Assembly (NCBI GenBank): GCA_017617545.1
Contig: JAFZVZ010000014.1
Location: 59,223-123,222 of the forward strand
From: Lachnospiraceae bacterium
GTDB taxonomy: Bacteria > Bacillota > Clostridia > Lachnospirales > Lachnospiraceae
DNA length: 64,000 bases
Direction: 5' to 3'
Numbering within the stretch: position 1 is the stretch's first letter; each line of letters opens with the position of its first letter. A program made the position numbers and the translations under genes. Under the pieces are notes generated by a model. The model was not told where the DNA came from. It saw nothing but the letters and a program-made list of their open reading frames with translations, and made no database searches. Positions 1-64,000 of this stretch are shown here, piece by piece.

Positions 1-1
1 C

Positions 2-82
2 GGTACGACCTTTGATGCCGGCGAGAACGCCGTCGTCGTCCGTGTGGAAGGTGTAAAAATGATCATCGAGAAGGAGGCATAA
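2..82 (+). CDS. NfeD family protein, C-terminal end (5' cut by window edge)
   Basis: Only the last 26 codons are present; the frame is open from the window edge and ends in TAA at 80-82. The peptide is a short beta-rich stretch (GENAVVVRVEG near the middle, ending IIEKEA) of the kind that closes the C-terminal OB-fold of NfeD proteins. The identification rests mainly on context: NfeD membrane proteins are classically encoded directly upstream of SPFH/flotillin-like proteins, and the next gene starts 3 bases downstream with its ribosome binding site inside this gene's last codons. The two are therefore probably one transcript and translationally coupled. The fragment is too short to exclude another OB-fold protein. 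Confidence 0.55.
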   Translation, partial: GTTFDAGENAVVVRVEGVKMIIEKEA

Positions 83-85
83 GGT

Positions 86-1075
86 ATGTTAAACTTTTTG
101 GAGACATCAGGGAGCGATATTTTTGAGAGCACCGGTTTTTGGATCGCGGTGGTCGTGGTCGTTCTCGTGATCATGTTTGTTTCGTGTCTGCGCGTTGTTC
201 CGCAGGCGCACGCGTATATTGTGGAGCGCTTCGGCGGCTACCAGGAGACCTGGAGCGTCGGTATCCATATCAAGTGGCCGTTCATCGACCGAGTTGCTTT
301 GGACGTTTTGCTGAAGGAGCAGGTGGTGGATTTCCCGCCGCAGCCCGTTATCACGAAGGATAACGTAACGATGCAGATCGATACGGTCGTGTATTTCCAG
401 ATCACCGACCCGAAGCTGTACGCGTACGGTGTTCAGAACCCGCTGATGGCTATTGAGAACCTGACCGCCACAACGCTTCGTAACATCATCGGTGACCTCG
501 AGCTCGATGAGACGCTCACCTCGCGTGAGATCATCAACGGCAAGATGAGAGTTTCCCTCGATGAGGCGACCGATCCCTGGGGTATCAAGGTTAACCGTGT
601 TGAGCTGAAGAACATCATGCCGCCGGCTGCGATCCGTGACGCGATGGAGAAGCAGATGAAGGCAGAGCGTGAGCGCCGTGAGTCCATCCTCATCGCAGAG
701 GGTGAGAAGAAATCCACGATCCTTGTCGCAGAAGGTAAGAAGGCATCCGCGATCCTCGAGGCTGAGGCTGAGAAGGCTGCAGCGATCCTTCGCGCTGAGG
801 CGAAGAAGGAAGCGACCATCCGCGAGGCCGAAGGTCAGGCGGAAGCTATCATGCGCGTTCAGCAGGCGAACGCCGACGGTATCCGCTACCTGAACGAGGC
901 GGCGCCGACCGATGCCGTGCTTCGCTTGAAGAGCCTTGAGGCATTTGGCAAGGCTGCCGACGGCAAGTCGACGAAGATCATCATTCCTTCGGAGATCCAG
1001 GGCCTTGCAGGTCTTGCAAGCGGTGTCGTGGAGGCTGCGAAGAAGACGGAGCCCGTTGATACCACCGAGGCATAA
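86..1075 (+). CDS. SPFH/Band 7 (stomatin-like) membrane protein
   Basis: 329 residues. One N-terminal membrane segment (about residues 18-36) is followed by the SPFH/Band 7 domain (about 38-190, with RVVPQAHAYIVERFGG at its start) and a long Ala/Glu/Lys-rich coiled coil (about 190-270) built from near-repeats of the type A-I-L-x-A-E-x-K-K. Proteins of this layout oligomerise on the inner face of the membrane and organise membrane microdomains or chaperone membrane proteases; the partner is usually the NfeD protein encoded just upstream, as here. The start is fixed by AAGGAGG at 71-77, 8 bases before the ATG. It resembles the QmcA/stomatin branch more than FloA, which has an N-terminal hairpin. 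A terminator follows at 1106. Confidence 0.9.
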   Translation: MLNFLETSGSDIFESTGFWIAVVVVVLVIMFVSCLRVVPQAHAYIVERFGGYQETWSVGIHIKWPFIDRVALDVLLKEQVVDFPPQPVITKDNVTMQIDTVVYFQITDPKLYAYGVQNPLMAIENLTATTLRNIIGDLELDETLTSREIINGKMRVSLDEATDPWGIKVNRVELKNIMPPAAIRDAMEKQMKAERERRESILIAEGEKKSTILVAEGKKASAILEAEAEKAAAILRAEAKKEATIREAEGQAEAIMRVQQANADGIRYLNEAAPTDAVLRLKSLEAFGKAADGKSTKIIIPSEIQGLAGLASGVVEAAKKTEPVDTTEA

Positions 1076-1105
1076 ATCGGTACTGCTGTAATGTAGAGAG
1101 ACTAC

Positions 1106-1133
1106 CGGGGGCCGGTACGTCGGCCCCCGTTTT
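1106..1133 (+). terminator. Rho-independent terminator after the SPFH gene
   Basis: CGGGGGCCG (1106-1114) pairs with CGGCCCCCG (1121-1129) around a 6-base loop and is followed by TTTT. It separates the NfeD-SPFH unit from the rhomboid gene. Confidence 0.85.
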
Positions 1134-1144
1134 GGGAGAGTGTT

Positions 1145-2038
1145 ATGTGGAATTACGGTGATAATGATGTAGGTGAAGGCGCAAACAAGCGCAAGGAGGA
1201 GGTATACGACGATCTCAGCGATCTTGAGGTGGTTGAGATCAAAAGTACCGATATCCCGAAGACGAAGACGCCCGGTTCCTCCCAGAGCACCTACTATTAT
1301 GACGACGGATTCTGGAACGGCCGCGCGACGTACTGGAAGGAGTGCTACCTGACGCTTATCGTCGTCGGCCTCAATGTGCTCGTGTTTGTCATGCAGGTCC
1401 TGAATCGGAAAATGGATGCCTACGGTAACGTTATGGATCCGATGATCGAGGGCGGATGCATGTCATGGCCGACCGTGTTCGGCGACGGGCAGATCTACCG
1501 TCTGATCACCGCGCAGTTTTTGCACGCGGGCATCGGCCATCTGTTCGGTAACATGGTGTTCCTGTTTATGTGCGGATCGATGCTTGAGAAGCGGCTCTCG
1601 AGGAAACGCTGGCTGATCCTGTACGGTGCCGGCGGCTTGGGCGCGTCCCTTTCCTCCGTGATCATCGGCCACTATTTTCCGACGATCATGGCACGCTACG
1701 TCGTGATCGGCGGTGTCACGTATGAGATCGGAAGAAAAGAAGTGTACGATGTCGCGTCTGTCGGAGCTTCCGGCGCGATCGCGGCACTGATCGCGGCGAT
1801 CGTTCTGTACAAGCTGTTATTGTCCAGTCCGCTGGACGGGTATTCGGATAATTCGTGGGCACCTGTGTTGGAGCTCGCCTTTGCGTATCTGATCTACAGC
1901 GCGGTCAGCGGTATGTTCGAGACGACCGCGGGCGTGGATAATAAGGCGCACATCGGAGGCCTGATCACCGGTATCGTCGTGATGCTCGTGTACATGCTGA
2001 TCGAGTATAAAAAGCAGTCCCAGCCAACGTGGGATTAA
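1145..2038 (+). CDS. Rhomboid family intramembrane serine protease
   Basis: 297 residues. A charged cytoplasmic N-terminal region (1-63) precedes a six-helix rhomboid core. The catalytic dyad is visible: Ser209 in the motif GASG (207-210) and His269 in KAHIGG. The family HxxxGHLFGN motif is present at about 127-136. Rhomboids cleave transmembrane helices of membrane proteins inside the bilayer. The start is an ATG behind GGGAGAG (1134-1140). The gene lies directly after the SPFH gene but beyond a terminator, so a separate promoter is likely although none is obvious in the short gap. The catalytic residues look intact; the substrate is unknown. Confidence 0.92.
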   Translation: MWNYGDNDVGEGANKRKEEVYDDLSDLEVVEIKSTDIPKTKTPGSSQSTYYYDDGFWNGRATYWKECYLTLIVVGLNVLVFVMQVLNRKMDAYGNVMDPMIEGGCMSWPTVFGDGQIYRLITAQFLHAGIGHLFGNMVFLFMCGSMLEKRLSRKRWLILYGAGGLGASLSSVIIGHYFPTIMARYVVIGGVTYEIGRKEVYDVASVGASGAIAALIAAIVLYKLLLSSPLDGYSDNSWAPVLELAFAYLIYSAVSGMFETTAGVDNKAHIGGLITGIVVMLVYMLIEYKKQSQPTWD

Positions 2039-2098
2039 GGAAACGATTCGGCGTTTTCACCAAGACGTTGGTTTCACGATAATTTGAGAAGAGAAGCG

Positions 2099-2126
2099 AA
2101 AAAGCGGCCCGCTGAGGCCGCTTTTT
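2099..2126. terminator. Bidirectional terminator between rhomboid gene and pyrI
   Basis: AAAAAGCGGCC (2099-2109) and GGCCGCTTTTT (2116-2126) form an 11-bp perfect stem. The arms supply a T-tract on either strand, so it can end transcription both of the rhomboid gene (+) and of the converging pyrB-pyrI operon (-). Confidence 0.85.
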
Positions 2127-2191
2127 CGTATGCTTGGAAGATTATTATTTTCCGATAAAACAATTCGCTTATGCGAGGATTTATGCGTGTA

Positions 2192-2623
2192 TCAAAGGTT
2201 TGTCTCTTTGTATTTCTGCTCGCAGTATACGCAGCGGTAGATGCGCTTTTCCTTGTTGGTCAGGCGGAACCGGTGCGGCAACTCCTGCTCGATCGAGGTG
2301 ATGCAGCGCGGGTTCTTGCAGCGCAAAATGTTGGTAACCTCCTCGGGAAGGCGCACGCGGCGCTTCTCGACGATGACATCATTTTCAATGATATTGAGAG
2401 TGATGTCGGGATCCAGCACGGCCAATGCGTCAAGGTCCGGCATGATCGGGCCCTCGATCTTGATGATGTCCTTGCGGCCCATCTTGTTCGAGGACGCGTT
2501 CTTGATGATGGCAACACAGCAGTCCAGCTTGCCGAGCTCAAGGTACTCGTAGATCAGCATTCCCTGACCGGCTTTGATATGGTCGATAACGACTCCCTGA
2601 TGAAGTCCTCCGATATTTAACAT
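2192..2623 (-). CDS. pyrI: Aspartate carbamoyltransferase regulatory subunit
   Basis: 143 residues, the usual length for PyrI. The N-terminal allosteric nucleotide-binding domain (about 1-95) is followed by a C-terminal zinc domain with the four cysteine ligands C102, C107, C131 and C134. PyrI dimers bridge two PyrB trimers and convey feedback by CTP/ATP to the catalytic subunits in the first committed step of UMP synthesis. It is the second gene of a minus-strand pyrB-pyrI operon, 11 bases downstream of pyrB. All zinc ligands are in place, so assembly into the ATCase holoenzyme is expected. Confidence 0.95.
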   Translation of the reverse strand: MLNIGGLHQGVVIDHIKAGQGMLIYEYLELGKLDCCVAIIKNASSNKMGRKDIIKIEGPIMPDLDALAVLDPDITLNIIENDVIVEKRRVRLPEEVTNILRCKNPRCITSIEQELPHRFRLTNKEKRIYRCVYCEQKYKETNL

Positions 2624-2634
2624 GCGGTACCTCC

Positions 2635-3567
2635 TTACGCTTGCGGGATGCGGTCCTTAAGACCGAGCATTAAGATGATGAGTGCCATGCGCGCGTACAC
2701 GCCGAAGCCTGCCTGGCGGAAGTACGCGGCGCGGGGATCGGCGTCCACCTCGACGGAGATCTCGTTCACGCGGGGCAGGGGATGCAAAACGAACATGTCG
2801 TCCTTTGCGAGCTTCATTTTCTCGGGAGTGAGAATGAAGGAGTTCTTCAACCGGATGTAGTCTTCCTCGTTGAAGAAGCGCTCTCTCTGTACGCGGGTCA
2901 TGTAGAGAATGTCGAGCTCCGGCATGACCTCGTCGAGCGAGCTCACCTCGCGGTACGGAATGCCCTTTGCGTCGAGCACCTCTTCCTTGAGGTAGGTGGG
3001 GATGCGCAGCTCCTCGGGGCTGATGAGAATGAAGCGGATGCCCGGGTAGCGGACCATCGCGTTGATGAGCGAGTGAACCGTACGGCCGAACTTCAGGTCA
3101 CCGCACAGACCGATGGTCATGTTGTCGAGGCGTCCCTTGAGCTCAAGGATGGTGAGAAGGTCGGTGAGTGTCTGCGTCGGATGGTTGTGACCGCCGTCAC
3201 CCGCGTTGATCACAGGGATGCGCGAGTGCTTGGAAGCCACGAACGGCGCGCCCTCCTTCGGATGGCGCATCGCGCAGATGTCGGCGTAGTAGGAGATGAT
3301 CTGGATCGTGTCCGAGACGCTTTCTCCCTTGGCTGCGGAGCTTGAGTCCGCGGTCTGAAAACCGAGGACGGAGCCGCCGAGGTTGAGCATGGCTGCTTCA
3401 AAACTCAGACGTGTTCTCGTGCTCGGCTCGTAAAAACAGGTTGCGAGCTTCTTGCCGTCGCACACCTTGCGGTAGCGCTCCGGGTCTTTCATGATGTCCT
3501 GCGCGAGCGACAGAAGCTCAGAGAGTTCTTCGGGCGTCAGGTCCATCGGGCTGATGAGATGTTTCAT
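2635..3567 (-). CDS. pyrB: Aspartate carbamoyltransferase catalytic subunit
   Basis: 310 residues, full length. It catalyses carbamoyl phosphate + aspartate to N-carbamoyl-aspartate in pyrimidine synthesis. The carbamoyl phosphate-binding motif STRTR is at residues 49-53, and the aspartate-side motif HPLPR at 262-266. The start codon follows an AAAGGA-type ribosome binding site. In front of it a small hairpin (GGTCT/AGACC on the minus strand) sits in the leader; I see no recognisable PyrR-binding element. The rest of the pyr operon is not nearby, as is common when pyrBI is a separate unit. The upstream uxaC terminator makes it an independent transcription unit. Confidence 0.96.
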
Positions 3568-3616
3568 GGCAGTCCTTTCCGGTCTCCTCGAAAGACCATT
3601 GTGTAGTATGATGACG

Positions 3617-3650
3617 AAGAAAAGCCTTACGGAAAATTATACCGTAAGGC
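3617..3650 (-). terminator. Terminator of uxaC, overlapping its stop codon
   Basis: On the minus strand GCCTTACGG (3650-3642) pairs with CCGTAAGGC (3632-3624), followed by TTTTCTT. The uxaC stop codon (3637-3639) lies in the hairpin loop, so the terminator begins within the coding region. Confidence 0.85.
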
Positions 3651-5049
3651 CGAAATCAAAGTATCGATTGCAATTGTTAAATGAAATGTCACTCACGAGA
3701 CCGCCGAGGGCCGTGAGATCACAGGGATATTCGCCGTTCGTAACCCAGGTGCCGATCAGGTTGCAGAGAATACGGCGGAAATACTCATGGCGCGTGTAGG
3801 AGAGGAAACTGCGCGAATCGGTGAGCATACCTACGAAGTTGCCGAGTACACCGAGGTTGGCGAGCGAAGTCATCTGCTCCTCCATGCCTTTTTTGTTGTC
3901 GTTGAACCACCACGCGGATCCCTGCTGAATCTTGCCGGCACAGGAGCTGTCGGCAAAGCATCCGATGACGGTGCCGATCGCGGCGTTGTCGGTCGGATTG
4001 AGCGAGTAGAGGATCGTCTTCGGAAGAGCGTCGATCTTGCAGAGAGAATTCAGGAAATCGGCAAGCTCCGAAGCGGGCGTGTAATCGTCGATGCAGTCGC
4101 ATCCGTTGTTGGCGCCGGACTGCAGGAAAAGCTTCGTGTTGTTGTCTCGCTTGACACCGTAGTGCAGCTGCATCACCCAGCCGGCCTTTGCGTATTCGGC
4201 GGCGAGGAAGGAGAGCAGATTCGTCTTGAACTGCAGCTGCTCGTACAGATCCACGGGCTCGCTGTTCAGAGCTTTGCGGAAGATGACCTCCGCCTGCTCG
4301 TCGGTGCACGGCGCGTACATGATATACGGAAGACTGTGGTCCGCGGTCTTGCAGCCATTGTCCGCAAAGAACTTGATCCGGTCGCGGAGTACATCACGAA
4401 GATCCGAGTACAGCGAGATCGTGCGGTTCACTGCGCGGCCGAGTTCACCGCGGATATACGACGCAAAATCCTTCTTCTCAATGGCGAGGGCGCGGTCCGG
4501 ACGAAATGCCGGGAGAACCTTCACGGGGAAGGTCGAATCCATTGCGATCAGACGATGCCAGCGGAGATCGTCTGCCGGATCGTCGGTCGTGCACAGAAGG
4601 CGTACATTGGAGCGTCGGATGATGCCCCGCGCGGACATCGCGGGATCGGAGAGAACCTGGTTGCACTGATCGTAGATGCGACGTGCGCTCTCACTCGTGA
4701 GCGGTTCCTTGATATCGAAATAGCGCTGAAGCTCGAGATGGCTCCAGTGGTACAGAGGGTTGCCGATGGCGCGCTCGAGTGTCGCGGCAAATGCGGCAAA
4801 CCGTTCGTATGGATCGCCGTTGCCGGTGATCAGCTCCTCGGAGACACCGTTTAAGCGCATCGCGCGCCACTTGTAGTGGTCGGCTCCGAGCCAGAGGTCG
4901 GTGATGGAGGAGAAGCGGATATCCTTGGCGATCTCCTCGGCGGGAATATGGCAATGGTAGTCAATGATAGGCATTTCAGCCGCGTACTGATGATACAGAA
5001 CGCGCGCAGTCTCGTTGGTCAAGAGAAAGTTGTCATCCATGAAGACCAT
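3637..5049 (-). CDS. uxaC: Uronate (glucuronate/galacturonate) isomerase
   Basis: 470 residues, the normal UxaC length. The enzyme is an amidohydrolase-fold isomerase converting D-glucuronate to D-fructuronate and D-galacturonate to D-tagaturonate, the first cytoplasmic step in uronic acid use. The N-terminal metal motif H32-C-H34 is present in the sequence DYHCHIPAEEI. The start at 5049 is chosen because GGAGG stands 8 bases upstream. It is transcribed from a near-consensus promoter at 5127-5155 and divergent from the ketodeoxygluconate kinase gene, with which it shares a pathway. The reductase and dehydratase steps (uxuA/uxuB or uxaA/uxaB) are not in the window. Confidence 0.95.
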   Translation of the reverse strand: MVFMDDNFLLTNETARVLYHQYAAEMPIIDYHCHIPAEEIAKDIRFSSITDLWLGADHYKWRAMRLNGVSEELITGNGDPYERFAAFAATLERAIGNPLYHWSHLELQRYFDIKEPLTSESARRIYDQCNQVLSDPAMSARGIIRRSNVRLLCTTDDPADDLRWHRLIAMDSTFPVKVLPAFRPDRALAIEKKDFASYIRGELGRAVNRTISLYSDLRDVLRDRIKFFADNGCKTADHSLPYIMYAPCTDEQAEVIFRKALNSEPVDLYEQLQFKTNLLSFLAAEYAKAGWVMQLHYGVKRDNNTKLFLQSGANNGCDCIDDYTPASELADFLNSLCKIDALPKTILYSLNPTDNAAIGTVIGCFADSSCAGKIQQGSAWWFNDNKKGMEEQMTSLANLGVLGNFVGMLTDSRSFLSYTRHEYFRRILCNLIGTWVTNGEYPCDLTALGGLVSDISFNNCNRYFDFGLTV

Positions 5050-5126
5050 GCCGGTAACCTCCGTAGCGGACGATAAGATGGTGCCGGGCGCGATTGCCCT
5101 GAGCGTCCTTATCGCTTTTCCACGGA

Positions 5127-5155
5127 ACTATACCATATTGACGAAAAAGTGTCAA
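5127..5155 (-). promoter_or_regulatory. Sigma-A promoter of uxaC
   Basis: Minus strand TTGACA (5155-5150), 17-bp spacer, TATAGT (5132-5127). It is the only good promoter upstream of uxaC and leaves a leader of about 70 bases. Confidence 0.85.
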
Positions 5156-5223
5156 GGTATTTGAGGGTTCTTTTCACGGAAAATGAGGCCGAAAACACAA
5201 AGTGTGGTGGATGGCTCGCGCAG

Positions 5224-5238
5224 TGCATACAAAATGCA
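5224..5238. promoter_or_regulatory. Candidate operator in the uxaC/kdgK divergent region
   Basis: TGCAT-5-ATGCA is a perfect inverted repeat lying between the two divergent promoters and 10 bases upstream of the kdgK -35 box. A weaker repeat ACAC-3-GTGT is at 5195-5205. Either could bind a shared uronate-responsive repressor; this is inference from position and symmetry only. Confidence 0.3.
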
Positions 5239-5248
5239 AGAAAACTGC

Positions 5249-5277
5249 TTGAAGAGCACCGGAAACTGTGTTATATT
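5249..5277 (+). promoter_or_regulatory. Sigma-A promoter of kdgK
   Basis: TTGAAG (5249-5254), 17-bp spacer, TATATT (5272-5277), about 50 bases before the kdgK start codon. It is back-to-back with the uxaC promoter. Confidence 0.8.
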
Positions 5278-5325
5278 TAAAAAGGTGTTTTCAAATATAC
5301 GGACGGTTTCGGAGGTCTTTATCAT

Positions 5326-6348
5326 ATGGCACAGATTGTAACGCTCGGCGAGATCATGCTTCGCCTGTCCACGCCGGGGTATCAGCGCTTTGTTCAGGCA
5401 GATTCTTTCGATGTCTGCTACGGCGGCGGCGAGGCGAATGTCGCGGTATCGCTGGCAGGGTTCGGGTACGACGTTTCGTACGTGACCAAGCTCCCGGATA
5501 ACGAGATCGGTGACAGCGCGCTCATGGCTCTTCGCAGGGAGGGCGTCGACTGTTCGCAGATCGCGCGCGGCGGCGAGCGTCTCGGCATCTACTACCTGGA
5601 GACCGGCGCATCGGTCCGTCCGTCCAAGGTAATCTACGACCGCGCTCATTCCGCGATCGCGGAGGCCACACCCGAGGATTTCGATTTCGATGCGATCTTC
5701 GAGGGCGCAAAATGGTTCCATTTTACGGGGATCACGCCTGCTTTGAGCGATACGGCCGCGGCAGTTACGAAGGCTGCTTTGATCGCAGCGAAGAAGCACG
5801 GGCTCACGGTTTCGTGCGATCTCAATTACCGCAAGAAGCTGTGGAGCAGCGAGAAGGCGAAGGCGGTCATGACCGACCTGATGCAGTATGTGGATGTGTG
5901 CATCGGCAACGAGGAGGACGCGCAGAAGGTTCTCGGGTTTGTGCCGGGCAACACCGACGTGACGAAGGGGTCTCTTGAGCTTGCCGGATACGAGGCAATG
6001 TTTAAGCAGATGAAGGAGCGCTTCGGGTTCAAATACGTCGTGAGTTCTCTTCGCGAGAGCTTCTCTGCGACGGACAACGCGTGGTCCGCGGCGATCTATG
6101 ACGGGGAGACGTTCTATCACTCGAAGACGTACAAGCTCCATATTGTGGACCGCGTGGGCGGCGGCGATTCGTTCGCGGCGGGCCTGATCTGCGGCTTGAT
6201 GGACGGGAAGAGCGCAGCCGACGCGCTCGAGTTCGCGGTAGCGGCGAGTGCTCTGAAGCATACGATCCCGGGCGATTTCAACCATGTGAAGCGCGCTGAG
6301 GTCGAGACGCTCGCAGGCGGCGACGGAAGCGGACGTGTGCAGCGGTAG
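5326..6348 (+). CDS. kdgK: PfkB-family sugar kinase, probable 2-keto-3-deoxygluconate kinase
   Basis: 340 residues. The ribokinase (PfkB) fold is shown by the N-terminal GGGEANVAVSLAGFG signature (about 28-42) and the C-terminal GGGDSFAAG signature, with D281 as the catalytic base. It would phosphorylate 2-keto-3-deoxygluconate, the shared product of glucuronate and galacturonate breakdown. The substrate is inferred from the divergent uxaC gene and the early NVAVSLAGFG pattern typical of KdgK; fructokinase or another PfkB activity cannot be excluded. GGAGG lies ahead of the ATG. It is followed after a short gap, containing a small hairpin (6371-6389), by a DUF4867-like gene in the same direction. 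Confidence 0.88.
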   Translation: MAQIVTLGEIMLRLSTPGYQRFVQADSFDVCYGGGEANVAVSLAGFGYDVSYVTKLPDNEIGDSALMALRREGVDCSQIARGGERLGIYYLETGASVRPSKVIYDRAHSAIAEATPEDFDFDAIFEGAKWFHFTGITPALSDTAAAVTKAALIAAKKHGLTVSCDLNYRKKLWSSEKAKAVMTDLMQYVDVCIGNEEDAQKVLGFVPGNTDVTKGSLELAGYEAMFKQMKERFGFKYVVSSLRESFSATDNAWSAAIYDGETFYHSKTYKLHIVDRVGGGDSFAAGLICGLMDGKSAADALEFAVAASALKHTIPGDFNHVKRAEVETLAGGDGSGRVQR

Positions 6349-6417
6349 GAAGCATATAAAAAAGAAACCAACGGGCAGCAGAGGCCCGTGGCAGATAGAT
6401 CACAGGAGGGAAAGGTA

Positions 6418-7059
6418 ATGAAGATTCAAAATGTCAATGATGCCGCATTTGAGGCATACGGAAGAGTTGTTACGGGGTATGATACGGACGAACTTCTCAA
6501 GGTTCTCACGGAGACGACTCCCGCGCCGGTTGACGCGGTTGTGTATGTTCCGTCGGACGCGGGTCTGGAGGCTACTCCGGCCATGAAGGATTTTACGTAT
6601 AACTGCTACGGCGGTATGCCGATCCAGATCGGTTACTGCAACGGCACCAACACGAAGCTCAACTGCCTTGAGTATCATCGTGACAGCGAGATCGATATCG
6701 CGGCAACGGACTGCATTTTACTGCTCGCAAAGCAGCAGGATTGCATGGGTAAAATGCTCGACACCTCGAAGGTTGAGGCGTTCTTCTGCCCGGCAGGCAC
6801 CGGCGTAGAGCTCTATGCGACGACGCTTCACTATGCGCCTTGCAGCGCGAAGCTCGGCGATCAGTTCCGCGTAGTCATCGTTCTTCCGAGAGGAACCAAC
6901 TATGACAAGCCGGAGATCACCGTGAAGAATGACGACGACGCAAGACTGTTCGCATCCAACAAGTGGCTCATCGCTCATCCCGAGGCTTCCGAGGCGAAGC
7001 AGGGTGCAGTGATCGGCCTCACGGGCGTCAACATCGATATCGCCGAGGATATCAAGTAA
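6418..7059 (+). CDS. DUF4867-like cupin-type protein, sugar-acid locus
   Basis: 213 residues from the ATG at 6418, chosen because AGGAGGG lies just upstream; a longer frame from 6388 has no ribosome binding site. The protein has no signal peptide or membrane segment. From memory it matches the family DUF4867, a beta-rich cupin-like fold often found next to PfkB kinases in Lachnospiraceae; visible conserved-looking segments are GGMPIQIGYCNG and HRDSEIDIAATD (about residues 74-110). It follows kdgK and is likely co-transcribed. A role in the uronate pathway (isomerase, epimerase or lactone handling) is inferred from position alone; no catalytic activity is shown. Confidence 0.65.
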   Translation: MKIQNVNDAAFEAYGRVVTGYDTDELLKVLTETTPAPVDAVVYVPSDAGLEATPAMKDFTYNCYGGMPIQIGYCNGTNTKLNCLEYHRDSEIDIAATDCILLLAKQQDCMGKMLDTSKVEAFFCPAGTGVELYATTLHYAPCSAKLGDQFRVVIVLPRGTNYDKPEITVKNDDDARLFASNKWLIAHPEASEAKQGAVIGLTGVNIDIAEDIK

Positions 7060-7120
7060 TTCCAAAAGAAGGATTTCGATATTCAGTATACAAAGCGTTC
7101 AGCGGGAATGAGGTAACCAT

Positions 7121-7588
7121 ATGAAGTGTCCTTATTGTGGAGCAGAGAATACCAGAGTCATCGACTCCCGGCCGGTGGAGGAATCCAATTCCATCCGCCG
7201 CAGAAGACAGTGCGACGAGTGCGACAAGCGTTTCACTACCTATGAAAAGGTGGAGACGATCCCGCTCGTAGTCATCAAGAAAGGCAATGTGCGCCAGACT
7301 TATGACCGCGCCAAGATCGAGGCCGGAGTGTACGCTTCGTGCCACAAGCGTCCGATCAGCGTGGAGCAGATCCGTCAGCTGGTCGACGAGGTCGAGACGG
7401 AGATTTTCTCCATGGAGGAGAAGGAGATCCCGAGCTATCGCATCGGCGAGCTTGTGATGGACAAGCTCAAGAAGCTCGACGAGGTCGCGTACGTGAGGTT
7501 TGCCTCGGTATATCGCGAGTTCAAGGATGTCAACACCTTCATGGACGAGCTCAAAACACTGCTTGATCATGAAGATACGTCAAAGTGA
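7121..7588 (+). CDS. nrdR: Transcriptional repressor NrdR
   Basis: 155 residues, the usual length. The N-terminal zinc ribbon is seen as C3-x2-C6 and C31-x2-C34 around the basic stretch IRRRRQ, followed by an ATP-cone domain (about 47-137). NrdR senses ATP/dATP and represses ribonucleotide reductase genes by binding paired NrdR boxes. No nrd gene or NrdR box pair is evident in the window, so its targets lie elsewhere. It is followed by a terminator. Confidence 0.97.
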   Translation: MKCPYCGAENTRVIDSRPVEESNSIRRRRQCDECDKRFTTYEKVETIPLVVIKKGNVRQTYDRAKIEAGVYASCHKRPISVEQIRQLVDEVETEIFSMEEKEIPSYRIGELVMDKLKKLDEVAYVRFASVYREFKDVNTFMDELKTLLDHEDTSK

Positions 7589-7649
7589 ACAAATTGAGAG
7601 GTTCATTTTCTACAGGTTGACTGTTACCTGCAATCGGATCAAAGAAATC

Positions 7650-7683
7650 AGCGGCTTTTCGTGAAAACGGAAGGCCGCTTTTT
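7650..7683 (+). terminator. Terminator after nrdR
   Basis: AGCGGC (7650-7655) pairs with GCCGCT (7674-7679), with partial inner pairing, followed by a TTTTT tract. Confidence 0.75.
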
Positions 7684-7763
7684 CGTATATCCTGCGAATG
7701 GAAATGCGTCGGAAAATGACGTATCATGTGGGCAATCAGTAATAAGAGTGTTCGGAGGATGGT

Positions 7764-9293
7764 ATGATCTGTTCGGTGTTCAGCTTTTCTGTGTCGGGGA
7801 TTGAGGCGTCGGTGATCCGGGTGGAGACGGATGTATCCGGCGGACTGCCGGGGATCGACCTCGTCGGTTACCTGTCGGGGGAGGTGCGTGAGGCGAGGGA
7901 GCGCGTGCGAGTGGCGATCAAAAACTCAGGGTTTCATATGCCCGCAAAGAGGATCACGGTTAATCTTTCACCGGCGGACGAGCGCAAGGGAGGAACGGGG
8001 TATGATCTTCCGATCGCGATCGGAATTTTGTGCGCGTTGGAGATCCTTCCCGCGGAGCTGACGGAAGGATACGGGTTCGTGGGGGAACTCGGTCTGGACG
8101 GAAACGTTCGAGGCGTTCCGGGCATCCTTTCGTGTGTTTATGAGGCGAAGCGTGCCGGCTTTCACTCGGTCATGATCCCCGCCGCAAACATCGACGAGGG
8201 AGCGCTTGTCGAGGGCATCTGCGTGTACGGTGTGGAGTCGCTCGCGGACGCGGTGAGGCATTTTACGGGGACAGGCGGAACGATGGCAGTTCCCGTGAAG
8301 TGGGAATCGTCTGAGGAGCCGGACGGTGGAGGCGATTTCGCGCAGATCCGCGGTCAGTTTCTTGCCAAGAGGGCAGCTGAGATCGCGGTTGCCGGAATGC
8401 ACAACCTCTTGCTTACCGGACCTCCCGGCTCCGGCAAGACGATGCTTGCGAGCAGGATCCCCGGGATCATGCCGAGGATGACGTTTGAGGAGAGCCTGGA
8501 GCTTACAAAAATATACAGTGTTGCGGGCATGCTTCCTGCCGCGGGCGGGATGATGCGAAGCCGTCCGTTTCGCTCGCCGCACCATACGGCGACGATCCCC
8601 GCGCTTGCCGGAGGAGGGCGCATGCCGATCCCGGGCGAGGTATCGCTTGCGACCCACGGAGTTCTCTTTCTCGATGAGTTCCCTGAGTTCCGCAGGGCGA
8701 ACATCGAGGTACTGCGGGAACCGCTTGAGGAGAAACGGATCCATGTGGCACGGCTGAACGGAAACGTGGAATTCCCCGCCAAATTCATGCTCGTAGCCGC
8801 GATGAACCCTTGTCCGTGCGGGTACTATCCCGACCGGAACCGTTGCTGCTGTACGGCGGACATGATCCGTCGGTACCAGGGGAGGATCAGCAGGCCGATC
8901 CTTGACCGGATCGATCTGTGTGCCGCGATGCCAGGGATCCGCGTTCAGGAACTGTCCAATAAGGAGTCGCCCGCGGGGGAGACGAGCGCGAAGATACGAA
9001 AGCGTGTGGAGAAGGCGATCGCCATGCAGCAGAAGAGATACCGCGGCACCTCGTGCCGGTATAACTCCGAGGTGCCGGGTGACATGGCGGACAGGTTGTT
9101 TCATGTGGACCAAGGCGCTTCGGAACTGCTGTCGTTGTACGCTGAGAAAACCGGTTGTTCGGCGAGAAGTTATTACCGGTTAAAACGTGTGGCGAGAACC
9201 ATCGCGGATCTGGAAGGAGCGGAGAAGGTAGAGAACCGTCACATGACGGAAGCGATCGGTTACCGCATGGAGGAGGACGGACATGTCATGTGA
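7764..9293 (+). CDS. comM: YifB/ComM family Mg-chelatase-like ATPase
   Basis: 509 residues. An N-terminal Lon-like S5 fold domain (about 1-190) precedes an AAA+ Mg-chelatase domain with Walker A GPPGSGKT (219-226) and Walker B FLDEF (D304, E305), then a C-terminal Mg-chelatase-associated domain. ComM is a hexameric helicase that promotes branch migration and integration of donor DNA in natural transformation; in Firmicutes the YifB relatives are widespread and less well studied. Its last 11 bases overlap dprA, another DNA-uptake gene, so the two are translationally coupled. The four cysteines in CPCGYY...RCCC around residue 352-372 form a probable zinc site. Confidence 0.93.
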   Translation: MICSVFSFSVSGIEASVIRVETDVSGGLPGIDLVGYLSGEVREARERVRVAIKNSGFHMPAKRITVNLSPADERKGGTGYDLPIAIGILCALEILPAELTEGYGFVGELGLDGNVRGVPGILSCVYEAKRAGFHSVMIPAANIDEGALVEGICVYGVESLADAVRHFTGTGGTMAVPVKWESSEEPDGGGDFAQIRGQFLAKRAAEIAVAGMHNLLLTGPPGSGKTMLASRIPGIMPRMTFEESLELTKIYSVAGMLPAAGGMMRSRPFRSPHHTATIPALAGGGRMPIPGEVSLATHGVLFLDEFPEFRRANIEVLREPLEEKRIHVARLNGNVEFPAKFMLVAAMNPCPCGYYPDRNRCCCTADMIRRYQGRISRPILDRIDLCAAMPGIRVQELSNKESPAGETSAKIRKRVEKAIAMQQKRYRGTSCRYNSEVPGDMADRLFHVDQGASELLSLYAEKTGCSARSYYRLKRVARTIADLEGAEKVENRHMTEAIGYRMEEDGHVM

Positions 9294-10485
9294 AGAATAC
9301 CACGCGATGTGGCTGTGCTGTGTCGTGACCGACAACGACATAAAGCGGAGAATGCTCTCCGCGTTCGGAACGCCCGGAGCCATCTATGAGGCGCCGGGGG
9401 AGGAACTGCAGAGCAAAGCGAACCTCGACGAGACGTTGGTGAAACGCCTTGTGTCGACAAGAACCGCTGAGTATTGTGATCGGCTGCTTCAACGGATCGA
9501 GCGCGATGCGATCACGTTTCTGTGGCATGAGGATGAGGGGTTTCCGAAGAGATTGAAGGAAATCCGGGATGCACCGCTAGGTCTGTTTGCGCAGGGACGG
9601 CTTCCGTGGAAGAACGGAGCAGGCGGCGTTCCTGCGTCACGGAGTGAACTTGCGGTGGCGATCGTCGGTACCCGCCAGTCGTCTCCGTACGGGAATTTTG
9701 TGGCAAGGCAGTTCGGACAGGGCTTCGCGGATGCCGGTATCCCTGTCGTGAGCGGTCTCGCCATGGGGATTGATGCCGCATCTCATCAGGGCTGCCTTGC
9801 CGGGGACGGCTTTCCCGTAGCGGTTCTCGGGTCGGGCATCGGTGCTGCTTATCCGCGCAACAACACGCTTTTGTTCCGCAACGTCATTGACCGCGGATGC
9901 GTCATCTCCGAATACGGACCGGGCGTGCCGGCTTTAGCGCATCATTTTCCGCATCGAAACCGGTTGATCGCGGGGCTTGCCGACGGGGTGGTCGTAGTTG
10001 AGGCGCAGGCGAAGAGCGGAACACTGATCACGGTCGACCGGGCACTCGAACAGGGAAAGAGTGTGTATGTCGTTCCCGGGCGGGTGACGGACAAAAACAG
10101 CATCGGATGCAACCAGCTGATCCGCGAGGGAGCACAGCTTGTCACGGACCCCGGTGAGGTGATGGCGGACCTTGCGGCACAGAGCGGAGTGCCGATTTTT
10201 ACGCGGAACGAAGACGGATGTCTTCGGTTCCTTACGATCGACGGGGAAACGGAACTGCGGAACACTCATAATAAAAAAGAAAAAAAGCCCCTTGCAAGCA
10301 ACGAAAAAATAGTGTATGCTTTTTTGCGTTTAAGCCCGAAACACTTTGATCAGCTGATCTGGGAGTCCGGTCTGACGCCTTCGGAGCTCACGAATGCGCT
10401 GTATTCGCTTGAGCGGGAAGGTCTGGTGGAACGGATTTCTCCGGGTTGCTTCAGTGTCAGGGACACAGGTCTGTATGACCGGTGA
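9283..10485 (+). CDS. dprA: DNA-processing protein DprA
   Basis: 400 residues. DprA binds incoming single-stranded DNA and loads RecA during transformation. A helical N-terminal region (about 1-70) precedes the Rossmann-like DprA fold with VAIVGTRQSSPYG (from residue 125), VVSGLAMGIDAASHQG and VAVLGSGIGAAYPRNN. A C-terminal winged-helix domain (about 335-395) follows. The ATG at 9283 sits 6 bases after AGGAGG and overlaps the end of comM by 11 bases. DprA is conserved in many bacteria not known to be transformable, so competence is possible but not shown. Confidence 0.95.
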   Translation: MSCEEYHAMWLCCVVTDNDIKRRMLSAFGTPGAIYEAPGEELQSKANLDETLVKRLVSTRTAEYCDRLLQRIERDAITFLWHEDEGFPKRLKEIRDAPLGLFAQGRLPWKNGAGGVPASRSELAVAIVGTRQSSPYGNFVARQFGQGFADAGIPVVSGLAMGIDAASHQGCLAGDGFPVAVLGSGIGAAYPRNNTLLFRNVIDRGCVISEYGPGVPALAHHFPHRNRLIAGLADGVVVVEAQAKSGTLITVDRALEQGKSVYVVPGRVTDKNSIGCNQLIREGAQLVTDPGEVMADLAAQSGVPIFTRNEDGCLRFLTIDGETELRNTHNKKEKKPLASNEKIVYAFLRLSPKHFDQLIWESGLTPSELTNALYSLEREGLVERISPGCFSVRDTGLYDR

Positions 10486-10541
10486 GGACCGGACATCGGA
10501 AGCGATGAACGGTTAATCTCATTGCGTGAACGGAGGAAAGT

Positions 10542-12548
10542 ATGTCTAAGTACCTTGTGATCGTGGAGTCGCCTGCCAAAGCGAAGACGATTCAGAAGTT
10601 CCTCGGCAAGGACTATAAGGTTATCGCTTCGGGCGGTCATGTGCGTGACCTTCCGAAGAGTACGCTGGGAGTCGATACCGACAAGGATTTTGATCCGCAC
10701 TATATCACCATCCGCGGCAAGGGAGATCTGCTTGCAGAACTCCGCAAGGAAGTCAAGAAGGCGAAGAAGATTTATCTCGCGACCGACCCCGACCGCGAGG
10801 GAGAGGCGATCTCCTGGCATCTGATGCAGGTTCTGAAGCTGAACCCCAAGGATACAAAGCGAATCACATTTAACGAGATTACGAAAAATGCGGTTACATC
10901 CTCACTTGCAGGAGCCCGCGGTATAAATATGGACCTTGTCGACGCGCAGCAGGCACGACGCGTGCTCGACCGTATGGTGGGTTATGAGATCAGCCCGATC
11001 CTCTGGTCCAAGGTTAAGAGAGGTTTGAGTGCAGGTCGTGTGCAGTCGGTTACTCTGCGCATCATCAGCGACCGTGAGAACGAGATCGCGGCGTTTGACA
11101 GAAGAGAGTTCTGGACGATCGAGGGAAGATTTTTCGACGGAACCCACAAGGAGCCGATCAGCGCGGTATACACCGCGGACGGACATCGTGCGGAGCTTTC
11201 GTCGGAGGCTGAGGCGAAGAAGATCATCGCGGCAGTTGAGGGTGCATCCTTCAGCGTCACCGATAAAAAGTCGAGCGAGCGCCGTCTGAAGGCACCGCTT
11301 CCGTATACGACGAGTACGATGCAGCAGGACGCGTCGAGAAAGCTGAATTACAGCACGCAGAAGACGATGCGTGTCGCGCAGCAGCTGTACGAAGGCGTGG
11401 AGGTCAAGGGACACGGCAGCATCGGTCTGATCACCTACTTGAGAACCGACTCCACGAGAGTCAGTGACGAAGCCGCGAAGATGGCTTCCGATTTCATCCG
11501 CGCGAGATACGGCGAGGAGTTCCTCGGTGTGGAGCGCGATGCATCCGATTCCGGCAAGAAGATCCAGGACGCGCACGAAGCGATCCGTCCTACCTATATT
11601 GATATTACACCGGCGTCCGTCAAGGACCAGCTTTCGAACGAGCAGTTCCGCCTGTACCAGTTGATCTGGAAGCGCTTCATCGCAAGCCGCATGGCGGAGT
11701 GCATCTCGAGCGTGACGACCTTTACGATCGGCGACGGAACGCATACATTTTCCGCGAGCGCCACGAAGAGCGTGTTCGAAGGTTACCGCAGCGTGTACTC
11801 CGAGACCGAGGACGAGAAGGACACGGAGAAGAACGCACGCTACGTGCCTGAGGTCGGCGCGACGTTTGAGCGCGCGGAAGTGGAGGGCGAGCAGCATTTT
11901 ACGCAGCCGCCGGCACACTACACCGAGGCGAGCCTCGTCCATATGATGGAGGAGCTGGGTATCGGCCGTCCGAGTACGTACGCGCCTACGATCACGACGC
12001 TTCTCACGAGACACTACATTGCCAAGGACGGCAAGAGCCTGTTTGTGACGGATCTCGGTGAGGCAGTCAACGAAATGATGAAGAAGGCGTTCCCTTCCAT
12101 CGTCGCGGTGGATTTCACCGCCAACATGGAGCTGCTGCTCGACGGTGTTGAGGAGGGAAGCGTCAATTGGAAGAATCTCATCCGAAACTTCTATCCGGAC
12201 CTTACCGCCGCGGTTGCTTCCGCGGAGAAGGAGCTTGAGTCCGTGAAGATCGCGGATGAGGTGACCGATCAGCCGTGCGAGGAGTGCGGACGCATGCTGG
12301 TCGTCAAATACGGCCCGCACGGAAAATTCCTGGCGTGCCCGGGATTTCCCGAGTGCCGCTTTACCAAGCCTTATGTTGAGAAGACTTCGATTCCTTGCCC
12401 AAACTGCGGCAAGGAACTGATCATTCGCCGTACCAAGCGCGGCAAGCGCTATTACGGCTGCTCCGGGTATCCGGAATGCGAGTTTATGTCGTGGCAGGCG
12501 CCGAAGGGGACGAACGCCGATACATCGGATCGTCCGGACGCAGAGTAA
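10542..12548 (+). CDS. topA: DNA topoisomerase I
   Basis: 668 residues. The Toprim domain carries E9 in VIVESPAKA and D82/D84 in TDPDREGE. The active-site tyrosine is Y299 in ITYLRTDS. Two C-terminal zinc ribbons start at C579/C582 and C619/C622. Type IA topoisomerase relaxes negative supercoils behind RNA polymerase. The dprA-topA order is common in Firmicutes. The usual next gene is codY or trmFO; here a large AroB-AroA-like gene intervenes. A weak hairpin (TCTGCC/GGCAGA, 12567-12582) without a T-tract follows the stop codon, so read-through is possible. Confidence 0.97.
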   Translation: MSKYLVIVESPAKAKTIQKFLGKDYKVIASGGHVRDLPKSTLGVDTDKDFDPHYITIRGKGDLLAELRKEVKKAKKIYLATDPDREGEAISWHLMQVLKLNPKDTKRITFNEITKNAVTSSLAGARGINMDLVDAQQARRVLDRMVGYEISPILWSKVKRGLSAGRVQSVTLRIISDRENEIAAFDRREFWTIEGRFFDGTHKEPISAVYTADGHRAELSSEAEAKKIIAAVEGASFSVTDKKSSERRLKAPLPYTTSTMQQDASRKLNYSTQKTMRVAQQLYEGVEVKGHGSIGLITYLRTDSTRVSDEAAKMASDFIRARYGEEFLGVERDASDSGKKIQDAHEAIRPTYIDITPASVKDQLSNEQFRLYQLIWKRFIASRMAECISSVTTFTIGDGTHTFSASATKSVFEGYRSVYSETEDEKDTEKNARYVPEVGATFERAEVEGEQHFTQPPAHYTEASLVHMMEELGIGRPSTYAPTITTLLTRHYIAKDGKSLFVTDLGEAVNEMMKKAFPSIVAVDFTANMELLLDGVEEGSVNWKNLIRNFYPDLTAAVASAEKELESVKIADEVTDQPCEECGRMLVVKYGPHGKFLACPGFPECRFTKPYVEKTSIPCPNCGKELIIRRTKRGKRYYGCSGYPECEFMSWQAPKGTNADTSDRPDAE

Positions 12549-12658
12549 CACACTTCGCAAACCGGCTCTGCCTGATGGCAGACGGGAATTCGGTGCAGTA
12601 GCGCTGTTGTCGGTGATTCAGCAGAAACTGAGCGTACAATGGCAGCATAAGCGGGGCA

Positions 12659-14953
12659 ATGAATATGGAACAGATTCGGGTGAACGGAAGTCAGCCGTAC
12701 GATCTGTGGTTCGGAAGGGGAGCTTTCGGGCAGCTTACGGAACAGTTGCCTGCGAGTTGTCCGGACACACGATCGGCATGTTTGATCTGCGATGAGACAG
12801 TGGCAGCGTTGTATGCCGAACCGGCGGAGCAGGTGCTTCGCGGGCTCGGATATGCGGTGTCACGCTTTTCGTTTCCGGACACGGTCGATCCGAGGACGCT
12901 TGAGATCTATGAGAAGCTGATCGTTCATCTGCAGGAGACCGATATGCAGAGTAACGGCATACTTGTCGCGATGGGCGGAACCAGAGTGCAACGGCTTGCG
13001 GGATTTGCCGCGGGAACGTTTGGCAATAACACAAAATGGGTTGCTGCGCCGACTACGCTGGCAGGTATGATCGAGCCTCGCACGGTTGAGCGGTACGCGC
13101 TTCGCGTCGGAAACGCAAAGGATGCCGTCGGTGTTGAGAAACCGCCGGTGATCGCGGTGTGCGACACGGAGTATCTGGATACGTTGCCGGATGCCCAGGT
13201 GCGAAGCGGATATGCGCATGTCGTGCGGTATTCCGTCCTTGGATACAGCCGCGTGACCAAGAGCCTTCCGAAGATCCGTGATCTGAAGATCCCGGAGGCG
13301 GGAAGCAGGGCAGAACTGCCCTCGGAGGAGACTGTGCTTTCTTCCGTGCGTGCGGCTGCAAACTGCGAGGAAACAGTGTTCCTTGATTATGCGGGAGAGC
13401 TTGCCACGGCGATCGAACAGGCATCCTCCTTTGAAATCTCACGCGGTTACGCGCTTGCGTCCGCCATGGGTGTTCTTGCGCAGATGTCGGTGAAAGCAGG
13501 GTACTGTGATCGAAAGCGCTACAGGTATCTTGCAACAAGGCTGATGCAGTTCGGCCTGCCGACGGGAACGTCGCTTCCGTGGGAGGAAATCCGGAAATAC
13601 ATTCCTGTGACCTTTGAAACAACCAAGAAGGATGATGACAAAGCGCAGACGGAATCGTGCATCGTTTTGAAGGATGTCGGATGTGCTGCCGTTTCTATGA
13701 CGGCGGAGGAATATGAGAAGAATCTGCGTGGCGCTGTCGCGACGTGCAGGTCAGTCTGCGCCGGATTTGTCAATCCGGAGGAGCTGTACCTGCCGTACTC
13801 GAAGGAACTTGTGATCCGCATGGCGCTCGCATGGTTTCTGGACGGATTTTCCCTGCTGGACCTCACGGAGATGCCCGGCGAGGACATCCGCGCAATGGGC
13901 AGCTGTCTGCGCGAGTTGCTGACCGTGGAAAATCTTGCGCTGCCGTGCGGGGAGAGCGCTACGGTGCTTCGACTGCTGCTTCCGCTGATCGGTGTGATCG
14001 ACCTTGACGATGTACATTTTTCGCTCGGGGCGGGATTGTTCCTGCGCCCGCATGAGGATTATATCCAGCTGCTTCGCGCTCACGGCATGACGATCACGAC
14101 GGATCCCGAAAAGAGGGAGTTTGTCGCGAGCGGCCGTCTTACGCCGGGGGCATATACGATCACGAACCGCAATGCCGCGGAGCAGGTGTGCGGCCTTCTG
14201 TTCACGCTTCCGCTGCTGCACGGGGACAGCACGGTTCTGATCCCCGATAACATGTACCGGAAGAACCTGATTCATATGACCGTCAATATCCTGCACATGG
14301 CAGGTGTTGAGATCAATACGACCGATTACGGGTATTTTGTGCGCGGAGAACAGAGCTACAACCGGTTCGGTTTGCGCGACCTGACACCGGAGAGGGACTG
14401 GTCGCTTGCGGCGATGTTTGAGACACTTTCATATATCACCGGCGAAACGGTTCCGATGGCAGATATGCCGATGGCTTCGATCCAGGGAGAGCGGATCATC
14501 ACGGATTACCTTGAGCAGCTGCGGGAAGCGGCGGAGGAAGGTGAGACGGAAGTACGCATCGACATGGGCAACGTGCCGAACCTGATCCCGTGCGTGGCTC
14601 TTGCCGCGTCGCTCACGGACGGCGTCACGACGACGCTCGCCGGGCTTGAGGTGCTCTCGGACCGAGAGGGGAACCGTCTGCAGAGCATCGCGATGGTACT
14701 CGCGACCCTCGGAGCGGACATCACGGTATCGCGGCTCCCTGAGGAGGAGACGGATATCTACATCATCCGCGGAAGGGAATGCCTCGGCGGAGGCATCGTG
14801 GATTCGATGGGAGACCAGCGGATCGCGATGATGGCGGCGATCGCGGCGTGGGGCTGCGAGCAGCCTGTCACGGTGACCGATTCCGAAGTTGTGGAGCGTT
14901 CGTTCCCCGGATTTTTCGACGAGATCGACAAGATCGCAAAACAGATCGACTGA
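12659..14953 (+). CDS. AroB-AroA-like fusion protein, probable pseudoenzyme
   Basis: 764 residues. The first part (about 1-365) follows the 3-dehydroquinate synthase fold: VAMGGTRVQRLAGFAAGTF matches the family GGGVxxDLxGFxAA segment and APTTL its nucleotide-binding motif. Hand alignment shows loss of all three metal ligands: the AEVIKY glutamate aligns with H187, GHTFGHAIE reads AGELATAIE (245-253), and HGE reads RGY (262-264). The second part (about 375-764) follows EPSP synthase: the GSKS lysine (K382) and some arginines persist (R387, R673, R721), but the SSQ triad is AAE (506-508), the catalytic aspartate aligns with N641 and the DHR histidine is Q720. Domain order equals the first two domains of fungal AROM. 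Function is unknown; a regulator or altered enzyme is plausible. Confidence 0.75.
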   Translation: MNMEQIRVNGSQPYDLWFGRGAFGQLTEQLPASCPDTRSACLICDETVAALYAEPAEQVLRGLGYAVSRFSFPDTVDPRTLEIYEKLIVHLQETDMQSNGILVAMGGTRVQRLAGFAAGTFGNNTKWVAAPTTLAGMIEPRTVERYALRVGNAKDAVGVEKPPVIAVCDTEYLDTLPDAQVRSGYAHVVRYSVLGYSRVTKSLPKIRDLKIPEAGSRAELPSEETVLSSVRAAANCEETVFLDYAGELATAIEQASSFEISRGYALASAMGVLAQMSVKAGYCDRKRYRYLATRLMQFGLPTGTSLPWEEIRKYIPVTFETTKKDDDKAQTESCIVLKDVGCAAVSMTAEEYEKNLRGAVATCRSVCAGFVNPEELYLPYSKELVIRMALAWFLDGFSLLDLTEMPGEDIRAMGSCLRELLTVENLALPCGESATVLRLLLPLIGVIDLDDVHFSLGAGLFLRPHEDYIQLLRAHGMTITTDPEKREFVASGRLTPGAYTITNRNAAEQVCGLLFTLPLLHGDSTVLIPDNMYRKNLIHMTVNILHMAGVEINTTDYGYFVRGEQSYNRFGLRDLTPERDWSLAAMFETLSYITGETVPMADMPMASIQGERIITDYLEQLREAAEEGETEVRIDMGNVPNLIPCVALAASLTDGVTTTLAGLEVLSDREGNRLQSIAMVLATLGADITVSRLPEEETDIYIIRGRECLGGGIVDSMGDQRIAMMAAIAAWGCEQPVTVTDSEVVERSFPGFFDEIDKIAKQID

Positions 14954-15034
14954 ATCAACAGAATCAAAAAGACTGATTAGCAAGATCGACATACAGATTG
15001 ACATAAACCATTTCAAAGTTTCACGGAGGACTCC

Positions 15035-15820
15035 ATGAGCGTCGTTTTACTTGATAAGATCCGCAGGATCAACAACCTCCTGCATGACAAGACCAATGCG
15101 GAGAAGGTTGTATTTTCCGACATCTGCAAAATCCTGGGCGAGATCCTGGGGGCAAATGTGTTCGTTCTCAGCAAGCGCGGAAAGATCCTCGGCGTGGCGC
15201 TTCGCTCGGATGTGATGACACTGCCGAGCCTGCTGCCCGGAGAGGTAGGCAAATTTGCGGATGCGGCACTCAACGAGCGTCTTCTCAACATTCTCTCGAC
15301 CAAGGAAAATATGAGCATGCCGATGCTCGGCTTCGAGGAGGAGCATGCGTCGTCCCTGTTCGGCATTGCATCCCCGATCGATATCGCCGGCGAGCGCCAC
15401 GGAACGCTCCTTTTGTTCCGGAACAAGGAATCGTTCACCATCGATGACATTATCATCAGCGAGTACGCGACGACCGTGGTAGGTCTCGAGATCATGCGCT
15501 CCGTCAACGAGGAGTCGGCGGCGGAGGTGAGAAGCCGTCAGAACGTGCGCAGCGCGATCAACACGCTTTCCTTCAGCGAGATGAGCGCCGTGCGCGAGGT
15601 CGTGAACCATATCAAGGGTATCGAGGGCGTGATCGTCGCCAGCAAGATCGCCGACGAGATCAAGATCACCCGGTCCATCATCGTGAACGCGCTTCGCAAG
15701 CTCGCGAGTGCCGGGATCATCGAGTCCCGCTCCTCGGGTATGAAGGGAACGTACGTGAAGATCGCGAACCCGTATTTCATCGATATCCTGGAGAGCAGCG
15801 CGGCAGAGAGACGCGAGTGA
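15035..15820 (+). CDS. codY: GTP-sensing pleiotropic transcriptional repressor CodY
   Basis: 261 residues, normal length. The N-terminal GAF domain (about 1-155) binds branched-chain amino acids, and the C-terminal winged helix (about 200-255, with ASKIADEIKITRS as the recognition region) binds DNA. CodY represses amino-acid, transport and metabolism genes when GTP and branched-chain amino acids are high. GGAGG lies 8 bases before the ATG. The gene order topA-x-codY-rpsB-tsf is clostridial. It follows the AroB-AroA-like gene by 81 bases without a clear terminator, so the two may be co-transcribed. Confidence 0.96.
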   Translation: MSVVLLDKIRRINNLLHDKTNAEKVVFSDICKILGEILGANVFVLSKRGKILGVALRSDVMTLPSLLPGEVGKFADAALNERLLNILSTKENMSMPMLGFEEEHASSLFGIASPIDIAGERHGTLLLFRNKESFTIDDIIISEYATTVVGLEIMRSVNEESAAEVRSRQNVRSAINTLSFSEMSAVREVVNHIKGIEGVIVASKIADEIKITRSIIVNALRKLASAGIIESRSSGMKGTYVKIANPYFIDILESSAAERRE

Positions 15821-15852
15821 CAGACGAAAAGAAGAGTACTGTTGTTACGGTT

Positions 15853-15876
15853 AACCGCGCAGATCGCGCGGTTATT
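15853..15876 (+). terminator. Weak terminator after codY
   Basis: AACCGCGC (15853-15860) pairs with GCGCGGTT (15866-15873) around a 5-base loop and is followed only by ATT. The weak T-tract makes it leaky or a mere mRNA end. Confidence 0.5.
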
Positions 15877-15961
15877 CGTGCGTAAGAGGCATAAAAGCAG
15901 CTGTTTCGCATGGGAAACACAAGAAATCCGCGAAAAATGCCCGTTTCCCGGGAAAAAGGTC

Positions 15962-15990
15962 TTGCATACTTGAAAATGCTGTGCTATACT
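15962..15990 (+). promoter_or_regulatory. Sigma-A promoter of rpsB-tsf
   Basis: TTGCAT (15962-15967), 17-bp spacer, TATACT (15985-15990). It leaves a leader of about 95 bases before rpsB. Confidence 0.85.
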
Positions 15991-15996
15991 GCCAAA

Positions 15997-16092
15997 GTCA
16001 CAAATCACGCGCTGTCGACGGAGGGTCGGTTCCCTGCGGGGTTTGCCCTTTAGTGGCGGTGCGGAAGAAACAAACCAAATGGAGGTACTGAC
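15997..16092 (+). promoter_or_regulatory. Untranslated leader of rpsB, possible autoregulatory structure
   Basis: The leader is G-rich with short complementary runs (GAGGG with CCCT, GGGG with CCC at about 16021-16050). Long structured rpsB leaders bound by protein S2 are known in several bacteria, so feedback control is plausible. I cannot match it to a defined family by eye. Confidence 0.3.
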
Positions 16093-16848
16093 ATGAGTGT
16101 AATCTCAATGAAGCAGTTGCTGGAGGCCGGTGTACATTTCGGTCATCAGACAAGACGTTGGAACCCTAAAATGGCTCCGTACATTTATACCGAGAGAAAC
16201 GGTATCTACATCATCGACCTGCAGAAGTCTGTAGGTAAGGTTGATGAGGCTTACGCAGCAGTGAAGAACATTGTTGCGGACGGCGGCAAGATCCTCTTTG
16301 TAGGAACGAAGAAGCAGGCTCAGGACTCGATCAAGAGCGAGGCAGAGCGTTGCGGTATGTACTTTGTTAACGAGCGTTGGCTCGGCGGTATGCTGACGAA
16401 CTTCAAGACGATCCGTTCCCGTATCGGCCGTCTGAAGGAGATCGAGAAGATGGCTGCGGACGGTACGTTCGACGTTCTTCCGAAGAAGGAAGTCATCGGT
16501 ATCAAGAAGGAGTGGGAGAAGCTTGAGAAGAACCTCGGCGGCATCAAGGAGATGACCCAGGTTCCGGACGCTATCTTCGTAGTTGACCCGAAGAAGGAGC
16601 GCATCTGCGTTCAGGAGGCTCATTCCCTCGGTATCACGCTGATCGGTATCGCTGATACGAACTGCGATCCTGACGAGCTTGATTATGTTATCCCCGGCAA
16701 CGACGACGCAATCCGCGCTGTCAAGCTGATCGTAGGCAAGATGGCAGATGCTGTCATCGAGGCTAACCAGGGCGAGGAGCTTGTGGACAACACGGCTGAG
16801 GCTAAGGATGAGGCTGTTGAGGAGACCGAAGAGGCTTCCGAGCAGTAA
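16093..16848 (+). CDS. rpsB: 30S ribosomal protein S2
   Basis: 251 residues. The start [20 protein letters not shown] and the [13 protein letters not shown] block are typical of S2. The C-terminal tail (about 229-251) is acidic, as in Lachnospiraceae homologues. S2 binds 16S rRNA at the head-body junction and is needed for S1 recruitment where S1 exists. GGAGG lies 7 bases before the ATG. Codon use shifts to GTT/GCT-rich, consistent with high expression. It is followed by tsf after 92 bases. Confidence 0.98.
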
Positions 16849-16940
16849 TTTTCCGAACAATAAACCGAATACACGTGTCCGGTTTCAGGACCGGATGCAG
16901 TCTTTAATACAGGGAGCAATCCCGGATAGGAGAATATACT

Positions 16941-17870
16941 ATGGCTAACATTACAGCGAGCATGGTAAAGGAGCTCCGTGAGTCGACCGGTGCCGGCATG
17001 ATGGATTGCAAGAAGGCGCTTACCGAGACGGACGGCGATATGGAGAAGGCGGTTGTATGGCTTCGTGAGAACGGACTTGCAAAGGCTGCCAAGAAGGAAA
17101 GCAGAATTGCGGCAGAGGGTATCTGCGCCGCTTACGTTACGGATGATAACAAGGTAGCTGCGGTTGTCGAGGTTAACTCGGAGACCGATTTCGTTGCCAA
17201 GAACGAGAAGTTCCAGGAGTTTGTTGCAAAGGTTGCAAAGCAGGCTGCTTCCACGGATGCCGCTTGCATCGACTGCTTCCTTGCAGAGCCCTGGTGCGAG
17301 GATCCTTCCATCAGTGTGAAGGAGGCTCAGGCTAATCTTGTTGCAGTGATCGGTGAGAAGCTTTCAATCCGTCGTTTCGAGAAGATCACCGCTGAGGACG
17401 GCTTTGTAGTAAGCTATATCCACAACGGCGGCAAGCTTGGCATCCTTGTTCAGATGAAGGGTGAGGCTAACGATGCAACGATCGAGTGCGCGAAGAACAT
17501 TGCAATGCAGGTTTGCGCCATGAAGCCGGCATACGTTCGCAAGGAGGAGATCTCCGCTGATTTCATCGCGAGCGAGACCGACATCATCACGAAGGAAGCA
17601 CTCAAGGAGAACGCTGAGAGCGCTAAGCCGAAGCCGGAGAACATCGTCATCGAGCGTATCGTTCCGGGTCGTCTTGACAAGGAGCTCAAGGAGATCTGCC
17701 TTGTTGACCAGATCTACGTTAAGGATCAGGAGAAGAAGGTTGCAGCTTACGTTGCAAGCGTTTCCAAGGATCTTGACATTGTGAAGTTCGTTCGTTTCGA
17801 GACCGGTGAGGGCCTTGAGAAGCGCGAGGAGAACTTCGCTGAGGAAGTTGCAAAGCAGATGGGTATGTAA
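16941..17870 (+). CDS. tsf: Translation elongation factor Ts
   Basis: 309 residues. The N-terminal UBA-like domain has the signature KELRESTGAGMMDCKKAL, followed by VNSETDFVAKN in the core dimerisation region. EF-Ts is the GDP/GTP exchange factor for EF-Tu. It is co-transcribed with rpsB and ends at a strong terminator. Codon use is again of the highly expressed type. Confidence 0.98.
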   Translation: MANITASMVKELRESTGAGMMDCKKALTETDGDMEKAVVWLRENGLAKAAKKESRIAAEGICAAYVTDDNKVAAVVEVNSETDFVAKNEKFQEFVAKVAKQAASTDAACIDCFLAEPWCEDPSISVKEAQANLVAVIGEKLSIRRFEKITAEDGFVVSYIHNGGKLGILVQMKGEANDATIECAKNIAMQVCAMKPAYVRKEEISADFIASETDIITKEALKENAESAKPKPENIVIERIVPGRLDKELKEICLVDQIYVKDQEKKVAAYVASVSKDLDIVKFVRFETGEGLEKREENFAEEVAKQMGM

Positions 17871-17911
17871 TTTCGACATTTTTTCGAAAAAGTAAAAATA
17901 ATGCTATACGA

Positions 17912-17949
17912 ATGAGGGCTTTTGCAGGAGCGAAAGCCCTCATTTTTTT
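17912..17949 (+). terminator. Strong terminator of rpsB-tsf
   Basis: ATGAGGGCTTT (17912-17922) pairs perfectly with AAAGCCCTCAT (17933-17943), followed by seven T. A short palindrome TTTTTCGAAAAA lies just upstream. Confidence 0.93.
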
Positions 17950-17950
17950 G

Positions 17951-18145
17951 CTTTTTTGGGGAAAATCGATGCCATAATGCATTATGCTATAAAGAGAAGA
18001 GTCAAAACACGGTTCCGCGTGATATTACAGGTCGTATTTGCAAATGTGACACTTTATATGGAATTGTGGTACTGTTTTTTGTCTTTTTTTAACATGATTT
18101 GTGTTCTATTACAGAATAAAACATGAAAAAACTGTGAATTTCTTC
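17951..18145. other. AT-rich non-coding region upstream of the sugar importer
   Basis: About 195 bases without a plausible gene. It contains a 14-bp perfect palindrome CATAATGCATTATG (17973-17986) followed at once by CTATAAAG, which could be an extended -10 of a second promoter. The rest is poly-T/A-rich sequence of the sort that may act as an UP element. I see no riboswitch or small gene. Confidence 0.5.
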
Positions 18146-18174
18146 TTGCAGAGAGTGAAATTGCCTGTTATAAT
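18146..18174 (+). promoter_or_regulatory. Sigma-A promoter of the sugar importer operon
   Basis: TTGCAG (18146-18151), 17-bp spacer, TATAAT (18169-18174), about 85 bases before the binding-protein start codon. Confidence 0.9.
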
Positions 18175-18187
18175 GTCGTCGATGGCC

Positions 18188-18233
18188 ATGCGTAAACCAC
18201 GCATAGGTCAGGACGCTTTGAAAACAATTTCAA
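18188..18233 (+). promoter_or_regulatory. Two candidate operators in the importer leader
   Basis: ATGCGT-5-ACGCAT (18188-18204) and TTGAAA-4-TTTCAA (18218-18233) are perfect inverted repeats just downstream of the expected transcription start. Their position is typical for repressors that block elongation of a sugar-transport operon. No regulator gene lies adjacent, so the binding protein is unknown. Confidence 0.4.
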
Positions 18234-18260
18234 GGTAAAAAAAGTGAAGGAGTGTTCATC

Positions 18261-19658
18261 ATGAAAAAAGTTACGAAGTTCCTTTCGCTCGTGCTCGTTC
18301 TGGCTATGGTAGTCAGCTGCTTGGCGGCTTGCGGCAGCAAGAACGAAAGCAAGAACGACAGCAAGGAGCCGGCTGCTGTTAAGACAGAGTTCGGCGAGCA
18401 GGGCAAGGTCCTCAACATCTATTGCTGGAACGAAGAGTTCAAGCAGCGTCTTGAGGAGCTGTATCCCGGTTACAGCAAGGTTGACGATGCAACCGGCAAG
18501 ATCGGTGATGTTACCGTTAAGTGGAACATTACCCCTAACGAGAACAACGCTTATCAGCAGGCGCTTGACAACGCGTTGAAGCAGCAGGGCAACGCGAATG
18601 CAGATGACAAGGTTGACTTGTTCCTGATCGAGGCTGACTACGCTCTGAAGTATGTTGAGCCCAATGTATCTCTTGCACTTGCAGAGGTTGGTATCGACGT
18701 AGCGAAGGATTTCAAGAACCAGTACACCTATACTCAGGATATCGTAAAGGATTCCAAGGGTAACATCAAGGGTACGTCCTGGCAGGGATGTCCTGCAGCT
18801 CTTATCTACAGAACGGATATCGCTGAGGAAGTTCTCGGCACCTCCGACGTAGACAAGGTTCAGGAGTATGTTAAGGATTGGGCTTCCTTCGAGGCTACGG
18901 CTGCGAAGATGAAGGAAAAAGGCTACACGATGGTAGCAGGTTTTGACGATACCTACCGTGTATTCTCCAACAATGCGAAGTCCGCATGGGTTAAAGATGG
19001 CAAGGTTCAGATCGACGACAGAATTTGGGAGTGGGTTGACCAGGCTAAGAAATTCACGGACAATGGTTACAATGTTAAGGATTCCCTTTGGGGCGACAAC
19101 GGCTGGAAGAGCGGTTTCGATATGTCCGGCAAGGTATTCTGCTACTTCGGACCCGCTTGGTTCATCGACTTCTGCATGAACTGCTCCGAGCCCGGCTCCG
19201 TCGGTGAGGCAGGCAAGTGGCACATCACCGTTGGTCCTGAGGGTTACTTCTGGGGCGGCACCTGGATCTGCGCTGCAGCAGGTACCGACAACGAAGTCCT
19301 GATCAAGGACATCATGATGAAGATGACGGCAGACACCGATACGCTTGTTAAGCTTGCGCAGACGTTCTCCGATTTCGTAAACGACCAGCCGGCTATGGAG
19401 AAGCTTGCTGCGGATAATACCGTCGGCAACAAGTACCTCGGCGGACAGAACATCTACGGCATCCTTGCTGAGGGCGCTAAGAAGATCCACATCGACTATG
19501 CTTCCGCATACGATCAGGGTTGCAACGAGAAGTTCCAGGCTGCAATGAAGGAGTACTTCCTCGGCAACTGCACAAAGGAAGAGGCTCTTGAGAACTTCAA
19601 GAAAGAGATCAAGACGCTCTATCCTGAGTTGAATACGGACGACCTTAAGGTTAAGTAA
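18261..19658 (+). CDS. Extracellular sugar-binding lipoprotein (ABC importer, family 1)
   Basis: 465 residues from the ATG at 18261; GAAGGAG is 8 bases upstream, and a GTG three codons earlier overlaps that site and is rejected. A lipoprotein signal peptide ends in the lipobox L-A-A-C. The mature protein begins with a Lys/Ser/Glu-rich linker and then the solute-binding fold opening with VLNIYCWNEEFKQRLEE. Such proteins capture oligosaccharides or monosaccharides outside the cell for the two permeases encoded next. Codon use resembles rpsB and tsf (many GTT and GCT), so it is probably among the most abundant proteins. The substrate cannot be read from the sequence. Confidence 0.92.
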   Translation: MKKVTKFLSLVLVLAMVVSCLAACGSKNESKNDSKEPAAVKTEFGEQGKVLNIYCWNEEFKQRLEELYPGYSKVDDATGKIGDVTVKWNITPNENNAYQQALDNALKQQGNANADDKVDLFLIEADYALKYVEPNVSLALAEVGIDVAKDFKNQYTYTQDIVKDSKGNIKGTSWQGCPAALIYRTDIAEEVLGTSDVDKVQEYVKDWASFEATAAKMKEKGYTMVAGFDDTYRVFSNNAKSAWVKDGKVQIDDRIWEWVDQAKKFTDNGYNVKDSLWGDNGWKSGFDMSGKVFCYFGPAWFIDFCMNCSEPGSVGEAGKWHITVGPEGYFWGGTWICAAAGTDNEVLIKDIMMKMTADTDTLVKLAQTFSDFVNDQPAMEKLAADNTVGNKYLGGQNIYGILAEGAKKIHIDYASAYDQGCNEKFQAAMKEYFLGNCTKEEALENFKKEIKTLYPELNTDDLKVK

Positions 19659-19698
19659 TTCAACAACCGGCGGATCACCGCCACACGAAACGAACGGT

Positions 19699-19729
19699 AT
19701 ACCGGATGCCCGCTCAGGGCATCCGGTAT
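19699..19729 (+). promoter_or_regulatory. Intercistronic hairpin after the binding-protein gene
   Basis: ATACCGGATGCCC (19699-19711) pairs perfectly with GGGCATCCGGTAT (19717-19729) around a 5-base loop, 13 bp with no T-tract. Such hairpins protect the 3' end of binding-protein messages and let the binding protein be made in excess over permeases, as in malE-malF. Confidence 0.7.
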
Positions 19730-19786
19730 TACAATGACAGACTCAGATCATTCCCTGCCCAAGAAACTGTTTTCGGAGATGCATCT

Positions 19787-20749
19787 ATGAGCGAGACAAC
19801 GAATACAAATACGATTAAGCACACGAGACTGGGGAGAAACAAATGGGGATACATTTTCTTGGTTCCCTTTTTTGTGACTTTTTTGGTCTTTTCTTTATGG
19901 CCGCTGATCCAAACGATCTACTTCAGCTTTTTTACTAAATATACCACGCAGATGTTCGAGGAAGTGGAAGAGTTTTGCGGTCTGAAAAATTACAAGGAAA
20001 TCTTCAGCGCAGACACAATGCGACTGTTCTTCAATACATTTGTTCTGTGGATCATCGGCTTTGTTCCGCAGATCCTGGTATCCCTGTTGCTTGCATCCTG
20101 GTTCGCAAACAACAGACTTCGTATCCGCGCGTCGGGATTTTTTAAGACGGTTATCTATCTGCCGAACCTGATCATGGCGATCGCTTTCGGTATGATCTTT
20201 TACCTGATGTTTGCGAGATCCGGACCGTTGTTCCATTTGTTTGAAAACCTCGGCTTTATTACCGGGGACTATGACTTCTGGGCTCATGTAGGTTCTACGC
20301 GAATTCTGATCTCGTCGATCAACTTCCTCATGTGGTTCGGCAACACGACGATCCTTTTGATGGCCGGTATCATGGGCATCAACGACTCGCTGTTCGAGGC
20401 TGCCGAGGTTGACGGCGCGAGCCAGTTCCAGGTGTTCCGCAAGATCACGCTTCCGATCCTGAAGCCGATCCTTGTGTATGTAATGATCACCTCCCTGATC
20501 GGCGGTATCCAGATGTTCGATGTTCCGCAGATCATCACGAAGGGCATGGGCAACCCTGCCGGACGTGACATCTTCAAGACCTCGCAACCCGCGATCAAGA
20601 CGGTTATCATGCAGCTGAGCGCTTCCATCTCGAAGAGTAACAACTACGGCAGTGCAGGCGCGTTGTCCGTTGTGCTCCTCATCGTGACCGGTATTCTGAG
20701 TTTCTTTGTCTATCTCTCGATGGTTCATCGAGACGACAATGATAAATGA
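19787..20749 (+). CDS. Sugar ABC transporter permease (MalF-like)
   Basis: 320 residues from the ATG at 19787, chosen for CGGAG 8 bases upstream; the longer frame from 19706 would start inside the hairpin. Six predicted membrane helices. The cytoplasmic EAA loop that docks on the ATPase is present as EAAEVDGASQFQVFRKITLP. It pairs with the next permease to form the membrane channel. No ATP-binding subunit is encoded in the operon; a shared MsmX/UgpC-type ATPase encoded elsewhere would be needed, which is usual in Firmicutes. Confidence 0.93.
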   Translation: MSETTNTNTIKHTRLGRNKWGYIFLVPFFVTFLVFSLWPLIQTIYFSFFTKYTTQMFEEVEEFCGLKNYKEIFSADTMRLFFNTFVLWIIGFVPQILVSLLLASWFANNRLRIRASGFFKTVIYLPNLIMAIAFGMIFYLMFARSGPLFHLFENLGFITGDYDFWAHVGSTRILISSINFLMWFGNTTILLMAGIMGINDSLFEAAEVDGASQFQVFRKITLPILKPILVYVMITSLIGGIQMFDVPQIITKGMGNPAGRDIFKTSQPAIKTVIMQLSASISKSNNYGSAGALSVVLLIVTGILSFFVYLSMVHRDDNDK

Positions 20750-20762
20750 AAGGAGGCGGAAC

Positions 20763-21656
20763 ATGGCTACGACTGAATTATTAACCAATAAGCAGAAGCC
20801 GCAGTATGAAGTCAAGAAGTCGATGAGCATGGCAGCCATCAAGGTGATCGCTTATATCGTGCTTGTGCTCCTGAGCATACTGTGTCTTGTATGGTTCTAC
20901 CTTCTGATCATCAACGCGACAAGATCGCACGCCGAGATCAACACGAAGTTTGCGTTCCTGCCCGGCAAGAGCCTGATCTCCAACTGGAAGAAGATGAACA
21001 GCAGTTCGCTGAACTTTATGCGAGGTCTGATCAACAGCGCGATCATTGCGCTCTCTTCATCAATCCTGACGGTTTATTTTTCGATGATGACAGCGTTCGC
21101 GATCCACGCATACCGTTTCCCGGGCCGTAAGTTTTTCTATGTGTTTATCCTTGCGATCATGATGATCCCGACACAGGTAACTTCCCTCGGTTTTTACAAT
21201 ATGATCGTGAACACGTTCAATATGAAAAATAACTACCTGCCGCTGATCTTACCTTCCATCGCGGCGCCGGTGACGTTCTTCTACATTATACAGTACATGA
21301 GAAGCAACCTTCCGATGTCGCTTGTGGAGGCTGCGCGTATCGACGGAGCAATGGAAGTCGGGATCCTCAACCGGATCGTGCTGCCTCTGATGAGACCTGC
21401 TCTTGCGGTTCAGCTGATCTTTGCGTTTGTCGGAAGTTGGAACAACTACTACATGCCCGCATTGTTGATCAATGAGCCGAAGAAGAGAACGCTCCCGATC
21501 CTGATCTACTCGTTGCGTTCCGCGGCGGAGAAGGACAAGGACCTCGGAGTTCAGTATCTCTCCATGACCATCGCAGTGCTTCCGGTCATCGTTGTATACC
21601 TGATCTTCGCGCGGTATATCGTCGGCGGCGTAGCGCTCGGCGGCGTGAAGGAATGA
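20763..21656 (+). CDS. Sugar ABC transporter permease (MalG-like)
   Basis: 297 residues from the ATG at 20763, directly behind AGGAGG and 13 bases after the first permease. Six predicted membrane helices. The EAA loop reads EAARIDGAMEVGILNRIVLP near residue 200. The N-terminus has a short cytoplasmic segment (about 1-25) before the first helix. It forms a heterodimer with the preceding permease. The operon ends with the terminator at 21696. Confidence 0.93.
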   Translation: MATTELLTNKQKPQYEVKKSMSMAAIKVIAYIVLVLLSILCLVWFYLLIINATRSHAEINTKFAFLPGKSLISNWKKMNSSSLNFMRGLINSAIIALSSSILTVYFSMMTAFAIHAYRFPGRKFFYVFILAIMMIPTQVTSLGFYNMIVNTFNMKNNYLPLILPSIAAPVTFFYIIQYMRSNLPMSLVEAARIDGAMEVGILNRIVLPLMRPALAVQLIFAFVGSWNNYYMPALLINEPKKRTLPILIYSLRSAAEKDKDLGVQYLSMTIAVLPVIVVYLIFARYIVGGVALGGVKE

Positions 21657-21695
21657 CAACAGAGTGCTCGTAATAATCATATATGACGTTCTCGG

Positions 21696-21724
21696 AAGGT
21701 CCCGGCATTTTGTCGGGACCTTTT
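21696..21724 (+). terminator. Terminator of the sugar importer operon
   Basis: AAGGTCCCG (21696-21704) pairs with CGGGACCTT (21714-21722), followed by TTTT. Confidence 0.88.
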
Positions 21725-21767
21725 GAATGCCGCGGAGTTCGTTTTGCGAGGGGATTTTGTTTTTGTG

Positions 21768-21796
21768 TTGATTTGGTTTTGGGAGTATGGTAAAAT
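21768..21796 (+). promoter_or_regulatory. Sigma-A promoter of pyrH-frr
   Basis: TTGATT (21768-21773), 17-bp spacer, TAAAAT (21791-21796), about 45 bases upstream of the pyrH start. Confidence 0.75.
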
Positions 21797-21842
21797 AGTC
21801 GAGGAGCGAACGAACCGAATTCCGTTCGCCGGGGAGGTTGTT

Positions 21843-22550
21843 TTGAGTACGTACGGAAGAGTTCTTTTGAAGTTAAGCGGAGAAGCCCTTGCGGGCGAGA
21901 AGAAGATGGGATTCGATGAGGCGACCTGTATGGAGGTCGCAAAGCAGATCGCCAAGCTTGTGGCTGACGGCACGCAGGTTGCGATCGTCATCGGCGGAGG
22001 TAATTTCTGGAGAGGCAGAAGCAGTGAGACGATCGACCGCACGAAGGCGGACTCCATCGGAATGCTGGCAACGGTCATGAACTGCATCTACATGTCGGAA
22101 ATCTGCCGCTGCTGCGGGATGACGACGGAGATCTTCACGCCGTTTGCCTGCGGAACGGTCAGCGAGCTGTTCTCGAAGGACAAGGCGGTTGCCGCGATGA
22201 AGAAGGGAAGCGTGATCTTCCTCGCCGGCGGAACCGGACATCCTTATTTTTCAACCGATACCGCGACAGCGCTTCGCGCCATTCAGCTCGACTGCGACGC
22301 GATCGTCATGGCGAGAGCCGTAGACGGCGTTTACGACTCCGATCCGAAGGAGAATCCGAACGCGAAGAAGTTCACGACCATCACCTACCAGGAGGTTCTC
22401 GACCGGAAGCTTAAGGTGCTTGACCTGACGGCGACCGTAATGTGCATGGAGAACCGCATTCCGACGCTCGTGTTCTCGCTGAACGAGGCGGACAGCATCG
22501 TTAACAATGTATCAGGCAACAATACCGGAACCGTGGTAACGGTTGACTGA
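21843..22550 (+). CDS. pyrH: UMP kinase
   Basis: 235 residues starting at a TTG codon (21843), supported by GGGGAGG at 21831-21837 and by alignment of GRVLLKLSGEAL with the family start; no ATG lies in a suitable place. It belongs to the amino-acid kinase fold, with the phosphate-binding VIGGGNFWRGR (around 44-54) and the acceptor-site GGTGHPYFSTDTA. The hexameric enzyme phosphorylates UMP to UDP and is feedback-inhibited by UTP. It is followed by frr, the conserved order in Firmicutes. Confidence 0.96.
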   Translation: MSTYGRVLLKLSGEALAGEKKMGFDEATCMEVAKQIAKLVADGTQVAIVIGGGNFWRGRSSETIDRTKADSIGMLATVMNCIYMSEICRCCGMTTEIFTPFACGTVSELFSKDKAVAAMKKGSVIFLAGGTGHPYFSTDTATALRAIQLDCDAIVMARAVDGVYDSDPKENPNAKKFTTITYQEVLDRKLKVLDLTATVMCMENRIPTLVFSLNEADSIVNNVSGNNTGTVVTVD

Positions 22551-22575
22551 GTTTTATAGACAGGAGGGTTTACAC

Positions 22576-23124
22576 ATGAATGAAGTTTTGAAACCGTTTG
22601 AAGCAACAATGACGAAGACGCTGGAGTATCTCAAGGAGGAGTTCGCCAACATCCGTGCAGGACGTGCCAATCCTCATCTGCTGGATAAGATCCGCGTGGA
22701 TTATTACGGAACGCCGACGAACCTTCAGGGCGTTGCGAACGTTTCGGTTCCCGAGGCTCGCGTGATCGCGATCCAGCCGTGGGAGTCGAAGATGATCAAG
22801 GAGATCGAGAAGCAGATCATGGCATCGGATCTCGGTATCACGCCTTCGAACGACGGCAAGATCATCCGCCTGACATTCCCGGAGCTTACCGAGGATCGTC
22901 GTAAGGAGCTTGCGAAGGACATCAAGAAGAAGGGCGAGGCTGCCAAGGTTGCCATCCGCAACATCCGCAGGGATGCGAACGATGCGATCAAGAAGGCAGG
23001 CAAGGAGATCTCCGAGGATGAGACAAAGAAGATGGAGACGGATGCGCAAAAGATGACGGATCGCTTCATCGAAGACATCGACAAGACCGTCGAAGAGAAG
23101 ACGAAGGAAATTATGACCGTCTGA
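22576..23124 (+). CDS. frr: Ribosome recycling factor
   Basis: 182 residues from the ATG at 22576, behind AGGAGGG. The family signature RAGRANPHLLDKI is at about 27-39 and the C-terminal helical domain is highly charged. With EF-G it splits post-termination ribosomes. It is co-transcribed with pyrH and ends at a short terminator. Confidence 0.98.
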   Translation: MNEVLKPFEATMTKTLEYLKEEFANIRAGRANPHLLDKIRVDYYGTPTNLQGVANVSVPEARVIAIQPWESKMIKEIEKQIMASDLGITPSNDGKIIRLTFPELTEDRRKELAKDIKKKGEAAKVAIRNIRRDANDAIKKAGKEISEDETKKMETDAQKMTDRFIEDIDKTVEEKTKEIMTV

Positions 23125-23157
23125 TTTTGTTCCGTCCCGGATTGATTACGGATCGCG

Positions 23158-23180
23158 AAGGGCGTCTATGACGCCCTTTT
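23158..23180 (+). terminator. Terminator between frr and uppS
   Basis: AAGGGCGTC (23158-23166) pairs with GACGCCCTT (23170-23178) around a 3-base loop, then TTTT overlapping the stem end. It may be partial, since no strong promoter is visible before uppS. Confidence 0.75.
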
Positions 23181-23216
23181 CGTATGAAGTTTACAGGAAG
23201 CAGGATAACGAGAATT

Positions 23217-23954
23217 ATGGCTTTTGGGAAGAAAGAAGAAGCACCGGTAACCGTCGTTCCGAAACATGTCGCCATCATCATGGACGGCAACGGCCGCTGG
23301 GCGAAGAAGCGCTTTCTGCCGCGCAACGCGGGGCACGCGCAGGGCAGCCGCGTCGCGGAGCAGATCTGTGAGGATGCGTGGAACCTGGGGATCGAGTACC
23401 TGACGATCTACGCATTTTCCACGGAAAACTGGGCGAGACCGAAAAATGAGGTCGACGCTCTCATGAATCTTCTTCGGAAGTACATGAAGGACAGTATCGC
23501 CAGGAGCAGCAAGAACAATATGCGCGTCCACGTGATCGGAGACATTTCCGCTCTCGATGAGGACCTGCAGGAGAGCATCCGCAAGCTCGAGGAGGTTTCC
23601 TCCGTGAACACGGGGCTCAAGTTCCAGGTCGCCATCAACTACGGCGGGCGGGATGAAATCCTTCGCGCAGCAAAAGCGTTCGCCAAGGAATGCGCGGACG
23701 GCACGAAGACTCCGGAACAGCTGGACGAAACGCTTTTTTACTCGTACTTCGACACTGCGGGGGTCCCGTATCCGGATCTGATGATCCGCACGAGCGGCGA
23801 GATGCGCACCTCGAATTTCCTGCCATGGCAGCTTGCGTACACGGAGTTTTATTTTACGGATGTGCTCTGGCCGGATTTCAATAAGAAAGAGCTTCAGAAA
23901 GCGATCGAATACTACGCGGGAAGAGAGCGTCGCTACGGCGGCGTCACCGAATAA
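23217..23954 (+). CDS. uppS: Undecaprenyl diphosphate synthase
   Basis: 245 residues from the ATG at 23217 (MAFGKKEE); an in-frame ATG at 23184 lies against the terminator without a ribosome binding site. The catalytic aspartate is D23 in IIMDGNGRWA, followed by FSTENWARP and the C-terminal DLMIRTSGEMRTSNFLPWQ block. The cis-prenyltransferase extends farnesyl diphosphate to the C55 lipid carrier for cell wall synthesis. It opens a lipid-synthesis run with cdsA, dxr and ispG. Confidence 0.97.
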   Translation: MAFGKKEEAPVTVVPKHVAIIMDGNGRWAKKRFLPRNAGHAQGSRVAEQICEDAWNLGIEYLTIYAFSTENWARPKNEVDALMNLLRKYMKDSIARSSKNNMRVHVIGDISALDEDLQESIRKLEEVSSVNTGLKFQVAINYGGRDEILRAAKAFAKECADGTKTPEQLDETLFYSYFDTAGVPYPDLMIRTSGEMRTSNFLPWQLAYTEFYFTDVLWPDFNKKELQKAIEYYAGRERRYGGVTE

Positions 23955-23966
23955 CAGGAGGAAACT

Positions 23967-24773
23967 ATGTTTAAGGAACGATTGATCAGCGGAATCCTGT
24001 TGGTGCTTGTCGCGATCGGTGCGATCTATATGGGCGGCTGGGTGCTCTGGGGTGTTCTGCTTCTGATCTCGCTGATCGGAATGATCGAGCTCGAGCGCGT
24101 GTTCGAGGTGCATCTGAAGGCCCCCTCGATCGTGAGCATGATCGCCGCGGCCGGGTATTATCTGCTGATAAAGTTTGATCAGGAGACGTACATCATGCCG
24201 ATGATCCTTGTGATCGTGCTCGGGTTGCTGATCTGTTTTGTCATCGGATATCCGAAGTATGATTTCACGCAGATTCTGGCATGCTTTTTCAGTATCTTCT
24301 ATGTCGCGATGACGATGTGCTGCATCTATCGCATCCGCGTCATCGACGGCGGAGCGTACCTTGTGTGGCTTGTATTCCTGGGCGCATGGGGCTCGGATAC
24401 GTGCGCGTACTGCGTGGGACGCCTGATCGGTAAGCACAAGGCGTTTCCGGTGCTGAGCCCGAAGAAGTCCTGGGAGGGCTGCATCGGCGGTGTGCTCGGA
24501 GCAGCGCTTCTTGGGTTCGTGTATGCTTTGATCTTCCAGAGTAAATTGACGGCTGTCGGAAGTCCGCTGATCGCGTTCCCGGTCATCTGCGCGTGCGCGT
24601 CGATCCTTTCACAGTTCGGCGATCTTGCGGCATCGGGCATCAAGCGCCAGCACAAGATCAAGGACTACGGAAAATTGATCCCCGGACACGGCGGTGTCCT
24701 GGACCGGTTTGACAGTGTGATCTTCACGGCGCCGGCGACGTTTCTGTTGCTGACGCTCGTATTTAACGCGTGA
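23967..24773 (+). CDS. cdsA: Phosphatidate cytidylyltransferase
   Basis: 268 residues, multi-helix membrane protein. The family signature is complete near the C-terminus: SGIKRQHKIKDYGKLIPGH followed by GGVLDRFD. It makes CDP-diacylglycerol from phosphatidate and CTP, the branch point to anionic phospholipids. AGGAGG is 5 bases before the ATG and the gene follows uppS by 12 bases. Confidence 0.96.
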   Translation: MFKERLISGILLVLVAIGAIYMGGWVLWGVLLLISLIGMIELERVFEVHLKAPSIVSMIAAAGYYLLIKFDQETYIMPMILVIVLGLLICFVIGYPKYDFTQILACFFSIFYVAMTMCCIYRIRVIDGGAYLVWLVFLGAWGSDTCAYCVGRLIGKHKAFPVLSPKKSWEGCIGGVLGAALLGFVYALIFQSKLTAVGSPLIAFPVICACASILSQFGDLAASGIKRQHKIKDYGKLIPGHGGVLDRFDSVIFTAPATFLLLTLVFNA

Positions 24774-24855
24774 TCGAAGCTGCGCGGTTAACGCAAGGTT
24801 TCATTTTCCGTATGATTCACGCATGAAAATGCCGTATGGGCAAGGGAGTTCGTTG

Positions 24856-26049
24856 ATGAAGAGGCTTTCCGTACTCGGTTCGACCGGCTCGATCGGTCGA
24901 CAGACATTGGAATTGGTTCGCAAATACCCGGAGGAGCTGTCCGTGGCGGCACTCTCCGCCAATGCGAGCGTGGACCTTCTGGAGGAGCAGGTGCGCGAGT
25001 TTCGTCCCGGTATCGTCTGCGTGTACGACGCGGATGCGGCGAAGGAGCTTCGAGAGCGCCTTCGTGACCTTTCGGGTACGACCGTGACGGAGGGAATGAA
25101 CGGCCTTCTGGAGGCGGCTTCCTGCGACGAAGCTGACATGACGGTTGTCGCCGTCGTCGGCATGATTGGCATCCGGCCTACGATCGCGGCGATCGAGGCG
25201 GGCAAGACGATCGCACTGGCTAACAAGGAGACGCTTGTCACGGCAGGGCACATCATCGTGCCGATGCTTGGTAAATACGGTGTTTCGCTCTATCCGATCG
25301 ACAGCGAGCACTCGGCGATCTTTCAGTCGCTTCAGACGCTGTCCGGCGCGAGAGACGCATTTTTCGGAGGGCATCCGTCTGTGAAACGGATCCTTCTCAC
25401 GGCTTCCGGCGGGCCTTTCCGTGGTCGCACGAAGGAGGAGATGGAGAACTACACGGTTGAGGACGCTCTCAAGCATCCGAACTGGTCCATGGGACGGAAG
25501 ATCACGGTCGACAGCGCGACAATGGTCAACAAGGGACTTGAGATGATGGAGGCACGGTGGCTGTTCGGGCTCCGACCGGACCAGATCCGCGTCGTGATCC
25601 ATCCGCAGAGCGTGCTGCACTCGGCTGTGGAGTTTATCGACGGAGCGGTCATCGGACAGATGGGGACACCTGATATGAGACTTCCCATCGAGTATGCGAT
25701 CTGCTATCCGGAGCGCAAGGAACAGATTGCGGATCAGCTTGATCTGTTCACGGTCGGGAAACTTGAGTTCCTGCGTCCCGATGAGGAAAATTTTCCGGCG
25801 TTCGCGCTTGCCGGAGAGGTGCTTGAGAGAGATTACGGATACGGCGCGATGACGGGCACGACGCTGCCGGTTGTGTACAACGCGGCCAACGAGTATGCGG
25901 TCGCGAGATTTTTGGAGGGAGAATGCGGCTTCATGGACATCCCGAGGATGATCCGCCGCGCGGTTGACGAACACCGCGTTGTTTCGGCGCCTACGCTGGT
26001 GCAGATCCTTGACGCGGAGGCGGAGACCTACGAATTGCTGAAGAGGTGA
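24856..26049 (+). CDS. dxr: 1-deoxy-D-xylulose 5-phosphate reductoisomerase
   Basis: 397 residues from the ATG at 24856, preceded by AAGGGAG; an upstream in-frame ATG at 24823 adds residues before the GSTGSIG dinucleotide-binding start and is less likely. Further motifs are ANKETLVTAG and HPQSVLHSAVEF. The NADPH-dependent enzyme makes methylerythritol phosphate, the committed step of the MEP isoprenoid pathway, which also includes ispG in this cluster and feeds uppS. Confidence 0.97.
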   Translation: MKRLSVLGSTGSIGRQTLELVRKYPEELSVAALSANASVDLLEEQVREFRPGIVCVYDADAAKELRERLRDLSGTTVTEGMNGLLEAASCDEADMTVVAVVGMIGIRPTIAAIEAGKTIALANKETLVTAGHIIVPMLGKYGVSLYPIDSEHSAIFQSLQTLSGARDAFFGGHPSVKRILLTASGGPFRGRTKEEMENYTVEDALKHPNWSMGRKITVDSATMVNKGLEMMEARWLFGLRPDQIRVVIHPQSVLHSAVEFIDGAVIGQMGTPDMRLPIEYAICYPERKEQIADQLDLFTVGKLEFLRPDEENFPAFALAGEVLERDYGYGAMTGTTLPVVYNAANEYAVARFLEGECGFMDIPRMIRRAVDEHRVVSAPTLVQILDAEAETYELLKR

Positions 26050-26056
26050 CGGAAGG

Positions 26057-27544
26057 ATGAAGAACACGATTATCGGCGCGATATTGATGGTCGGAGCCAT
26101 CGTTGCGCTGATTGTAACGGGACATTTGAACATATTGCTGGCCATCTTCATGATCGGGCTTGTGATCTGTTTCCATGAGTTCGGACATTTTCTGCTCGCG
26201 CGCATCAACGGCGTGACGGTCAAAGAATTTTCCATCGGTCTCGGACCGAGACTGATCACTTGGAAAATGCGCGGCACGCGTTGGTCGCTGAAGCTTCTGC
26301 CGTTCGGCGGTTCCTGCCTGATGCTCGGCGATGACGAGCCGCTCACGACGACCAAGGAAGACGAGCTCGACGAGAAGAAGGACGAGGCCGAGGAGGACGG
26401 AAAGAAGGACGCGGAGGCATCGGAGGATGCCGAGGCAGAGAAGAAATCCGAGCTTCCGAAGGATGAGGAGGGCTGCTCCTTCGCAAGCAAGAACGTATGG
26501 CAGCGAATCAGCATCATTTTCGCGGGCCCGTTCTTCAACTTCATACTGGCATTTCTTCTTGCGTGCATCATTCTCGGCTCCATCGGTTACGATCCCGCGA
26601 TCGTCACTTCTGTGAGCGATGAGGTTGCGGAGAAGACCGGTCTCTCCGTGGGAGACACGATCACGGAGTACGAGGATCACACGATCCGGATCGGCCGGGA
26701 AGTGGCGCTCTATGAGACGCTCGACGGTGTTCCGAAGACGGTGACCATCACCTATGAGCACAACGGCGAATCGTTCACAAAGACCTATGATTCGGTGTAT
26801 GTCAAGCGGTACCTCTGCGGTATCGGATACAGCTATTACCAGGACGGAACCGTAGCTCCCATGAAGCTCACGGATGCCGTGGGCGCCGCCGCGGAAGCGG
26901 GACTGAAGGTGGGCGACGAGGTGATCCGGTTCAACGGAACCGAGATCGCAACAGCCGCGGATTTCCAGAAGTATGTCAGCGAGCATCCGATCGGAGCGGA
27001 TCCCGTGGAATTTGTCGTGAAGAGAGACGGTCAGGAGCTGACGTTTACGGTTACGCCGATCCTTACCGAGGAAAATCAGCTCGGCTTCGGGTACAATGTC
27101 GATTACCGTGAGAAGGTCGGACCGATCGGTGTGATCAAATACGGCGCGAACGAGGTCGGATACTGGATCAAGGCGACGATCAAGAGCCTCGGATACATGC
27201 TGAAGGGCAAGGCATCCCGCAAGGATGTCGGCGGCGCGGTGCGCGTCGTCAGCGAGATGAGCAACGTTGTTGAGGAGAGCTACGAGACGGACGGAACATT
27301 TTACGCGTTCCTGAACCTGATCAACTGGGCAATCCTTCTGAGCGCGAACTTAGGCGTGATGAACCTTCTGCCGATCCCTGCCTTAGACGGCGGGCGATTG
27401 CTGTTCCTGTTTGTGGAGGCGATCCGAGGAAAGAAAGCAAACCCGAAGGTGGAGGCGGTTGTTACGCTGATCGGGTTTATCCTGCTGATGCTTTTGATGG
27501 TACTTATTTTGTTCAACGATATCTCTAACGTGTTCGGCGGCTGA
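26057..27544 (+). CDS. rseP: RseP/RasP-type site-2 zinc metalloprotease
   Basis: 495 residues. The zinc motif HEFGH is at 40-44 in the first membrane segment, and the second active-site motif is NLLPIPALDGG near residue 438. Two periplasm-facing PDZ-like regions lie between. An unusually acidic, Glu/Lys/Asp-rich insert (about 92-139) follows the first helical hairpin and makes the protein longer than RasP of Bacillus (about 420). The family cleaves anti-sigma factors and signal-peptide remnants within the membrane. It sits in the standard dxr-rseP-ispG order. Confidence 0.95.
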   Translation: MKNTIIGAILMVGAIVALIVTGHLNILLAIFMIGLVICFHEFGHFLLARINGVTVKEFSIGLGPRLITWKMRGTRWSLKLLPFGGSCLMLGDDEPLTTTKEDELDEKKDEAEEDGKKDAEASEDAEAEKKSELPKDEEGCSFASKNVWQRISIIFAGPFFNFILAFLLACIILGSIGYDPAIVTSVSDEVAEKTGLSVGDTITEYEDHTIRIGREVALYETLDGVPKTVTITYEHNGESFTKTYDSVYVKRYLCGIGYSYYQDGTVAPMKLTDAVGAAAEAGLKVGDEVIRFNGTEIATAADFQKYVSEHPIGADPVEFVVKRDGQELTFTVTPILTEENQLGFGYNVDYREKVGPIGVIKYGANEVGYWIKATIKSLGYMLKGKASRKDVGGAVRVVSEMSNVVEESYETDGTFYAFLNLINWAILLSANLGVMNLLPIPALDGGRLLFLFVEAIRGKKANPKVEAVVTLIGFILLMLLMVLILFNDISNVFGG

Positions 27545-27608
27545 TCTGCCGGACGTGAGATATTCGTGCGGTGAGTTTTGAATGATCTTTGGATGGATGG
27601 AGGCGTAC

Positions 27609-28670
27609 ATGCGTGCCGGAACGAAAACAGTAAAAATCGGCGACCGTGTCATCGGCGGGGGAAACCCTGTGTTGATCCAGTCGATGTGCAACACGAAGAC
27701 CGAGGATGTCGAAAGTACGGTTGCGCAGATCCTCGCGCTTGAGAGAGAGGGATGTGACATCATCCGCGTGGCGGTACCCACCATGGAAGCCGCGGAGGCG
27801 ATCCGTGAGATCATACGACAGATCTCGATACCGCTTGTGGCTGACATTCATTTTGATTACCGGCTCGCGCTTGCGGCGATCGAGGCGGGTGCGGACAAGA
27901 TCCGGATCAACCCCGGCAATATCGGTGGCGCGGACAACGTGCGCGCGGTAGCCGCGGCAGCCAAGGCGGCAGGGATTCCCATCCGCGTCGGTGTGAACAG
28001 CGGATCCCTTGAGAAGGAGCTCGTCGCAAAATACGGCGGTGTGACGCCGGAAGGTCTTGTCGAAAGCGCGCTTGACAAGGTGCGCATGCTCGAGGAGGCG
28101 GATTTTGCGGATATTGTGATCAGCATCAAGTCATCCGATGTGATGCTGTCCGTAAAAGCACATGAGATGATCGCGGACCGCACGGATTACCCGCTGCATG
28201 TTGGTATCACCGAGGCGGGCACCGTGATGAAGGGAAGCATCAAATCTTCCGTGGGGATCGGTATCCTGCTGCATGAGGGCATCGGGGATACGATCCGCGT
28301 GTCGCTCACCGGCGACCCGCTGGAGGAGGTACGCGCTGCGAAGACGATCCTTCGGGCACTCGGGCTTCGCAAGAGCGGGATCGAAATGGTTTCGTGTCCG
28401 ACGTGCGGAAGAACGCAGATCGATCTGATCGGACTGGCGCAGAAGGTGGAAAACCTTCTTTCAAAGTATGACGATCTCGACATCAAGGTAGCCGTGATGG
28501 GCTGTGTCGTAAACGGTCCGGGCGAGGCGAGAGAGGCTGATCTCGGCATCGCGGGCGGCAGAGGGGAAGGCCTTTTGTTCCGCAAGGGAGAGATCCTGCG
28601 GAAACTGCCGGAGGAGGAGCTCCTCGCGGCACTGGAAGAGGAATTGAAGAGCTTTCGGAAAGAGAACTAG
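27609..28670 (+). CDS. ispG: (E)-4-hydroxy-3-methylbut-2-enyl-diphosphate synthase
   Basis: 353 residues from the ATG at 27609, placed 5 bases behind GGAGG; a longer frame from 27582 lacks a site. It has the TIM-barrel start (about 8-260) and the 4Fe-4S ligands C263, C266 and C299 with the extra ligand E306 in NGPGE. The enzyme performs the reductive ring opening of MEcPP in the MEP pathway. It works with dxr upstream and needs flavodoxin or ferredoxin. Confidence 0.97.
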   Translation: MRAGTKTVKIGDRVIGGGNPVLIQSMCNTKTEDVESTVAQILALEREGCDIIRVAVPTMEAAEAIREIIRQISIPLVADIHFDYRLALAAIEAGADKIRINPGNIGGADNVRAVAAAAKAAGIPIRVGVNSGSLEKELVAKYGGVTPEGLVESALDKVRMLEEADFADIVISIKSSDVMLSVKAHEMIADRTDYPLHVGITEAGTVMKGSIKSSVGIGILLHEGIGDTIRVSLTGDPLEEVRAAKTILRALGLRKSGIEMVSCPTCGRTQIDLIGLAQKVENLLSKYDDLDIKVAVMGCVVNGPGEAREADLGIAGGRGEGLLFRKGEILRKLPEEELLAALEEELKSFRKEN

Positions 28671-28726
28671 GAGACAGGGAAGCGCCGGCGGTCCGGCGCG
28701 GATGTACAGTCCCGGGGAGGACAACT

Positions 28727-31700
28727 ATGCAGATTGAACGGGCGGTTCGCGGGCTCGTGTTACCTGCGGATCTAAGAAATAAAACGGCTGAGCTTGATGT
28801 AACGAAGATCATAGCCAGCCGCAATGACAACACGATCACTATTCACGCCGTATCGGACGAACTGATTCCGTACGGCGTGCTTCGTATGCTTTCGGATGAG
28901 GTGCATAAGCAGTCGTTCAAGGATATCGTCAAGAGTGTGGATATCTGCGTGCGGTTTGCGTGCATCGAGGAAAATGATGATCCCGACGAGGCTCTGAGGC
29001 TTCTTCTGACGATCATTCAGGATGAAAATACGGCAACATACCGGCAGATGGACAACGCCGTGATCCGTTCCGCTTCATTTTTCACGGAGGACGGAGAGGT
29101 GAAGATGACTCTGCCCGGTGACAGCTTCTTCGCAGCGTCCGAGGACGGCTTCAAGAGCATGTTCACGGACCGCATGAAGTACTGGAGCGACCGGTTTACG
29201 CGTCTGAGCATTGTGTACTCCGAGCCGGATGATCTCACGGAGACGTACCCGGCGGAGCGCGTGTACAACCCGGACGAGTACATCGCGAAGCTTGTGCGGA
29301 CCCGCGCTGCCGCGGCGGAGGGCACCTCGGAGCGCCGTGTTCCGAAGGATATCGCCGTGAAGCCGAAGAAGGAGGCGACGGTCGAGGAGACACCGAAGCC
29401 GTCCTACCAGAAGAAGCGCAAGTATCCGGATGATCCGGATCTGATCTTCGGCAAGCCGTTCGACCACACAGTCATCACGCCGATCTCGGCGATCACGGAC
29501 CCCTATCAGCCCGTGGTCGTGCAGGGACAGGTATTTTCCGTGGAGACGCGCGAGCTCATGCGTCGCGACGACGGAAACGAAGGCGACAGAAGACCGACGA
29601 AGTCGATCATCACCTTCAACATCACGGATTTTGACGATTCGATCGCCGTACGGCTGTACGTTCCGACGGCGGACGTGCCGGAGCTTACGGAGAAGATCAA
29701 GGAGGGAGCCTTTGTGTGCGTCTCCGGTGATACGGAGGACGACCGGTACACGAAGGAGCTCGGGATCGGCAAGATCGAAGGTGTCCGCAAGGCCGTGGAT
29801 ACGCGGCTTAAGAGAAGCGATAACGCTCCCGAAAAGCGCGTGGAGCTTCATTGTCATACGCAGATGAGCGATATGGACGCCGTCGTGGACACGGCGACGA
29901 TCGTGAAGCGCGCCTTCGAGTGGGGACATCCTGCGATCGCCATCACGGACCATGGTGTCGTGCAGTCGTTCGTCGATGCCGCGCACGCGATCGATCCGAA
30001 GAAGTTCGGCGACGACAAGGAGAAGAAGGAACGTTTCAAGAAGTTCAAGGTCATCTACGGCATGGAGGGCTACATCGTCGACGACGAGGGCGTGACGAAG
30101 CCCGACGGGACACCGTATGACCTCGAGCGCGACAAGGACGCGATCCGCAAGCTGCCGAGCTATCATATCATTTTGCTGTGCAAAAACGATGTCGGACGGA
30201 ACAACCTTTACCGGCTTGTCTCGAAGTCCCACATTGATTATTTCTACCAGCGCGGTTCCGTAGGAAAACCCCGCATCCCGAAGAGCCTGCTTCGTCAGAT
30301 GCGCGAGGGTCTCATCATCGGCTCCGCCTGTGAGGCGGGTGAGCTGTTCCGCGCGATCCTGTTCGACAAGCCCGAGGAGGAGATCAAGCGGATCAGTGAT
30401 TTCTACGACTACTACGAGATCCAGCCGCTCGGGAACAACCAGTACATGATCGAGGACGAGACGATCCCGCAGGTGACGTGCTGGGAGGACCTCGCGGCAC
30501 TCAACAAGAGGATCGTGGACCTCGCGGATGCGCATGGGAAAATGTGTGTCGCGACGTGCGACGTGCATTTCTTAAACCCCGAGGACGAGATTTACCGCCG
30601 CATCATCATGGCGGGCAAGGGCTTCAAGGATGCCGACACGCAGCCGCCGCTGTACTTCCGCACGACGGCGGAGATGCTGGATGAATTCAACTATCTGCCC
30701 GAGAAGAAGGCGTACGAGATCGTCGTGACGAACCCGAACCGCATCAACAACATGATCGAGAAGATCAACCCGGTCCGCCCCGACAAATGTCCGCCCGTGA
30801 TCGAAAACTCCGATTCGGAGCTTCGCGAGATCTGCTACAACACGGCGCACAGCTGGTACGGCGAGGAGCTTCCTTCGATCGTGTCCGAGAGACTGGAGAA
30901 GGAGCTTCACTCCATCATCTCGAACGGCTACGCGGTCATGTACATCATCGCGCAGAGACTTGTGAAGCACTCGAACGACGACGGTTACCTCGTAGGTTCG
31001 CGAGGCAGCGTCGGTTCCTCGTTCGTGGCGACGATGTCCGGGATCACGGAGGTCAATCCGCTGCCGGCGCACTATTTCTGCAAGCATTGCCACTACTCGG
31101 ATTTCGATTCGGAGGAGGTGCGCGCGTACGCGCTCAAGTCCGGCTTTGACCTTCCCGCGAAGGACTGCCCGAACTGCGGCAAACCGCTCACCAGAGACGG
31201 ACAGAACATTCCGTTTGAGACGTTCTTAGGCTTCTACGGCGATAAGGAACCCGATATTGACCTGAATTTTTCGAGCGAGTACCAGAGCAAGGCGCACGCG
31301 TACACCGAGGTACTGTTCGGTAAGGGCCATACGTTCCGCGCCGGTACCGTAGGTACGCTCGCCGACAAGACAGCGTACGGCTTTATCAAGAAGTATTACG
31401 AGGACCACGGCATTGAGAAGCGGTCGGCGGAGATCGACCGTCTCGTCCGCGGCTGTGTCGGCGTGCGCAGAACGACCGGCCAGCACCCCGGCGGAATCAT
31501 CGTTCTCCCGCACGGCGAGGAGATCGACACGTTCACGCCCGTGCAGCATCCGGCGAACGATATGACGACGGATACGATCACGACGCATTTCGATTACCAT
31601 AAGATCGACCAGAACCTTCTGAAGCTGGATATCCTCGGACACGAAGATCCGACCATGATCCGCATGCTCGAGGACCTCTCGGGTCTCGATGTCAAGACGC

Positions 31701-32725
31701 TTCCGATGGACGATCCGAAGGTGCTCTCGCTGATGTACAGCACGGAGGCGCTCGGCATCACGCCGGAGCAGATCGACGGCTGCGAGACGGGCAGCCTCGG
31801 ACTGCCGGAGCTCGGCACGAACTTCGTCATCAAGATGCTTCTGGAGACGAAGCCGCAGAGCTTCTCCGACATGATCCGTATCTCCGGTCTTTCCCACGGA
31901 ACGGACGTGTGGACGAACAATACGCAGGATCTTATCCGCGACGGAAAATGTGTGCTTTCGACGGCAATCTGTACGCGAGATGATATCATGACATACCTGA
32001 TCGCCATGGGACTTCCGAACAAGGATGCCTTCGGCATCATGGAGAAGGTCCGCAAGGGCAAGGGACTGACGCCCGAGGCGGAGACCCTGATGAAGGAGCA
32101 TGATGTGCCTGACTGGTACATCTGGTCCTGCAAGCAGATCAAGTACATGTTCCCGAAGGCACACGCGTGCGCGTACGTCATGATGGCGTTCCGCGTGGCG
32201 TACTTCAAACTGTACATGCCTCTGATGTATTACACGGCGTATTTTACGATCCGTGCGAACAACTTCAACTACGAGCTCATGGCGATGGGACAGGAGAAGC
32301 TTGAGAAGATCATGCGCGACTACAAGAGACGCAGCATGGTCAAGAGCAAGGAGCTTGCGCTGTCCGAGAAGCAGCAGGGTGAGCTTAAGGATATGCGCCT
32401 CGTGCAGGAGATGTACGCGAGAGGCTTTGAGTTTGCGCCGATCGACATCTACAAGGCAAAGGCGACGAAATTCCAGATCATCGACGGCAAGATCATGCCC
32501 TCGCTGACGTCCATCAGCGGCCTCGGCACGGTTGCCGCGCAATCGATTGAGGAGCACGCGGACGCGAATGATCCGTTCCTCTCGAGAGAGGACTTCCGGA
32601 CCCGCTGCGGTGTCGGCAAGAGCGTGACGGATCTGCTGATCGATGTCGGCCTGCTCACGGATCTGCAGGAGAGCAACCAGATGCGTCTGGAGGATGTCTT
32701 CGGAGCGAGCCTGTTCAGCGAGTAA
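28727..32725 (+). CDS. polC: DNA polymerase III PolC, apparently lacking the proofreading exonuclease domain
   Basis: 1332 residues against about 1437 in Bacillus subtilis. In order: N-terminal domain (about 1-240), OB fold (about 255-365), PHP domain starting ELHCHT (H375, H377), polymerase palm with the catalytic D843-I-D845, a zinc site (CKHC and CPNC around 785-822), fingers, and C-terminal duplex-binding region. In the Bacillus enzyme an exonuclease of roughly 200 residues with DVETTG is inserted in the PHP domain after VIYGMEA. Here VIYGMEG (442-448) is joined to HIILLCKND (480) by about 31 residues, and no DEDDh exonuclease motif is seen anywhere. Everything else looks intact. PolC is the main leading-strand replicase of Firmicutes. 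Confidence 0.95.
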   Translation: MQIERAVRGLVLPADLRNKTAELDVTKIIASRNDNTITIHAVSDELIPYGVLRMLSDEVHKQSFKDIVKSVDICVRFACIEENDDPDEALRLLLTIIQDENTATYRQMDNAVIRSASFFTEDGEVKMTLPGDSFFAASEDGFKSMFTDRMKYWSDRFTRLSIVYSEPDDLTETYPAERVYNPDEYIAKLVRTRAAAAEGTSERRVPKDIAVKPKKEATVEETPKPSYQKKRKYPDDPDLIFGKPFDHTVITPISAITDPYQPVVVQGQVFSVETRELMRRDDGNEGDRRPTKSIITFNITDFDDSIAVRLYVPTADVPELTEKIKEGAFVCVSGDTEDDRYTKELGIGKIEGVRKAVDTRLKRSDNAPEKRVELHCHTQMSDMDAVVDTATIVKRAFEWGHPAIAITDHGVVQSFVDAAHAIDPKKFGDDKEKKERFKKFKVIYGMEGYIVDDEGVTKPDGTPYDLERDKDAIRKLPSYHIILLCKNDVGRNNLYRLVSKSHIDYFYQRGSVGKPRIPKSLLRQMREGLIIGSACEAGELFRAILFDKPEEEIKRISDFYDYYEIQPLGNNQYMIEDETIPQVTCWEDLAALNKRIVDLADAHGKMCVATCDVHFLNPEDEIYRRIIMAGKGFKDADTQPPLYFRTTAEMLDEFNYLPEKKAYEIVVTNPNRINNMIEKINPVRPDKCPPVIENSDSELREICYNTAHSWYGEELPSIVSERLEKELHSIISNGYAVMYIIAQRLVKHSNDDGYLVGSRGSVGSSFVATMSGITEVNPLPAHYFCKHCHYSDFDSEEVRAYALKSGFDLPAKDCPNCGKPLTRDGQNIPFETFLGFYGDKEPDIDLNFSSEYQSKAHAYTEVLFGKGHTFRAGTVGTLADKTAYGFIKKYYEDHGIEKRSAEIDRLVRGCVGVRRTTGQHPGGIIVLPHGEEIDTFTPVQHPANDMTTDTITTHFDYHKIDQNLLKLDILGHEDPTMIRMLEDLSGLDVKTLPMDDPKVLSLMYSTEALGITPEQIDGCETGSLGLPELGTNFVIKMLLETKPQSFSDMIRISGLSHGTDVWTNNTQDLIRDGKCVLSTAICTRDDIMTYLIAMGLPNKDAFGIMEKVRKGKGLTPEAETLMKEHDVPDWYIWSCKQIKYMFPKAHACAYVMMAFRVAYFKLYMPLMYYTAYFTIRANNFNYELMAMGQEKLEKIMRDYKRRSMVKSKELALSEKQQGELKDMRLVQEMYARGFEFAPIDIYKAKATKFQIIDGKIMPSLTSISGLGTVAAQSIEEHADANDPFLSREDFRTRCGVGKSVTDLLIDVGLLTDLQESNQMRLEDVFGASLFSE

Positions 32726-32795
32726 GAATATCGGAATCAAGATCATCATAACGAGGAAGCGCAGTGAGACCGCGGTTTGCGGCGGAGCAGCGTTT

Positions 32796-32820
32796 CCCCG
32801 GATGATCTCCGGGGGGAAGA
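32796..32820 (+). promoter_or_regulatory. Hairpin next to the ribosome binding site of the membrane protein gene
   Basis: CCCCGGA (32796-32802) pairs with TCCGGGG (32808-32814), partly covering the G-rich ribosome binding site GGGGGGAAGAG that ends at the start codon 32822. It could damp translation; inference only. Confidence 0.35.
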
Positions 32821-32821
32821 G

Positions 32822-34867
32822 ATGCTTTCGATTTTGTACCTGTTATTGTGTATGCTTGTGGGCTTCGCGCTCGTGATCGTCCTGGTGCCGCGCGTCATGC
32901 AGCGGAAAATTCTGACGACCATCGGCGAGCGTGCCCGCAATCCGTTCTTTGCGCTGTTTCCGGCGTGCTTTCTGTCCGGCACGGCACTGATGACGTGGAT
33001 GGTCTATATCGCAGGGTGTCTTCTGCGCGATACGGAGCATCCGCTCTGTTACGCGAACGCCGTCGTGATGCCGCTTGCCGCTGTCGGTTCGGTGATCGCG
33101 ATCGTCTGCGTGAGAAAGAGAGTGCGGTTTAAGGAGTTTGTGCGTTCCTTACGGCCTACGACGAGCGAGATGGTGTATTTTGCGGTGTCGCTGTCCGTGT
33201 CGGTTGTGTTGATGATTGCGAGCTTTCGCGTGATCCACGGCGATATGTGCATCGCGTCGCCGGTCGTCGAGGATTTCGCGCTGCATATCAACCTGATCCG
33301 TTCATTTTCCGTGTGGGAGAAGATGCCCGCGCAGTTCCCGTACTTCACGGGAGCGGGGATCAACTACCACTTCATGATGGATTTTCTCGCGGGCAATCTG
33401 GAGCTTCTTGGGCTTCGGATCGATTTTGCGTACAATGTGCCCAGCATCCTCGCGATGACGGCGTTCTTCTGCGGCGTGTACGAGTGCTTTTTCCGTCTGT
33501 GCGGAAAGAAGAATTACTGTCATTTCGTGTGGCTTCTCGTGATGTTCCGCTCGTCGCTCGGGATTTTCCGGTTTCTGCAGGACAATCAGGGGAACCTGCG
33601 TGAAGCGTTCCGCCTGAACCGCACCTACATGGGCGCGACGGACTACGAGTGGTGGGGCATCTACCAGTCGAACGCGCTGTTGAACCAAAGACACCTGATC
33701 TTCGGGTACGCGACGGCGATGTTCGTCGTGAGCCTGTTCCTGCCGTACCTGATCCGCGGAGTGCAGGAGAGGGCGCAGATCCGGAAGGAGTGTGCCGAGG
33801 CTGGCCTTACGGAGCGCATGCGCACCGTGTTCCGCAAGGAAGCCATGCCGCGCAAGAAGTCGTCGGTTCTCACGGCGGTATTTGCCGGCCTGTGTCTGGG
33901 CATGTGCGGACTGTTCAGCGCGCACTCGGTGATCTCGGCGCTCGTGATCCTCTTCGTGATCGCGTGGTTTTCCTCGGACCAGCTGTCCTTCCTGATCACC
34001 GCGGTGATCGCGGGAGTATTGTCATGTACGGAAACAACGCTTTGCACGGACAGCATGAGCCTGTTTGAGATCCGCTTTGTGAAGGCGTGGGTGCTGCAGG
34101 ATGCGTCGCTTGGCGCGATTCTTAAGCATTTCTGGCTTCTTCTCGGGATCATGATCCCGCTTCTGATCATCCGGTTTCTGCGGACGGATGCCGCGAACCG
34201 CGTCGTGATCGCCGCGTCGGTTGTCCTGTTCGCGTTCGGGTTCCACGTGCTGATGTCCCCGGAGCCTTTGCAGAACCACAAGTACATGCTGCTCGCCATC
34301 TACTGGTTCGGGATCCAGGCGGGGATCGCGCTGTGCAACCTCTTAAGCGTAGGAAAGAAACGGATCACAAGGCTTGCGTGCATGTTTGCGGCGCTTGTGC
34401 TGCTCGTGCCGCTGACCGCGACGGGCGTGTACGATTTTTATCTCATTCTCGAAAAATGCAAAACCGAATACGGATACAAATACGAATGCCATCCGGGGCT
34501 TATGGACTGGGCGGAGGAAACCGGTGTTGACCGTGACACGCTGTTCCTCGCGCCGGACAACTTCATCGGGATGATGACGACCACGGGCCTTCAGAACTAC
34601 AACGGATATTACGGCTTTGTCCACGACGCAGGGTATGATGCATCCGAGCGGCAGGCGATCACCGAGCGCATCATTCACGCGGAAAATGAGGCCGATATGC
34701 GTCAGGCGGTGGAAGAGTGCGGAGCGGATTTCCTGGTGATCCAGTACCGCGTCCGCAAGAACGATGAATACCTGAATGAGGAGCTGATCGCCTCGGTTTA
34801 TCCCAAGGTGTATACCCGTTGGAGCGGCGTCAGCGAGTTCGCTGTTTATGACTTGAGAAAAAAATAA
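32822..34867 (+). CDS. Large integral membrane protein, GT-C-like, function unknown
   Basis: 681 residues from the ATG at 32822 (MLSILYLL), behind GGGGGGAAG. About a dozen hydrophobic segments span residues 1-560, followed by a soluble C-terminal domain of about 120 residues. A conserved-looking luminal segment reads FTGAGINYHFMMDFLAG (about 178-194), preceded by HGDMCIASP. The layout (multi-pass membrane part plus a small C-terminal domain) resembles GT-C glycosyltransferase relatives and DUF2298-type proteins, which use polyprenyl-linked sugars. No specific family is recognised with confidence. It follows polC by about 95 bases and has no evident promoter. Confidence 0.7.
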   Translation: MLSILYLLLCMLVGFALVIVLVPRVMQRKILTTIGERARNPFFALFPACFLSGTALMTWMVYIAGCLLRDTEHPLCYANAVVMPLAAVGSVIAIVCVRKRVRFKEFVRSLRPTTSEMVYFAVSLSVSVVLMIASFRVIHGDMCIASPVVEDFALHINLIRSFSVWEKMPAQFPYFTGAGINYHFMMDFLAGNLELLGLRIDFAYNVPSILAMTAFFCGVYECFFRLCGKKNYCHFVWLLVMFRSSLGIFRFLQDNQGNLREAFRLNRTYMGATDYEWWGIYQSNALLNQRHLIFGYATAMFVVSLFLPYLIRGVQERAQIRKECAEAGLTERMRTVFRKEAMPRKKSSVLTAVFAGLCLGMCGLFSAHSVISALVILFVIAWFSSDQLSFLITAVIAGVLSCTETTLCTDSMSLFEIRFVKAWVLQDASLGAILKHFWLLLGIMIPLLIIRFLRTDAANRVVIAASVVLFAFGFHVLMSPEPLQNHKYMLLAIYWFGIQAGIALCNLLSVGKKRITRLACMFAALVLLVPLTATGVYDFYLILEKCKTEYGYKYECHPGLMDWAEETGVDRDTLFLAPDNFIGMMTTTGLQNYNGYYGFVHDAGYDASERQAITERIIHAENEADMRQAVEECGADFLVIQYRVRKNDEYLNEELIASVYPKVYTRWSGVSEFAVYDLRKK

Positions 34868-34876
34868 AAAAAGTGC

Positions 34877-34905
34877 TTGCATTTTCCTTTTGAATTTGGT
34901 AATAT
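34877..34905 (+). promoter_or_regulatory. Sigma-A promoter of tRNA-Glu
   Basis: TTGCAT (34877-34882), 17-bp spacer, TAATAT (34900-34905), 16 bases before the mature tRNA 5' end. Confidence 0.85.
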
Positions 34906-34921
34906 CATTAACGCAGCATTT

Positions 34922-34993
34922 GGCTTGTTGGTCAAGGGGTCAAGACGCCGCCCTCTCACGGCGGAAACGGGGGTTCGATTCCCCCACAAGCTG
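34922..34993 (+). tRNA. tRNA-Glu (anticodon CTC)
   Basis: A complete cloverleaf of 72 bases. The acceptor stem GGCTTGT (34922-34928) pairs with ACAAGCT (34986-34992), one G-U pair, with discriminator G34993. The anticodon stem CCGCC/GGCGG encloses the loop CTCTCAC with anticodon CTC at 34955-34957, reading GAG. The T arm GGGGG-TTCGATT-CCCCC is canonical. CCA is not encoded and must be added. GAG is heavily used in this window, which fits a dedicated CTC tRNA. Own promoter and terminator. Confidence 0.96.
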
Positions 34994-34997
34994 TTCA

Positions 34998-35031
34998 CTG
35001 GACCGGGTTTTGTCAAATCCGGTCCAGTTTT
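34998..35031 (+). terminator. Terminator of tRNA-Glu
   Basis: CTGGACCGG (34998-35006) pairs with CCGGTCCAG (35019-35027), followed by TTTT. Confidence 0.9.
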
Positions 35032-35097
35032 CTTTATACGCAGAGTTTTTCGTTTCCTCTCAGGTCGGGAGAAGAGCTCCCGGAAAGGAGAACTGAC

Positions 35098-36336
35098 ATG
35101 AAGTGTTCCGTATCCAGAACCGTACGTTTGCTGATCGCTTTGCTTCTGATCGTGTCGATGCTCGCGGCATGCTCAAACGGCGGCAACCAGAGCACGCAGG
35201 AGAATACAACGCCGACGCCGACGGAGGTTCCCGCAACGCCTACCGCGACAGAGGTTCCCGCGTCGCCGACACCGACGCCCAATCCGCTCGATTCGATGAC
35301 GCTCAAGGAGAAATATAAGGATGATTTCATGATCGGCGTGGCAATGCCGGCCAACATCATCAACAATGCGGCGTTCAAGGATGTCATCGTCGGAAACTTC
35401 AATAGCATGACGTTTGAGAATGAGACCAAGCCGGATGCCATCCTTCGCAAGGACGAGTGCCAGAAGGGTCTTCCGGATACATACACGGAGCCGGTCATCA
35501 ATGTTTCCGCGATCGCGAGGAGCATGCAGTTCGCGAAGGAGAACGGGATCAAGGTCCGTTTCCACACGCTGATCTGGCATTCCCAGACGCCGTCGTGGTT
35601 CTTCACCGAGGATTATACGCCGAACGGTCAGAGAGTGACAAGGGATGTCATGCTCAAACGCATGGAGAGCTACATCCGCCAGGTCATGACCTACATGGAG
35701 GAGAATTATCCCGGACAGATCTACTGCTATGACGTTGTCAACGAGGCGATCGATCCGCCGCACGGCGATGCGAACGGTATGCGCAAGGACAGCCCGTGGT
35801 ACGAGGTCATCGGACCGGATTTCATGAACTATGCGTTCGAGTACGCGAGAAAATACGCTCCCGAGGGCGTTGATCTGTATTACAACGATTACAACTGCTT
35901 TTCCAAGTCGGCGCAGATCATCGAGTGCCTGCGTCCGATCAAGGAGGCCGGCAACATCGACGGTATCGGCATGCAGAGCCACATTTCCACCACGGACAAT
36001 GTCGACCGTCAGATCCGCGGCACCGCGGCCAAGTTCTCGGCGGAAGGATACAAGGTTCAGCTGACGGAGCTTGACATCGGCGTCTCGTCGACGAACAAGA
36101 ACGCCGAGGAGCTGCAGGCCATGAAGTACTGCGTGCTCTTCAAGAAAATGCAGCAGGGCAAGCAGAACGGTACGATCAATATCGACTGCATCACGATCTG
36201 GGGTCTGTATGACAGTGTTTCGTGGCGCAGGGAGGAAATGCCGCTTCTGTACCGCTTCGACGGATCAAAACTTGTTAAGAAACGCGCATGGTACGGGGCG
36301 ATGCAGGATCCCGAGATCAAGGCGGTTGAATACTAA
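35098..36336 (+). CDS. GH10 endo-1,4-beta-xylanase, surface lipoprotein
   Basis: 412 residues. A lipoprotein signal peptide ends in L22-A-A-C25. A Pro/Thr/Glu linker with TPTPTEVPA-type repeats (about 31-62) tethers the GH10 barrel (about 65-410). The acid/base is E216 in DVVNEA and the nucleophile E324 in LTELDIG; HTLIWHSQTPSWF lies in the substrate cleft. Retaining endo-xylanases hydrolyse internal beta-1,4 bonds of xylan. A membrane anchor outside the cell suits release of oligomers for import. AAGGAG is 7 bases before the ATG. Glucuronoxylan would also yield glucuronate for the uxaC pathway in this window. No carbohydrate-binding module is attached. Confidence 0.93.
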   Translation: MKCSVSRTVRLLIALLLIVSMLAACSNGGNQSTQENTTPTPTEVPATPTATEVPASPTPTPNPLDSMTLKEKYKDDFMIGVAMPANIINNAAFKDVIVGNFNSMTFENETKPDAILRKDECQKGLPDTYTEPVINVSAIARSMQFAKENGIKVRFHTLIWHSQTPSWFFTEDYTPNGQRVTRDVMLKRMESYIRQVMTYMEENYPGQIYCYDVVNEAIDPPHGDANGMRKDSPWYEVIGPDFMNYAFEYARKYAPEGVDLYYNDYNCFSKSAQIIECLRPIKEAGNIDGIGMQSHISTTDNVDRQIRGTAAKFSAEGYKVQLTELDIGVSSTNKNAEELQAMKYCVLFKKMQQGKQNGTINIDCITIWGLYDSVSWRREEMPLLYRFDGSKLVKKRAWYGAMQDPEIKAVEY

Positions 36337-36381
36337 AAATACGACAATAAAGATATCTGTGTGTAACGGAGGTAACCTACG

Positions 36382-39048
36382 ATGAAAAAGTACGGTGTGA
36401 ATGAGCTTCGGAGAATGTATCTGGAATTCTTCGAAAGCAAGGAGCATCTCAAGATGAACAGCTTCTCGCTTGTTCCGCAGAACGACAAGAGCCTTCTGCT
36501 GATCAACGCGGGCATGGCGCCTTTGAAGCCTTATTTTACGGGGCAGGAGATCCCTCCGAGACGCCGTGTCACGACTTGCCAGAAGTGCGTTCGCACCGGT
36601 GATATCGAAAATGTAGGCAAGACCGCGAGACATCTCACGTTCTTCGAGATGCTCGGAAACTTCTCCTTCGGCGATTACTTCAAGCATGAGGCGATCGCAT
36701 GGAGCTGGGAGTTCCTGACGAAGGTGCTCGGTCTTGACGAGAACCGCCTGTATCCGTCGGTATACCAGGATGACGACGAGGCGTTCGACATCTGGAACAA
36801 GGAGATCGGCGTTGCGAAGGACCGCATTTTCCGCTTCGGAAAGGCCGACAACTTCTGGGAGCACGGCGCAGGTCCGTGCGGTCCCTGCTCGGAGATCTAC
36901 TACGACCGCGGCGAGAAGTACGGCTGCGGCAAGCCCGGCTGTACCGTAGGCTGCGACTGCGACCGTTACATGGAAGTGTGGAACAACGTGTTCACGCAGT
37001 TCAACGGCGACGGCAAGGGCGGTTACGAGGAGTTGGAAAATAAGAACATCGACACCGGTATGGGTCTTGAGCGTCTCGCGGTTGTGTGCCAGGACGTGGA
37101 CACCGTGTTCGATATTGATACGATGAAGGCGCTTCGCGACCGCGTGTGCGAGCTCGCGGGCGTGGAGTATGAGTCCGATCCGAAGAAGGACGTTTCCATC
37201 CGCCTGATCACGGACCACATCCGTTCCGTGACGTTCATGACGAGCGACGGTATCCTTCCGTCGAACGAGGGACGCGGCTATGTGCTCCGCCGTCTCTTAC
37301 GACGCGCGGCAAGACACGGAAGACTTCTCGGCATCAAGGGACAGTTCCTCGCGAACCTCTGCGAGACTGTCATCCGTGACGCGAAGGACGGTTATCCGGA
37401 GCTTGAGGAGAAGAAGGAGTACATCTTCACCGTCCTCAACAACGAGGAGGAGAAGTTCAACAAGACGATCGACCAGGGCCTTGAGATCCTTGCGGGCATG
37501 GAGGAGGCGCTTGTTGCCGAGGGCAAGACCGTGCTCGGCGGCGACGACGCGTTCAAACTCTATGACACGTACGGCTTCCCGCTTGACCTCACGGAGGAGA
37601 TCCTTGCCGAGCGCGGCATGACGATCGACGTCGACGGATACAAGAAGGCCATGGAGGCACAGAGAACGCTCGCGCGCAACTCCCGCAAGAAGACGAACTA
37701 CATGGGTGCTGACGCGACCGTGTACGATGAGATCGATCCTTCCATCACATCGGAATTTATCGGATATGACAATGCTGCGTGCGACGCGAAGATCCTCGTC
37801 ATGACGAAGGAGACTGAGGGCAACGGCGAGATCGCGACCGTGCTCACCGAGGGTGAGAGCGGAGCGATCATCACGGACAAGACCGTATGCTACGCGACGA
37901 TGGGCGGCCAGCAGGGTGACTGCGGACGCATCTACATCGAGGAGGAAGGCGAGACGACGGCAGAGTTTGACGTGGTTGACACAATCAAGCTCAAGGGCGG
38001 CAAGATCGCGCATATCGGTACGGTTGCCGGCGGTTCGTTCAGCACGGGAGATACCGTGACCGTTGCGTATGACAAGGCCAAGAGACTTGCGACCGCGAAG
38101 AACCACTCCGCGACGCACCTTCTTCAGAAGGCGCTCCGCACCGTTCTCGGATCGCATGTAGAGCAGGCAGGTTCGTTCGTCAACCCCGAGAGACTCCGCT
38201 TCGACTTCTCGCATTTCAACGCGATGACGAAGGAGGAGATCGCGCAGGTTGAGACGCTCGTGAACGAGGCTATCGCTGCGGACTACCCGGTAGTGACGAA
38301 GCTGATGAGCATCGATGAGGCACGCAAGACCGGCGCCATGGCTCTGTTCGGCGAAAAATACGGCGAGGTCGTGCGCGTGGTCGACATGGGCGGCTACAGC
38401 ATCGAGCTTTGCGGTGGTACGCATGTTGCCAACACCGGAAGCATTGCTTCCTTCAAGATCGTCAGCGAGTCCGGTATCGCGGCCGGCACGAGACGTATTG
38501 AGGCGATCACGGCAGGCAATGTGATCGAATACTATAAGACGCTGGAGCAGGAGCTCTTCACGGCAGCGAAAGCGGCGAAGTGCGAGCCCGCGAACCTTGC
38601 GACGAAGATCGAGGCGCTCCTTGCGGAGCTCAAGGCTTCCGAGCAGGAAAATGAAAAGCTGAAGGCGAAGATCGCTGACGCGTCTCTTTCGGATGTCCTT
38701 TCGGATGTCACGGAGGTGAACGGCATCAAGATCCTCGCGGCCAAGGTTCCGAACCTTGACATGAACGCTCTGCGCAACTTCAGCGATAAGATGAAGGTGA
38801 AGCTCGGCGAGTGCGTTATCGTTCTCGCATCCGTGCTTGACGATAAGGTCAACCTCGTTGCTGCGGCAACCGACGGCGCGATCGCGAAGGGTGCTCACGC
38901 GGGCAACCTGATCAAGGAGATCGCATCCCTCGTCGGAGGTGGCGGCGGCGGACGTCCGAACATGGCGCAGGCCGGCGGCAAGAACCCCGCGGGAGTGGAC
39001 GCTTGTGTCGCGAAGGCCAAGGAAGCAGCAGCGGGACAGATCGCGTAA
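36382..39048 (+). CDS. alaS: Alanyl-tRNA synthetase
   Basis: 888 residues, full length. The N-terminal class II catalytic core includes FFEMLGNFSFGDYFK (about 91-105). The editing domain has the zinc motif H575-x3-H579 and C677-x3-H681, and the C-terminal DHHA1 domain ends in a Gly-rich GGGGGGRPNMAQAGG stretch. It charges tRNA-Ala and clears mischarged Ser and Gly. CGGAGG precedes the ATG. The 45-base gap from the xylanase gene leaves no room for a T-box. Confidence 0.98.
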   Translation: MKKYGVNELRRMYLEFFESKEHLKMNSFSLVPQNDKSLLLINAGMAPLKPYFTGQEIPPRRRVTTCQKCVRTGDIENVGKTARHLTFFEMLGNFSFGDYFKHEAIAWSWEFLTKVLGLDENRLYPSVYQDDDEAFDIWNKEIGVAKDRIFRFGKADNFWEHGAGPCGPCSEIYYDRGEKYGCGKPGCTVGCDCDRYMEVWNNVFTQFNGDGKGGYEELENKNIDTGMGLERLAVVCQDVDTVFDIDTMKALRDRVCELAGVEYESDPKKDVSIRLITDHIRSVTFMTSDGILPSNEGRGYVLRRLLRRAARHGRLLGIKGQFLANLCETVIRDAKDGYPELEEKKEYIFTVLNNEEEKFNKTIDQGLEILAGMEEALVAEGKTVLGGDDAFKLYDTYGFPLDLTEEILAERGMTIDVDGYKKAMEAQRTLARNSRKKTNYMGADATVYDEIDPSITSEFIGYDNAACDAKILVMTKETEGNGEIATVLTEGESGAIITDKTVCYATMGGQQGDCGRIYIEEEGETTAEFDVVDTIKLKGGKIAHIGTVAGGSFSTGDTVTVAYDKAKRLATAKNHSATHLLQKALRTVLGSHVEQAGSFVNPERLRFDFSHFNAMTKEEIAQVETLVNEAIAADYPVVTKLMSIDEARKTGAMALFGEKYGEVVRVVDMGGYSIELCGGTHVANTGSIASFKIVSESGIAAGTRRIEAITAGNVIEYYKTLEQELFTAAKAAKCEPANLATKIEALLAELKASEQENEKLKAKIADASLSDVLSDVTEVNGIKILAAKVPNLDMNALRNFSDKMKVKLGECVIVLASVLDDKVNLVAAATDGAIAKGAHAGNLIKEIASLVGGGGGGRPNMAQAGGKNPAGVDACVAKAKEAAAGQIA

Positions 39049-39060
39049 GCGTTTCTAATC

Positions 39061-39183
39061 GATTGACGCGTTTGCGTCAATCGTTGCCGAATGCGCGCCC
39101 GCGAAGCGGGCAAATTTCCTCTGCGCATTCGTGCAATCCGCCGGAGGCAAAGGAACCGCTGATTTATTCTGCGGTTCCCTTTA
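39061..39183 (+). terminator. Hairpin cluster ending in the alaS terminator
   Basis: Three structures follow alaS. GATTGACGC (39061-39069) pairs with GCGTCAATC (39074-39082). CGAATGCGC (39088-39096) pairs with GCGCATTCG (39123-39131) and encloses GCCCGC-GAA-GCGGGC (39097-39111). GGAACCGC (39152-39159) pairs with GCGGTTCC (39171-39178) with an AAA/CTTT extension. Only the last resembles a terminator. The first two have no T-tract and may be a palindromic repeat element. Confidence 0.6.
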
Positions 39184-39191
39184 AAAAGTCG

Positions 39192-39219
39192 TTGACATCC
39201 GCTGATTATGTGGTACAAT
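39192..39219 (+). promoter_or_regulatory. Sigma-A promoter of rpsU
   Basis: TTGACA (39192-39197), 16-bp spacer, TACAAT (39214-39219), giving a leader of about 85 bases. Confidence 0.88.
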
Positions 39220-39311
39220 GAGTTACGGTCGCATCCGTTTTTCAATGAAAACGCATGTGACAAAGGCGTTTTGCGCATCGTCGCAGTCGCCACGGAAGGC
39301 AGGTGAGAACA

Positions 39312-39488
39312 GTGTCAAGTGTTATCGTAAAAGAGAACGAGTCCCTGGACAGCGCTCTTCGCAGATTCAAGAGAAACTGCGCTAAGGCAGGTATCCAGCA
39401 GGAGATTCGCAAGAGAGAGCATTACGAGAAGCCCAGCGTTCGTCGCAAGAAGAAGTCCGAGGCTGCCCGTAAGAGAAAGTACAAGTAA
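39312..39488 (+). CDS. rpsU: 30S ribosomal protein S21
   Basis: 58 residues from a GTG start at 39312, giving [19 protein letters not shown], which matches the S21 family start; an earlier GTG at 39303 would add three residues overlapping the ribosome binding region AGGTGAG. The C-terminus is a highly basic [15 protein letters not shown] tail. S21 helps base-pair mRNA leaders with the ribosome. It has its own promoter and a strong terminator. Confidence 0.97.
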
Positions 39489-39498
39489 GAATTGATCA

Positions 39499-39536
39499 GG
39501 GAGGATCGCGGAAACGATCCTCCCGTTTTCTTTTTT
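39499..39536 (+). terminator. Strong terminator of rpsU
   Basis: GGGAGGATCG (39499-39508) pairs perfectly with CGATCCTCCC (39515-39524), followed by GTTTTCTTTTTT. Confidence 0.93.
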
Positions 39537-39547
39537 GCGTTAAACAG

Positions 39548-39576
39548 TGGCATTTTGCAGGGATATTTGCTATAAT
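39548..39576 (+). promoter_or_regulatory. Extended -10 promoter of phoH-ybeY
   Basis: TATAAT (39571-39576) preceded by TGC (extended -10), with a weak -35 TGGCAT at 39548-39553 and a 17-bp spacer. The start codon is 31 bases further on. Confidence 0.75.
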
Positions 39577-39606
39577 ATTTCCGATTGTGCACTTTCGGAG
39601 GTACAA

Positions 39607-40650
39607 ATGGTTGAAACATTGACCGGGATCCCGGTTTCCAGACAGAAATTGATCTTCGGCGAGATGGATGAATTCGCCAAGCAGATAGAGAAAACCCTGC
39701 GCGTGACGATCGTGACGCGTGAGGAGGAGATCCGCATCGTCGGCGAGGACGGGCCCTGTGACAAGGCCAAGAGAGTTCTCACGACGCTTCTTGCGCTTGC
39801 GGAGCGCGGATCCGACATCAACATTCAGAATGTCAATTACACGCTGTCCCTTGTCAAGGAAAATGATGAGGGCAGCATGCTCAGTGTGGATTCGGAACTG
39901 ATCTGCCATACGATCACGGGCAGACCGATCAAGCCGAAGACACTCGGACAGAAGAATTACGTGGATAATATCCGCGACAACATGATCACGTTCGGCGTCG
40001 GCCCTGCCGGTACCGGCAAGACGTACCTCGCGATGGCGATGGCCGTCACGGCATTCAAGAACGATGAGGTGAGCCGCATCATTCTGACAAGACCCGCGAT
40101 CGAGGCGGGAGAGAAGCTCGGCTTCCTTCCCGGCGATCTTCAGAGCAAGGTCGACCCGTATCTTCGTCCTCTGTACGACGCGCTCTACCAGATCATGGGA
40201 GCGGAGTCGTTCACGAAGAACATGGAGAAGGGTCTGATCGAGGTTGCGCCGCTTGCGTACATGCGAGGACGCACGCTCGACAACGCGTTCATCATTCTCG
40301 ATGAGGCGCAAAATACAACCCCGGCGCAGATGAAGATGTTCCTTACGCGTATCGGCTTCGGCTCGAAGGTTGTCGTGACCGGTGACCGCACGCAGAAGGA
40401 CCTTCCGGCGGACCAGATATCCGGCCTTGATGTCGCGACGAAGGTGCTGACCGGGATCGAGGGCATCGCATTTTCCGCATTGACGGGCGCCGACGTCGTG
40501 AGACATCCTCTGGTACAGAAGATCGTCATGGCATATGAATCGTACGAGGAAGCCGCGGCGAAGAAACACCGCCCGGAGCGTCCGGGAAGACGGTTTGCGC
40601 GGCCGGTGCGTGCCGTGAAGAAGACTGAGGACGGCGGGGAGGTCAAATAA
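39607..40650 (+). CDS. phoH: PhoH-like ATPase
   Basis: 347 residues from the ATG at 39607, which has CGGAGG 5 bases upstream. An N-terminal KH-like region (about 1-100) precedes the ATPase with Walker A GPAGTGKT (132-139) and Walker B FIILDEAQN. PhoH proteins are RNA-associated ATPases whose cellular job is still unclear. The gene shares its last base with ybeY (stop TAA/ATG overlap), a pairing seen across bacteria and suggesting a role in rRNA maturation or quality control. Confidence 0.95.
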   Translation: MVETLTGIPVSRQKLIFGEMDEFAKQIEKTLRVTIVTREEEIRIVGEDGPCDKAKRVLTTLLALAERGSDINIQNVNYTLSLVKENDEGSMLSVDSELICHTITGRPIKPKTLGQKNYVDNIRDNMITFGVGPAGTGKTYLAMAMAVTAFKNDEVSRIILTRPAIEAGEKLGFLPGDLQSKVDPYLRPLYDALYQIMGAESFTKNMEKGLIEVAPLAYMRGRTLDNAFIILDEAQNTTPAQMKMFLTRIGFGSKVVVTGDRTQKDLPADQISGLDVATKVLTGIEGIAFSALTGADVVRHPLVQKIVMAYESYEEAAAKKHRPERPGRRFARPVRAVKKTEDGGEVK

Positions 40651-41156
40651 TGGCATTTTACTTTGAATCCGAGTGGGAAGGTGATGTGTTCCCCGATTGC
40701 GAGAGCGTGTTAGCGAAGGTGTTCGAGAAGGCGTGCGACTATGTGGAGTGCCCGTATGAGTGCACGGTCAACATGCTCCTCACGGATGATACCGCGATCC
40801 ATTCGATGAACAAGGAGTTCCGCGGGATCGACCGCGCGACGGACGTGCTGAGCTTTCCAATGGTGGACTACGAGAAGCCGGGTTGCTTCGACGGGCTCGA
40901 GAACCACATGGAGGAGTATTTTGAGCCTGACAGTGGAGAGCTGTTGTTAGGTGACATCGTGATCTCCGTGGAGCGCGCGATCGCGCAGGCTGCGGAGTAC
41001 GGACATTCCCTCAAGCGCGAGATGGCGTTCCTCACGGCGCACAGCATGCTTCATCTGTTCGGATACGACCATATGGATGACGCGGAGCGCGAGGAGATGG
41101 AGCGGATGCAGGAGGAGATCCTCGCACAGCTCGGCATCGGAAGAGACGCGGAATAA
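40650..41156 (+). CDS. ybeY: Endoribonuclease YbeY (rRNA maturation factor)
   Basis: 168 residues. The zinc site H131-x3-H135-x5-H141 (HSMLHLFGYDH) is complete, and TDVLSFPM is the conserved upstream block. YbeY takes part in 16S rRNA 3'-end processing and ribosome quality control. It overlaps phoH by one base. In many Clostridia the next genes are dgkA, cdd and era; here a MOP-family flippase follows instead. Confidence 0.97.
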   Translation: MAFYFESEWEGDVFPDCESVLAKVFEKACDYVECPYECTVNMLLTDDTAIHSMNKEFRGIDRATDVLSFPMVDYEKPGCFDGLENHMEEYFEPDSGELLLGDIVISVERAIAQAAEYGHSLKREMAFLTAHSMLHLFGYDHMDDAEREEMERMQEEILAQLGIGRDAE

Positions 41157-41220
41157 TAAACGATGACGTAAACCGTCGCTTGTCGGCGGACAGAATCGGT
41201 TTTCAAGGAGCGGTCTGGTT

Positions 41221-42876
41221 TTGACGGAACAAAGCAAAAAAACTAACAACATTCTCGTCCAGGGTTCAATCCTGGCTGCGGCATCGCTGATCGTCCGGTT
41301 TATCGGCATGCTGTACCGCATTCCGATGACGGCGATCCTCGGCGAGAAGGCGATCGGATATTACAACATAGCGTTCGAATTTTACGATATCGCGCTGTTG
41401 CTCTCGACGTACAGCCTGCCTTTGGCGGTTTCGAAACTTGTAAGCGCGAGAGCGGTCCAGGGACAGCACAGAAACGCGAGACGTGTGTTCCTGATCGCGA
41501 TCGGGTTCGGCCTTGTGGTCGGCAACATCGCGATGTTTGCCTGCTATTTCGGAGCGGACTTCTACGCGAGAGCGATCGATCAGAAGGGTGTCATACTGCC
41601 GTTAAAGGTGCTGGCGCCGACGATCCTGATCTTCTCTATCATGGGCGTCATCCGCGGATACTTCCAGGGCTACGGCAACATGGTGCCGACGGCGGTCTCG
41701 CAGATCATCGAGCAGATCGTCAACGCCGGTGTGAGTGTCGGAGCATCCTACTTCCTGCTTCGCCACTATGTCGGTGATCCGGACCGTCTTTCGTACGGCG
41801 CCGCGGGCGGCACGCTCGGTACATTTTCCGGCGCGGTCGCGTCATTCATCTCGCTGCTGATCATCTATGAGATTTTCCATAAGAGTTTCGGAAAGCTGAT
41901 CGAGATCGAGAAACAGACGGAGGCGGAGGGAGAGGCATCCGATCCGGAACGACCTCTTCACGTGCTTCATCTGATCATCCTGACGGTCATCCCCGTCGTC
42001 GTTTCGCAGACGGTATACCAGCTCTCCGGAACGGTCGACACGCTTGTCTTCAACCGCGTACTGCGCGCGAAGGGGTTAAGTGAGAGCATCCGCGCGACGT
42101 GGTGGGGCATCTACTCCGGCAAATACAAACTGCTCACGACCGTGCCCGTCGCGGTTGCATCCGCCATGGGAACGGCGATCGTACCCGGGCTGATCGCGGA
42201 GTTTGTCCGCGGCCACAGAGAGGCGATGCGCGAGAAGGTTGCCGTCGCCGTTAAATTCAACATGATCATCGCGTTCCCCTGCATGGTCGGCATGTCGGTT
42301 CTGTCCGGACCGATCCTGAGAACGCTTCGTTTCTGGACGGACACGAACACGCTCGCGAGAAACATGCTTCAGATCGGAAGCGTCAGCATCGTGCTGTTCG
42401 CATTTTCCACACTCACAAACGGTATCCTGCAGGGCATCAACAAGCTGTATGTGCCCGTGGTACACAGCGCGATCGCTCTTGTTGTTCACGCCGTGGTACT
42501 CGGCTTCCTGCTGGATCATACGACGCTCAACGCCTACGCGCTGATGATCTGCAACGTGTTGTTCGCGTTCATCGTGAGCGCGCTCAACTGGCGCTCCGTC
42601 GCGAAATACCTCGATTACAAGCAGGAGATCAAGAAGACATTTTTGTTGCCGCTGACAGCAGCAATCTTCATGGGGGTATCCACAAGATGCCTGTACGATT
42701 TCCTTCATCTTGCGCTCAGCGCGTCGGTATCGTGCGTTCTGAGCATCATCTTCGCGGTGCCGGTGTATTTCGCGGCGCTGATCGTCCTGAAGGCTGTCAC
42801 GAAGGAGGAGATCCTCCGCATGCCGAAGGGCGCAATGCTCGTGAAGGTTTTGACCAAGTTCAGACTGCTGCGGTAG
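41221..42876 (+). CDS. MOP-superfamily lipid flippase (SpoVB/MurJ-like)
   Basis: 551 residues starting at TTG (41221), with AAGGAG 10 bases upstream; the first in-frame ATG would remove most of the first helix. About 14 predicted membrane helices in the MVF/polysaccharide-export fold; the N-terminal FIGMLYRIPMTAILG is typical of the SpoVB group. Members move undecaprenyl-linked wall or capsule precursors across the membrane. A charged loop (about 222-245) separates the two halves. No sporulation genes are adjacent, so whether it serves spore cortex or vegetative wall synthesis cannot be decided. Confidence 0.88.
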   Translation: MTEQSKKTNNILVQGSILAAASLIVRFIGMLYRIPMTAILGEKAIGYYNIAFEFYDIALLLSTYSLPLAVSKLVSARAVQGQHRNARRVFLIAIGFGLVVGNIAMFACYFGADFYARAIDQKGVILPLKVLAPTILIFSIMGVIRGYFQGYGNMVPTAVSQIIEQIVNAGVSVGASYFLLRHYVGDPDRLSYGAAGGTLGTFSGAVASFISLLIIYEIFHKSFGKLIEIEKQTEAEGEASDPERPLHVLHLIILTVIPVVVSQTVYQLSGTVDTLVFNRVLRAKGLSESIRATWWGIYSGKYKLLTTVPVAVASAMGTAIVPGLIAEFVRGHREAMREKVAVAVKFNMIIAFPCMVGMSVLSGPILRTLRFWTDTNTLARNMLQIGSVSIVLFAFSTLTNGILQGINKLYVPVVHSAIALVVHAVVLGFLLDHTTLNAYALMICNVLFAFIVSALNWRSVAKYLDYKQEIKKTFLLPLTAAIFMGVSTRCLYDFLHLALSASVSCVLSIIFAVPVYFAALIVLKAVTKEEILRMPKGAMLVKVLTKFRLLR

Positions 42877-42998
42877 GAATGACTGCTTCCCGGTGGTATT
42901 GATTATATCTGTGAAGCGTACAAGCATCACTGCAATATAGCAGGAATACATTGCCGGCGGGCTTTGTCAACGGGCCTGACACGGGAAAGGAGGACGGT

Positions 42999-44255
42999 AT
43001 GATCGGGATCATCGGCTGCGGCGCATCCGGTATGCTTGCCGCGATCATGGCTGCGCGCGAGGGCGCGTCCGTCACCGTCTTCGAGCACAATGACAGACCC
43101 GGGCGCAAGCTTCTTGCAACGGGCAACGGGCGGTGTAACCTCGCCAACGAGGACCAGTCGGAGGAGTGGTTCCGCTCGGACATGCCGGAAACCGCACAGG
43201 CGGTTTTGAGGCATTTTTCGAAAAATGATGTTCTTGATTTCTTCCGCGGGATCGGTATTCCGGTCCGCTGCAAGCGCGGGTACTGGTATCCGCAATGCGA
43301 GCAGGCGTCCGCCGTTGTCACGGCTCTTTCGGAGGAGATGAGAAGGCTTAACGTGCGTGTGATGTACAATGTGGATGTCACGCGCATTGATGTTGTGAAG
43401 GATACGGACGGCACCGTTTTCAACCTGACCGTGAAGGAGCAGGGAGGGGCATCGCGTACCGTTTCGGCGGACAAGCTTGTGCTTGCCTGCGGAGGTCCTG
43501 CGGGAGACCGGCTCGGGCAGAGCGATTTCGGGTTCCGGACGCTGCGGGCGCTCGGTGTGCCCGTGACACGGTACCAGCCGGCGCTTGTTCCGCTGGAGAC
43601 CGATCAGGACGGCAAAAAGGATATCGCGGGTGTCCGCATGGAAGTCTCGCTGACGCTTGCCTGCGGTGACACAGAGTACCGCGAGAAGGGCGAGATCGTG
43701 TGGACGGAGTACGGGATCAGCGGGATCCCCGTGATGCAATTAAGCCGTTTCGCGGCGAAGGCGCTCACCGCGGGGGATGCGGTCGCGCTCAAGGTGTGCA
43801 TGATCCCGGATGCCGGCGAGGATGAGATCCGGGAGATGGTAATTTCGCGCAAGGGCAACCCCGCATTTACGTCGAGAAATGCCGCGGAAGCGCTCTGCGG
43901 ACTTGTACCCGGGAAAATGTCCCAATGGCTTATGAAACGTGCGGGAATCGACCCTGCAGAACCGTTTACGGGTATCGCGAAGGAGTGCTTGGAGCGGTAC
44001 GCGTCGGAACTATCGGGACTGGTGCTCACGGTGAAAGGACTTCGGCCGTATGCACAGGCGCAGACGACGTGCGGCGGTGTTCCGCTGTCCGAGATCAACC
44101 CCGATACGATGGAGATCAAGTCAATCCCCGGACTGTACGTCACGGGTGAGCTTTTGGATGTTGACGGCGCGTGCGGCGGCTACAACCTGCAGTGGGCATT
44201 TGCCACGGGAGCGGTTGCCGGGAGGGCGCTCGCAAATACACGGAGGAACGCATGA
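42999..44255 (+). CDS. HI0933-family NAD(P)/FAD-dependent oxidoreductase
   Basis: 418 residues from the ATG at 42999, which has AAAGGAGG 5 bases upstream. The N-terminal dinucleotide-binding motif is GIIGCGASGMLAAIMAA, then the family motif PGRKLLATGNGRCNLAN (about 38-54), and near the C-terminus VTGELLDVDGACGGYNLQWA (FAD contact). The HI0933 family includes the bile-acid flavoprotein BaiN of Clostridium, but most members have no known substrate. It overlaps the next flavoprotein gene by 4 bases (ATGA). It carries a 16-bp palindrome at 43212-43227. Confidence 0.92.
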   Translation: MIGIIGCGASGMLAAIMAAREGASVTVFEHNDRPGRKLLATGNGRCNLANEDQSEEWFRSDMPETAQAVLRHFSKNDVLDFFRGIGIPVRCKRGYWYPQCEQASAVVTALSEEMRRLNVRVMYNVDVTRIDVVKDTDGTVFNLTVKEQGGASRTVSADKLVLACGGPAGDRLGQSDFGFRTLRALGVPVTRYQPALVPLETDQDGKKDIAGVRMEVSLTLACGDTEYREKGEIVWTEYGISGIPVMQLSRFAAKALTAGDAVALKVCMIPDAGEDEIREMVISRKGNPAFTSRNAAEALCGLVPGKMSQWLMKRAGIDPAEPFTGIAKECLERYASELSGLVLTVKGLRPYAQAQTTCGGVPLSEINPDTMEIKSIPGLYVTGELLDVDGACGGYNLQWAFATGAVAGRALANTRRNA

Positions 44256-45928
44256 GTTCGGAGCGGGAGTCGGTATGCATCCGACTGCAACAACTTCATA
44301 TGCCGGTCACGCACACACAGGACGACCTTGAGAAGTGCGTTGCCGCGAAGCTCGGGATCCCCGTCGATGCGATGCTCTCGATGTCAATCCTGAAGCAGTC
44401 CCTCGACGCGCGCAGGAAGCGCGAGATCGCCTATGTGTATGATGTCGCGGTGACGGTCGCGAAGGGCTGCCGACTGCGCGGGAAGCAGGGTTCCGACTGG
44501 TCGTTCTACGAGCCGGTTCTGTATGAACCAAGGCGCGGCGACGGGAAAGCACTTGCCAAGCGGCCGGTGATCATCGGCGCGGGACCTGCCGGACTGTTCG
44601 CAGCGTATGTGCTCGCGGAGGCAGGGCATCGTCCGATCGTGATCGAGCGCGGCAAGGCGGTTCCGGAGCGTGTCGCGGATGTTGAGAAGTTCTTTGAAAC
44701 AGGCGTGCTTGACCCGAATTCCAATGTGCAGTTCGGTGTCGGCGGAGCAGGTACATTTTCCGACGGCAAATTAAACACATTGATCAAGGACCGCGACGGT
44801 CGCGGCAATTATGTTCTTCGGACGTTCATCAAGTTCGGCGCGCCCGAGGAGATCCTATACAGAAACAAACCGCATATCGGTACGGACCGGCTTCGCGCTG
44901 TCGTGTCGGGGATGCAGGCGGAGATCGAGCGGATGGGCGGCACGGTGATGACGCACACGACGGTCACCGGGTTTGGCATAGAGGAAGGCCGCCTCACGGC
45001 CGTGCACTGCGCGGGCGAGACGGGCGATACAACGATAGATACGGACATCGCAGTCCTCGCGATCGGGCACTCGGCGCGCGACACCGTACAATGGCTCTAC
45101 GAGAGCGGATTTGCGATGGAGCCGAAGGCATTTGCCATGGGCGTGCGCGTACAGCACAGGCGCGAGTGGGTCAACCGCACGCAGTACGGCGACGCGGCGG
45201 AGCTTCTGCCGAGCGCGGATTACAAGCTCACGCACACCTGCCGCGATGGGCGCGGCGTGTACTCGTTCTGCATGTGCCCGGGCGGATTTGTCGTGAACGC
45301 GTCGAGCGAGCCCGGCAGGCTCGCGATCAACGGCATGAGCAACTTCGACCGGATGGCGGACAACTCGAACTCCGCGATCGTTGTGACGGTCACGCCGGAG
45401 GATTTTTCGTCGGATTATGAGACTATGAGAGCGCGCGGGGCGAAGCAAGGGGTATCATCCCCGGAGCTTTCGGAAATCCCGGAACCCTTGCTCGGCATGG
45501 AATACCAGCGCCGTCTTGAGGAGCTTGCGTACCTCGCGGGACAGGGAGCAATCCCCACGCAGCGCTACGAGGATTTCCGCGAAGGACGGGCAAGCACGGG
45601 CTGCGGTACGATCGCGCCGGTCAATAAGGGTGCCGTTCATTACACGGACCTTCACGAGTGTCTGCCGGAGTACATGTCGGACGCGATCGGGGAAGGCATG
45701 GAGGCCTTCGACCGTTCGATGCCGGGGTACGGATGCGACGACACGCTTCTGCAGGCGATCGAGTCGAGGACATCGTCACCGGTGCGGATCAACCGGGATG
45801 AGACGCTGCAGGCGATCGGTATTGCGGGCGTATACCCGTGCGGTGAGGGCGCCGGATACGCGGGCGGGATCATGTCCGCTGCCATCGACGGCATCCGCGT
45901 CGCGGAAGAAATCATGAAAAACAATTGA
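44252..45928 (+). CDS. FAD-dependent dehydrogenase (COG2509 type)
   Basis: 558 residues from the ATG at 44252, which overlaps the preceding stop (ATGA) and follows CGGAGG. An N-terminal ferredoxin-like domain of about 95 residues, with LKQSLDARRKREIAYVYDVAV, precedes the FAD-binding motif VIIGAGPAGLFAAYVLAEAG (about 104-123). Further motifs are GVGGAGTFSDGKLNT and the C-terminal GVYPCGEGAGYAGGIMSAA. It fits the uncharacterised FAD-dependent dehydrogenase group COG2509. Coupling with the HI0933 protein suggests the two work in the same redox process. Confidence 0.9.
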   Translation: MSSERESVCIRLQQLHMPVTHTQDDLEKCVAAKLGIPVDAMLSMSILKQSLDARRKREIAYVYDVAVTVAKGCRLRGKQGSDWSFYEPVLYEPRRGDGKALAKRPVIIGAGPAGLFAAYVLAEAGHRPIVIERGKAVPERVADVEKFFETGVLDPNSNVQFGVGGAGTFSDGKLNTLIKDRDGRGNYVLRTFIKFGAPEEILYRNKPHIGTDRLRAVVSGMQAEIERMGGTVMTHTTVTGFGIEEGRLTAVHCAGETGDTTIDTDIAVLAIGHSARDTVQWLYESGFAMEPKAFAMGVRVQHRREWVNRTQYGDAAELLPSADYKLTHTCRDGRGVYSFCMCPGGFVVNASSEPGRLAINGMSNFDRMADNSNSAIVVTVTPEDFSSDYETMRARGAKQGVSSPELSEIPEPLLGMEYQRRLEELAYLAGQGAIPTQRYEDFREGRASTGCGTIAPVNKGAVHYTDLHECLPEYMSDAIGEGMEAFDRSMPGYGCDDTLLQAIESRTSSPVRINRDETLQAIGIAGVYPCGEGAGYAGGIMSAAIDGIRVAEEIMKNN

Positions 45929-45952
45929 CAGAAACGTTTTTTTCTGTAATAT
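45925..45952 (+). promoter_or_regulatory. Sigma-A promoter of the proB operon
   Basis: TTGACA (45925-45930), 16-bp spacer, TAATAT (45947-45952). The -35 box overlaps the stop codon of the preceding flavoprotein gene. The spacer contains a 6-bp inverted repeat CAGAAA/TTTCTG. Confidence 0.8.
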
Positions 45953-46006
45953 TCAGTTCTTAAAGGCTTCGGAAACGTTGCCGGAGCGGTTACGGAGGTA
46001 CGGATC

Positions 46007-46849
46007 ATGAATCGGGAAGAATTGATCGCTTCCAAGAAGAGGATCGTAGTGAAGATCGGTTCCTCGTCGCTGGTGCATCCTGAGACGGGAGACATGGATC
46101 TTGTGAAGATGGAGCGTCTTGTCCGCATCCTCGCGGACATCTCCAACAGCGGCAAGGATGTCGTGCTTGTTTCCTCAGGCGCGATCGCTGTCGGACGCCA
46201 GACCATGAACATCACCGAGAAACCGAAGGAGAAGTCCGTGAAGCAGGCGTGCGCCGCAATCGGACAGACCCGTCTGATGATGGTTTACCAAAGACTGTTC
46301 GCGGAGTACAACAAGGTTCCCGCACAGGTCCTGATCACGAAGCTGACGATGATCCACGATGAGAACCGCCGGAACGCGAGAGCCACATTTTCCGAATTAT
46401 TGAATTTGGGCGTGATCCCGATCGTCAACGAGAACGACACGGTCGTCACGGACGAGATCGAGTTCGGCGACAACGATACGCTCTCAGCGATCGTTGCGGC
46501 GCTGATCCACGCGGATCTTCTGATCCTCCTTTCGGACATCGACGGTCTGTACACGGACGATCCGAGGATCAATCCCGACGCGCAGTTCATCAAGGAGATC
46601 GATTACATCACGGATGAGCTGGAGGCGATGGCCAAGGGCCCCGGAACCGACGTGGGAAGCGGCGGAATGGCGACCAAGATCGCGGCTGCGCGCATCGCCA
46701 ACGATGCCGGCGCGGACATGATCATCTGCAACACCGGGGATATGCGCAATCTGCGCCGTGTCCTTGAGGGGCAGGAGGTCGGCACGATCTTCAAGGCACA
46801 CAAGAACGAGAATTTTCATCTGATCGATTATCTGACCAAGGAGCATTGA
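46007..46849 (+). CDS. proB: Glutamate 5-kinase
   Basis: 280 residues. It has the amino-acid kinase fold with IVVKIGSSSL at the start, LVSSGAIAVGR, NENDTV and the nucleotide site GSGGMATKIAAA. It phosphorylates glutamate in the first step of proline synthesis. It lacks the C-terminal PUA domain of the E. coli enzyme (367 residues), a shorter form common in Clostridia. GGAGG is 8 bases upstream of the ATG. proA follows two genes later in the same operon. Confidence 0.96.
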   Translation: MNREELIASKKRIVVKIGSSSLVHPETGDMDLVKMERLVRILADISNSGKDVVLVSSGAIAVGRQTMNITEKPKEKSVKQACAAIGQTRLMMVYQRLFAEYNKVPAQVLITKLTMIHDENRRNARATFSELLNLGVIPIVNENDTVVTDEIEFGDNDTLSAIVAALIHADLLILLSDIDGLYTDDPRINPDAQFIKEIDYITDELEAMAKGPGTDVGSGGMATKIAAARIANDAGADMIICNTGDMRNLRRVLEGQEVGTIFKAHKNENFHLIDYLTKEH

Positions 46850-46850
46850 C

Positions 46851-47018
46851 ATGACAGAGGAAGCGATACAGCGGATCAATGAGCTCTACCACAAATCCAA
46901 GTCCGTCGGCCTGACCGAGGAGGAGAAGGAAGAGCAGGCGAGACTGCGCACGGAGTATGTGCAGGCGGTCCGCAACAACTTAAAGAGCATGCTCGACAAC
47001 ATCGAGGTTGTCGACTGA
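46851..47018 (+). CDS. DUF896/UPF0291 small protein (YnzC-like)
   Basis: 55 residues, starting one base after the proB stop codon. The sequence MTEEAIQRINELYHKSKSVG followed by LTEEEKEEQARLR is typical of the DUF896 family (YnzC/YneP of Bacillus), a two-helix hairpin of unknown function; some members are tied to the SOS response. It is all-helical and highly charged. The position between proB and fthC is probably translational convenience rather than proline metabolism. Confidence 0.9.
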   Translation: MTEEAIQRINELYHKSKSVGLTEEEKEEQARLRTEYVQAVRNNLKSMLDNIEVVD

Positions 47019-47073
47019 CACGGATTTACCTATCGTTACGTATGACATCTACAATCACACAGCGGAGGTCACA

Positions 47074-47652
47074 ATGGACAAGGCAGAACTTCGGAAGGTT
47101 ATGAAGCGCAGGAGAAGCGGTCTCTCGGCGGAGCGCATCCTCATGTACAGCGGCTGTATCGCGGAAAATCTGATCAGCCGTCAGGAGTACGCGGATGCAT
47201 CCGTGCTGCTCGCTTACGTTTCGTTCAGCTCGGAGGTGAACACTCATTTTCTGATCGAGAAGGCGTGGAAGGACGGCAAGCGTGTTGCCGTTCCGAAATG
47301 CGTGGATGACCGGAAGCTGGAGTTCCAGTACATCCATTCGTTCGATGACCTTGCACCCGGCAAATTCGGTATTCCGGAGCCGGTGACCGGCGACCGTGTG
47401 GAGTACTCGGAGGACGACAAATGTCTTCTGTTGCTGCCGGGCGTTGCCTACACAAACAGCGGTGACCGCCTCGGCTACGGCGGCGGATACTACGACAGAT
47501 ATCTCAAGAAGCACGATTCGATCCCGAGAGCGATGCTCGCGTACAGCCTTCAGGAGGCGGATACGCTGCCGGTGGACGAGAAGGATGTCCCGGCGGATAT
47601 GATCATCACCGAGATCGGATGCATCGAGACGAAGAACCGCCGCATGGCGTAG
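47074..47652 (+). CDS. 5-formyltetrahydrofolate cyclo-ligase
   Basis: 192 residues from the ATG at 47074 behind GCGGAGG; a longer frame from 47008 runs into the DUF896 gene. The nucleotide-binding C-terminal motif GDRLGYGGGYYDRYL is intact, and the N-terminal RKVMKRRRSGLS helix is typical. The enzyme uses ATP to convert 5-formyl-THF to 5,10-methenyl-THF, recovering a dead-end folate. It lies inside the proB-proA operon. Confidence 0.95.
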   Translation: MDKAELRKVMKRRRSGLSAERILMYSGCIAENLISRQEYADASVLLAYVSFSSEVNTHFLIEKAWKDGKRVAVPKCVDDRKLEFQYIHSFDDLAPGKFGIPEPVTGDRVEYSEDDKCLLLLPGVAYTNSGDRLGYGGGYYDRYLKKHDSIPRAMLAYSLQEADTLPVDEKDVPADMIITEIGCIETKNRRMA

Positions 47653-47694
47653 AATGCTCGCTCACAGGAACAATGACGGGAAGGAGAATACGGT

Positions 47695-48939
47695 ATGAAC
47701 TTAATGATCGAGGGAAGAAAAGCGCAGGACGCTTCAACCGAGCTTGCGATGCTCGCTACGGAGCAGAAGAAGGAAGCGCTTCTGCATATTGCGAAGCTTC
47801 TCCGTGAGAGCACGGAGGAGATCCTTGCGGCAAATGCGAAGGATGTTGAGAAGGCGATCGAGAAGGGCGTGAAGGACTCCTTGGTGGACCGCCTTCGCCT
47901 TACCGAGGCGCGCATCGACGCGATGGCGGAGGGCCTGGAGCAGATCACGGAGCTCGAGGATCCGGTCGGAACGGTGCTTGCGCAGTGGAAGCGCCCGAAC
48001 GGACTTCGCATCAAGAAGATCCGCGTGCCCTTCGGCGTGATCGGCATCATCTACGAGTCCCGTCCGAATGTGACCGTGGATGCGTTCGGTCTGTGCTTTA
48101 TGTCCGGCAACGCCGTCATCCTCAAGGGCGGCAGCGACGCGATCACGAGCAATCTTGCGCTTGGAGCGATCCTCAGAAGAGGCCTTGCGGACTGCGGGAT
48201 CACGGAGGACGCCGTGTATGTTGTTGAGGCGACGGACCGCGAGACGACGAAACAGCTCATGAGACTGAACCGGTTCGTCGACGTGCTGATCCCCCGCGGA
48301 AGCGCGAACCTGATCAACACCGTGCTTGAGAACAGCACGATCCCGGTGATCGAGACCGGAACCGGAAACTGCCACATCTACGTCGACGTCAAGGCAGACC
48401 TGAAGAAGGCCATCGACATCATCATCAACGCGAAGACGCAGCGCATGGGCGTGTGCAATGCCTGCGAATCGCTCGTCGTTCATCGCGATATCGCCGCGAA
48501 ATTCCTGCCGATGCTCGCGGAGGCACTCGCACCGTACAGTATCGACATCCGCGCGGATGAGGAAGCCAGAGCGGTTGTCGGTTCATTTTCCGAGGCGACT
48601 GAGGAGGATTTCGGCACCGAGTATCTCGACCGTATCATCAGTGTGAAGACGGTCGGCTCTGTCGAGGAAGCCATCGCGCACATCAACCGCTACCACACGA
48701 AGCATTCCGACGCCATCATCACGAAGGACTGCAAGGCGGCGGATCTGTTCCTGCGCGCGGTCGACAGCGCGTGCGTCTATGTCAACGCTTCGACGCGTTT
48801 CACGGACGGTTTTGAGTTCGGCTTCGGCGCGGAGATCGGCATCAGCACGCAGAAGCTTCACGCGAGAGGACCGATGGGCCTTGCGGAACTGACTTCCTAC
48901 AAGTACCAGGTTGTCGGCAATGGACAGGTCAGAGGCTGA
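47695..48939 (+). CDS. proA: Glutamate-5-semialdehyde dehydrogenase
   Basis: 414 residues, full length. Aldehyde dehydrogenase fold with the ProA-specific blocks [16 protein letters not shown] and [11 protein letters not shown], the latter with the catalytic cysteine. NADPH-dependent reduction of glutamyl phosphate gives glutamate semialdehyde, which cyclises toward proline. AAGGAG is 8 bases before the ATG. Last gene of the proB operon before miaB, with a hairpin in between. Confidence 0.97.
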
Positions 48940-48981
48940 CAGCGGCGTATATTCGTCGGAAAATAAGATGCAACTACGAAC

Positions 48982-49012
48982 GGTCACCGGGTGAATTATT
49001 TGCCTGGTGACC
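48982..49012 (+). promoter_or_regulatory. Hairpin between proA and miaB
   Basis: GGTCACCGGG (48982-48991) pairs with CCTGGTGACC (49003-49012), 10 bp with one G-U pair and an AT-rich loop, with no T-tract. It ends 14 bases before the miaB ribosome binding site and may be a weak terminator or message-processing element. Confidence 0.5.
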
Positions 49013-49035
49013 ATTGCGATTATGAAGGAGGAAGT

Positions 49036-50481
49036 ATGGAGCGATCGGAGGAGATGTATGCGGAGCGTGTGCGCTCCCTTGCGCCTGCGGACGAACCGGA
49101 GAGGCAGTACTATTTCATCGATGTGATGAAGTCCGTGCTGGCTGAGAAGGAGAGCCGGATCGGACGGAAACTCACAATGAACGTCGTCACCTTCGGTTGC
49201 CAGATGAACGCGAAGGATTCGGAGACGTTTTCGGGTATCCTGAGCGCGATCGGGTATGAGGAGACGGACAGCGAGGACGCCGATCTTGTCCTGTACAACA
49301 CGTGCACGGTGCGGGAGAACGCAAACACCCGCGTGTACGGCCGCATCGGCTATCTCGGAAACCTGAAGAAGAAAAATCCCGACAAACGCATCATCCTGTG
49401 CGGCTGTATGATGCAGGAGCCGCAGGCGGTGGAGAAGATACGGAAAAGCTACCGCTTCGTCGATGTGATCTTCGGCACGCACAACATCTATAAGCTCGCG
49501 GAATTGCTGTTTGAACGCGAGGTCGGCGGCGAGCTTGTCATCGATGTATGGGACAAGGCGACGGGGATCGTCGAGGATCTGCCGAGAAGAAACAAATACG
49601 GCTTTAAGGCCGGAATCAATATCATGTACGGCTGCAACAACTTCTGCAGCTACTGTATCGTTCCGTACGTGCGCGGAAGGGAGCGCTCGCGCTCGGCCGC
49701 GGATATTGTCGCTGAGGCTGAACATCTCGCGGAAAATGGTGTGCGCGAGGTGATGCTTCTCGGACAGAACGTCAACTCGTACGGGAAGAATACGCCTGAC
49801 GGAATTACGTTTGCGCAGCTTCTCCACATGGTGAGCAAGGTGGACGGGATCCGACGCATCCGCTTTATGACGCCGCATCCGAAGGATCTGTCCGACGAGC
49901 TGATCGAGGAGATCGCGGCCAACGACAAGGTGTGCAAGCACGTTCATCTGCCGTTACAGTCGGGCAGCACTGCCGTTTTGAAGGCGATGAACCGCCATTA
50001 CACGAAGGAACAGTACCTTGCGCTTGTCGAGAAGATCAAGGAGCGCATTCCGGGCGTCGCCGTGACGACGGATATCATTGTAGGCTTCCCCGGCGAGACC
50101 GAGGAGGATTTTGCGGAGACGGTCGATGTCGTCCGTAAGGCCGGCTTTATGGCGGCGTACACGTTCCTGTATTCAAAGCGCACCGGCACGCCCGCTGCGA
50201 AGATGGAGGGACAGGTGCCTGACGATGTTGCGGGAGAGCGCTTCAAGCGTCTTCTGGACGCCGTGGGAGAGGTGAGCGCCCGCGAGGCACAGGTGTATGA
50301 GGGCAGTATGGCGGATGTGCTGTGCGAGGAGTACAAGGCGAAGGAAGGCCTGATGACGGGGCGGCTGGACAACAATCTGCTCGTTCATTTTCCTTGTGAT
50401 GAGACGCTGCTCGGTGAGATCGTCAGGGTCGAACTGAAGACATGCAAGGGCTTTTATTACCTCGGGGAGCGCTGTGAGTAG
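49036..50481 (+). CDS. miaB: tRNA-2-methylthio-N6-dimethylallyladenosine synthase MiaB
   Basis: 481 residues from the ATG at 49036 behind AAGGAGG. The N-terminal UPF0004 domain holds the auxiliary cluster cysteines C55, C90 and C124; the radical SAM core has C200-x3-C204-x2-C207 (CNNFCSYC); a C-terminal TRAM domain follows (about 420-481). It thiomethylates i6A37 in tRNAs reading UNN codons. An extra N-terminal segment of about 45 residues precedes the first domain, as in many Firmicutes. Confidence 0.96.
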   Translation: MERSEEMYAERVRSLAPADEPERQYYFIDVMKSVLAEKESRIGRKLTMNVVTFGCQMNAKDSETFSGILSAIGYEETDSEDADLVLYNTCTVRENANTRVYGRIGYLGNLKKKNPDKRIILCGCMMQEPQAVEKIRKSYRFVDVIFGTHNIYKLAELLFEREVGGELVIDVWDKATGIVEDLPRRNKYGFKAGINIMYGCNNFCSYCIVPYVRGRERSRSAADIVAEAEHLAENGVREVMLLGQNVNSYGKNTPDGITFAQLLHMVSKVDGIRRIRFMTPHPKDLSDELIEEIAANDKVCKHVHLPLQSGSTAVLKAMNRHYTKEQYLALVEKIKERIPGVAVTTDIIVGFPGETEEDFAETVDVVRKAGFMAAYTFLYSKRTGTPAAKMEGQVPDDVAGERFKRLLDAVGEVSAREAQVYEGSMADVLCEEYKAKEGLMTGRLDNNLLVHFPCDETLLGEIVRVELKTCKGFYYLGERCE

Positions 50482-50551
50482 CAGGAAATCGGCGGATAAC
50501 GAGAGGCATTTTCCTCATTCTACAGCCGTATAATTTTTTCGGCGGTCAGCC

Positions 50552-50580
50552 TTGACAATTGAAAACGGTTCGTATATTAT
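50552..50580 (+). promoter_or_regulatory. Sigma-A promoter of rny
   Basis: TTGACA (50552-50557), 17-bp spacer, TATTAT (50575-50580), 60 bases before the start codon. Confidence 0.88.
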
Positions 50581-50640
50581 AGTAATGTTGGATTTTTCTG
50601 ACGTTTTAGAATTACAATTGAATATATGGAGGTGCAATTC

Positions 50641-52260
50641 ATGCCAGAAGCATTTTTCCCGATTCTGGTTGCTGCACAGAGCGGCGCATTGGTACCCGCT
50701 TTGATCGCAGCGTTTGTCGCCGTGATTGTCACCGCCATCGTTACGATAATCGTGTGTCTGAAGATCTTCATCCCGCTCCGCATGAAGGAGTACGAGGCTG
50801 AAGTCGGTTCCGCGGAGCAGCGTTCGAAAGAGATCATTGACGACGCAAACCGCAGCGCACAGAAGATTGCAGCGACGGCGAAGAAGGAGGCTCTCCTTGA
50901 GGCTAAGGAGGAGGCTCTGAGGGCAAAGAACGAATCGGATCGTGAGATCAAGGAGCGTAGAGCCGAGGTCCAGCGATACGAGAAACGTGTGACACAGAAA
51001 GAGGAGAATCTGGACAGAAAGCTCGAGTCCCTGGAGAAGAAGGAAGCCCGCATGAACCAGAAGGAGCAGGATCTCGATCGCAAGATAGAAGAGGCGAACG
51101 AGTACTGCGAGAAGCAGATTGCGGAGCTTGAGAGAATCTCCGGACTTACCTCCGATAAGGCTAAGGAATATCTTTTAGAATCTGTCAAGGAAGACGTTAA
51201 GCATGAAACCGCGGTAATGATCCGCGAGTTGGAGCTCGAAGCCAAGGAGACGGCAGACAAGCGCGCGAAGGAGTTGATCGTCAATTCCATCCAGAAGTGC
51301 GCAGCCGACCATGTGGCCGAGGCAACCATCTCGGTGGTGCAGTTGCCGAACGACGAAATGAAAGGTCGCATCATCGGTCGTGAGGGTAGAAACATCCGTA
51401 CGATCGAGACGCTCACCGGTATCGATCTGATCATCGATGATACGCCGGAAGCCGTCATCCTGTCGGGCTTTGATCCGATCCGCCGCGAGATCGCGAGGAT
51501 CGCTCTTGAGAAGCTCGTTGTGGACGGTCGTATTCATCCCGCGCGCATCGAGGAGATGGTCGATAAGGCACAGAGAGAGGTGGAGAACATCATCCGTGAG
51601 GAAGGTGAGGCCGCTGTCATCAAGACCGGCGTTCACGGACTTCATCCGGAGATGGTCCGACTGCTCGGTAAGATGAAGTACCGTACCAGCTACGGTCAGA
51701 ATGCGTTGAAGCATTCCATTGAGGTTTCCCTGCTGTCCGGTCTGCTTGCCGGAGAGTTGGGCGCGGATGTTCGCCTCGCGAAGCGCGCAGGTCTTCTCCA
51801 TGACATCGGCAAATCCGTCGATCATGAGATGGAAGGCACGCACGTACAGATCGGTATCGACATCTGCAAGAAATACAAGGAATCACCGGTTGTCATCAAC
51901 GCGGTCGCTTCTCATCACGGCGATTGCGAGCCTACATCGATCATTTCGTTCATCGTGCAGGCGGCAGACACGATCTCCGCAGCACGCCCGGGTGCACGCC
52001 GTGAAACCTTGGATACTTACACCAACAGACTGAATCAACTAGAAGATATTGCCAACAGCTTTAAAGGAGTGGAGAAATCTTTCGCCATCCAGGCAGGCCG
52101 GGAAGTCCGTGTTATGGTCGTTCCCGAGCAGGTCAGCGACGACGATATGGTTCTCATCGCAAGAGAACTGTCGAAGAAGATTGAATCCGAGCTTGAATAC
52201 CCCGGACAGATCAAGATCAGCATGATCCGGGAATCCAGAGTCACCGATTACGCCAAGTAA
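50641..52260 (+). CDS. rny: Ribonuclease Y
   Basis: 539 residues from the ATG at 50641; the upstream in-frame ATG at 50626 overlaps the GGAGG that serves this start. One N-terminal membrane helix (about 15-40) anchors a long coiled coil (about 45-190), then a KH domain with [12 protein letters not shown], the HD domain with H387-D388 in LLHDIGKS, and a C-terminal domain. RNase Y initiates mRNA decay at the membrane in Firmicutes and replaces RNase E. It is a single-gene unit with its own promoter. Confidence 0.97.
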
Positions 52261-52339
52261 GAGAACTGCAGAAGAATTATAGATTATCTTCGCAGGGATA
52301 CTTGCTTCGGTGCATCAGAATCGCAGTAAAAGAAGTCAG

Positions 52340-52369
52340 GGACCGAGCAGTTATGTTCGGTCCTTGTTT
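52340..52369 (+). terminator. Terminator of rny
   Basis: GGACCGA (52340-52346, by the arm GGGACCGA) pairs with TCGGTCC (52357-52363), followed by TTGTTTAT. The T-tract is imperfect. Confidence 0.6.
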
Positions 52370-52389
52370 ATATGCGGCGCTAAGAGAGA

Positions 52390-52543
52390 GTCAATGTACC
52401 GGCGAAAGCCGGCTGTCTTGGACTTTTGACCTCGTGGAAACGAAGTTTCCGACGAGTCGGAAGTCCGAGACAGTAAGCGTGCGAAGCACGCGTATCATTG
52501 ACCGAACGCACGTACACTGAGCGAGCCTTGCTCGCGAAGTACG
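52390..52543. repeat. Multi-hairpin intergenic element (structured RNA or dispersed palindromic repeat)
   Basis: GTCAATG (52390-52396) pairs with CATTGAC (52496-52502) and closes a junction of three hairpins: CCGGC-GAAA-GCCGG (52399-52412); a long one with a 13-bp outer stem (52413-52425 with 52461-52473), containing CTCGT/ACGAG and GGAAAC-GAA-GTTTCC; and GCGTGC-GAA-GCACGC (52477-52491). A fourth hairpin follows: CGTAC/GTACG enclosing GCGAG/CTCGC (52511-52543). Three loops are GNRA- or GAA-type. No credible gene overlaps it. The rest of the gap (52544-52630) is AT-rich without features. Confidence 0.65.
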
Positions 52544-52630
52544 CAACATGCGGTTTGGGTGATGTGGAAAATGCCCATATAACGAGCGTTTTTCGGCGTA
52601 TTTTCGTGAGTATTTTTCGGGAAAATAGGC

Positions 52631-52659
52631 TTGCCTTTTTCTGTGATGTATACTAAAAT
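52631..52659 (+). promoter_or_regulatory. Sigma-A promoter of the aminotransferase gene, with inverted repeat
   Basis: TTGCCT (52631-52636), 17-bp spacer, TAAAAT (52654-52659). The repeat ATGTATAC (52646-52653) and GTATACAT (52672-52679), spaced by 18 bases, flanks the -10 box and start point and could be an operator. Confidence 0.7.
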
Positions 52660-52722
52660 GCAATTTGTATTGTATACATGTCGACACTTTAAGTGCGAAA
52701 TAAAGAAAGTGAGAAAGAAATC

Positions 52723-53925
52723 ATGTCGTTATCGCTCTCGGTCAAAGGACTTTCCGTAAAACCGTCATCCACACTTGCAATCACGGCGAAAGCCAAGGAA
52801 CTCCGTGCGCAGGGACTCGATGTAGTCGGGTTCGGTGCGGGAGAGCCGGATTTTGATACGCCTGTCAACATCCGCAATTCGGCCAAGGAGGCGCTTGATC
52901 GCGGTATCACCCGCTACACGCCCGCTGCCGGTATGCCGGAACTTCGCAAGGCGATCAGCCGCAAGTTCGAGCGTGTGAACGGACTTCACTATGCGCCGGA
53001 GCAGATTATCGTCAGCAACGGAGGAAAGCACGCGCTGACCAACATTTTCCAGGCGATCCTGAACCCGGGCGATGAGGTCATCATTCCCAGCCCGTTCTGG
53101 CTCAGCTATCCCGAGATCGTAAAGCTCGCGGACGGTGTGCCGGTATTCGTGGACTGCGGCGTTGAGGACAGCTTTAAGATCACGCCTGAGAAGCTTGCTG
53201 CGGCATGCAATGAGAACACCAAGGCGCTTGTTCTGAATTCCCCGAACAACCCGACCGGTATGGTATACACGAAGAAGGAGCTTGAGGCTTTGGCCAAGGT
53301 GATCGTGGAGAAGGACATCTACGTTGTGTCCGATGAGATCTATGAGAGCCTTGTCTATGAGGATGTCGAGCAGGTGAGCATCGGCTCGCTCGGCGAGGAT
53401 ATCTACAACCACACGATCACCTGCTGCGGTATGGCGAAGGCGTACGCGATGACCGGTTGGCGTATCGGTTACACGGGAGCTCCGCTGCCGGTTGCGAAGG
53501 TGATGGCGAGCATCCAGAGCCACCAGACGTCGAACCCGAACTCCGTCGCTCAGTACGCGTCGATCGAAGCGCTTGACGGCCCTCAGGAGTCCGTGCTCGC
53601 GATGCGTCAGGAGTTTGACCGCCGCCGCGTGTACATGTGCGAGCGGATCGAGAAAATGCCGTATGTGAAGGCGGTAACGCCGAAGGGAGCATTTTACGTG
53701 TTTGTCAACATCGGCGAGATCCTTACGAAGAAGTACAAGGGTGAGAAGGTCGAAACGGTTGAGCGTCTCGCGAAGATCCTGATCGAGGATTATCTCACGG
53801 CAGTGATCCCGTGCCGTGACTTCGGCCGCGAGGACCACGTCCGCCTGTCCTATGCGATCAGCATGGAGCAGATCGGCAAGGGCCTTGACAGGATCACGCA
53901 GTTCCTTGCGGATCTGACGGATTGA
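52723..53925 (+). CDS. Class I aminotransferase (aspartate-type)
   Basis: 400 residues from the ATG at 52723; the ribosome binding site is weak, and a GTG frame from 52693 adds a charged tail. PLP-fold type I with VVGFGAGEPDFDTP, LNSPNNPTGMVY and the lysine motif CGMAKAYAMTGWRIGYTG, where K binds PLP. It matches the clostridial aspartate/tyrosine/aromatic aminotransferase group (AspB-like). Substrate range is not fixed by the sequence. Monocistronic, with a terminator downstream. Confidence 0.93.
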   Translation: MSLSLSVKGLSVKPSSTLAITAKAKELRAQGLDVVGFGAGEPDFDTPVNIRNSAKEALDRGITRYTPAAGMPELRKAISRKFERVNGLHYAPEQIIVSNGGKHALTNIFQAILNPGDEVIIPSPFWLSYPEIVKLADGVPVFVDCGVEDSFKITPEKLAAACNENTKALVLNSPNNPTGMVYTKKELEALAKVIVEKDIYVVSDEIYESLVYEDVEQVSIGSLGEDIYNHTITCCGMAKAYAMTGWRIGYTGAPLPVAKVMASIQSHQTSNPNSVAQYASIEALDGPQESVLAMRQEFDRRRVYMCERIEKMPYVKAVTPKGAFYVFVNIGEILTKKYKGEKVETVERLAKILIEDYLTAVIPCRDFGREDHVRLSYAISMEQIGKGLDRITQFLADLTD

Positions 53926-53951
53926 TCTTATACATCGGAAAATGAAGCTGC

Positions 53952-53987
53952 CGCGGGCGGGAGAGCGATCTTCCTGCCCGCGTTTTT
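53952..53987 (+). terminator. Terminator after the aminotransferase gene
   Basis: CGCGGGC (53952-53958) pairs with GCCCGCG (53976-53982), with further partial pairing inside, followed by TTTTT. Confidence 0.88.
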
Positions 53988-54021
53988 GTTGCCTTGTTCT
54001 CCAAAGAATTGCCCGAAAGAG

Positions 54022-54050
54022 TACACAACAGCGGTTTTCTTTGGTATAAT
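54022..54050 (+). promoter_or_regulatory. Extended -10 promoter of pdp
   Basis: TATAAT (54045-54050) preceded by TGG (extended -10), weak -35 TACACA (54022-54027), 17-bp spacer. The leader is about 90 bases. Confidence 0.75.
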
Positions 54051-54146
54051 ATCGGGTAAGGCATATGCCGCTTGTGTAGCAGGAATATCGTATTGGGCAA
54101 GAGGTATGCCCGTGCAGCCGAACACGACCGACAGGAGGGAACGAGC

Positions 54147-55478
54147 ATGAGAATGTACGATGTCATTACCGCGAAGAAGCGCGGGATGGAGCTTACGGAT
54201 GAGCAGATTGCTTACGTGGTGAAGGGCTTTACCAACGGCGAGATCCCGGATTATCAGGTGTCCGCCCTGTTGATGGCGATCTGCCTCAAGGGACTGAACA
54301 TGCGGGAGACGACGACGCTCACCATGGAGATGGCCCGAAGCGGCGAGATGCTCGATCTCTCGGCAATTCACGGGAAGAAGGCGGACAAGCACTCCACCGG
54401 CGGCGTGGGCGACAAGACAACGCTGATCGTTGCGCCGATCGTGGCTTCCCTGGGAATTCCGGTAGCGAAGATGTCGGGGCGCGGACTCGGCCATACCGGC
54501 GGCACGATCGACAAGCTGGAGAGCATCCCCGGGTTCCGCACGACGATCCCCGCGGACGAGTTCATCCGCAATGTCAATGAGATGAAGCTCGCGGTGGCAG
54601 GCCAGAGCGCCAACCTCGCGCCTGCGGACAAGAAACTCTACGCGTTGCGCGACGTGACGGCGACTGTGGACAACATTTCCCTGATCGCTTCGAGCATCAT
54701 GAGCAAGAAGCTTGCCTCGGGAGCGGATGTCATCGTGCTTGACGTGAAGACCGGAAGCGGCGCGTTCATGAAGACCTACGAGGATTCGGCGGCGCTTGCG
54801 CAGACGATGGTGACGATCGGCAACAATTGCGGGCGGAAGACGTACGCGGTCATCACGGACATGAACCAGGTGCTCGGCCGCTATGTCGGAAACTGGCTCG
54901 AGGTTCGCGAGGCGATGGAGATCCTCGCGGGAGGCGGAGACGAGGAGCTGCGTCTTGTGAGTGTGACGCTCGCGTCCTATATGATCCTCGGCTGCGGAAA
55001 GGCGGCGACGTACGCCGAGGCGTCCGCCATGGCGGAAAATGCGATCACAAGCGGCGCTGCGATGGCGAAGTTTAAGGAGTTTGTCGGCAGGCAGGGCGGA
55101 GATGTGAGTTTTGTCGATCATCCGGAAACCATGCGCGCGGCATCGGTTGAGGTGCCCGTATACGCTCCTCAGAGCGGTTACGTCTCTGAGATCAACGCGG
55201 AGGAGGTCGGCATGTCGAGCCTGCTTCTCGGAGGAGGCAGGGAGAAGAAGGAGGATGCCGTTGACCCGATCGTCGGGATCCGCGTGGATAAGAAGGTCGG
55301 TGATCCGGTGCAGAAGGGTGATCTGTTGGGAGTTCTCTACGCTAACGATCCCGATAAAGTTCCCGCCGCGAAGGAGCGCTTCTTGGGGGCATACCGGTTC
55401 TCCGAGGAGAAGGTTCCTGCGGTAGCACCGATCTACGGGTATGTGGATGACAACGGTGTTCACAACGGTACCATCTGA
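54147..55478 (+). CDS. pdp: Pyrimidine-nucleoside phosphorylase
   Basis: 443 residues from the ATG at 54147, which follows AGGAGGG by 7 bases. The thymidine/pyrimidine phosphorylase signature SGRGLGHTGGTIDKLESIPG is complete (about 111-130), as is KHSTGGVGDKTTL in the phosphate site. It splits uridine, thymidine or deoxyuridine with phosphate to base and (deoxy)ribose 1-phosphate for salvage and carbon use. The usual deoCD or cdd neighbours are absent. Confidence 0.95.
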   Translation: MRMYDVITAKKRGMELTDEQIAYVVKGFTNGEIPDYQVSALLMAICLKGLNMRETTTLTMEMARSGEMLDLSAIHGKKADKHSTGGVGDKTTLIVAPIVASLGIPVAKMSGRGLGHTGGTIDKLESIPGFRTTIPADEFIRNVNEMKLAVAGQSANLAPADKKLYALRDVTATVDNISLIASSIMSKKLASGADVIVLDVKTGSGAFMKTYEDSAALAQTMVTIGNNCGRKTYAVITDMNQVLGRYVGNWLEVREAMEILAGGGDEELRLVSVTLASYMILGCGKAATYAEASAMAENAITSGAAMAKFKEFVGRQGGDVSFVDHPETMRAASVEVPVYAPQSGYVSEINAEEVGMSSLLLGGGREKKEDAVDPIVGIRVDKKVGDPVQKGDLLGVLYANDPDKVPAAKERFLGAYRFSEEKVPAVAPIYGYVDDNGVHNGTI

Positions 55479-55578
55479 TGAAATTTCCGGGGAGAGGACC
55501 ATTTCCCGTGATATTGTGTGACGGATACACAAAAAACGGGTAATTCTCGCCAAATAACCACAATTGCTTGCGTTTACA

Positions 55579-55623
55579 GGGGATTTGTCCACCACATCTT
55601 GTTGACAAATCCCCTTTCTTTGT
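55579..55623 (+). terminator. Terminator of pdp overlapping the next promoter
   Basis: GGGGATTTGTC (55579-55589) pairs perfectly with GACAAATCCCC (55604-55614), followed by TTTCTTTG. The 3' arm overlaps the -35 box of the downstream promoter. Confidence 0.85.
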
Positions 55624-55630
55624 TTATAAT
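55602..55630 (+). promoter_or_regulatory. Consensus sigma-A promoter of the phosphoesterase gene
   Basis: TTGACA (55602-55607), 17-bp spacer, TATAAT (55625-55630): a full consensus match, 35 bases before the start codon. Confidence 0.92.
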
Positions 55631-55665
55631 CAGTATGATGTGGTGTATACTTACGGAGTAACAAG

Positions 55666-56538
55666 ATGTTGGGTTGGATATTACTTGCCATTGGGATCGT
55701 TGCCGTAGGGTTTACGGTGTATCAATACATCGCGCAAAGGCTTCTGCAGGTCGTTTCGATGACGGTGGATCCGGTGCGCGCGAAGCAGTTTGCGGGCAAA
55801 CTTCCGCGGACGGTCGTGGTGTTCTCGGATCTTCACAACCACCTTTTCGGCAAGGACAACGAGAAGCTTGTCGCTGCGATCGAAGCACAGAAGCCGGACG
55901 TCATCCTGATCCCGGGGGATCTGCTGGTCGGACGGAGGGAACACTTCGAGGTTGCCTCGAGACTGTTGCAGAGGCTTGCGGCGCTTGGAAAGCCGATCTA
56001 TATCTCGCTCGGCAACCACGAGAGCGGCACGAGAGAGTATTATCCGGAGCTGTACGAGGAGTTTCTCAAGGATACGGTACACGACAACATCCATATCCTC
56101 GACAATCAATGCGAGTATCTGTCGGACAAGGTCGCGATCTGCGGACTGACGCTTCCGATGGAGGTCTACGGAAAGCGCGGACGCCGGTTCGCGGTCACGG
56201 TTGAAGATATGGCCTCGATCGTTCCCGCGCCGAAGGAGGATGACTTCCGAATTCTGATGGCGCACACGCCGTACTACTTTGACACGTACGCGGACTACGG
56301 CGCGGACCTGGTGCTGTCGGGACACATTCACGGAGGCATCGTGAGACTTCCGCTTCTCGGCGGACTGATCTCGCCGCAGCTTGAGCTGTTCCCGGAGTAT
56401 GACGCCGGAATGTACAAAAAGAAAGACACGATCATGATCGTGACAAGGGGACTGGGGACGCATTTTCCGCCGATCCGGATCGCCAACCGACCGGAACTGA
56501 TCGTGCTTCATTTTCCGCAGAAGGATGCGGAGGAATGA
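55666..56538 (+). CDS. Membrane-anchored metallophosphoesterase (YaeI-like)
   Basis: 290 residues. One N-terminal membrane helix (about 2-20) is followed by a calcineurin-like phosphoesterase domain with FSDLHNH (D55, H57), PGDLL, GNHES and SGHIHGG, so all metal-binding blocks are intact. Relatives act on phospholipid-linked or other phosphate esters outside or at the membrane. The substrate is not known. GGAG lies 7-10 bases before the ATG, behind a consensus promoter. Confidence 0.9.
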   Translation: MLGWILLAIGIVAVGFTVYQYIAQRLLQVVSMTVDPVRAKQFAGKLPRTVVVFSDLHNHLFGKDNEKLVAAIEAQKPDVILIPGDLLVGRREHFEVASRLLQRLAALGKPIYISLGNHESGTREYYPELYEEFLKDTVHDNIHILDNQCEYLSDKVAICGLTLPMEVYGKRGRRFAVTVEDMASIVPAPKEDDFRILMAHTPYYFDTYADYGADLVLSGHIHGGIVRLPLLGGLISPQLELFPEYDAGMYKKKDTIMIVTRGLGTHFPPIRIANRPELIVLHFPQKDAEE

Positions 56539-56625
56539 GTAATACATAATATTGAGTAATACCGCCGGAAACGGCGCAAGAAAGTACCGAGCCGTGCATC
56601 GCCCGGATACGGAAAGGAGGCTGTC

Positions 56626-57393
56626 ATGGACATTTCATTTACCCTGGAAGCGTTCGAGGGACCGCTGGATCTGCTGATCCACCTGATCGAAAAGAACAAA
56701 GTGAACATCTATGACATCCCGATCGCGATGATCACGGACCAGTATATGGAGTATGTGTCGGAGATGCAGCGCCTGCAGATGGACAACATCAGCGAGTTCA
56801 TGGTGATGGCTGCCTATCTGCTCAAGATCAAGTCGCAGATGCTTCTTCCCGCGCCGGTTGCGGAGGAGGAAGGGGATCCTCGCGCAGAGCTTGTGGAGCG
56901 CCTTTTGGAGCACAAGATGTATCAGTACGCGTCGCAGGATCTCAAGGACCGCCAGGTGGAGGCGGCGAGACACCTGTACCGCGAGCCGAACGTTCCCGCG
57001 GAGGTTGCCGCTTACGAGGAGGAGGTTTCCGCGGAGGATGTCATCGGCGATCTGCAGCTGTCGGAGCTGAGCAGGATTTTCCAAGATATCATGAAGCGTC
57101 AGGAGGCGAAGATCGATCCGATCCGAAGCGCGTTCGGCCGGATCGAGAAGGAGGAGATCAACTTCCGCGACAAGGTCATGAAGATCCAGGAGTACGGCAT
57201 CGAGCACAAGCATTTTTCGTTCCGGAGACTGCTTGAGAAGGCTACCGACCGGATCGAGATCATTGTGACGTTCTTGGGAATTCTCGAGCTCATTCATCTC
57301 GGCCGCATGCTGATCCGTCAGAACCGTCTGTTCGATGATTTCGAGATCGATTATGTGGCCAACGACATTGTGGCGATCGATTCGTTCGCGTAA
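56626..57393 (+). CDS. scpA: Segregation and condensation protein A
   Basis: 255 residues. The kleisin of the SMC-ScpAB condensin. The N-terminal FEGPLDLLIHLIEKNKV is the family signature that binds the SMC neck; the C-terminal winged helix binds the other SMC head. AAAGGAGG is 5 bases before the ATG. It precedes scpB by 56 bases; both act with an smc gene not in this window. Confidence 0.97.
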   Translation: MDISFTLEAFEGPLDLLIHLIEKNKVNIYDIPIAMITDQYMEYVSEMQRLQMDNISEFMVMAAYLLKIKSQMLLPAPVAEEEGDPRAELVERLLEHKMYQYASQDLKDRQVEAARHLYREPNVPAEVAAYEEEVSAEDVIGDLQLSELSRIFQDIMKRQEAKIDPIRSAFGRIEKEEINFRDKVMKIQEYGIEHKHFSFRRLLEKATDRIEIIVTFLGILELIHLGRMLIRQNRLFDDFEIDYVANDIVAIDSFA

Positions 57394-57449
57394 CGCATGT
57401 GCCTGTTGTACGGGCGGGATGATTATGAAGCAGGAGGGTTGAGATACCC

Positions 57450-58007
57450 ATGACAGATAAAAAAGCGGCCATCGAGGGAATCCTTTTCACGATGGGCGAT
57501 GCAGTGGAGGGAGAGCGGATCGCAACTGCTCTGGAGTTGTCCGAGGATGAATTTTCCGGACTGATGGAGGAGCTGATCCGTGAATATGAGGATCCGGCGC
57601 GCGGCATCATGATCCTGCGTGTCGGGACAAAGTACCAGATGTGCACGAAGCCGGAGTGCTATGAGGACCTGATCAAGCTGTGTCACGTGCCGAAGAAGCA
57701 CAGCCTAACGGATGTCATGCTGGAGACGCTCGCGATCGTTGCATACAAGCAGCCGGTCACGAGAGCCGATATCGAGGCAATCCGCGGGGTGAACAGCGAT
57801 TTTACGATCAACAAGCTGTTGGAGTACCATTTGATCTGTGAACTCGGACGACTGGAAGCCCCGGGTCGCCCGATCCTGTTCGGGACTACGGATGATTTCC
57901 TGCGAAGCTTCGGGGTATCCTCCATCGATGAACTGCCGTACATCGGGCCGGAGATGGTGGAGGAGTTGAAGCAGGAAGCGGAAGAGGAAGCGACGATTGG
58001 AGTTTAA
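57450..58007 (+). CDS. scpB: Segregation and condensation protein B
   Basis: 185 residues. Two winged-helix domains; the block LETLAIVAYKQPVTRADIEAI (split here as LETLAIVAYK and QPVTRADIEAIRG) is diagnostic. ScpB dimers bind ScpA in condensin. Its last 11 bases overlap the SNF2 helicase gene, so translation of the two is coupled. Confidence 0.96.
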   Translation: MTDKKAAIEGILFTMGDAVEGERIATALELSEDEFSGLMEELIREYEDPARGIMILRVGTKYQMCTKPECYEDLIKLCHVPKKHSLTDVMLETLAIVAYKQPVTRADIEAIRGVNSDFTINKLLEYHLICELGRLEAPGRPILFGTTDDFLRSFGVSSIDELPYIGPEMVEELKQEAEEEATIGV

Positions 58008-61000
58008 GGATTTTTTAACCAAAGCCTTTATCAAGAGCTATGCGCAGAGTGACGAAGTCTATGCGGATGGTTTTTCCTATTACCGCAACGGTCGTGTGAC
58101 ACACGGCGTCGCATCGAAGGACAAGCGCGTCTACCAGTTCACGGTCAAGGGCAATTACAACTACAAGGTGACGGTCCGCCTTGCGGATTCCCTGTCCTGC
58201 ACGTGCACCTGCGCCAATCTCTCAAAGAACAGCGGGATCTGCAAGCATATCATTGCATCGCTTCTGTTCCTCAACCAGTTCGAGCGCACCGCAAAGGCGA
58301 GCGCCGATCTCACGCCGGAGGAGCAGAAGAACGGACAGATCCTCAACTACTACAGCGAGCTCGAATCCGGTGTCGCTCACTTCGAGACCGGCCATGTCGA
58401 GCTGATGTTTTTCTATAACGGGATCCTCCGCCAGCCGAAGGATCATGTTATCATGCGCATTTCCATGGGCTCCGGGCGGTGCTATAAGGTCCAGTCCGTG
58501 AAGAAAATGCTCGAGTCGATGCGCGCGGGACAGAGCTTTGCGCTCGGTAAGAATTTTACGTACCGCAAGGATATCGTGGAGTTCGACGAGAGTTCCCGAA
58601 GAGTGCTCGACTATCTCTCCGAGCTGTTTGAGCTCGAGGAGAGATTTGAGATCGCCGGCGAGAGGTCGGTGTTCCAGAAAAATGATATCGTGCTCTCCAA
58701 GAGCATGTTTCTAGAGGTGCTTCGCCGCCTGGGCGGGGACCCGTTCGGTTTCGTGATCAACGGACGTCTTCTGGAGGATGTGCGTTTTGTGGACGGGAAT
58801 CCGTATATCTCGTACGATATCGACGCGGACGAGGATTTTGTATCCATCGGTTACGCGGACAATTCCCGCGTGTTCCCGATCGCGGCGGACGGCAGCCTTC
58901 TTCTGTATGACCGTATTCTGTATCATCCTTCGGGTTCTTTTACGAAAAATTATCTTCCGATCTACAACAATCTTTCCAAGGACGGCTCACCGATGGTGTT
59001 CCGCGGCGAGTATGCCCGCAGATTCCTCGAGGAGGTTCTTCCGAAGCTCAGCAACAGCATGAGTGTCGAGATCCCCGCGGCTTTGGCGGAGCGATACCTG
59101 ACGCTTCCTCTGCAGGCGGGCATGAACCTTGACTACGTCAACGGAGATATCCGCGGCGAGCTGATGTTCACGTATGGTGAGTATACCTTCAACAGCTTCG
59201 CGGAGCCCGAGACGCGCGAGCACATTCTCGTGCGCGACAAGGACGGGGAGCAGGCGCTTCTCAACAAGCTGAAGCAGCTCGGCTTTGAGGCGCACAACGG
59301 ATACTTCCTGCTTCGCGAGACCGAGGCGATCTTTGATTTCATCTCCGGCGAGCGCGACGGGCTGGATCAGATGTGCGAGCTTCGGTATTCCGATTCGTTC
59401 AGATCTCTCCGCATCAGCAAGGGTGAGAAGGTTTCCTACGGCGTGCATATGAAGTCGGGCGAGGATTACATGACGCTCGACGTGTCTTACGACGATGTTC
59501 CCAAGAAGGAGCTCGCTGACATTTTCCGCTCGATCAAACTCAAGAAGAAGTATTACCGCCTGAAGGACGGCAATTTCCTTCTCCTCGATACCGACACGAT
59601 CAAGCAGTCGGTGCAGTTCATCCGTTCCCTTTCCGGCTCCTCGAAGCCGATCCGCGAGGACGGGATCGTGATCGACCGCTCGCAGGTGAGCTACCTGGAG
59701 CAGATGCTCAGGCGTATCGGCTCGGATTATCATATTGACGATTGTATTTATAAGCTTCTCAATACATTGAATAACCCGCCGCATCGTGATTGTCCAGCGG
59801 AGATCGTTGCCGATGTCAGACCGTACCAGATGGCCGGCTTTGAGTGGATGTGCAACCTCGCGGACAATCGTATGGGCGGTATCCTCGCGGATGACATGGG
59901 TCTCGGCAAGACGCTTCAATCCATCATGTACCTCGTGACGCTGCCGAAGGAGAGCCGACGCATGGTCGTCTGCCCGACCTCGCTCATGTTCAACTGGAAG
60001 GATGAGTTTGAGAACTTTGCACCGTCGCTCACCTGCGACATCGTCTGCGGAACTCCCGAGGAGCGCCGCAGGATCATCCGCGACAGCAAGGCGCAGGTGC
60101 TGATCACCTCGTATCCGCTGATCCGGCGTGACCTGTCGTACTACCGTGAGATTGAATTTTCCGCTGTGATCATCGATGAGGCGCAAAATATCAAAAACAG
60201 CGCTTCGATGAACGCGCAGAGCGTAAAGAACCTGAACACGAAGACGCGGTTCGCGCTGACCGGTACGCCGATCGAGAATTCGCTCTCGGAGATCTGGTCG
60301 ATCTTCGACTTCGTGATGCCGGGATACCTGTTCTCGCATCCGAAGTTCGTGAACGAGTACGAGAAGCCGATCATGAACAATAACCTGGAGATCTTAGCAC
60401 AGCTGAACCTGCGGATCCAGCCGTACGTGATGCGGCGTATGAAGCAGGATGTGCTTTCCGAGCTGCCGGAGAAGACCGAGGAGAAGATCCTCGTCGACCT
60501 TTCCGAGGATCAGAAGAAGCTGTACGCATCATACCTGGAGAGCTACCGCGGCGCGTTCGATCTCGACGATGAGGAGAGCATCAACGAGAACCGCATGCAG
60601 ATCCTGAGCGCACTCATGCGTCTTCGTCAGATCTGCTGCCATCCGGCGACCTTCATGACGAACTATGAGGGTGGAAGTGCCAAGATGGATCTGCTGATGG
60701 AGATCGTGGAACAGGCGATCGCCTCCGGACACAGAATGCTTGTATTTTCCCAGTTCACATCGATGCTGGAGCTCGTGCAGAAGGAGCTTGAGCAGAGAAA
60801 TATCTCGTGCTTCTGCATCCGCGGCGAGACGAAGGTTGCAGACAGAAGCGCGTACGTGAAGCGCTTTAACGAGGGTGAGAACAGCGTGTTCCTGATCTCG
60901 CTGAAGGCCGGCGGTACCGGACTGAACCTGATCGGAGCGGACACGGTGATCCACATCGATCCCTGGTGGAACCCCGCCGTTGAGGATCAGGCGACGGACC

Positions 61001-61185
61001 GTGCGTACCGCATCGGTCAGACGAAAAATGTGCACGTGATCAAGCTGCTCACAAAGGGTACGATCGAGGAGAAGATCTACCGCCTGCAGCAGAAGAAGCA
61101 GCGGCTCGCCGAGGCGATCATAGAGCGTCAGGAGGATCTGATCGGCAAGCTTACGAAGGAGGAACTTCTGGAGATCTTTTCATAG
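57997..61185 (+). CDS. SWIM-domain SNF2 family helicase
   Basis: 1062 residues starting at TTG (57997) inside the end of scpB. An N-terminal SWIM zinc finger (CTCTC from C68, ending C82-K-H84) is followed by a long middle region, then the SNF2 ATPase with DDMGLGKT (632-639), the DEAQ box (727-730) and a C-terminal helicase lobe with SLKAGGTGLNLIGAD and AYRIGQTKNVHV. Bacterial SWI2/SNF2 proteins of this group move along duplex DNA and may remodel stalled polymerases or nucleoprotein. Coupling to scpAB suggests a chromosome-organisation role; this is inference. Confidence 0.93.
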   Translation: MEFKDFLTKAFIKSYAQSDEVYADGFSYYRNGRVTHGVASKDKRVYQFTVKGNYNYKVTVRLADSLSCTCTCANLSKNSGICKHIIASLLFLNQFERTAKASADLTPEEQKNGQILNYYSELESGVAHFETGHVELMFFYNGILRQPKDHVIMRISMGSGRCYKVQSVKKMLESMRAGQSFALGKNFTYRKDIVEFDESSRRVLDYLSELFELEERFEIAGERSVFQKNDIVLSKSMFLEVLRRLGGDPFGFVINGRLLEDVRFVDGNPYISYDIDADEDFVSIGYADNSRVFPIAADGSLLLYDRILYHPSGSFTKNYLPIYNNLSKDGSPMVFRGEYARRFLEEVLPKLSNSMSVEIPAALAERYLTLPLQAGMNLDYVNGDIRGELMFTYGEYTFNSFAEPETREHILVRDKDGEQALLNKLKQLGFEAHNGYFLLRETEAIFDFISGERDGLDQMCELRYSDSFRSLRISKGEKVSYGVHMKSGEDYMTLDVSYDDVPKKELADIFRSIKLKKKYYRLKDGNFLLLDTDTIKQSVQFIRSLSGSSKPIREDGIVIDRSQVSYLEQMLRRIGSDYHIDDCIYKLLNTLNNPPHRDCPAEIVADVRPYQMAGFEWMCNLADNRMGGILADDMGLGKTLQSIMYLVTLPKESRRMVVCPTSLMFNWKDEFENFAPSLTCDIVCGTPEERRRIIRDSKAQVLITSYPLIRRDLSYYREIEFSAVIIDEAQNIKNSASMNAQSVKNLNTKTRFALTGTPIENSLSEIWSIFDFVMPGYLFSHPKFVNEYEKPIMNNNLEILAQLNLRIQPYVMRRMKQDVLSELPEKTEEKILVDLSEDQKKLYASYLESYRGAFDLDDEESINENRMQILSALMRLRQICCHPATFMTNYEGGSAKMDLLMEIVEQAIASGHRMLVFSQFTSMLELVQKELEQRNISCFCIRGETKVADRSAYVKRFNEGENSVFLISLKAGGTGLNLIGADTVIHIDPWWNPAVEDQATDRAYRIGQTKNVHVIKLLTKGTIEEKIYRLQQKKQRLAEAIIERQEDLIGKLTKEELLEIFS

Positions 61186-61218
61186 TACGAAAGCAGTATA
61201 ATCAGGGGGGAGAAAACG

Positions 61219-62895
61219 ATGATCGGATGTCCGAATTGCGGAAACAAACTTGTTTTCGACGTAGATTCGCAGAAGATGAAATGTCGGTACTGCGATGCCA
61301 CCTACCTGATCTCCGAGGCGTCCAAATGGTCCAAGGATGCCCTTGAATACTCCGGAGATAACGGGGAGGGAATGGAGATTACGACGTTCACCTGCACGCA
61401 GTGCGGTGCCGAAATCTCAGCCGACAGTGACGAAGCGGTAACCTGGTGCAGTTTCTGCGGTTCGCCGACGACGCTTGTGAGTCGTCTTACGCGGATCCGC
61501 AGACCCGACTGTGTCATTCCGTTCCGCAGAAACCGTCAGTTCTGTGCTGACGAGTATAAGAAAATGGCCCGGAAGCAGATCTACGCGCCCCGCGATCTCA
61601 TCAGACGCGGCAACGCCGAAGGCTTCCGCGGCATCTACATGCCGTACTGGACGTACGATATCAGGCGCTCGGGTAGTGTTGATTTCCGCGGCGAGGTGAC
61701 GGAGCATTACAACAGTGAATCCGACTGTGTCACGAAATACCGCGTGCAGGGCGATCTGACAAGCTACGTGAGCGGTCTGTCACACGATGCCTCGCAGACG
61801 TTCGATGACTATGTCAGCGAGCGTATCGCGCCGTACATGCTGAGCAACCAGAAGCCGTTTGACGTATGCTATCTGAACGGCTTTTATGCGAACGCGGCGG
61901 ACCAGGACGACAAGGTGTACAGAAACCGTGTGATCGGCGAGGAGAGCGAGCTGATCTACGAGTACGCCGCGACGAAGTTCCACAGCTGCGGGATCAAGGA
62001 GACGAGCGTGATCACGGACCTTGCGGTTGAGGGGTACGGCGCCGGTTTCCTGGACGGCGGCTGGCGGGAAATTAAGGAAGGCAACGTCTCCGAGGAAGAG
62101 GGGGATGATCAATACGGTGTTGTGAACGTCGATGGTAATCGTCGGAAAATGTCCATCAAGGGCAAGCTCGCGATGTTCCCCGTATGGTTCATGTCCTACC
62201 GCTGGGGCAACCGTGTATCGTACGCGACGATGAACGGCGATACCGGCAAGATCTACGCGGAGTTCCCGGCGTCCCCGAAGCGGTTTATGGCAATCTCCGC
62301 GCTTACGACGATCCCGTTGTTTATATTGATCTATATGCTCTACACGCTGAAGCCGTCGTATGTGCTGTTCCTCGCGCTGATGGCTGCCGTGGGCGCGTCC
62401 GGAATGTTCCGAAGCGAAGTGGTTGAGATCTTCAAGAAGCAATTCCATATCAACACGGATTACGGAACCAAGAAAAAGAAGGGCTCCGCGAAATTCTGGA
62501 CGATCGTTGTCATACTGGCGTTGATCTTTATTCCGTTTGCGGAACTATGGTTCGAGGCCAATCTCGGGTTTGAGTTCCGATGGCTGTACATCATGATCGC
62601 GGCGATCGCGCTTGTCGTGTTCGTTGTGAGGTTCTTCAAGATGCGGAACACGTACGGCGGTATCGTGGACGTTCACATGGATGCCACGAACCTCTGGTAC
62701 ATCGCCATCGCGTTCGCGGCGGGTCTCATATTTTTCTTCGACCCGGCATCAGACGCGATCTACTACGCGTTATCGCTAGGCACGGTAACCGTTGTCGGTC
62801 TGTCGGTGACGGAGCTGATCCGCAGCTATAACATATTGTCTTCCGTCAAACCGAAGCAGTTCAACAGAAGCGGAGGTGAAGATGACAATGCGTAA
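61219..62895 (+). CDS. Zinc-ribbon membrane protein, function unknown
   Basis: 558 residues. Two N-terminal zinc ribbons: CPNC/CRYC (C4, C7, C23, C26) and CTQC/CSFC (about residues 59-80). A soluble beta-rich region (about 85-355) with MPYWTYD follows, and then at least five hydrophobic segments (about 355-535). The start has GGGGGGAG 6 bases upstream. It belongs to the TFIIB-type zinc-ribbon membrane proteins often found with TPM-domain proteins, and indeed overlaps the TPM gene by 14 bases. The pair may form a membrane complex; no activity is known. Confidence 0.85.
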   Translation: MIGCPNCGNKLVFDVDSQKMKCRYCDATYLISEASKWSKDALEYSGDNGEGMEITTFTCTQCGAEISADSDEAVTWCSFCGSPTTLVSRLTRIRRPDCVIPFRRNRQFCADEYKKMARKQIYAPRDLIRRGNAEGFRGIYMPYWTYDIRRSGSVDFRGEVTEHYNSESDCVTKYRVQGDLTSYVSGLSHDASQTFDDYVSERIAPYMLSNQKPFDVCYLNGFYANAADQDDKVYRNRVIGEESELIYEYAATKFHSCGIKETSVITDLAVEGYGAGFLDGGWREIKEGNVSEEEGDDQYGVVNVDGNRRKMSIKGKLAMFPVWFMSYRWGNRVSYATMNGDTGKIYAEFPASPKRFMAISALTTIPLFILIYMLYTLKPSYVLFLALMAAVGASGMFRSEVVEIFKKQFHINTDYGTKKKKGSAKFWTIVVILALIFIPFAELWFEANLGFEFRWLYIMIAAIALVVFVVRFFKMRNTYGGIVDVHMDATNLWYIAIAFAAGLIFFFDPASDAIYYALSLGTVTVVGLSVTELIRSYNILSSVKPKQFNRSGGEDDNA

Positions 62896-63688
62896 AATAC
62901 GTCTGATCCTCCTTATGTTCATATTCTCGCTCGCGTTGTCCGCGTGCGGGGTGACACATGAAAAACCGTCGCAGAAGGGTAAAGTATTCATCGACGATTC
63001 GGCAGATCTGTTCAATGGAAACGATGAGCGCAAGATCAACGAGGCGATGGAAGAGCTTTCGGAATATGGTTCTGTCGGTGTGTACACATCGGATGCCGAA
63101 TCGTATTCCACAACGCAGAAGGCGACATCATATTATAACAACCACTTCGGAAGCGAGAGCGGATTTCTGTTCTATATCGATATGTTCAATCATGAGATTT
63201 ATATCGAGACGGACGGATATATCGGCGATTACGTAACCCGTGCAAAAGCACTGACGATCGTGGACAACGTGTACAGTTTGGCAAGTTCCGAAGAGTACGG
63301 GGAATGTGCTGCGGAAGCGATCCGGCAGGCGACGCGCCTGATGGAGGGCAAGCACATCTCACAGACGATGCGCTGGGTATCCGCATTGTTCGTTGCCGCG
63401 CTTGCCGCGTTGCTGATCAATTTCGCGGTACTGAGATTGCTGAACAGGAAGCCTGAGGTTTCCATCAGTGAACTCTCCCTGGGCGTGAAGAGCGTGACAA
63501 GGATCACGAACGAGCGCGTCAACGTGGAGGAACGGAAGTTCCAGACGGCGGCGATTGACAAAGCGAATATCGCAATCACGATCTTGCGTATCCTGCTGAT
63601 CATCCTCTCAAACGGCGGAGGCGGCGGTAGCGGCAGAAGCGGAAGCGGCGGCGGACACAGCAGCCACGGCGGCGGACACCGGTTCTGA
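62882..63688 (+). CDS. TPM-domain lipoprotein
   Basis: 268 residues from the ATG at 62882, 5 bases after GGAGG; an ATG two codons on is an alternative. A lipoprotein signal peptide ends in L-S-A-C. The TPM domain (about 28-155) starts VFIDDSADLFNGNDERKINE. A membrane helix follows near 165-185 and a C-terminal Gly/Ser/His-rich tail closes the protein. TPM domains are linked to photosystem assembly in plants and to acid phosphatase-like activity; the bacterial role is unclear. It is translationally coupled to the zinc-ribbon protein. Confidence 0.87.
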   Translation: MTMRKIRLILLMFIFSLALSACGVTHEKPSQKGKVFIDDSADLFNGNDERKINEAMEELSEYGSVGVYTSDAESYSTTQKATSYYNNHFGSESGFLFYIDMFNHEIYIETDGYIGDYVTRAKALTIVDNVYSLASSEEYGECAAEAIRQATRLMEGKHISQTMRWVSALFVAALAALLINFAVLRLLNRKPEVSISELSLGVKSVTRITNERVNVEERKFQTAAIDKANIAITILRILLIILSNGGGGGSGRSGSGGGHSSHGGGHRF

Positions 63689-63784
63689 CCAATGCGTGAG
63701 GACGCAATCCATTACAAATTTATACAGCAGCTAAAAAAGAAGGATCCGATCGGACAATGTCATTAAGTTAAGATGACAGCATCT

Positions 63785-63822
63785 AGAGTTCTGTATCAGA
63801 GATGGTACGGAACTCTTTTTTT
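63785..63822 (+). terminator. Terminator near the element boundary
   Basis: AGAGTTCTGTA (63785-63795) pairs with TACGGAACTCT (63806-63816) with one G-U pair, followed by seven T. It could end the zinc-ribbon/TPM operon or shield the element from read-through. Confidence 0.85.
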
Positions 63823-63866
63823 CGGTTTTTTTGCTTAAAGCTGTTGACAAACGGTACAGGATGTGC

Positions 63867-63912
63867 GGCCGCTTTCGCTACTGAATCGATTTATGAGGTA
63901 GCGAAAGCGGCC
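63867..63912 (+). promoter_or_regulatory. Long hairpin in the leader of the transposase-like gene
   Basis: GGCCGCTTTCGCTAC (63867-63881) pairs perfectly with GTAGCGAAAGCGGCC (63898-63912), a 15-bp stem with a 16-base loop and no T-tract. A TTGACA at 63844-63849 lies upstream but has no clear -10. Confidence 0.6.
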
Positions 63913-63955
63913 CTTGTAATTAGGAAATCAATTCCGATTGCAAGGAGGTGCGCAC

Positions 63956-64000
63956 ATGAAACCGCAACAGATTAAAAAGCTTTTGTTCACACAGATACGC
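63956..64000 (+). CDS. Start of a probable IS4-type transposase (3' cut by window edge)
   Basis: Fifteen codons, MKPQQIKKLLFTQIR, open to the window edge, with AAGGAGG 7 bases before the ATG. From memory the pattern QQIKKLL resembles the N-terminus of IS4-family transposases common in Lachnospiraceae. The fragment is too short to prove this; the surrounding palindromes support a mobile element. Confidence 0.4.
   Translation, partial: MKPQQIKKLLFTQIR

Follow-up and report, generated by a model that had tools for sequence, protein, structure and literature searches.

A DHQ synthase-like/EPSP synthase-like fusion protein with replaced active-site residues, from a gene flanked by topA and codY in some members of a Lachnospiraceae genus

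Introduction

Fungal AROM (Aro1) has five domains, the first two of which are 3-dehydroquinate synthase (DHQS) and EPSP synthase (EPSPS). The fungal QUTA activator is reportedly a relative of DHQS-EPSPS, an idea said to come from Hawkins and colleagues in 1993, and regulators of the QutA kind have a DNA-binding domain. The fungal repressors QutR, GaaX, and TanX resemble the last three AROM domains (SK-DHQase-SDH). These repressors are encoded beside their activators, their shikimate domains are thought to be reused without catalysis, and the working hypothesis is that they are inactive and able to bind inducer (PMC10512348).

Here we describe a bacterial protein that has the domain order of the start of AROM and matches AROM entry 7u5s (E 8.7e-18). 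It is encoded in a window of 64,000 nucleotides, the whole stretch of DNA analysed, from a Lachnospiraceae bacterium; the group of this bacterium is known from the rumen. Unlike AROM, the protein has DHQS-like and EPSPS-like domains only and is missing catalytic residues. Unlike QutR, GaaX, and TanX, it is bacterial and resembles DHQS-EPSPS rather than SK-DHQase-SDH. Pfam gave no DNA-binding domain at E values up to 1, a search that a new kind of domain would escape. What it shares with the fungal repressors, by analogy and not by descent, is the placement of shikimate enzyme domains beside a gene for a transcription regulator. Both halves are homologous to monofunctional enzymes, AroB (PF01761/PF24621) and AroA (PF00275), from which the fusion differs by replacement of its catalytic and acceptor-side residues.

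The gene and its distribution

Positions 12659..14953 of the forward strand form one open frame of 764 codons with no internal stops. Because the alignment of orthologues begins at the Met of codon 3, the true start may be 12665. A GGGGC motif just 5' of the start (12653-12657), which recurs at loci L048, L049, L051, and L052 and thus occurs in five topA-fusion gaps, may be part of a ribosome-binding site. The original prediction, made from the letters of the sequence, had placed an AroB domain before an AroA domain in this 764-residue protein, and Pfam domains, NCBIfam matches, and alignment to the AroB and AroA of E. coli K-12 agreed on that order. The AroB-like half comprises residues 1-370 (12659..13768) and the AroA-like half residues 371-764 (13769..14950). 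Pfam found only DHQS-like and EPSPS-like domains: DHQ_synthase (residues 76-182, 48.2 bits) and EPSP_synthase (residues 415-755, 126.7 bits) scored above their cut-offs, and DHQS_C scored below its own (21.2 versus 27.6 bits). The fusion scored 100.7 bits against the NCBIfam aroB equivalog (cut-off 305) and 149.5 bits against aroA (cut-off 287.25). The canonical AroB of the same genome scored 308.5 bits, but its canonical AroA, at 261.8 bits, also missed the aroA cut-off; a missed cut-off alone therefore says little, and we set these thresholds aside in judging function.

Among 22 genomes of the genus, six carry the fusion (G000, G005, G009, G011, G014, and G020). The orthologues in the five further genomes, one of them (G020) partial and ending at a contig end, are 61-87% identical to the source protein, which rules out a chance reading frame. 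A search of 397 genomes of the family (E<=1e-52) returned two, the source genome and G133, where the match consists of two adjacent genes. Profile searches, in overlapping samples and with the source included, gave matches in 11 of the 397 genomes at the family level, in 10 of 295 at the order level, and in 45 of 391 at the class level. Open reading frames were inspected at 10/10 (family), 9/9 (order), and 29/44 (class) of the non-source matches. Apart from two exceptions described below, AroB and AroA were encoded by separate genes there, or the stretch carried AroA alone; at the remaining 15 class matches the open frames span 390-467 residues, which is too short for a fusion. Scanning a collection of genome contigs with the single fusion protein gave no match. 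An alignment-based scan of contigs with two short peptide patterns, which distant fusions could escape, gave six loci, of which five belong to the further fusion genomes and the sixth is an AroB-like match of 21%. No fusion was found in viral contigs, where scans for canonical AroA and AroB gave one AroA-like locus (25%) and two AroB-like loci (39% and 31%), respectively (L146, L147, and L148).

The two exceptions are canonical single-frame AroB-AroA fusions: G609, from another family (L098:1480-3819, 779 residues), and G087, from another genus of the same family (L108:1459-3882, 807 residues). G609 passes both NCBIfam cut-offs, and G087 passes that for aroB and not that for aroA (280.6 versus 287.25 bits). 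Their domain order is that of the source fusion and their length is similar, but both halves keep canonical residues, and fusion of AroB to AroA is therefore possible without loss of the active sites.

Genomic context

The original placement of the fusion between topA and codY was correct. Pfam topoisomerase domains identify the upstream neighbor (10542..12548, forward strand), which is itself preceded by dprA, and Pfam CodY GAF-like and HTH domains identify the downstream neighbor (15035..15820, forward strand), whose ATG has a GGAGG 5' of it (15025-15029). In all five fusion genomes in which both flanks are readable, the fusion lies between these genes, with spacings of -26 to 110 bases from topA and 25 to 91 bases to codY. 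The two neighbors adjoin in 16/16 fusion-free genomes of the genus, including G001, for which this was established by tblastn. By parsimony, one insertion between topA and codY is the simple reading. In a codY comparison, five fusion genomes have the genes of highest similarity (88-100%; next, 81%); codY of G020 was not found. Comparison by eye revealed no CodY changes peculiar to fusion genomes beyond phylogeny.

The last codons of the fusion, upstream of codY, contain a terminator-like stem (14893-14906) that has a T-rich tail. If real, this stem argues against a shared fusion-codY transcript; the scan that found it returned nine such elements versus 5.6 expected by chance. A promoter scan had no power (three found versus 3.8 expected), and Rfam gave no match up to E 0.5 over positions 9000-18200.

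Canonical copies of both enzymes exist elsewhere in the source genome (2.73 Mb, 97.6% complete). The fusion is on contig C28, and contig C35 carries an operon for chorismate mutase-prephenate dehydratase, AroB, chorismate synthase, a shikimate dehydrogenase-shikimate kinase fusion, AroA, prephenate dehydrogenase, and DAHP synthase, with a GNAT acetyltransferase gene (L047:12333-12824) lying within it. This AroB retains its metal ligands and catalytic residues, and this AroA has the commonest Clostridia residue set. Had the genome lacked another aroB and aroA, the fusion might have been its working shikimate enzyme, as the original prediction recognized; separate intact genes for both were found. 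Shikimate operons in the genus are of two kinds, one with aroE and aroK fused and aroB apart from aroA (L047 and L063; L064 was also compared) and one with aroB and aroA adjacent (L053-L058). Apart from the fusion, no single genome had both kinds when searched with the source protein as the query (E<=1e-8).

Active-site residues

We aligned the fusion to AroB and AroA from E. coli K-12 and to homologues from Clostridia, and we tabulated E. coli-numbered positions across 65 DHQS rows and 70 EPSPS rows. For DHQS, we took the metal ligands to be Glu184, His247, and His264 and the catalytic residues to be Lys142, Lys187, and His251. All six are present in all 59 non-fusion rows, and the fusions are the sole rows without DHQS catalytic residues: Glu184, His247, His264, Lys142, and His251 are lost in 6/6 fusions, and Lys187 is retained in one (G011). 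In the source protein, the alignment gives His187 for Glu184, AGELATAIE for GHTFGHAIE, and RGY for HGE, as had been proposed by hand, and the NAD motif is also lost; proper alignment thus left the named replacements standing. These replacements do not form one fixed new set and are mostly variable among the fusions. By sequence and fold the AroB-like half is homologous to DHQ synthase, but it lacks the metal ligands and catalytic residues of that enzyme.

In the EPSPS-like half, three replacements had been proposed. First, Ala-Ala-Glu at residues 506-508 (14174..14182, forward strand) does replace Ser169-Ser170-Gln171 on the shikimate-3-phosphate (S3P) side. Second, Asn641 (14579..14581, forward strand) replaces the catalytic Asp313, and Asn is found in 5/5 fusions that reach this site. 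Third, Gln720 (14816..14818, forward strand) does stand for His385, although in the source genome only; because the other four fusions that reach the site have His, this glutamine reflects either a recent change or an error in the assembly and is not a trait of the fusions.

The 70 EPSPS rows comprise 64 canonical rows, which differ among themselves only at positions 94, 97, 169, and 336, five fusions, and one odd row. The odd row, G030 (L033:562-1842), departs at several catalytic positions, and these readings are probably misalignments because the protein scores 425.1 bits as an NCBIfam AroA and is the most divergent row, with the longest branch. The five full-length fusions share Lys22, Glu23, Arg27, Glu94, Ala96, Thr97, Arg100, Arg124, Ala169, Ala170, Glu171, Arg197, Leu/Ile200, Asn313, Val336, Arg340, Glu341, Arg344, His/Gln385, Arg386, and Arg411. 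On the PEP side, Lys22, Arg124, Arg344, and Arg386 are thus retained in all five and Lys411 is Arg in all five; on the S3P side, Ser23, Ser169, Ser170, Gln171, Ser197, Tyr200, and Lys340 are replaced in all five, as is Asp313. The glyphosate site includes the charged residues Lys22, Arg124, and Lys411, which are tied to PEP binding (PMC3411725), and Asp313 and Glu341 are proposed acid/base groups, with Lys22 also important (PMC12256929).

The two halves differ in how these changes are distributed. We compared columns whose invariance among canonical rows was 96% or more, 61 per half, in the first alignments (24 AroB and 26 AroA rows, without E. coli, G030, and the partial G020). In the AroB half, 18 of these columns are kept, three are uniformly changed, and 40 are now variable; in the EPSPS half of the five full-length fusions, 35 are kept, 16 uniformly changed, and 10 variable. 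Conservation of the replaced residues among homologues, which the original prediction had suggested as a check, therefore holds for the EPSPS half and mostly fails for the AroB half. These counts indicate that the AroB site was released from constraint and that the EPSPS site was re-specified. Two blocks of the AroB half are conserved in fusions and not in canonical AroB: residues 60-72 (12836..12874, forward strand) and a basic block, residues 283-303 (13505..13567, forward strand). Within them, residues 60-71 and 286-297 are each 92% invariant in fusions, versus mean conservation in canonical AroB of 0.44 and 0.37, respectively.

We assume that Asp715 and His796 of Candida Aro1 occupy the positions of Asp313 and His385. 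In the Candida protein, EPSPS activity falls to 1.6% in the Asp715>Ala mutant and to 20.6% in the His796>Ala mutant, and no activity was detected in a DHQS double His mutant (PMC9074039). As Asn is not Ala, we can only infer from sequence that the fusion has lost EPSPS activity.

Both folds had been thought complete. For the EPSPS half, a full two-lobed EPSPS fold is indeed predicted, and structure matches place it in a fold class shared with MurA, an enzyme with a different acceptor. In the AroB half, the fold of the C-terminal domain is putative; a full-length prediction from six rows had a pLDDT of 49.5 and a pTM of 0.36, values that lend weak support, and its rmsd to whole AROM entries was about 15.

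Descent and selection

In trees, the fusion halves group with AroB and AroA of adjacent pairs from the genus and other groups, away from the operon pair of the source genome. Support for this clade is 100/98 for 20 AroA rows and 99/97 for 23 AroB rows; it excludes the adjacent pairs G483 and G538, and two of its members, G006 and G017, are AroB only. The stems of the fusions are very long (3.37 and 2.64 changes per site). AU tests rejected a common clade with the other operon type, that of the source genome (p 0.022 for AroA and 0.043 for AroB, uncorrected, with groups picked after viewing the trees), and given the long branches we regard this as moderate evidence against such an origin. Closer placement by the adjacent pairs of the same genus was unsupported (84/76 and 64/9), and the tests neither established nor excluded a single clade with the canonical fusion G609 (p-AU 0.134 and 0.333).

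Both halves are under purifying selection. Pairwise dN/dS among fusions is 0.17-0.35 for the AroB half and 0.06-0.24 for the EPSPS half, with most dS values near saturation and one pair per half without a finite dS; for the close pair G000/G020 (dS 0.59 and 0.83), dN/dS is 0.17 and 0.06. The open frame and these values, well under 1, agree with the earlier claim of a selected gene free of frameshifts and internal stops.

Discussion

We favor, with a probability of about 0.5, the view that the fusion is an exapted and probably non-catalytic ligand-binding protein, likely a sensor linked to the topA-codY unit, with CodY as the first candidate partner. Trees suggest descent from an aroB-aroA pair that was fused and, by parsimony, entered the space between topA and codY in part of the genus, whose fusion-bearing members keep another aroB and aroA elsewhere; the canonical operon in the source genome and the empty site in relatives were both seen directly. 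A burst of change would then have left the AroB half as a scaffold with new conserved blocks and no catalytic site. The EPSPS half has kept its predicted cleft, with Lys22, Arg124, Glu341, Arg344, Arg386, and Lys411 as Arg; its S3P side has been rebuilt into a fixed form, with Asn in place of Asp313. DHQS and EPSPS chemistry would most likely be gone, the cleft would probably bind a small anion such as PEP or another metabolite, possibly a phosphorylated acid, and the bound state would be relayed through the conserved blocks to a partner. Gene order is the one observation that points to CodY as that partner. The fungal AROM-related regulators offer a precedent for such reuse.

The original prediction had offered either a sensor of shikimate intermediates or nucleotides or an enzyme with a new reaction, and our results partly support this pair, with the sensor preferred. 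The enzyme, which we consider unlikely although it survives best among the alternatives, would use its EPSPS half to transfer the enolpyruvyl of PEP, or to act on an acid resembling PEP, in either direction and with an acceptor that is not S3P; the AroB half would serve only as a scaffold. The retained PEP-side residues and Glu341 would also suit an enzyme, the acceptor side shows a single fixed new set in each of the five full-length fusions, and MurA, of the same fold class, takes another acceptor. However, Asp313, one of the proposed acid/base residues (PMC12256929), is Asn in all five, His385 is Gln in the source genome, and the neighbors dprA, topA, and codY are non-biosynthetic. A cleft that keeps most PEP-side residues, has a fixed new subsite, and has lost one acid/base residue suits a binder better than a transferase.

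Somewhat less likely again is a partner or decoy that pairs with intact AroB, AroA, or another enzyme and tunes its activity. AroB enzymes are dimeric, and an inactive homologue can regulate an active one; moreover, all six fusion genomes have a distant AroA-type match on another contig (G000 and G005 were placed in trees). Five genomes with distant matches only (G002, G007, G010, G012, and G019) nevertheless lack the fusion, the source fusion is unlinked to the canonical operon, and in trees it falls away from the pair now present. A diverged active isozyme, such as an EPSPS insensitive to glyphosate or another inhibitor, is very improbable: Gly96 is Ala in 5/5 full-length fusions, a change named for glyphosate tolerance in the title of PDB entry 1mi4 and listed as such in PMC3411725, but the S3P-side residues noted above, from Ser23 to Lys340, and Asp313 are replaced too. 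Least credible is a decaying relic retained by chance near essential genes, for although 40 of 61 family-invariant AroB-half columns have become variable, the frame is open in six genomes (one partial), dN/dS is well under 1 in both halves, and new invariant blocks are present.

If the ligand-binding protein that we favor is extended to a bacterial parallel of the fungal AROM-related regulators, then fusion, insertion beside codY, and refitting of the cleft would have produced a sensor coupling PEP or shikimate status to CodY or topoisomerase control, a proposal that we consider doubtful at this stage. Non-catalytic reuse of shikimate enzyme domains has already been proposed in fungi; among the titles and opening lines of abstracts surveyed, in a literature set with few subscription papers, no bacterial protein of such a kind appeared.

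Two adjacent catalytic domains appear to have been repurposed together, with one site left unconstrained and the other replaced and fixed as firmly as before. Because canonical relatives, fusions with canonical sites, and the unoccupied topA-codY junction are all available, the stages of this change are open to testing. Should the fusion prove to be an enzyme, it would resemble enolpyruvyl transferases and use an acceptor other than S3P. If it is a sensor, CodY-type control in the fusion-bearing Lachnospiraceae would gain a new input, and fungi and bacteria would have independently reused shikimate enzyme domains in regulation.
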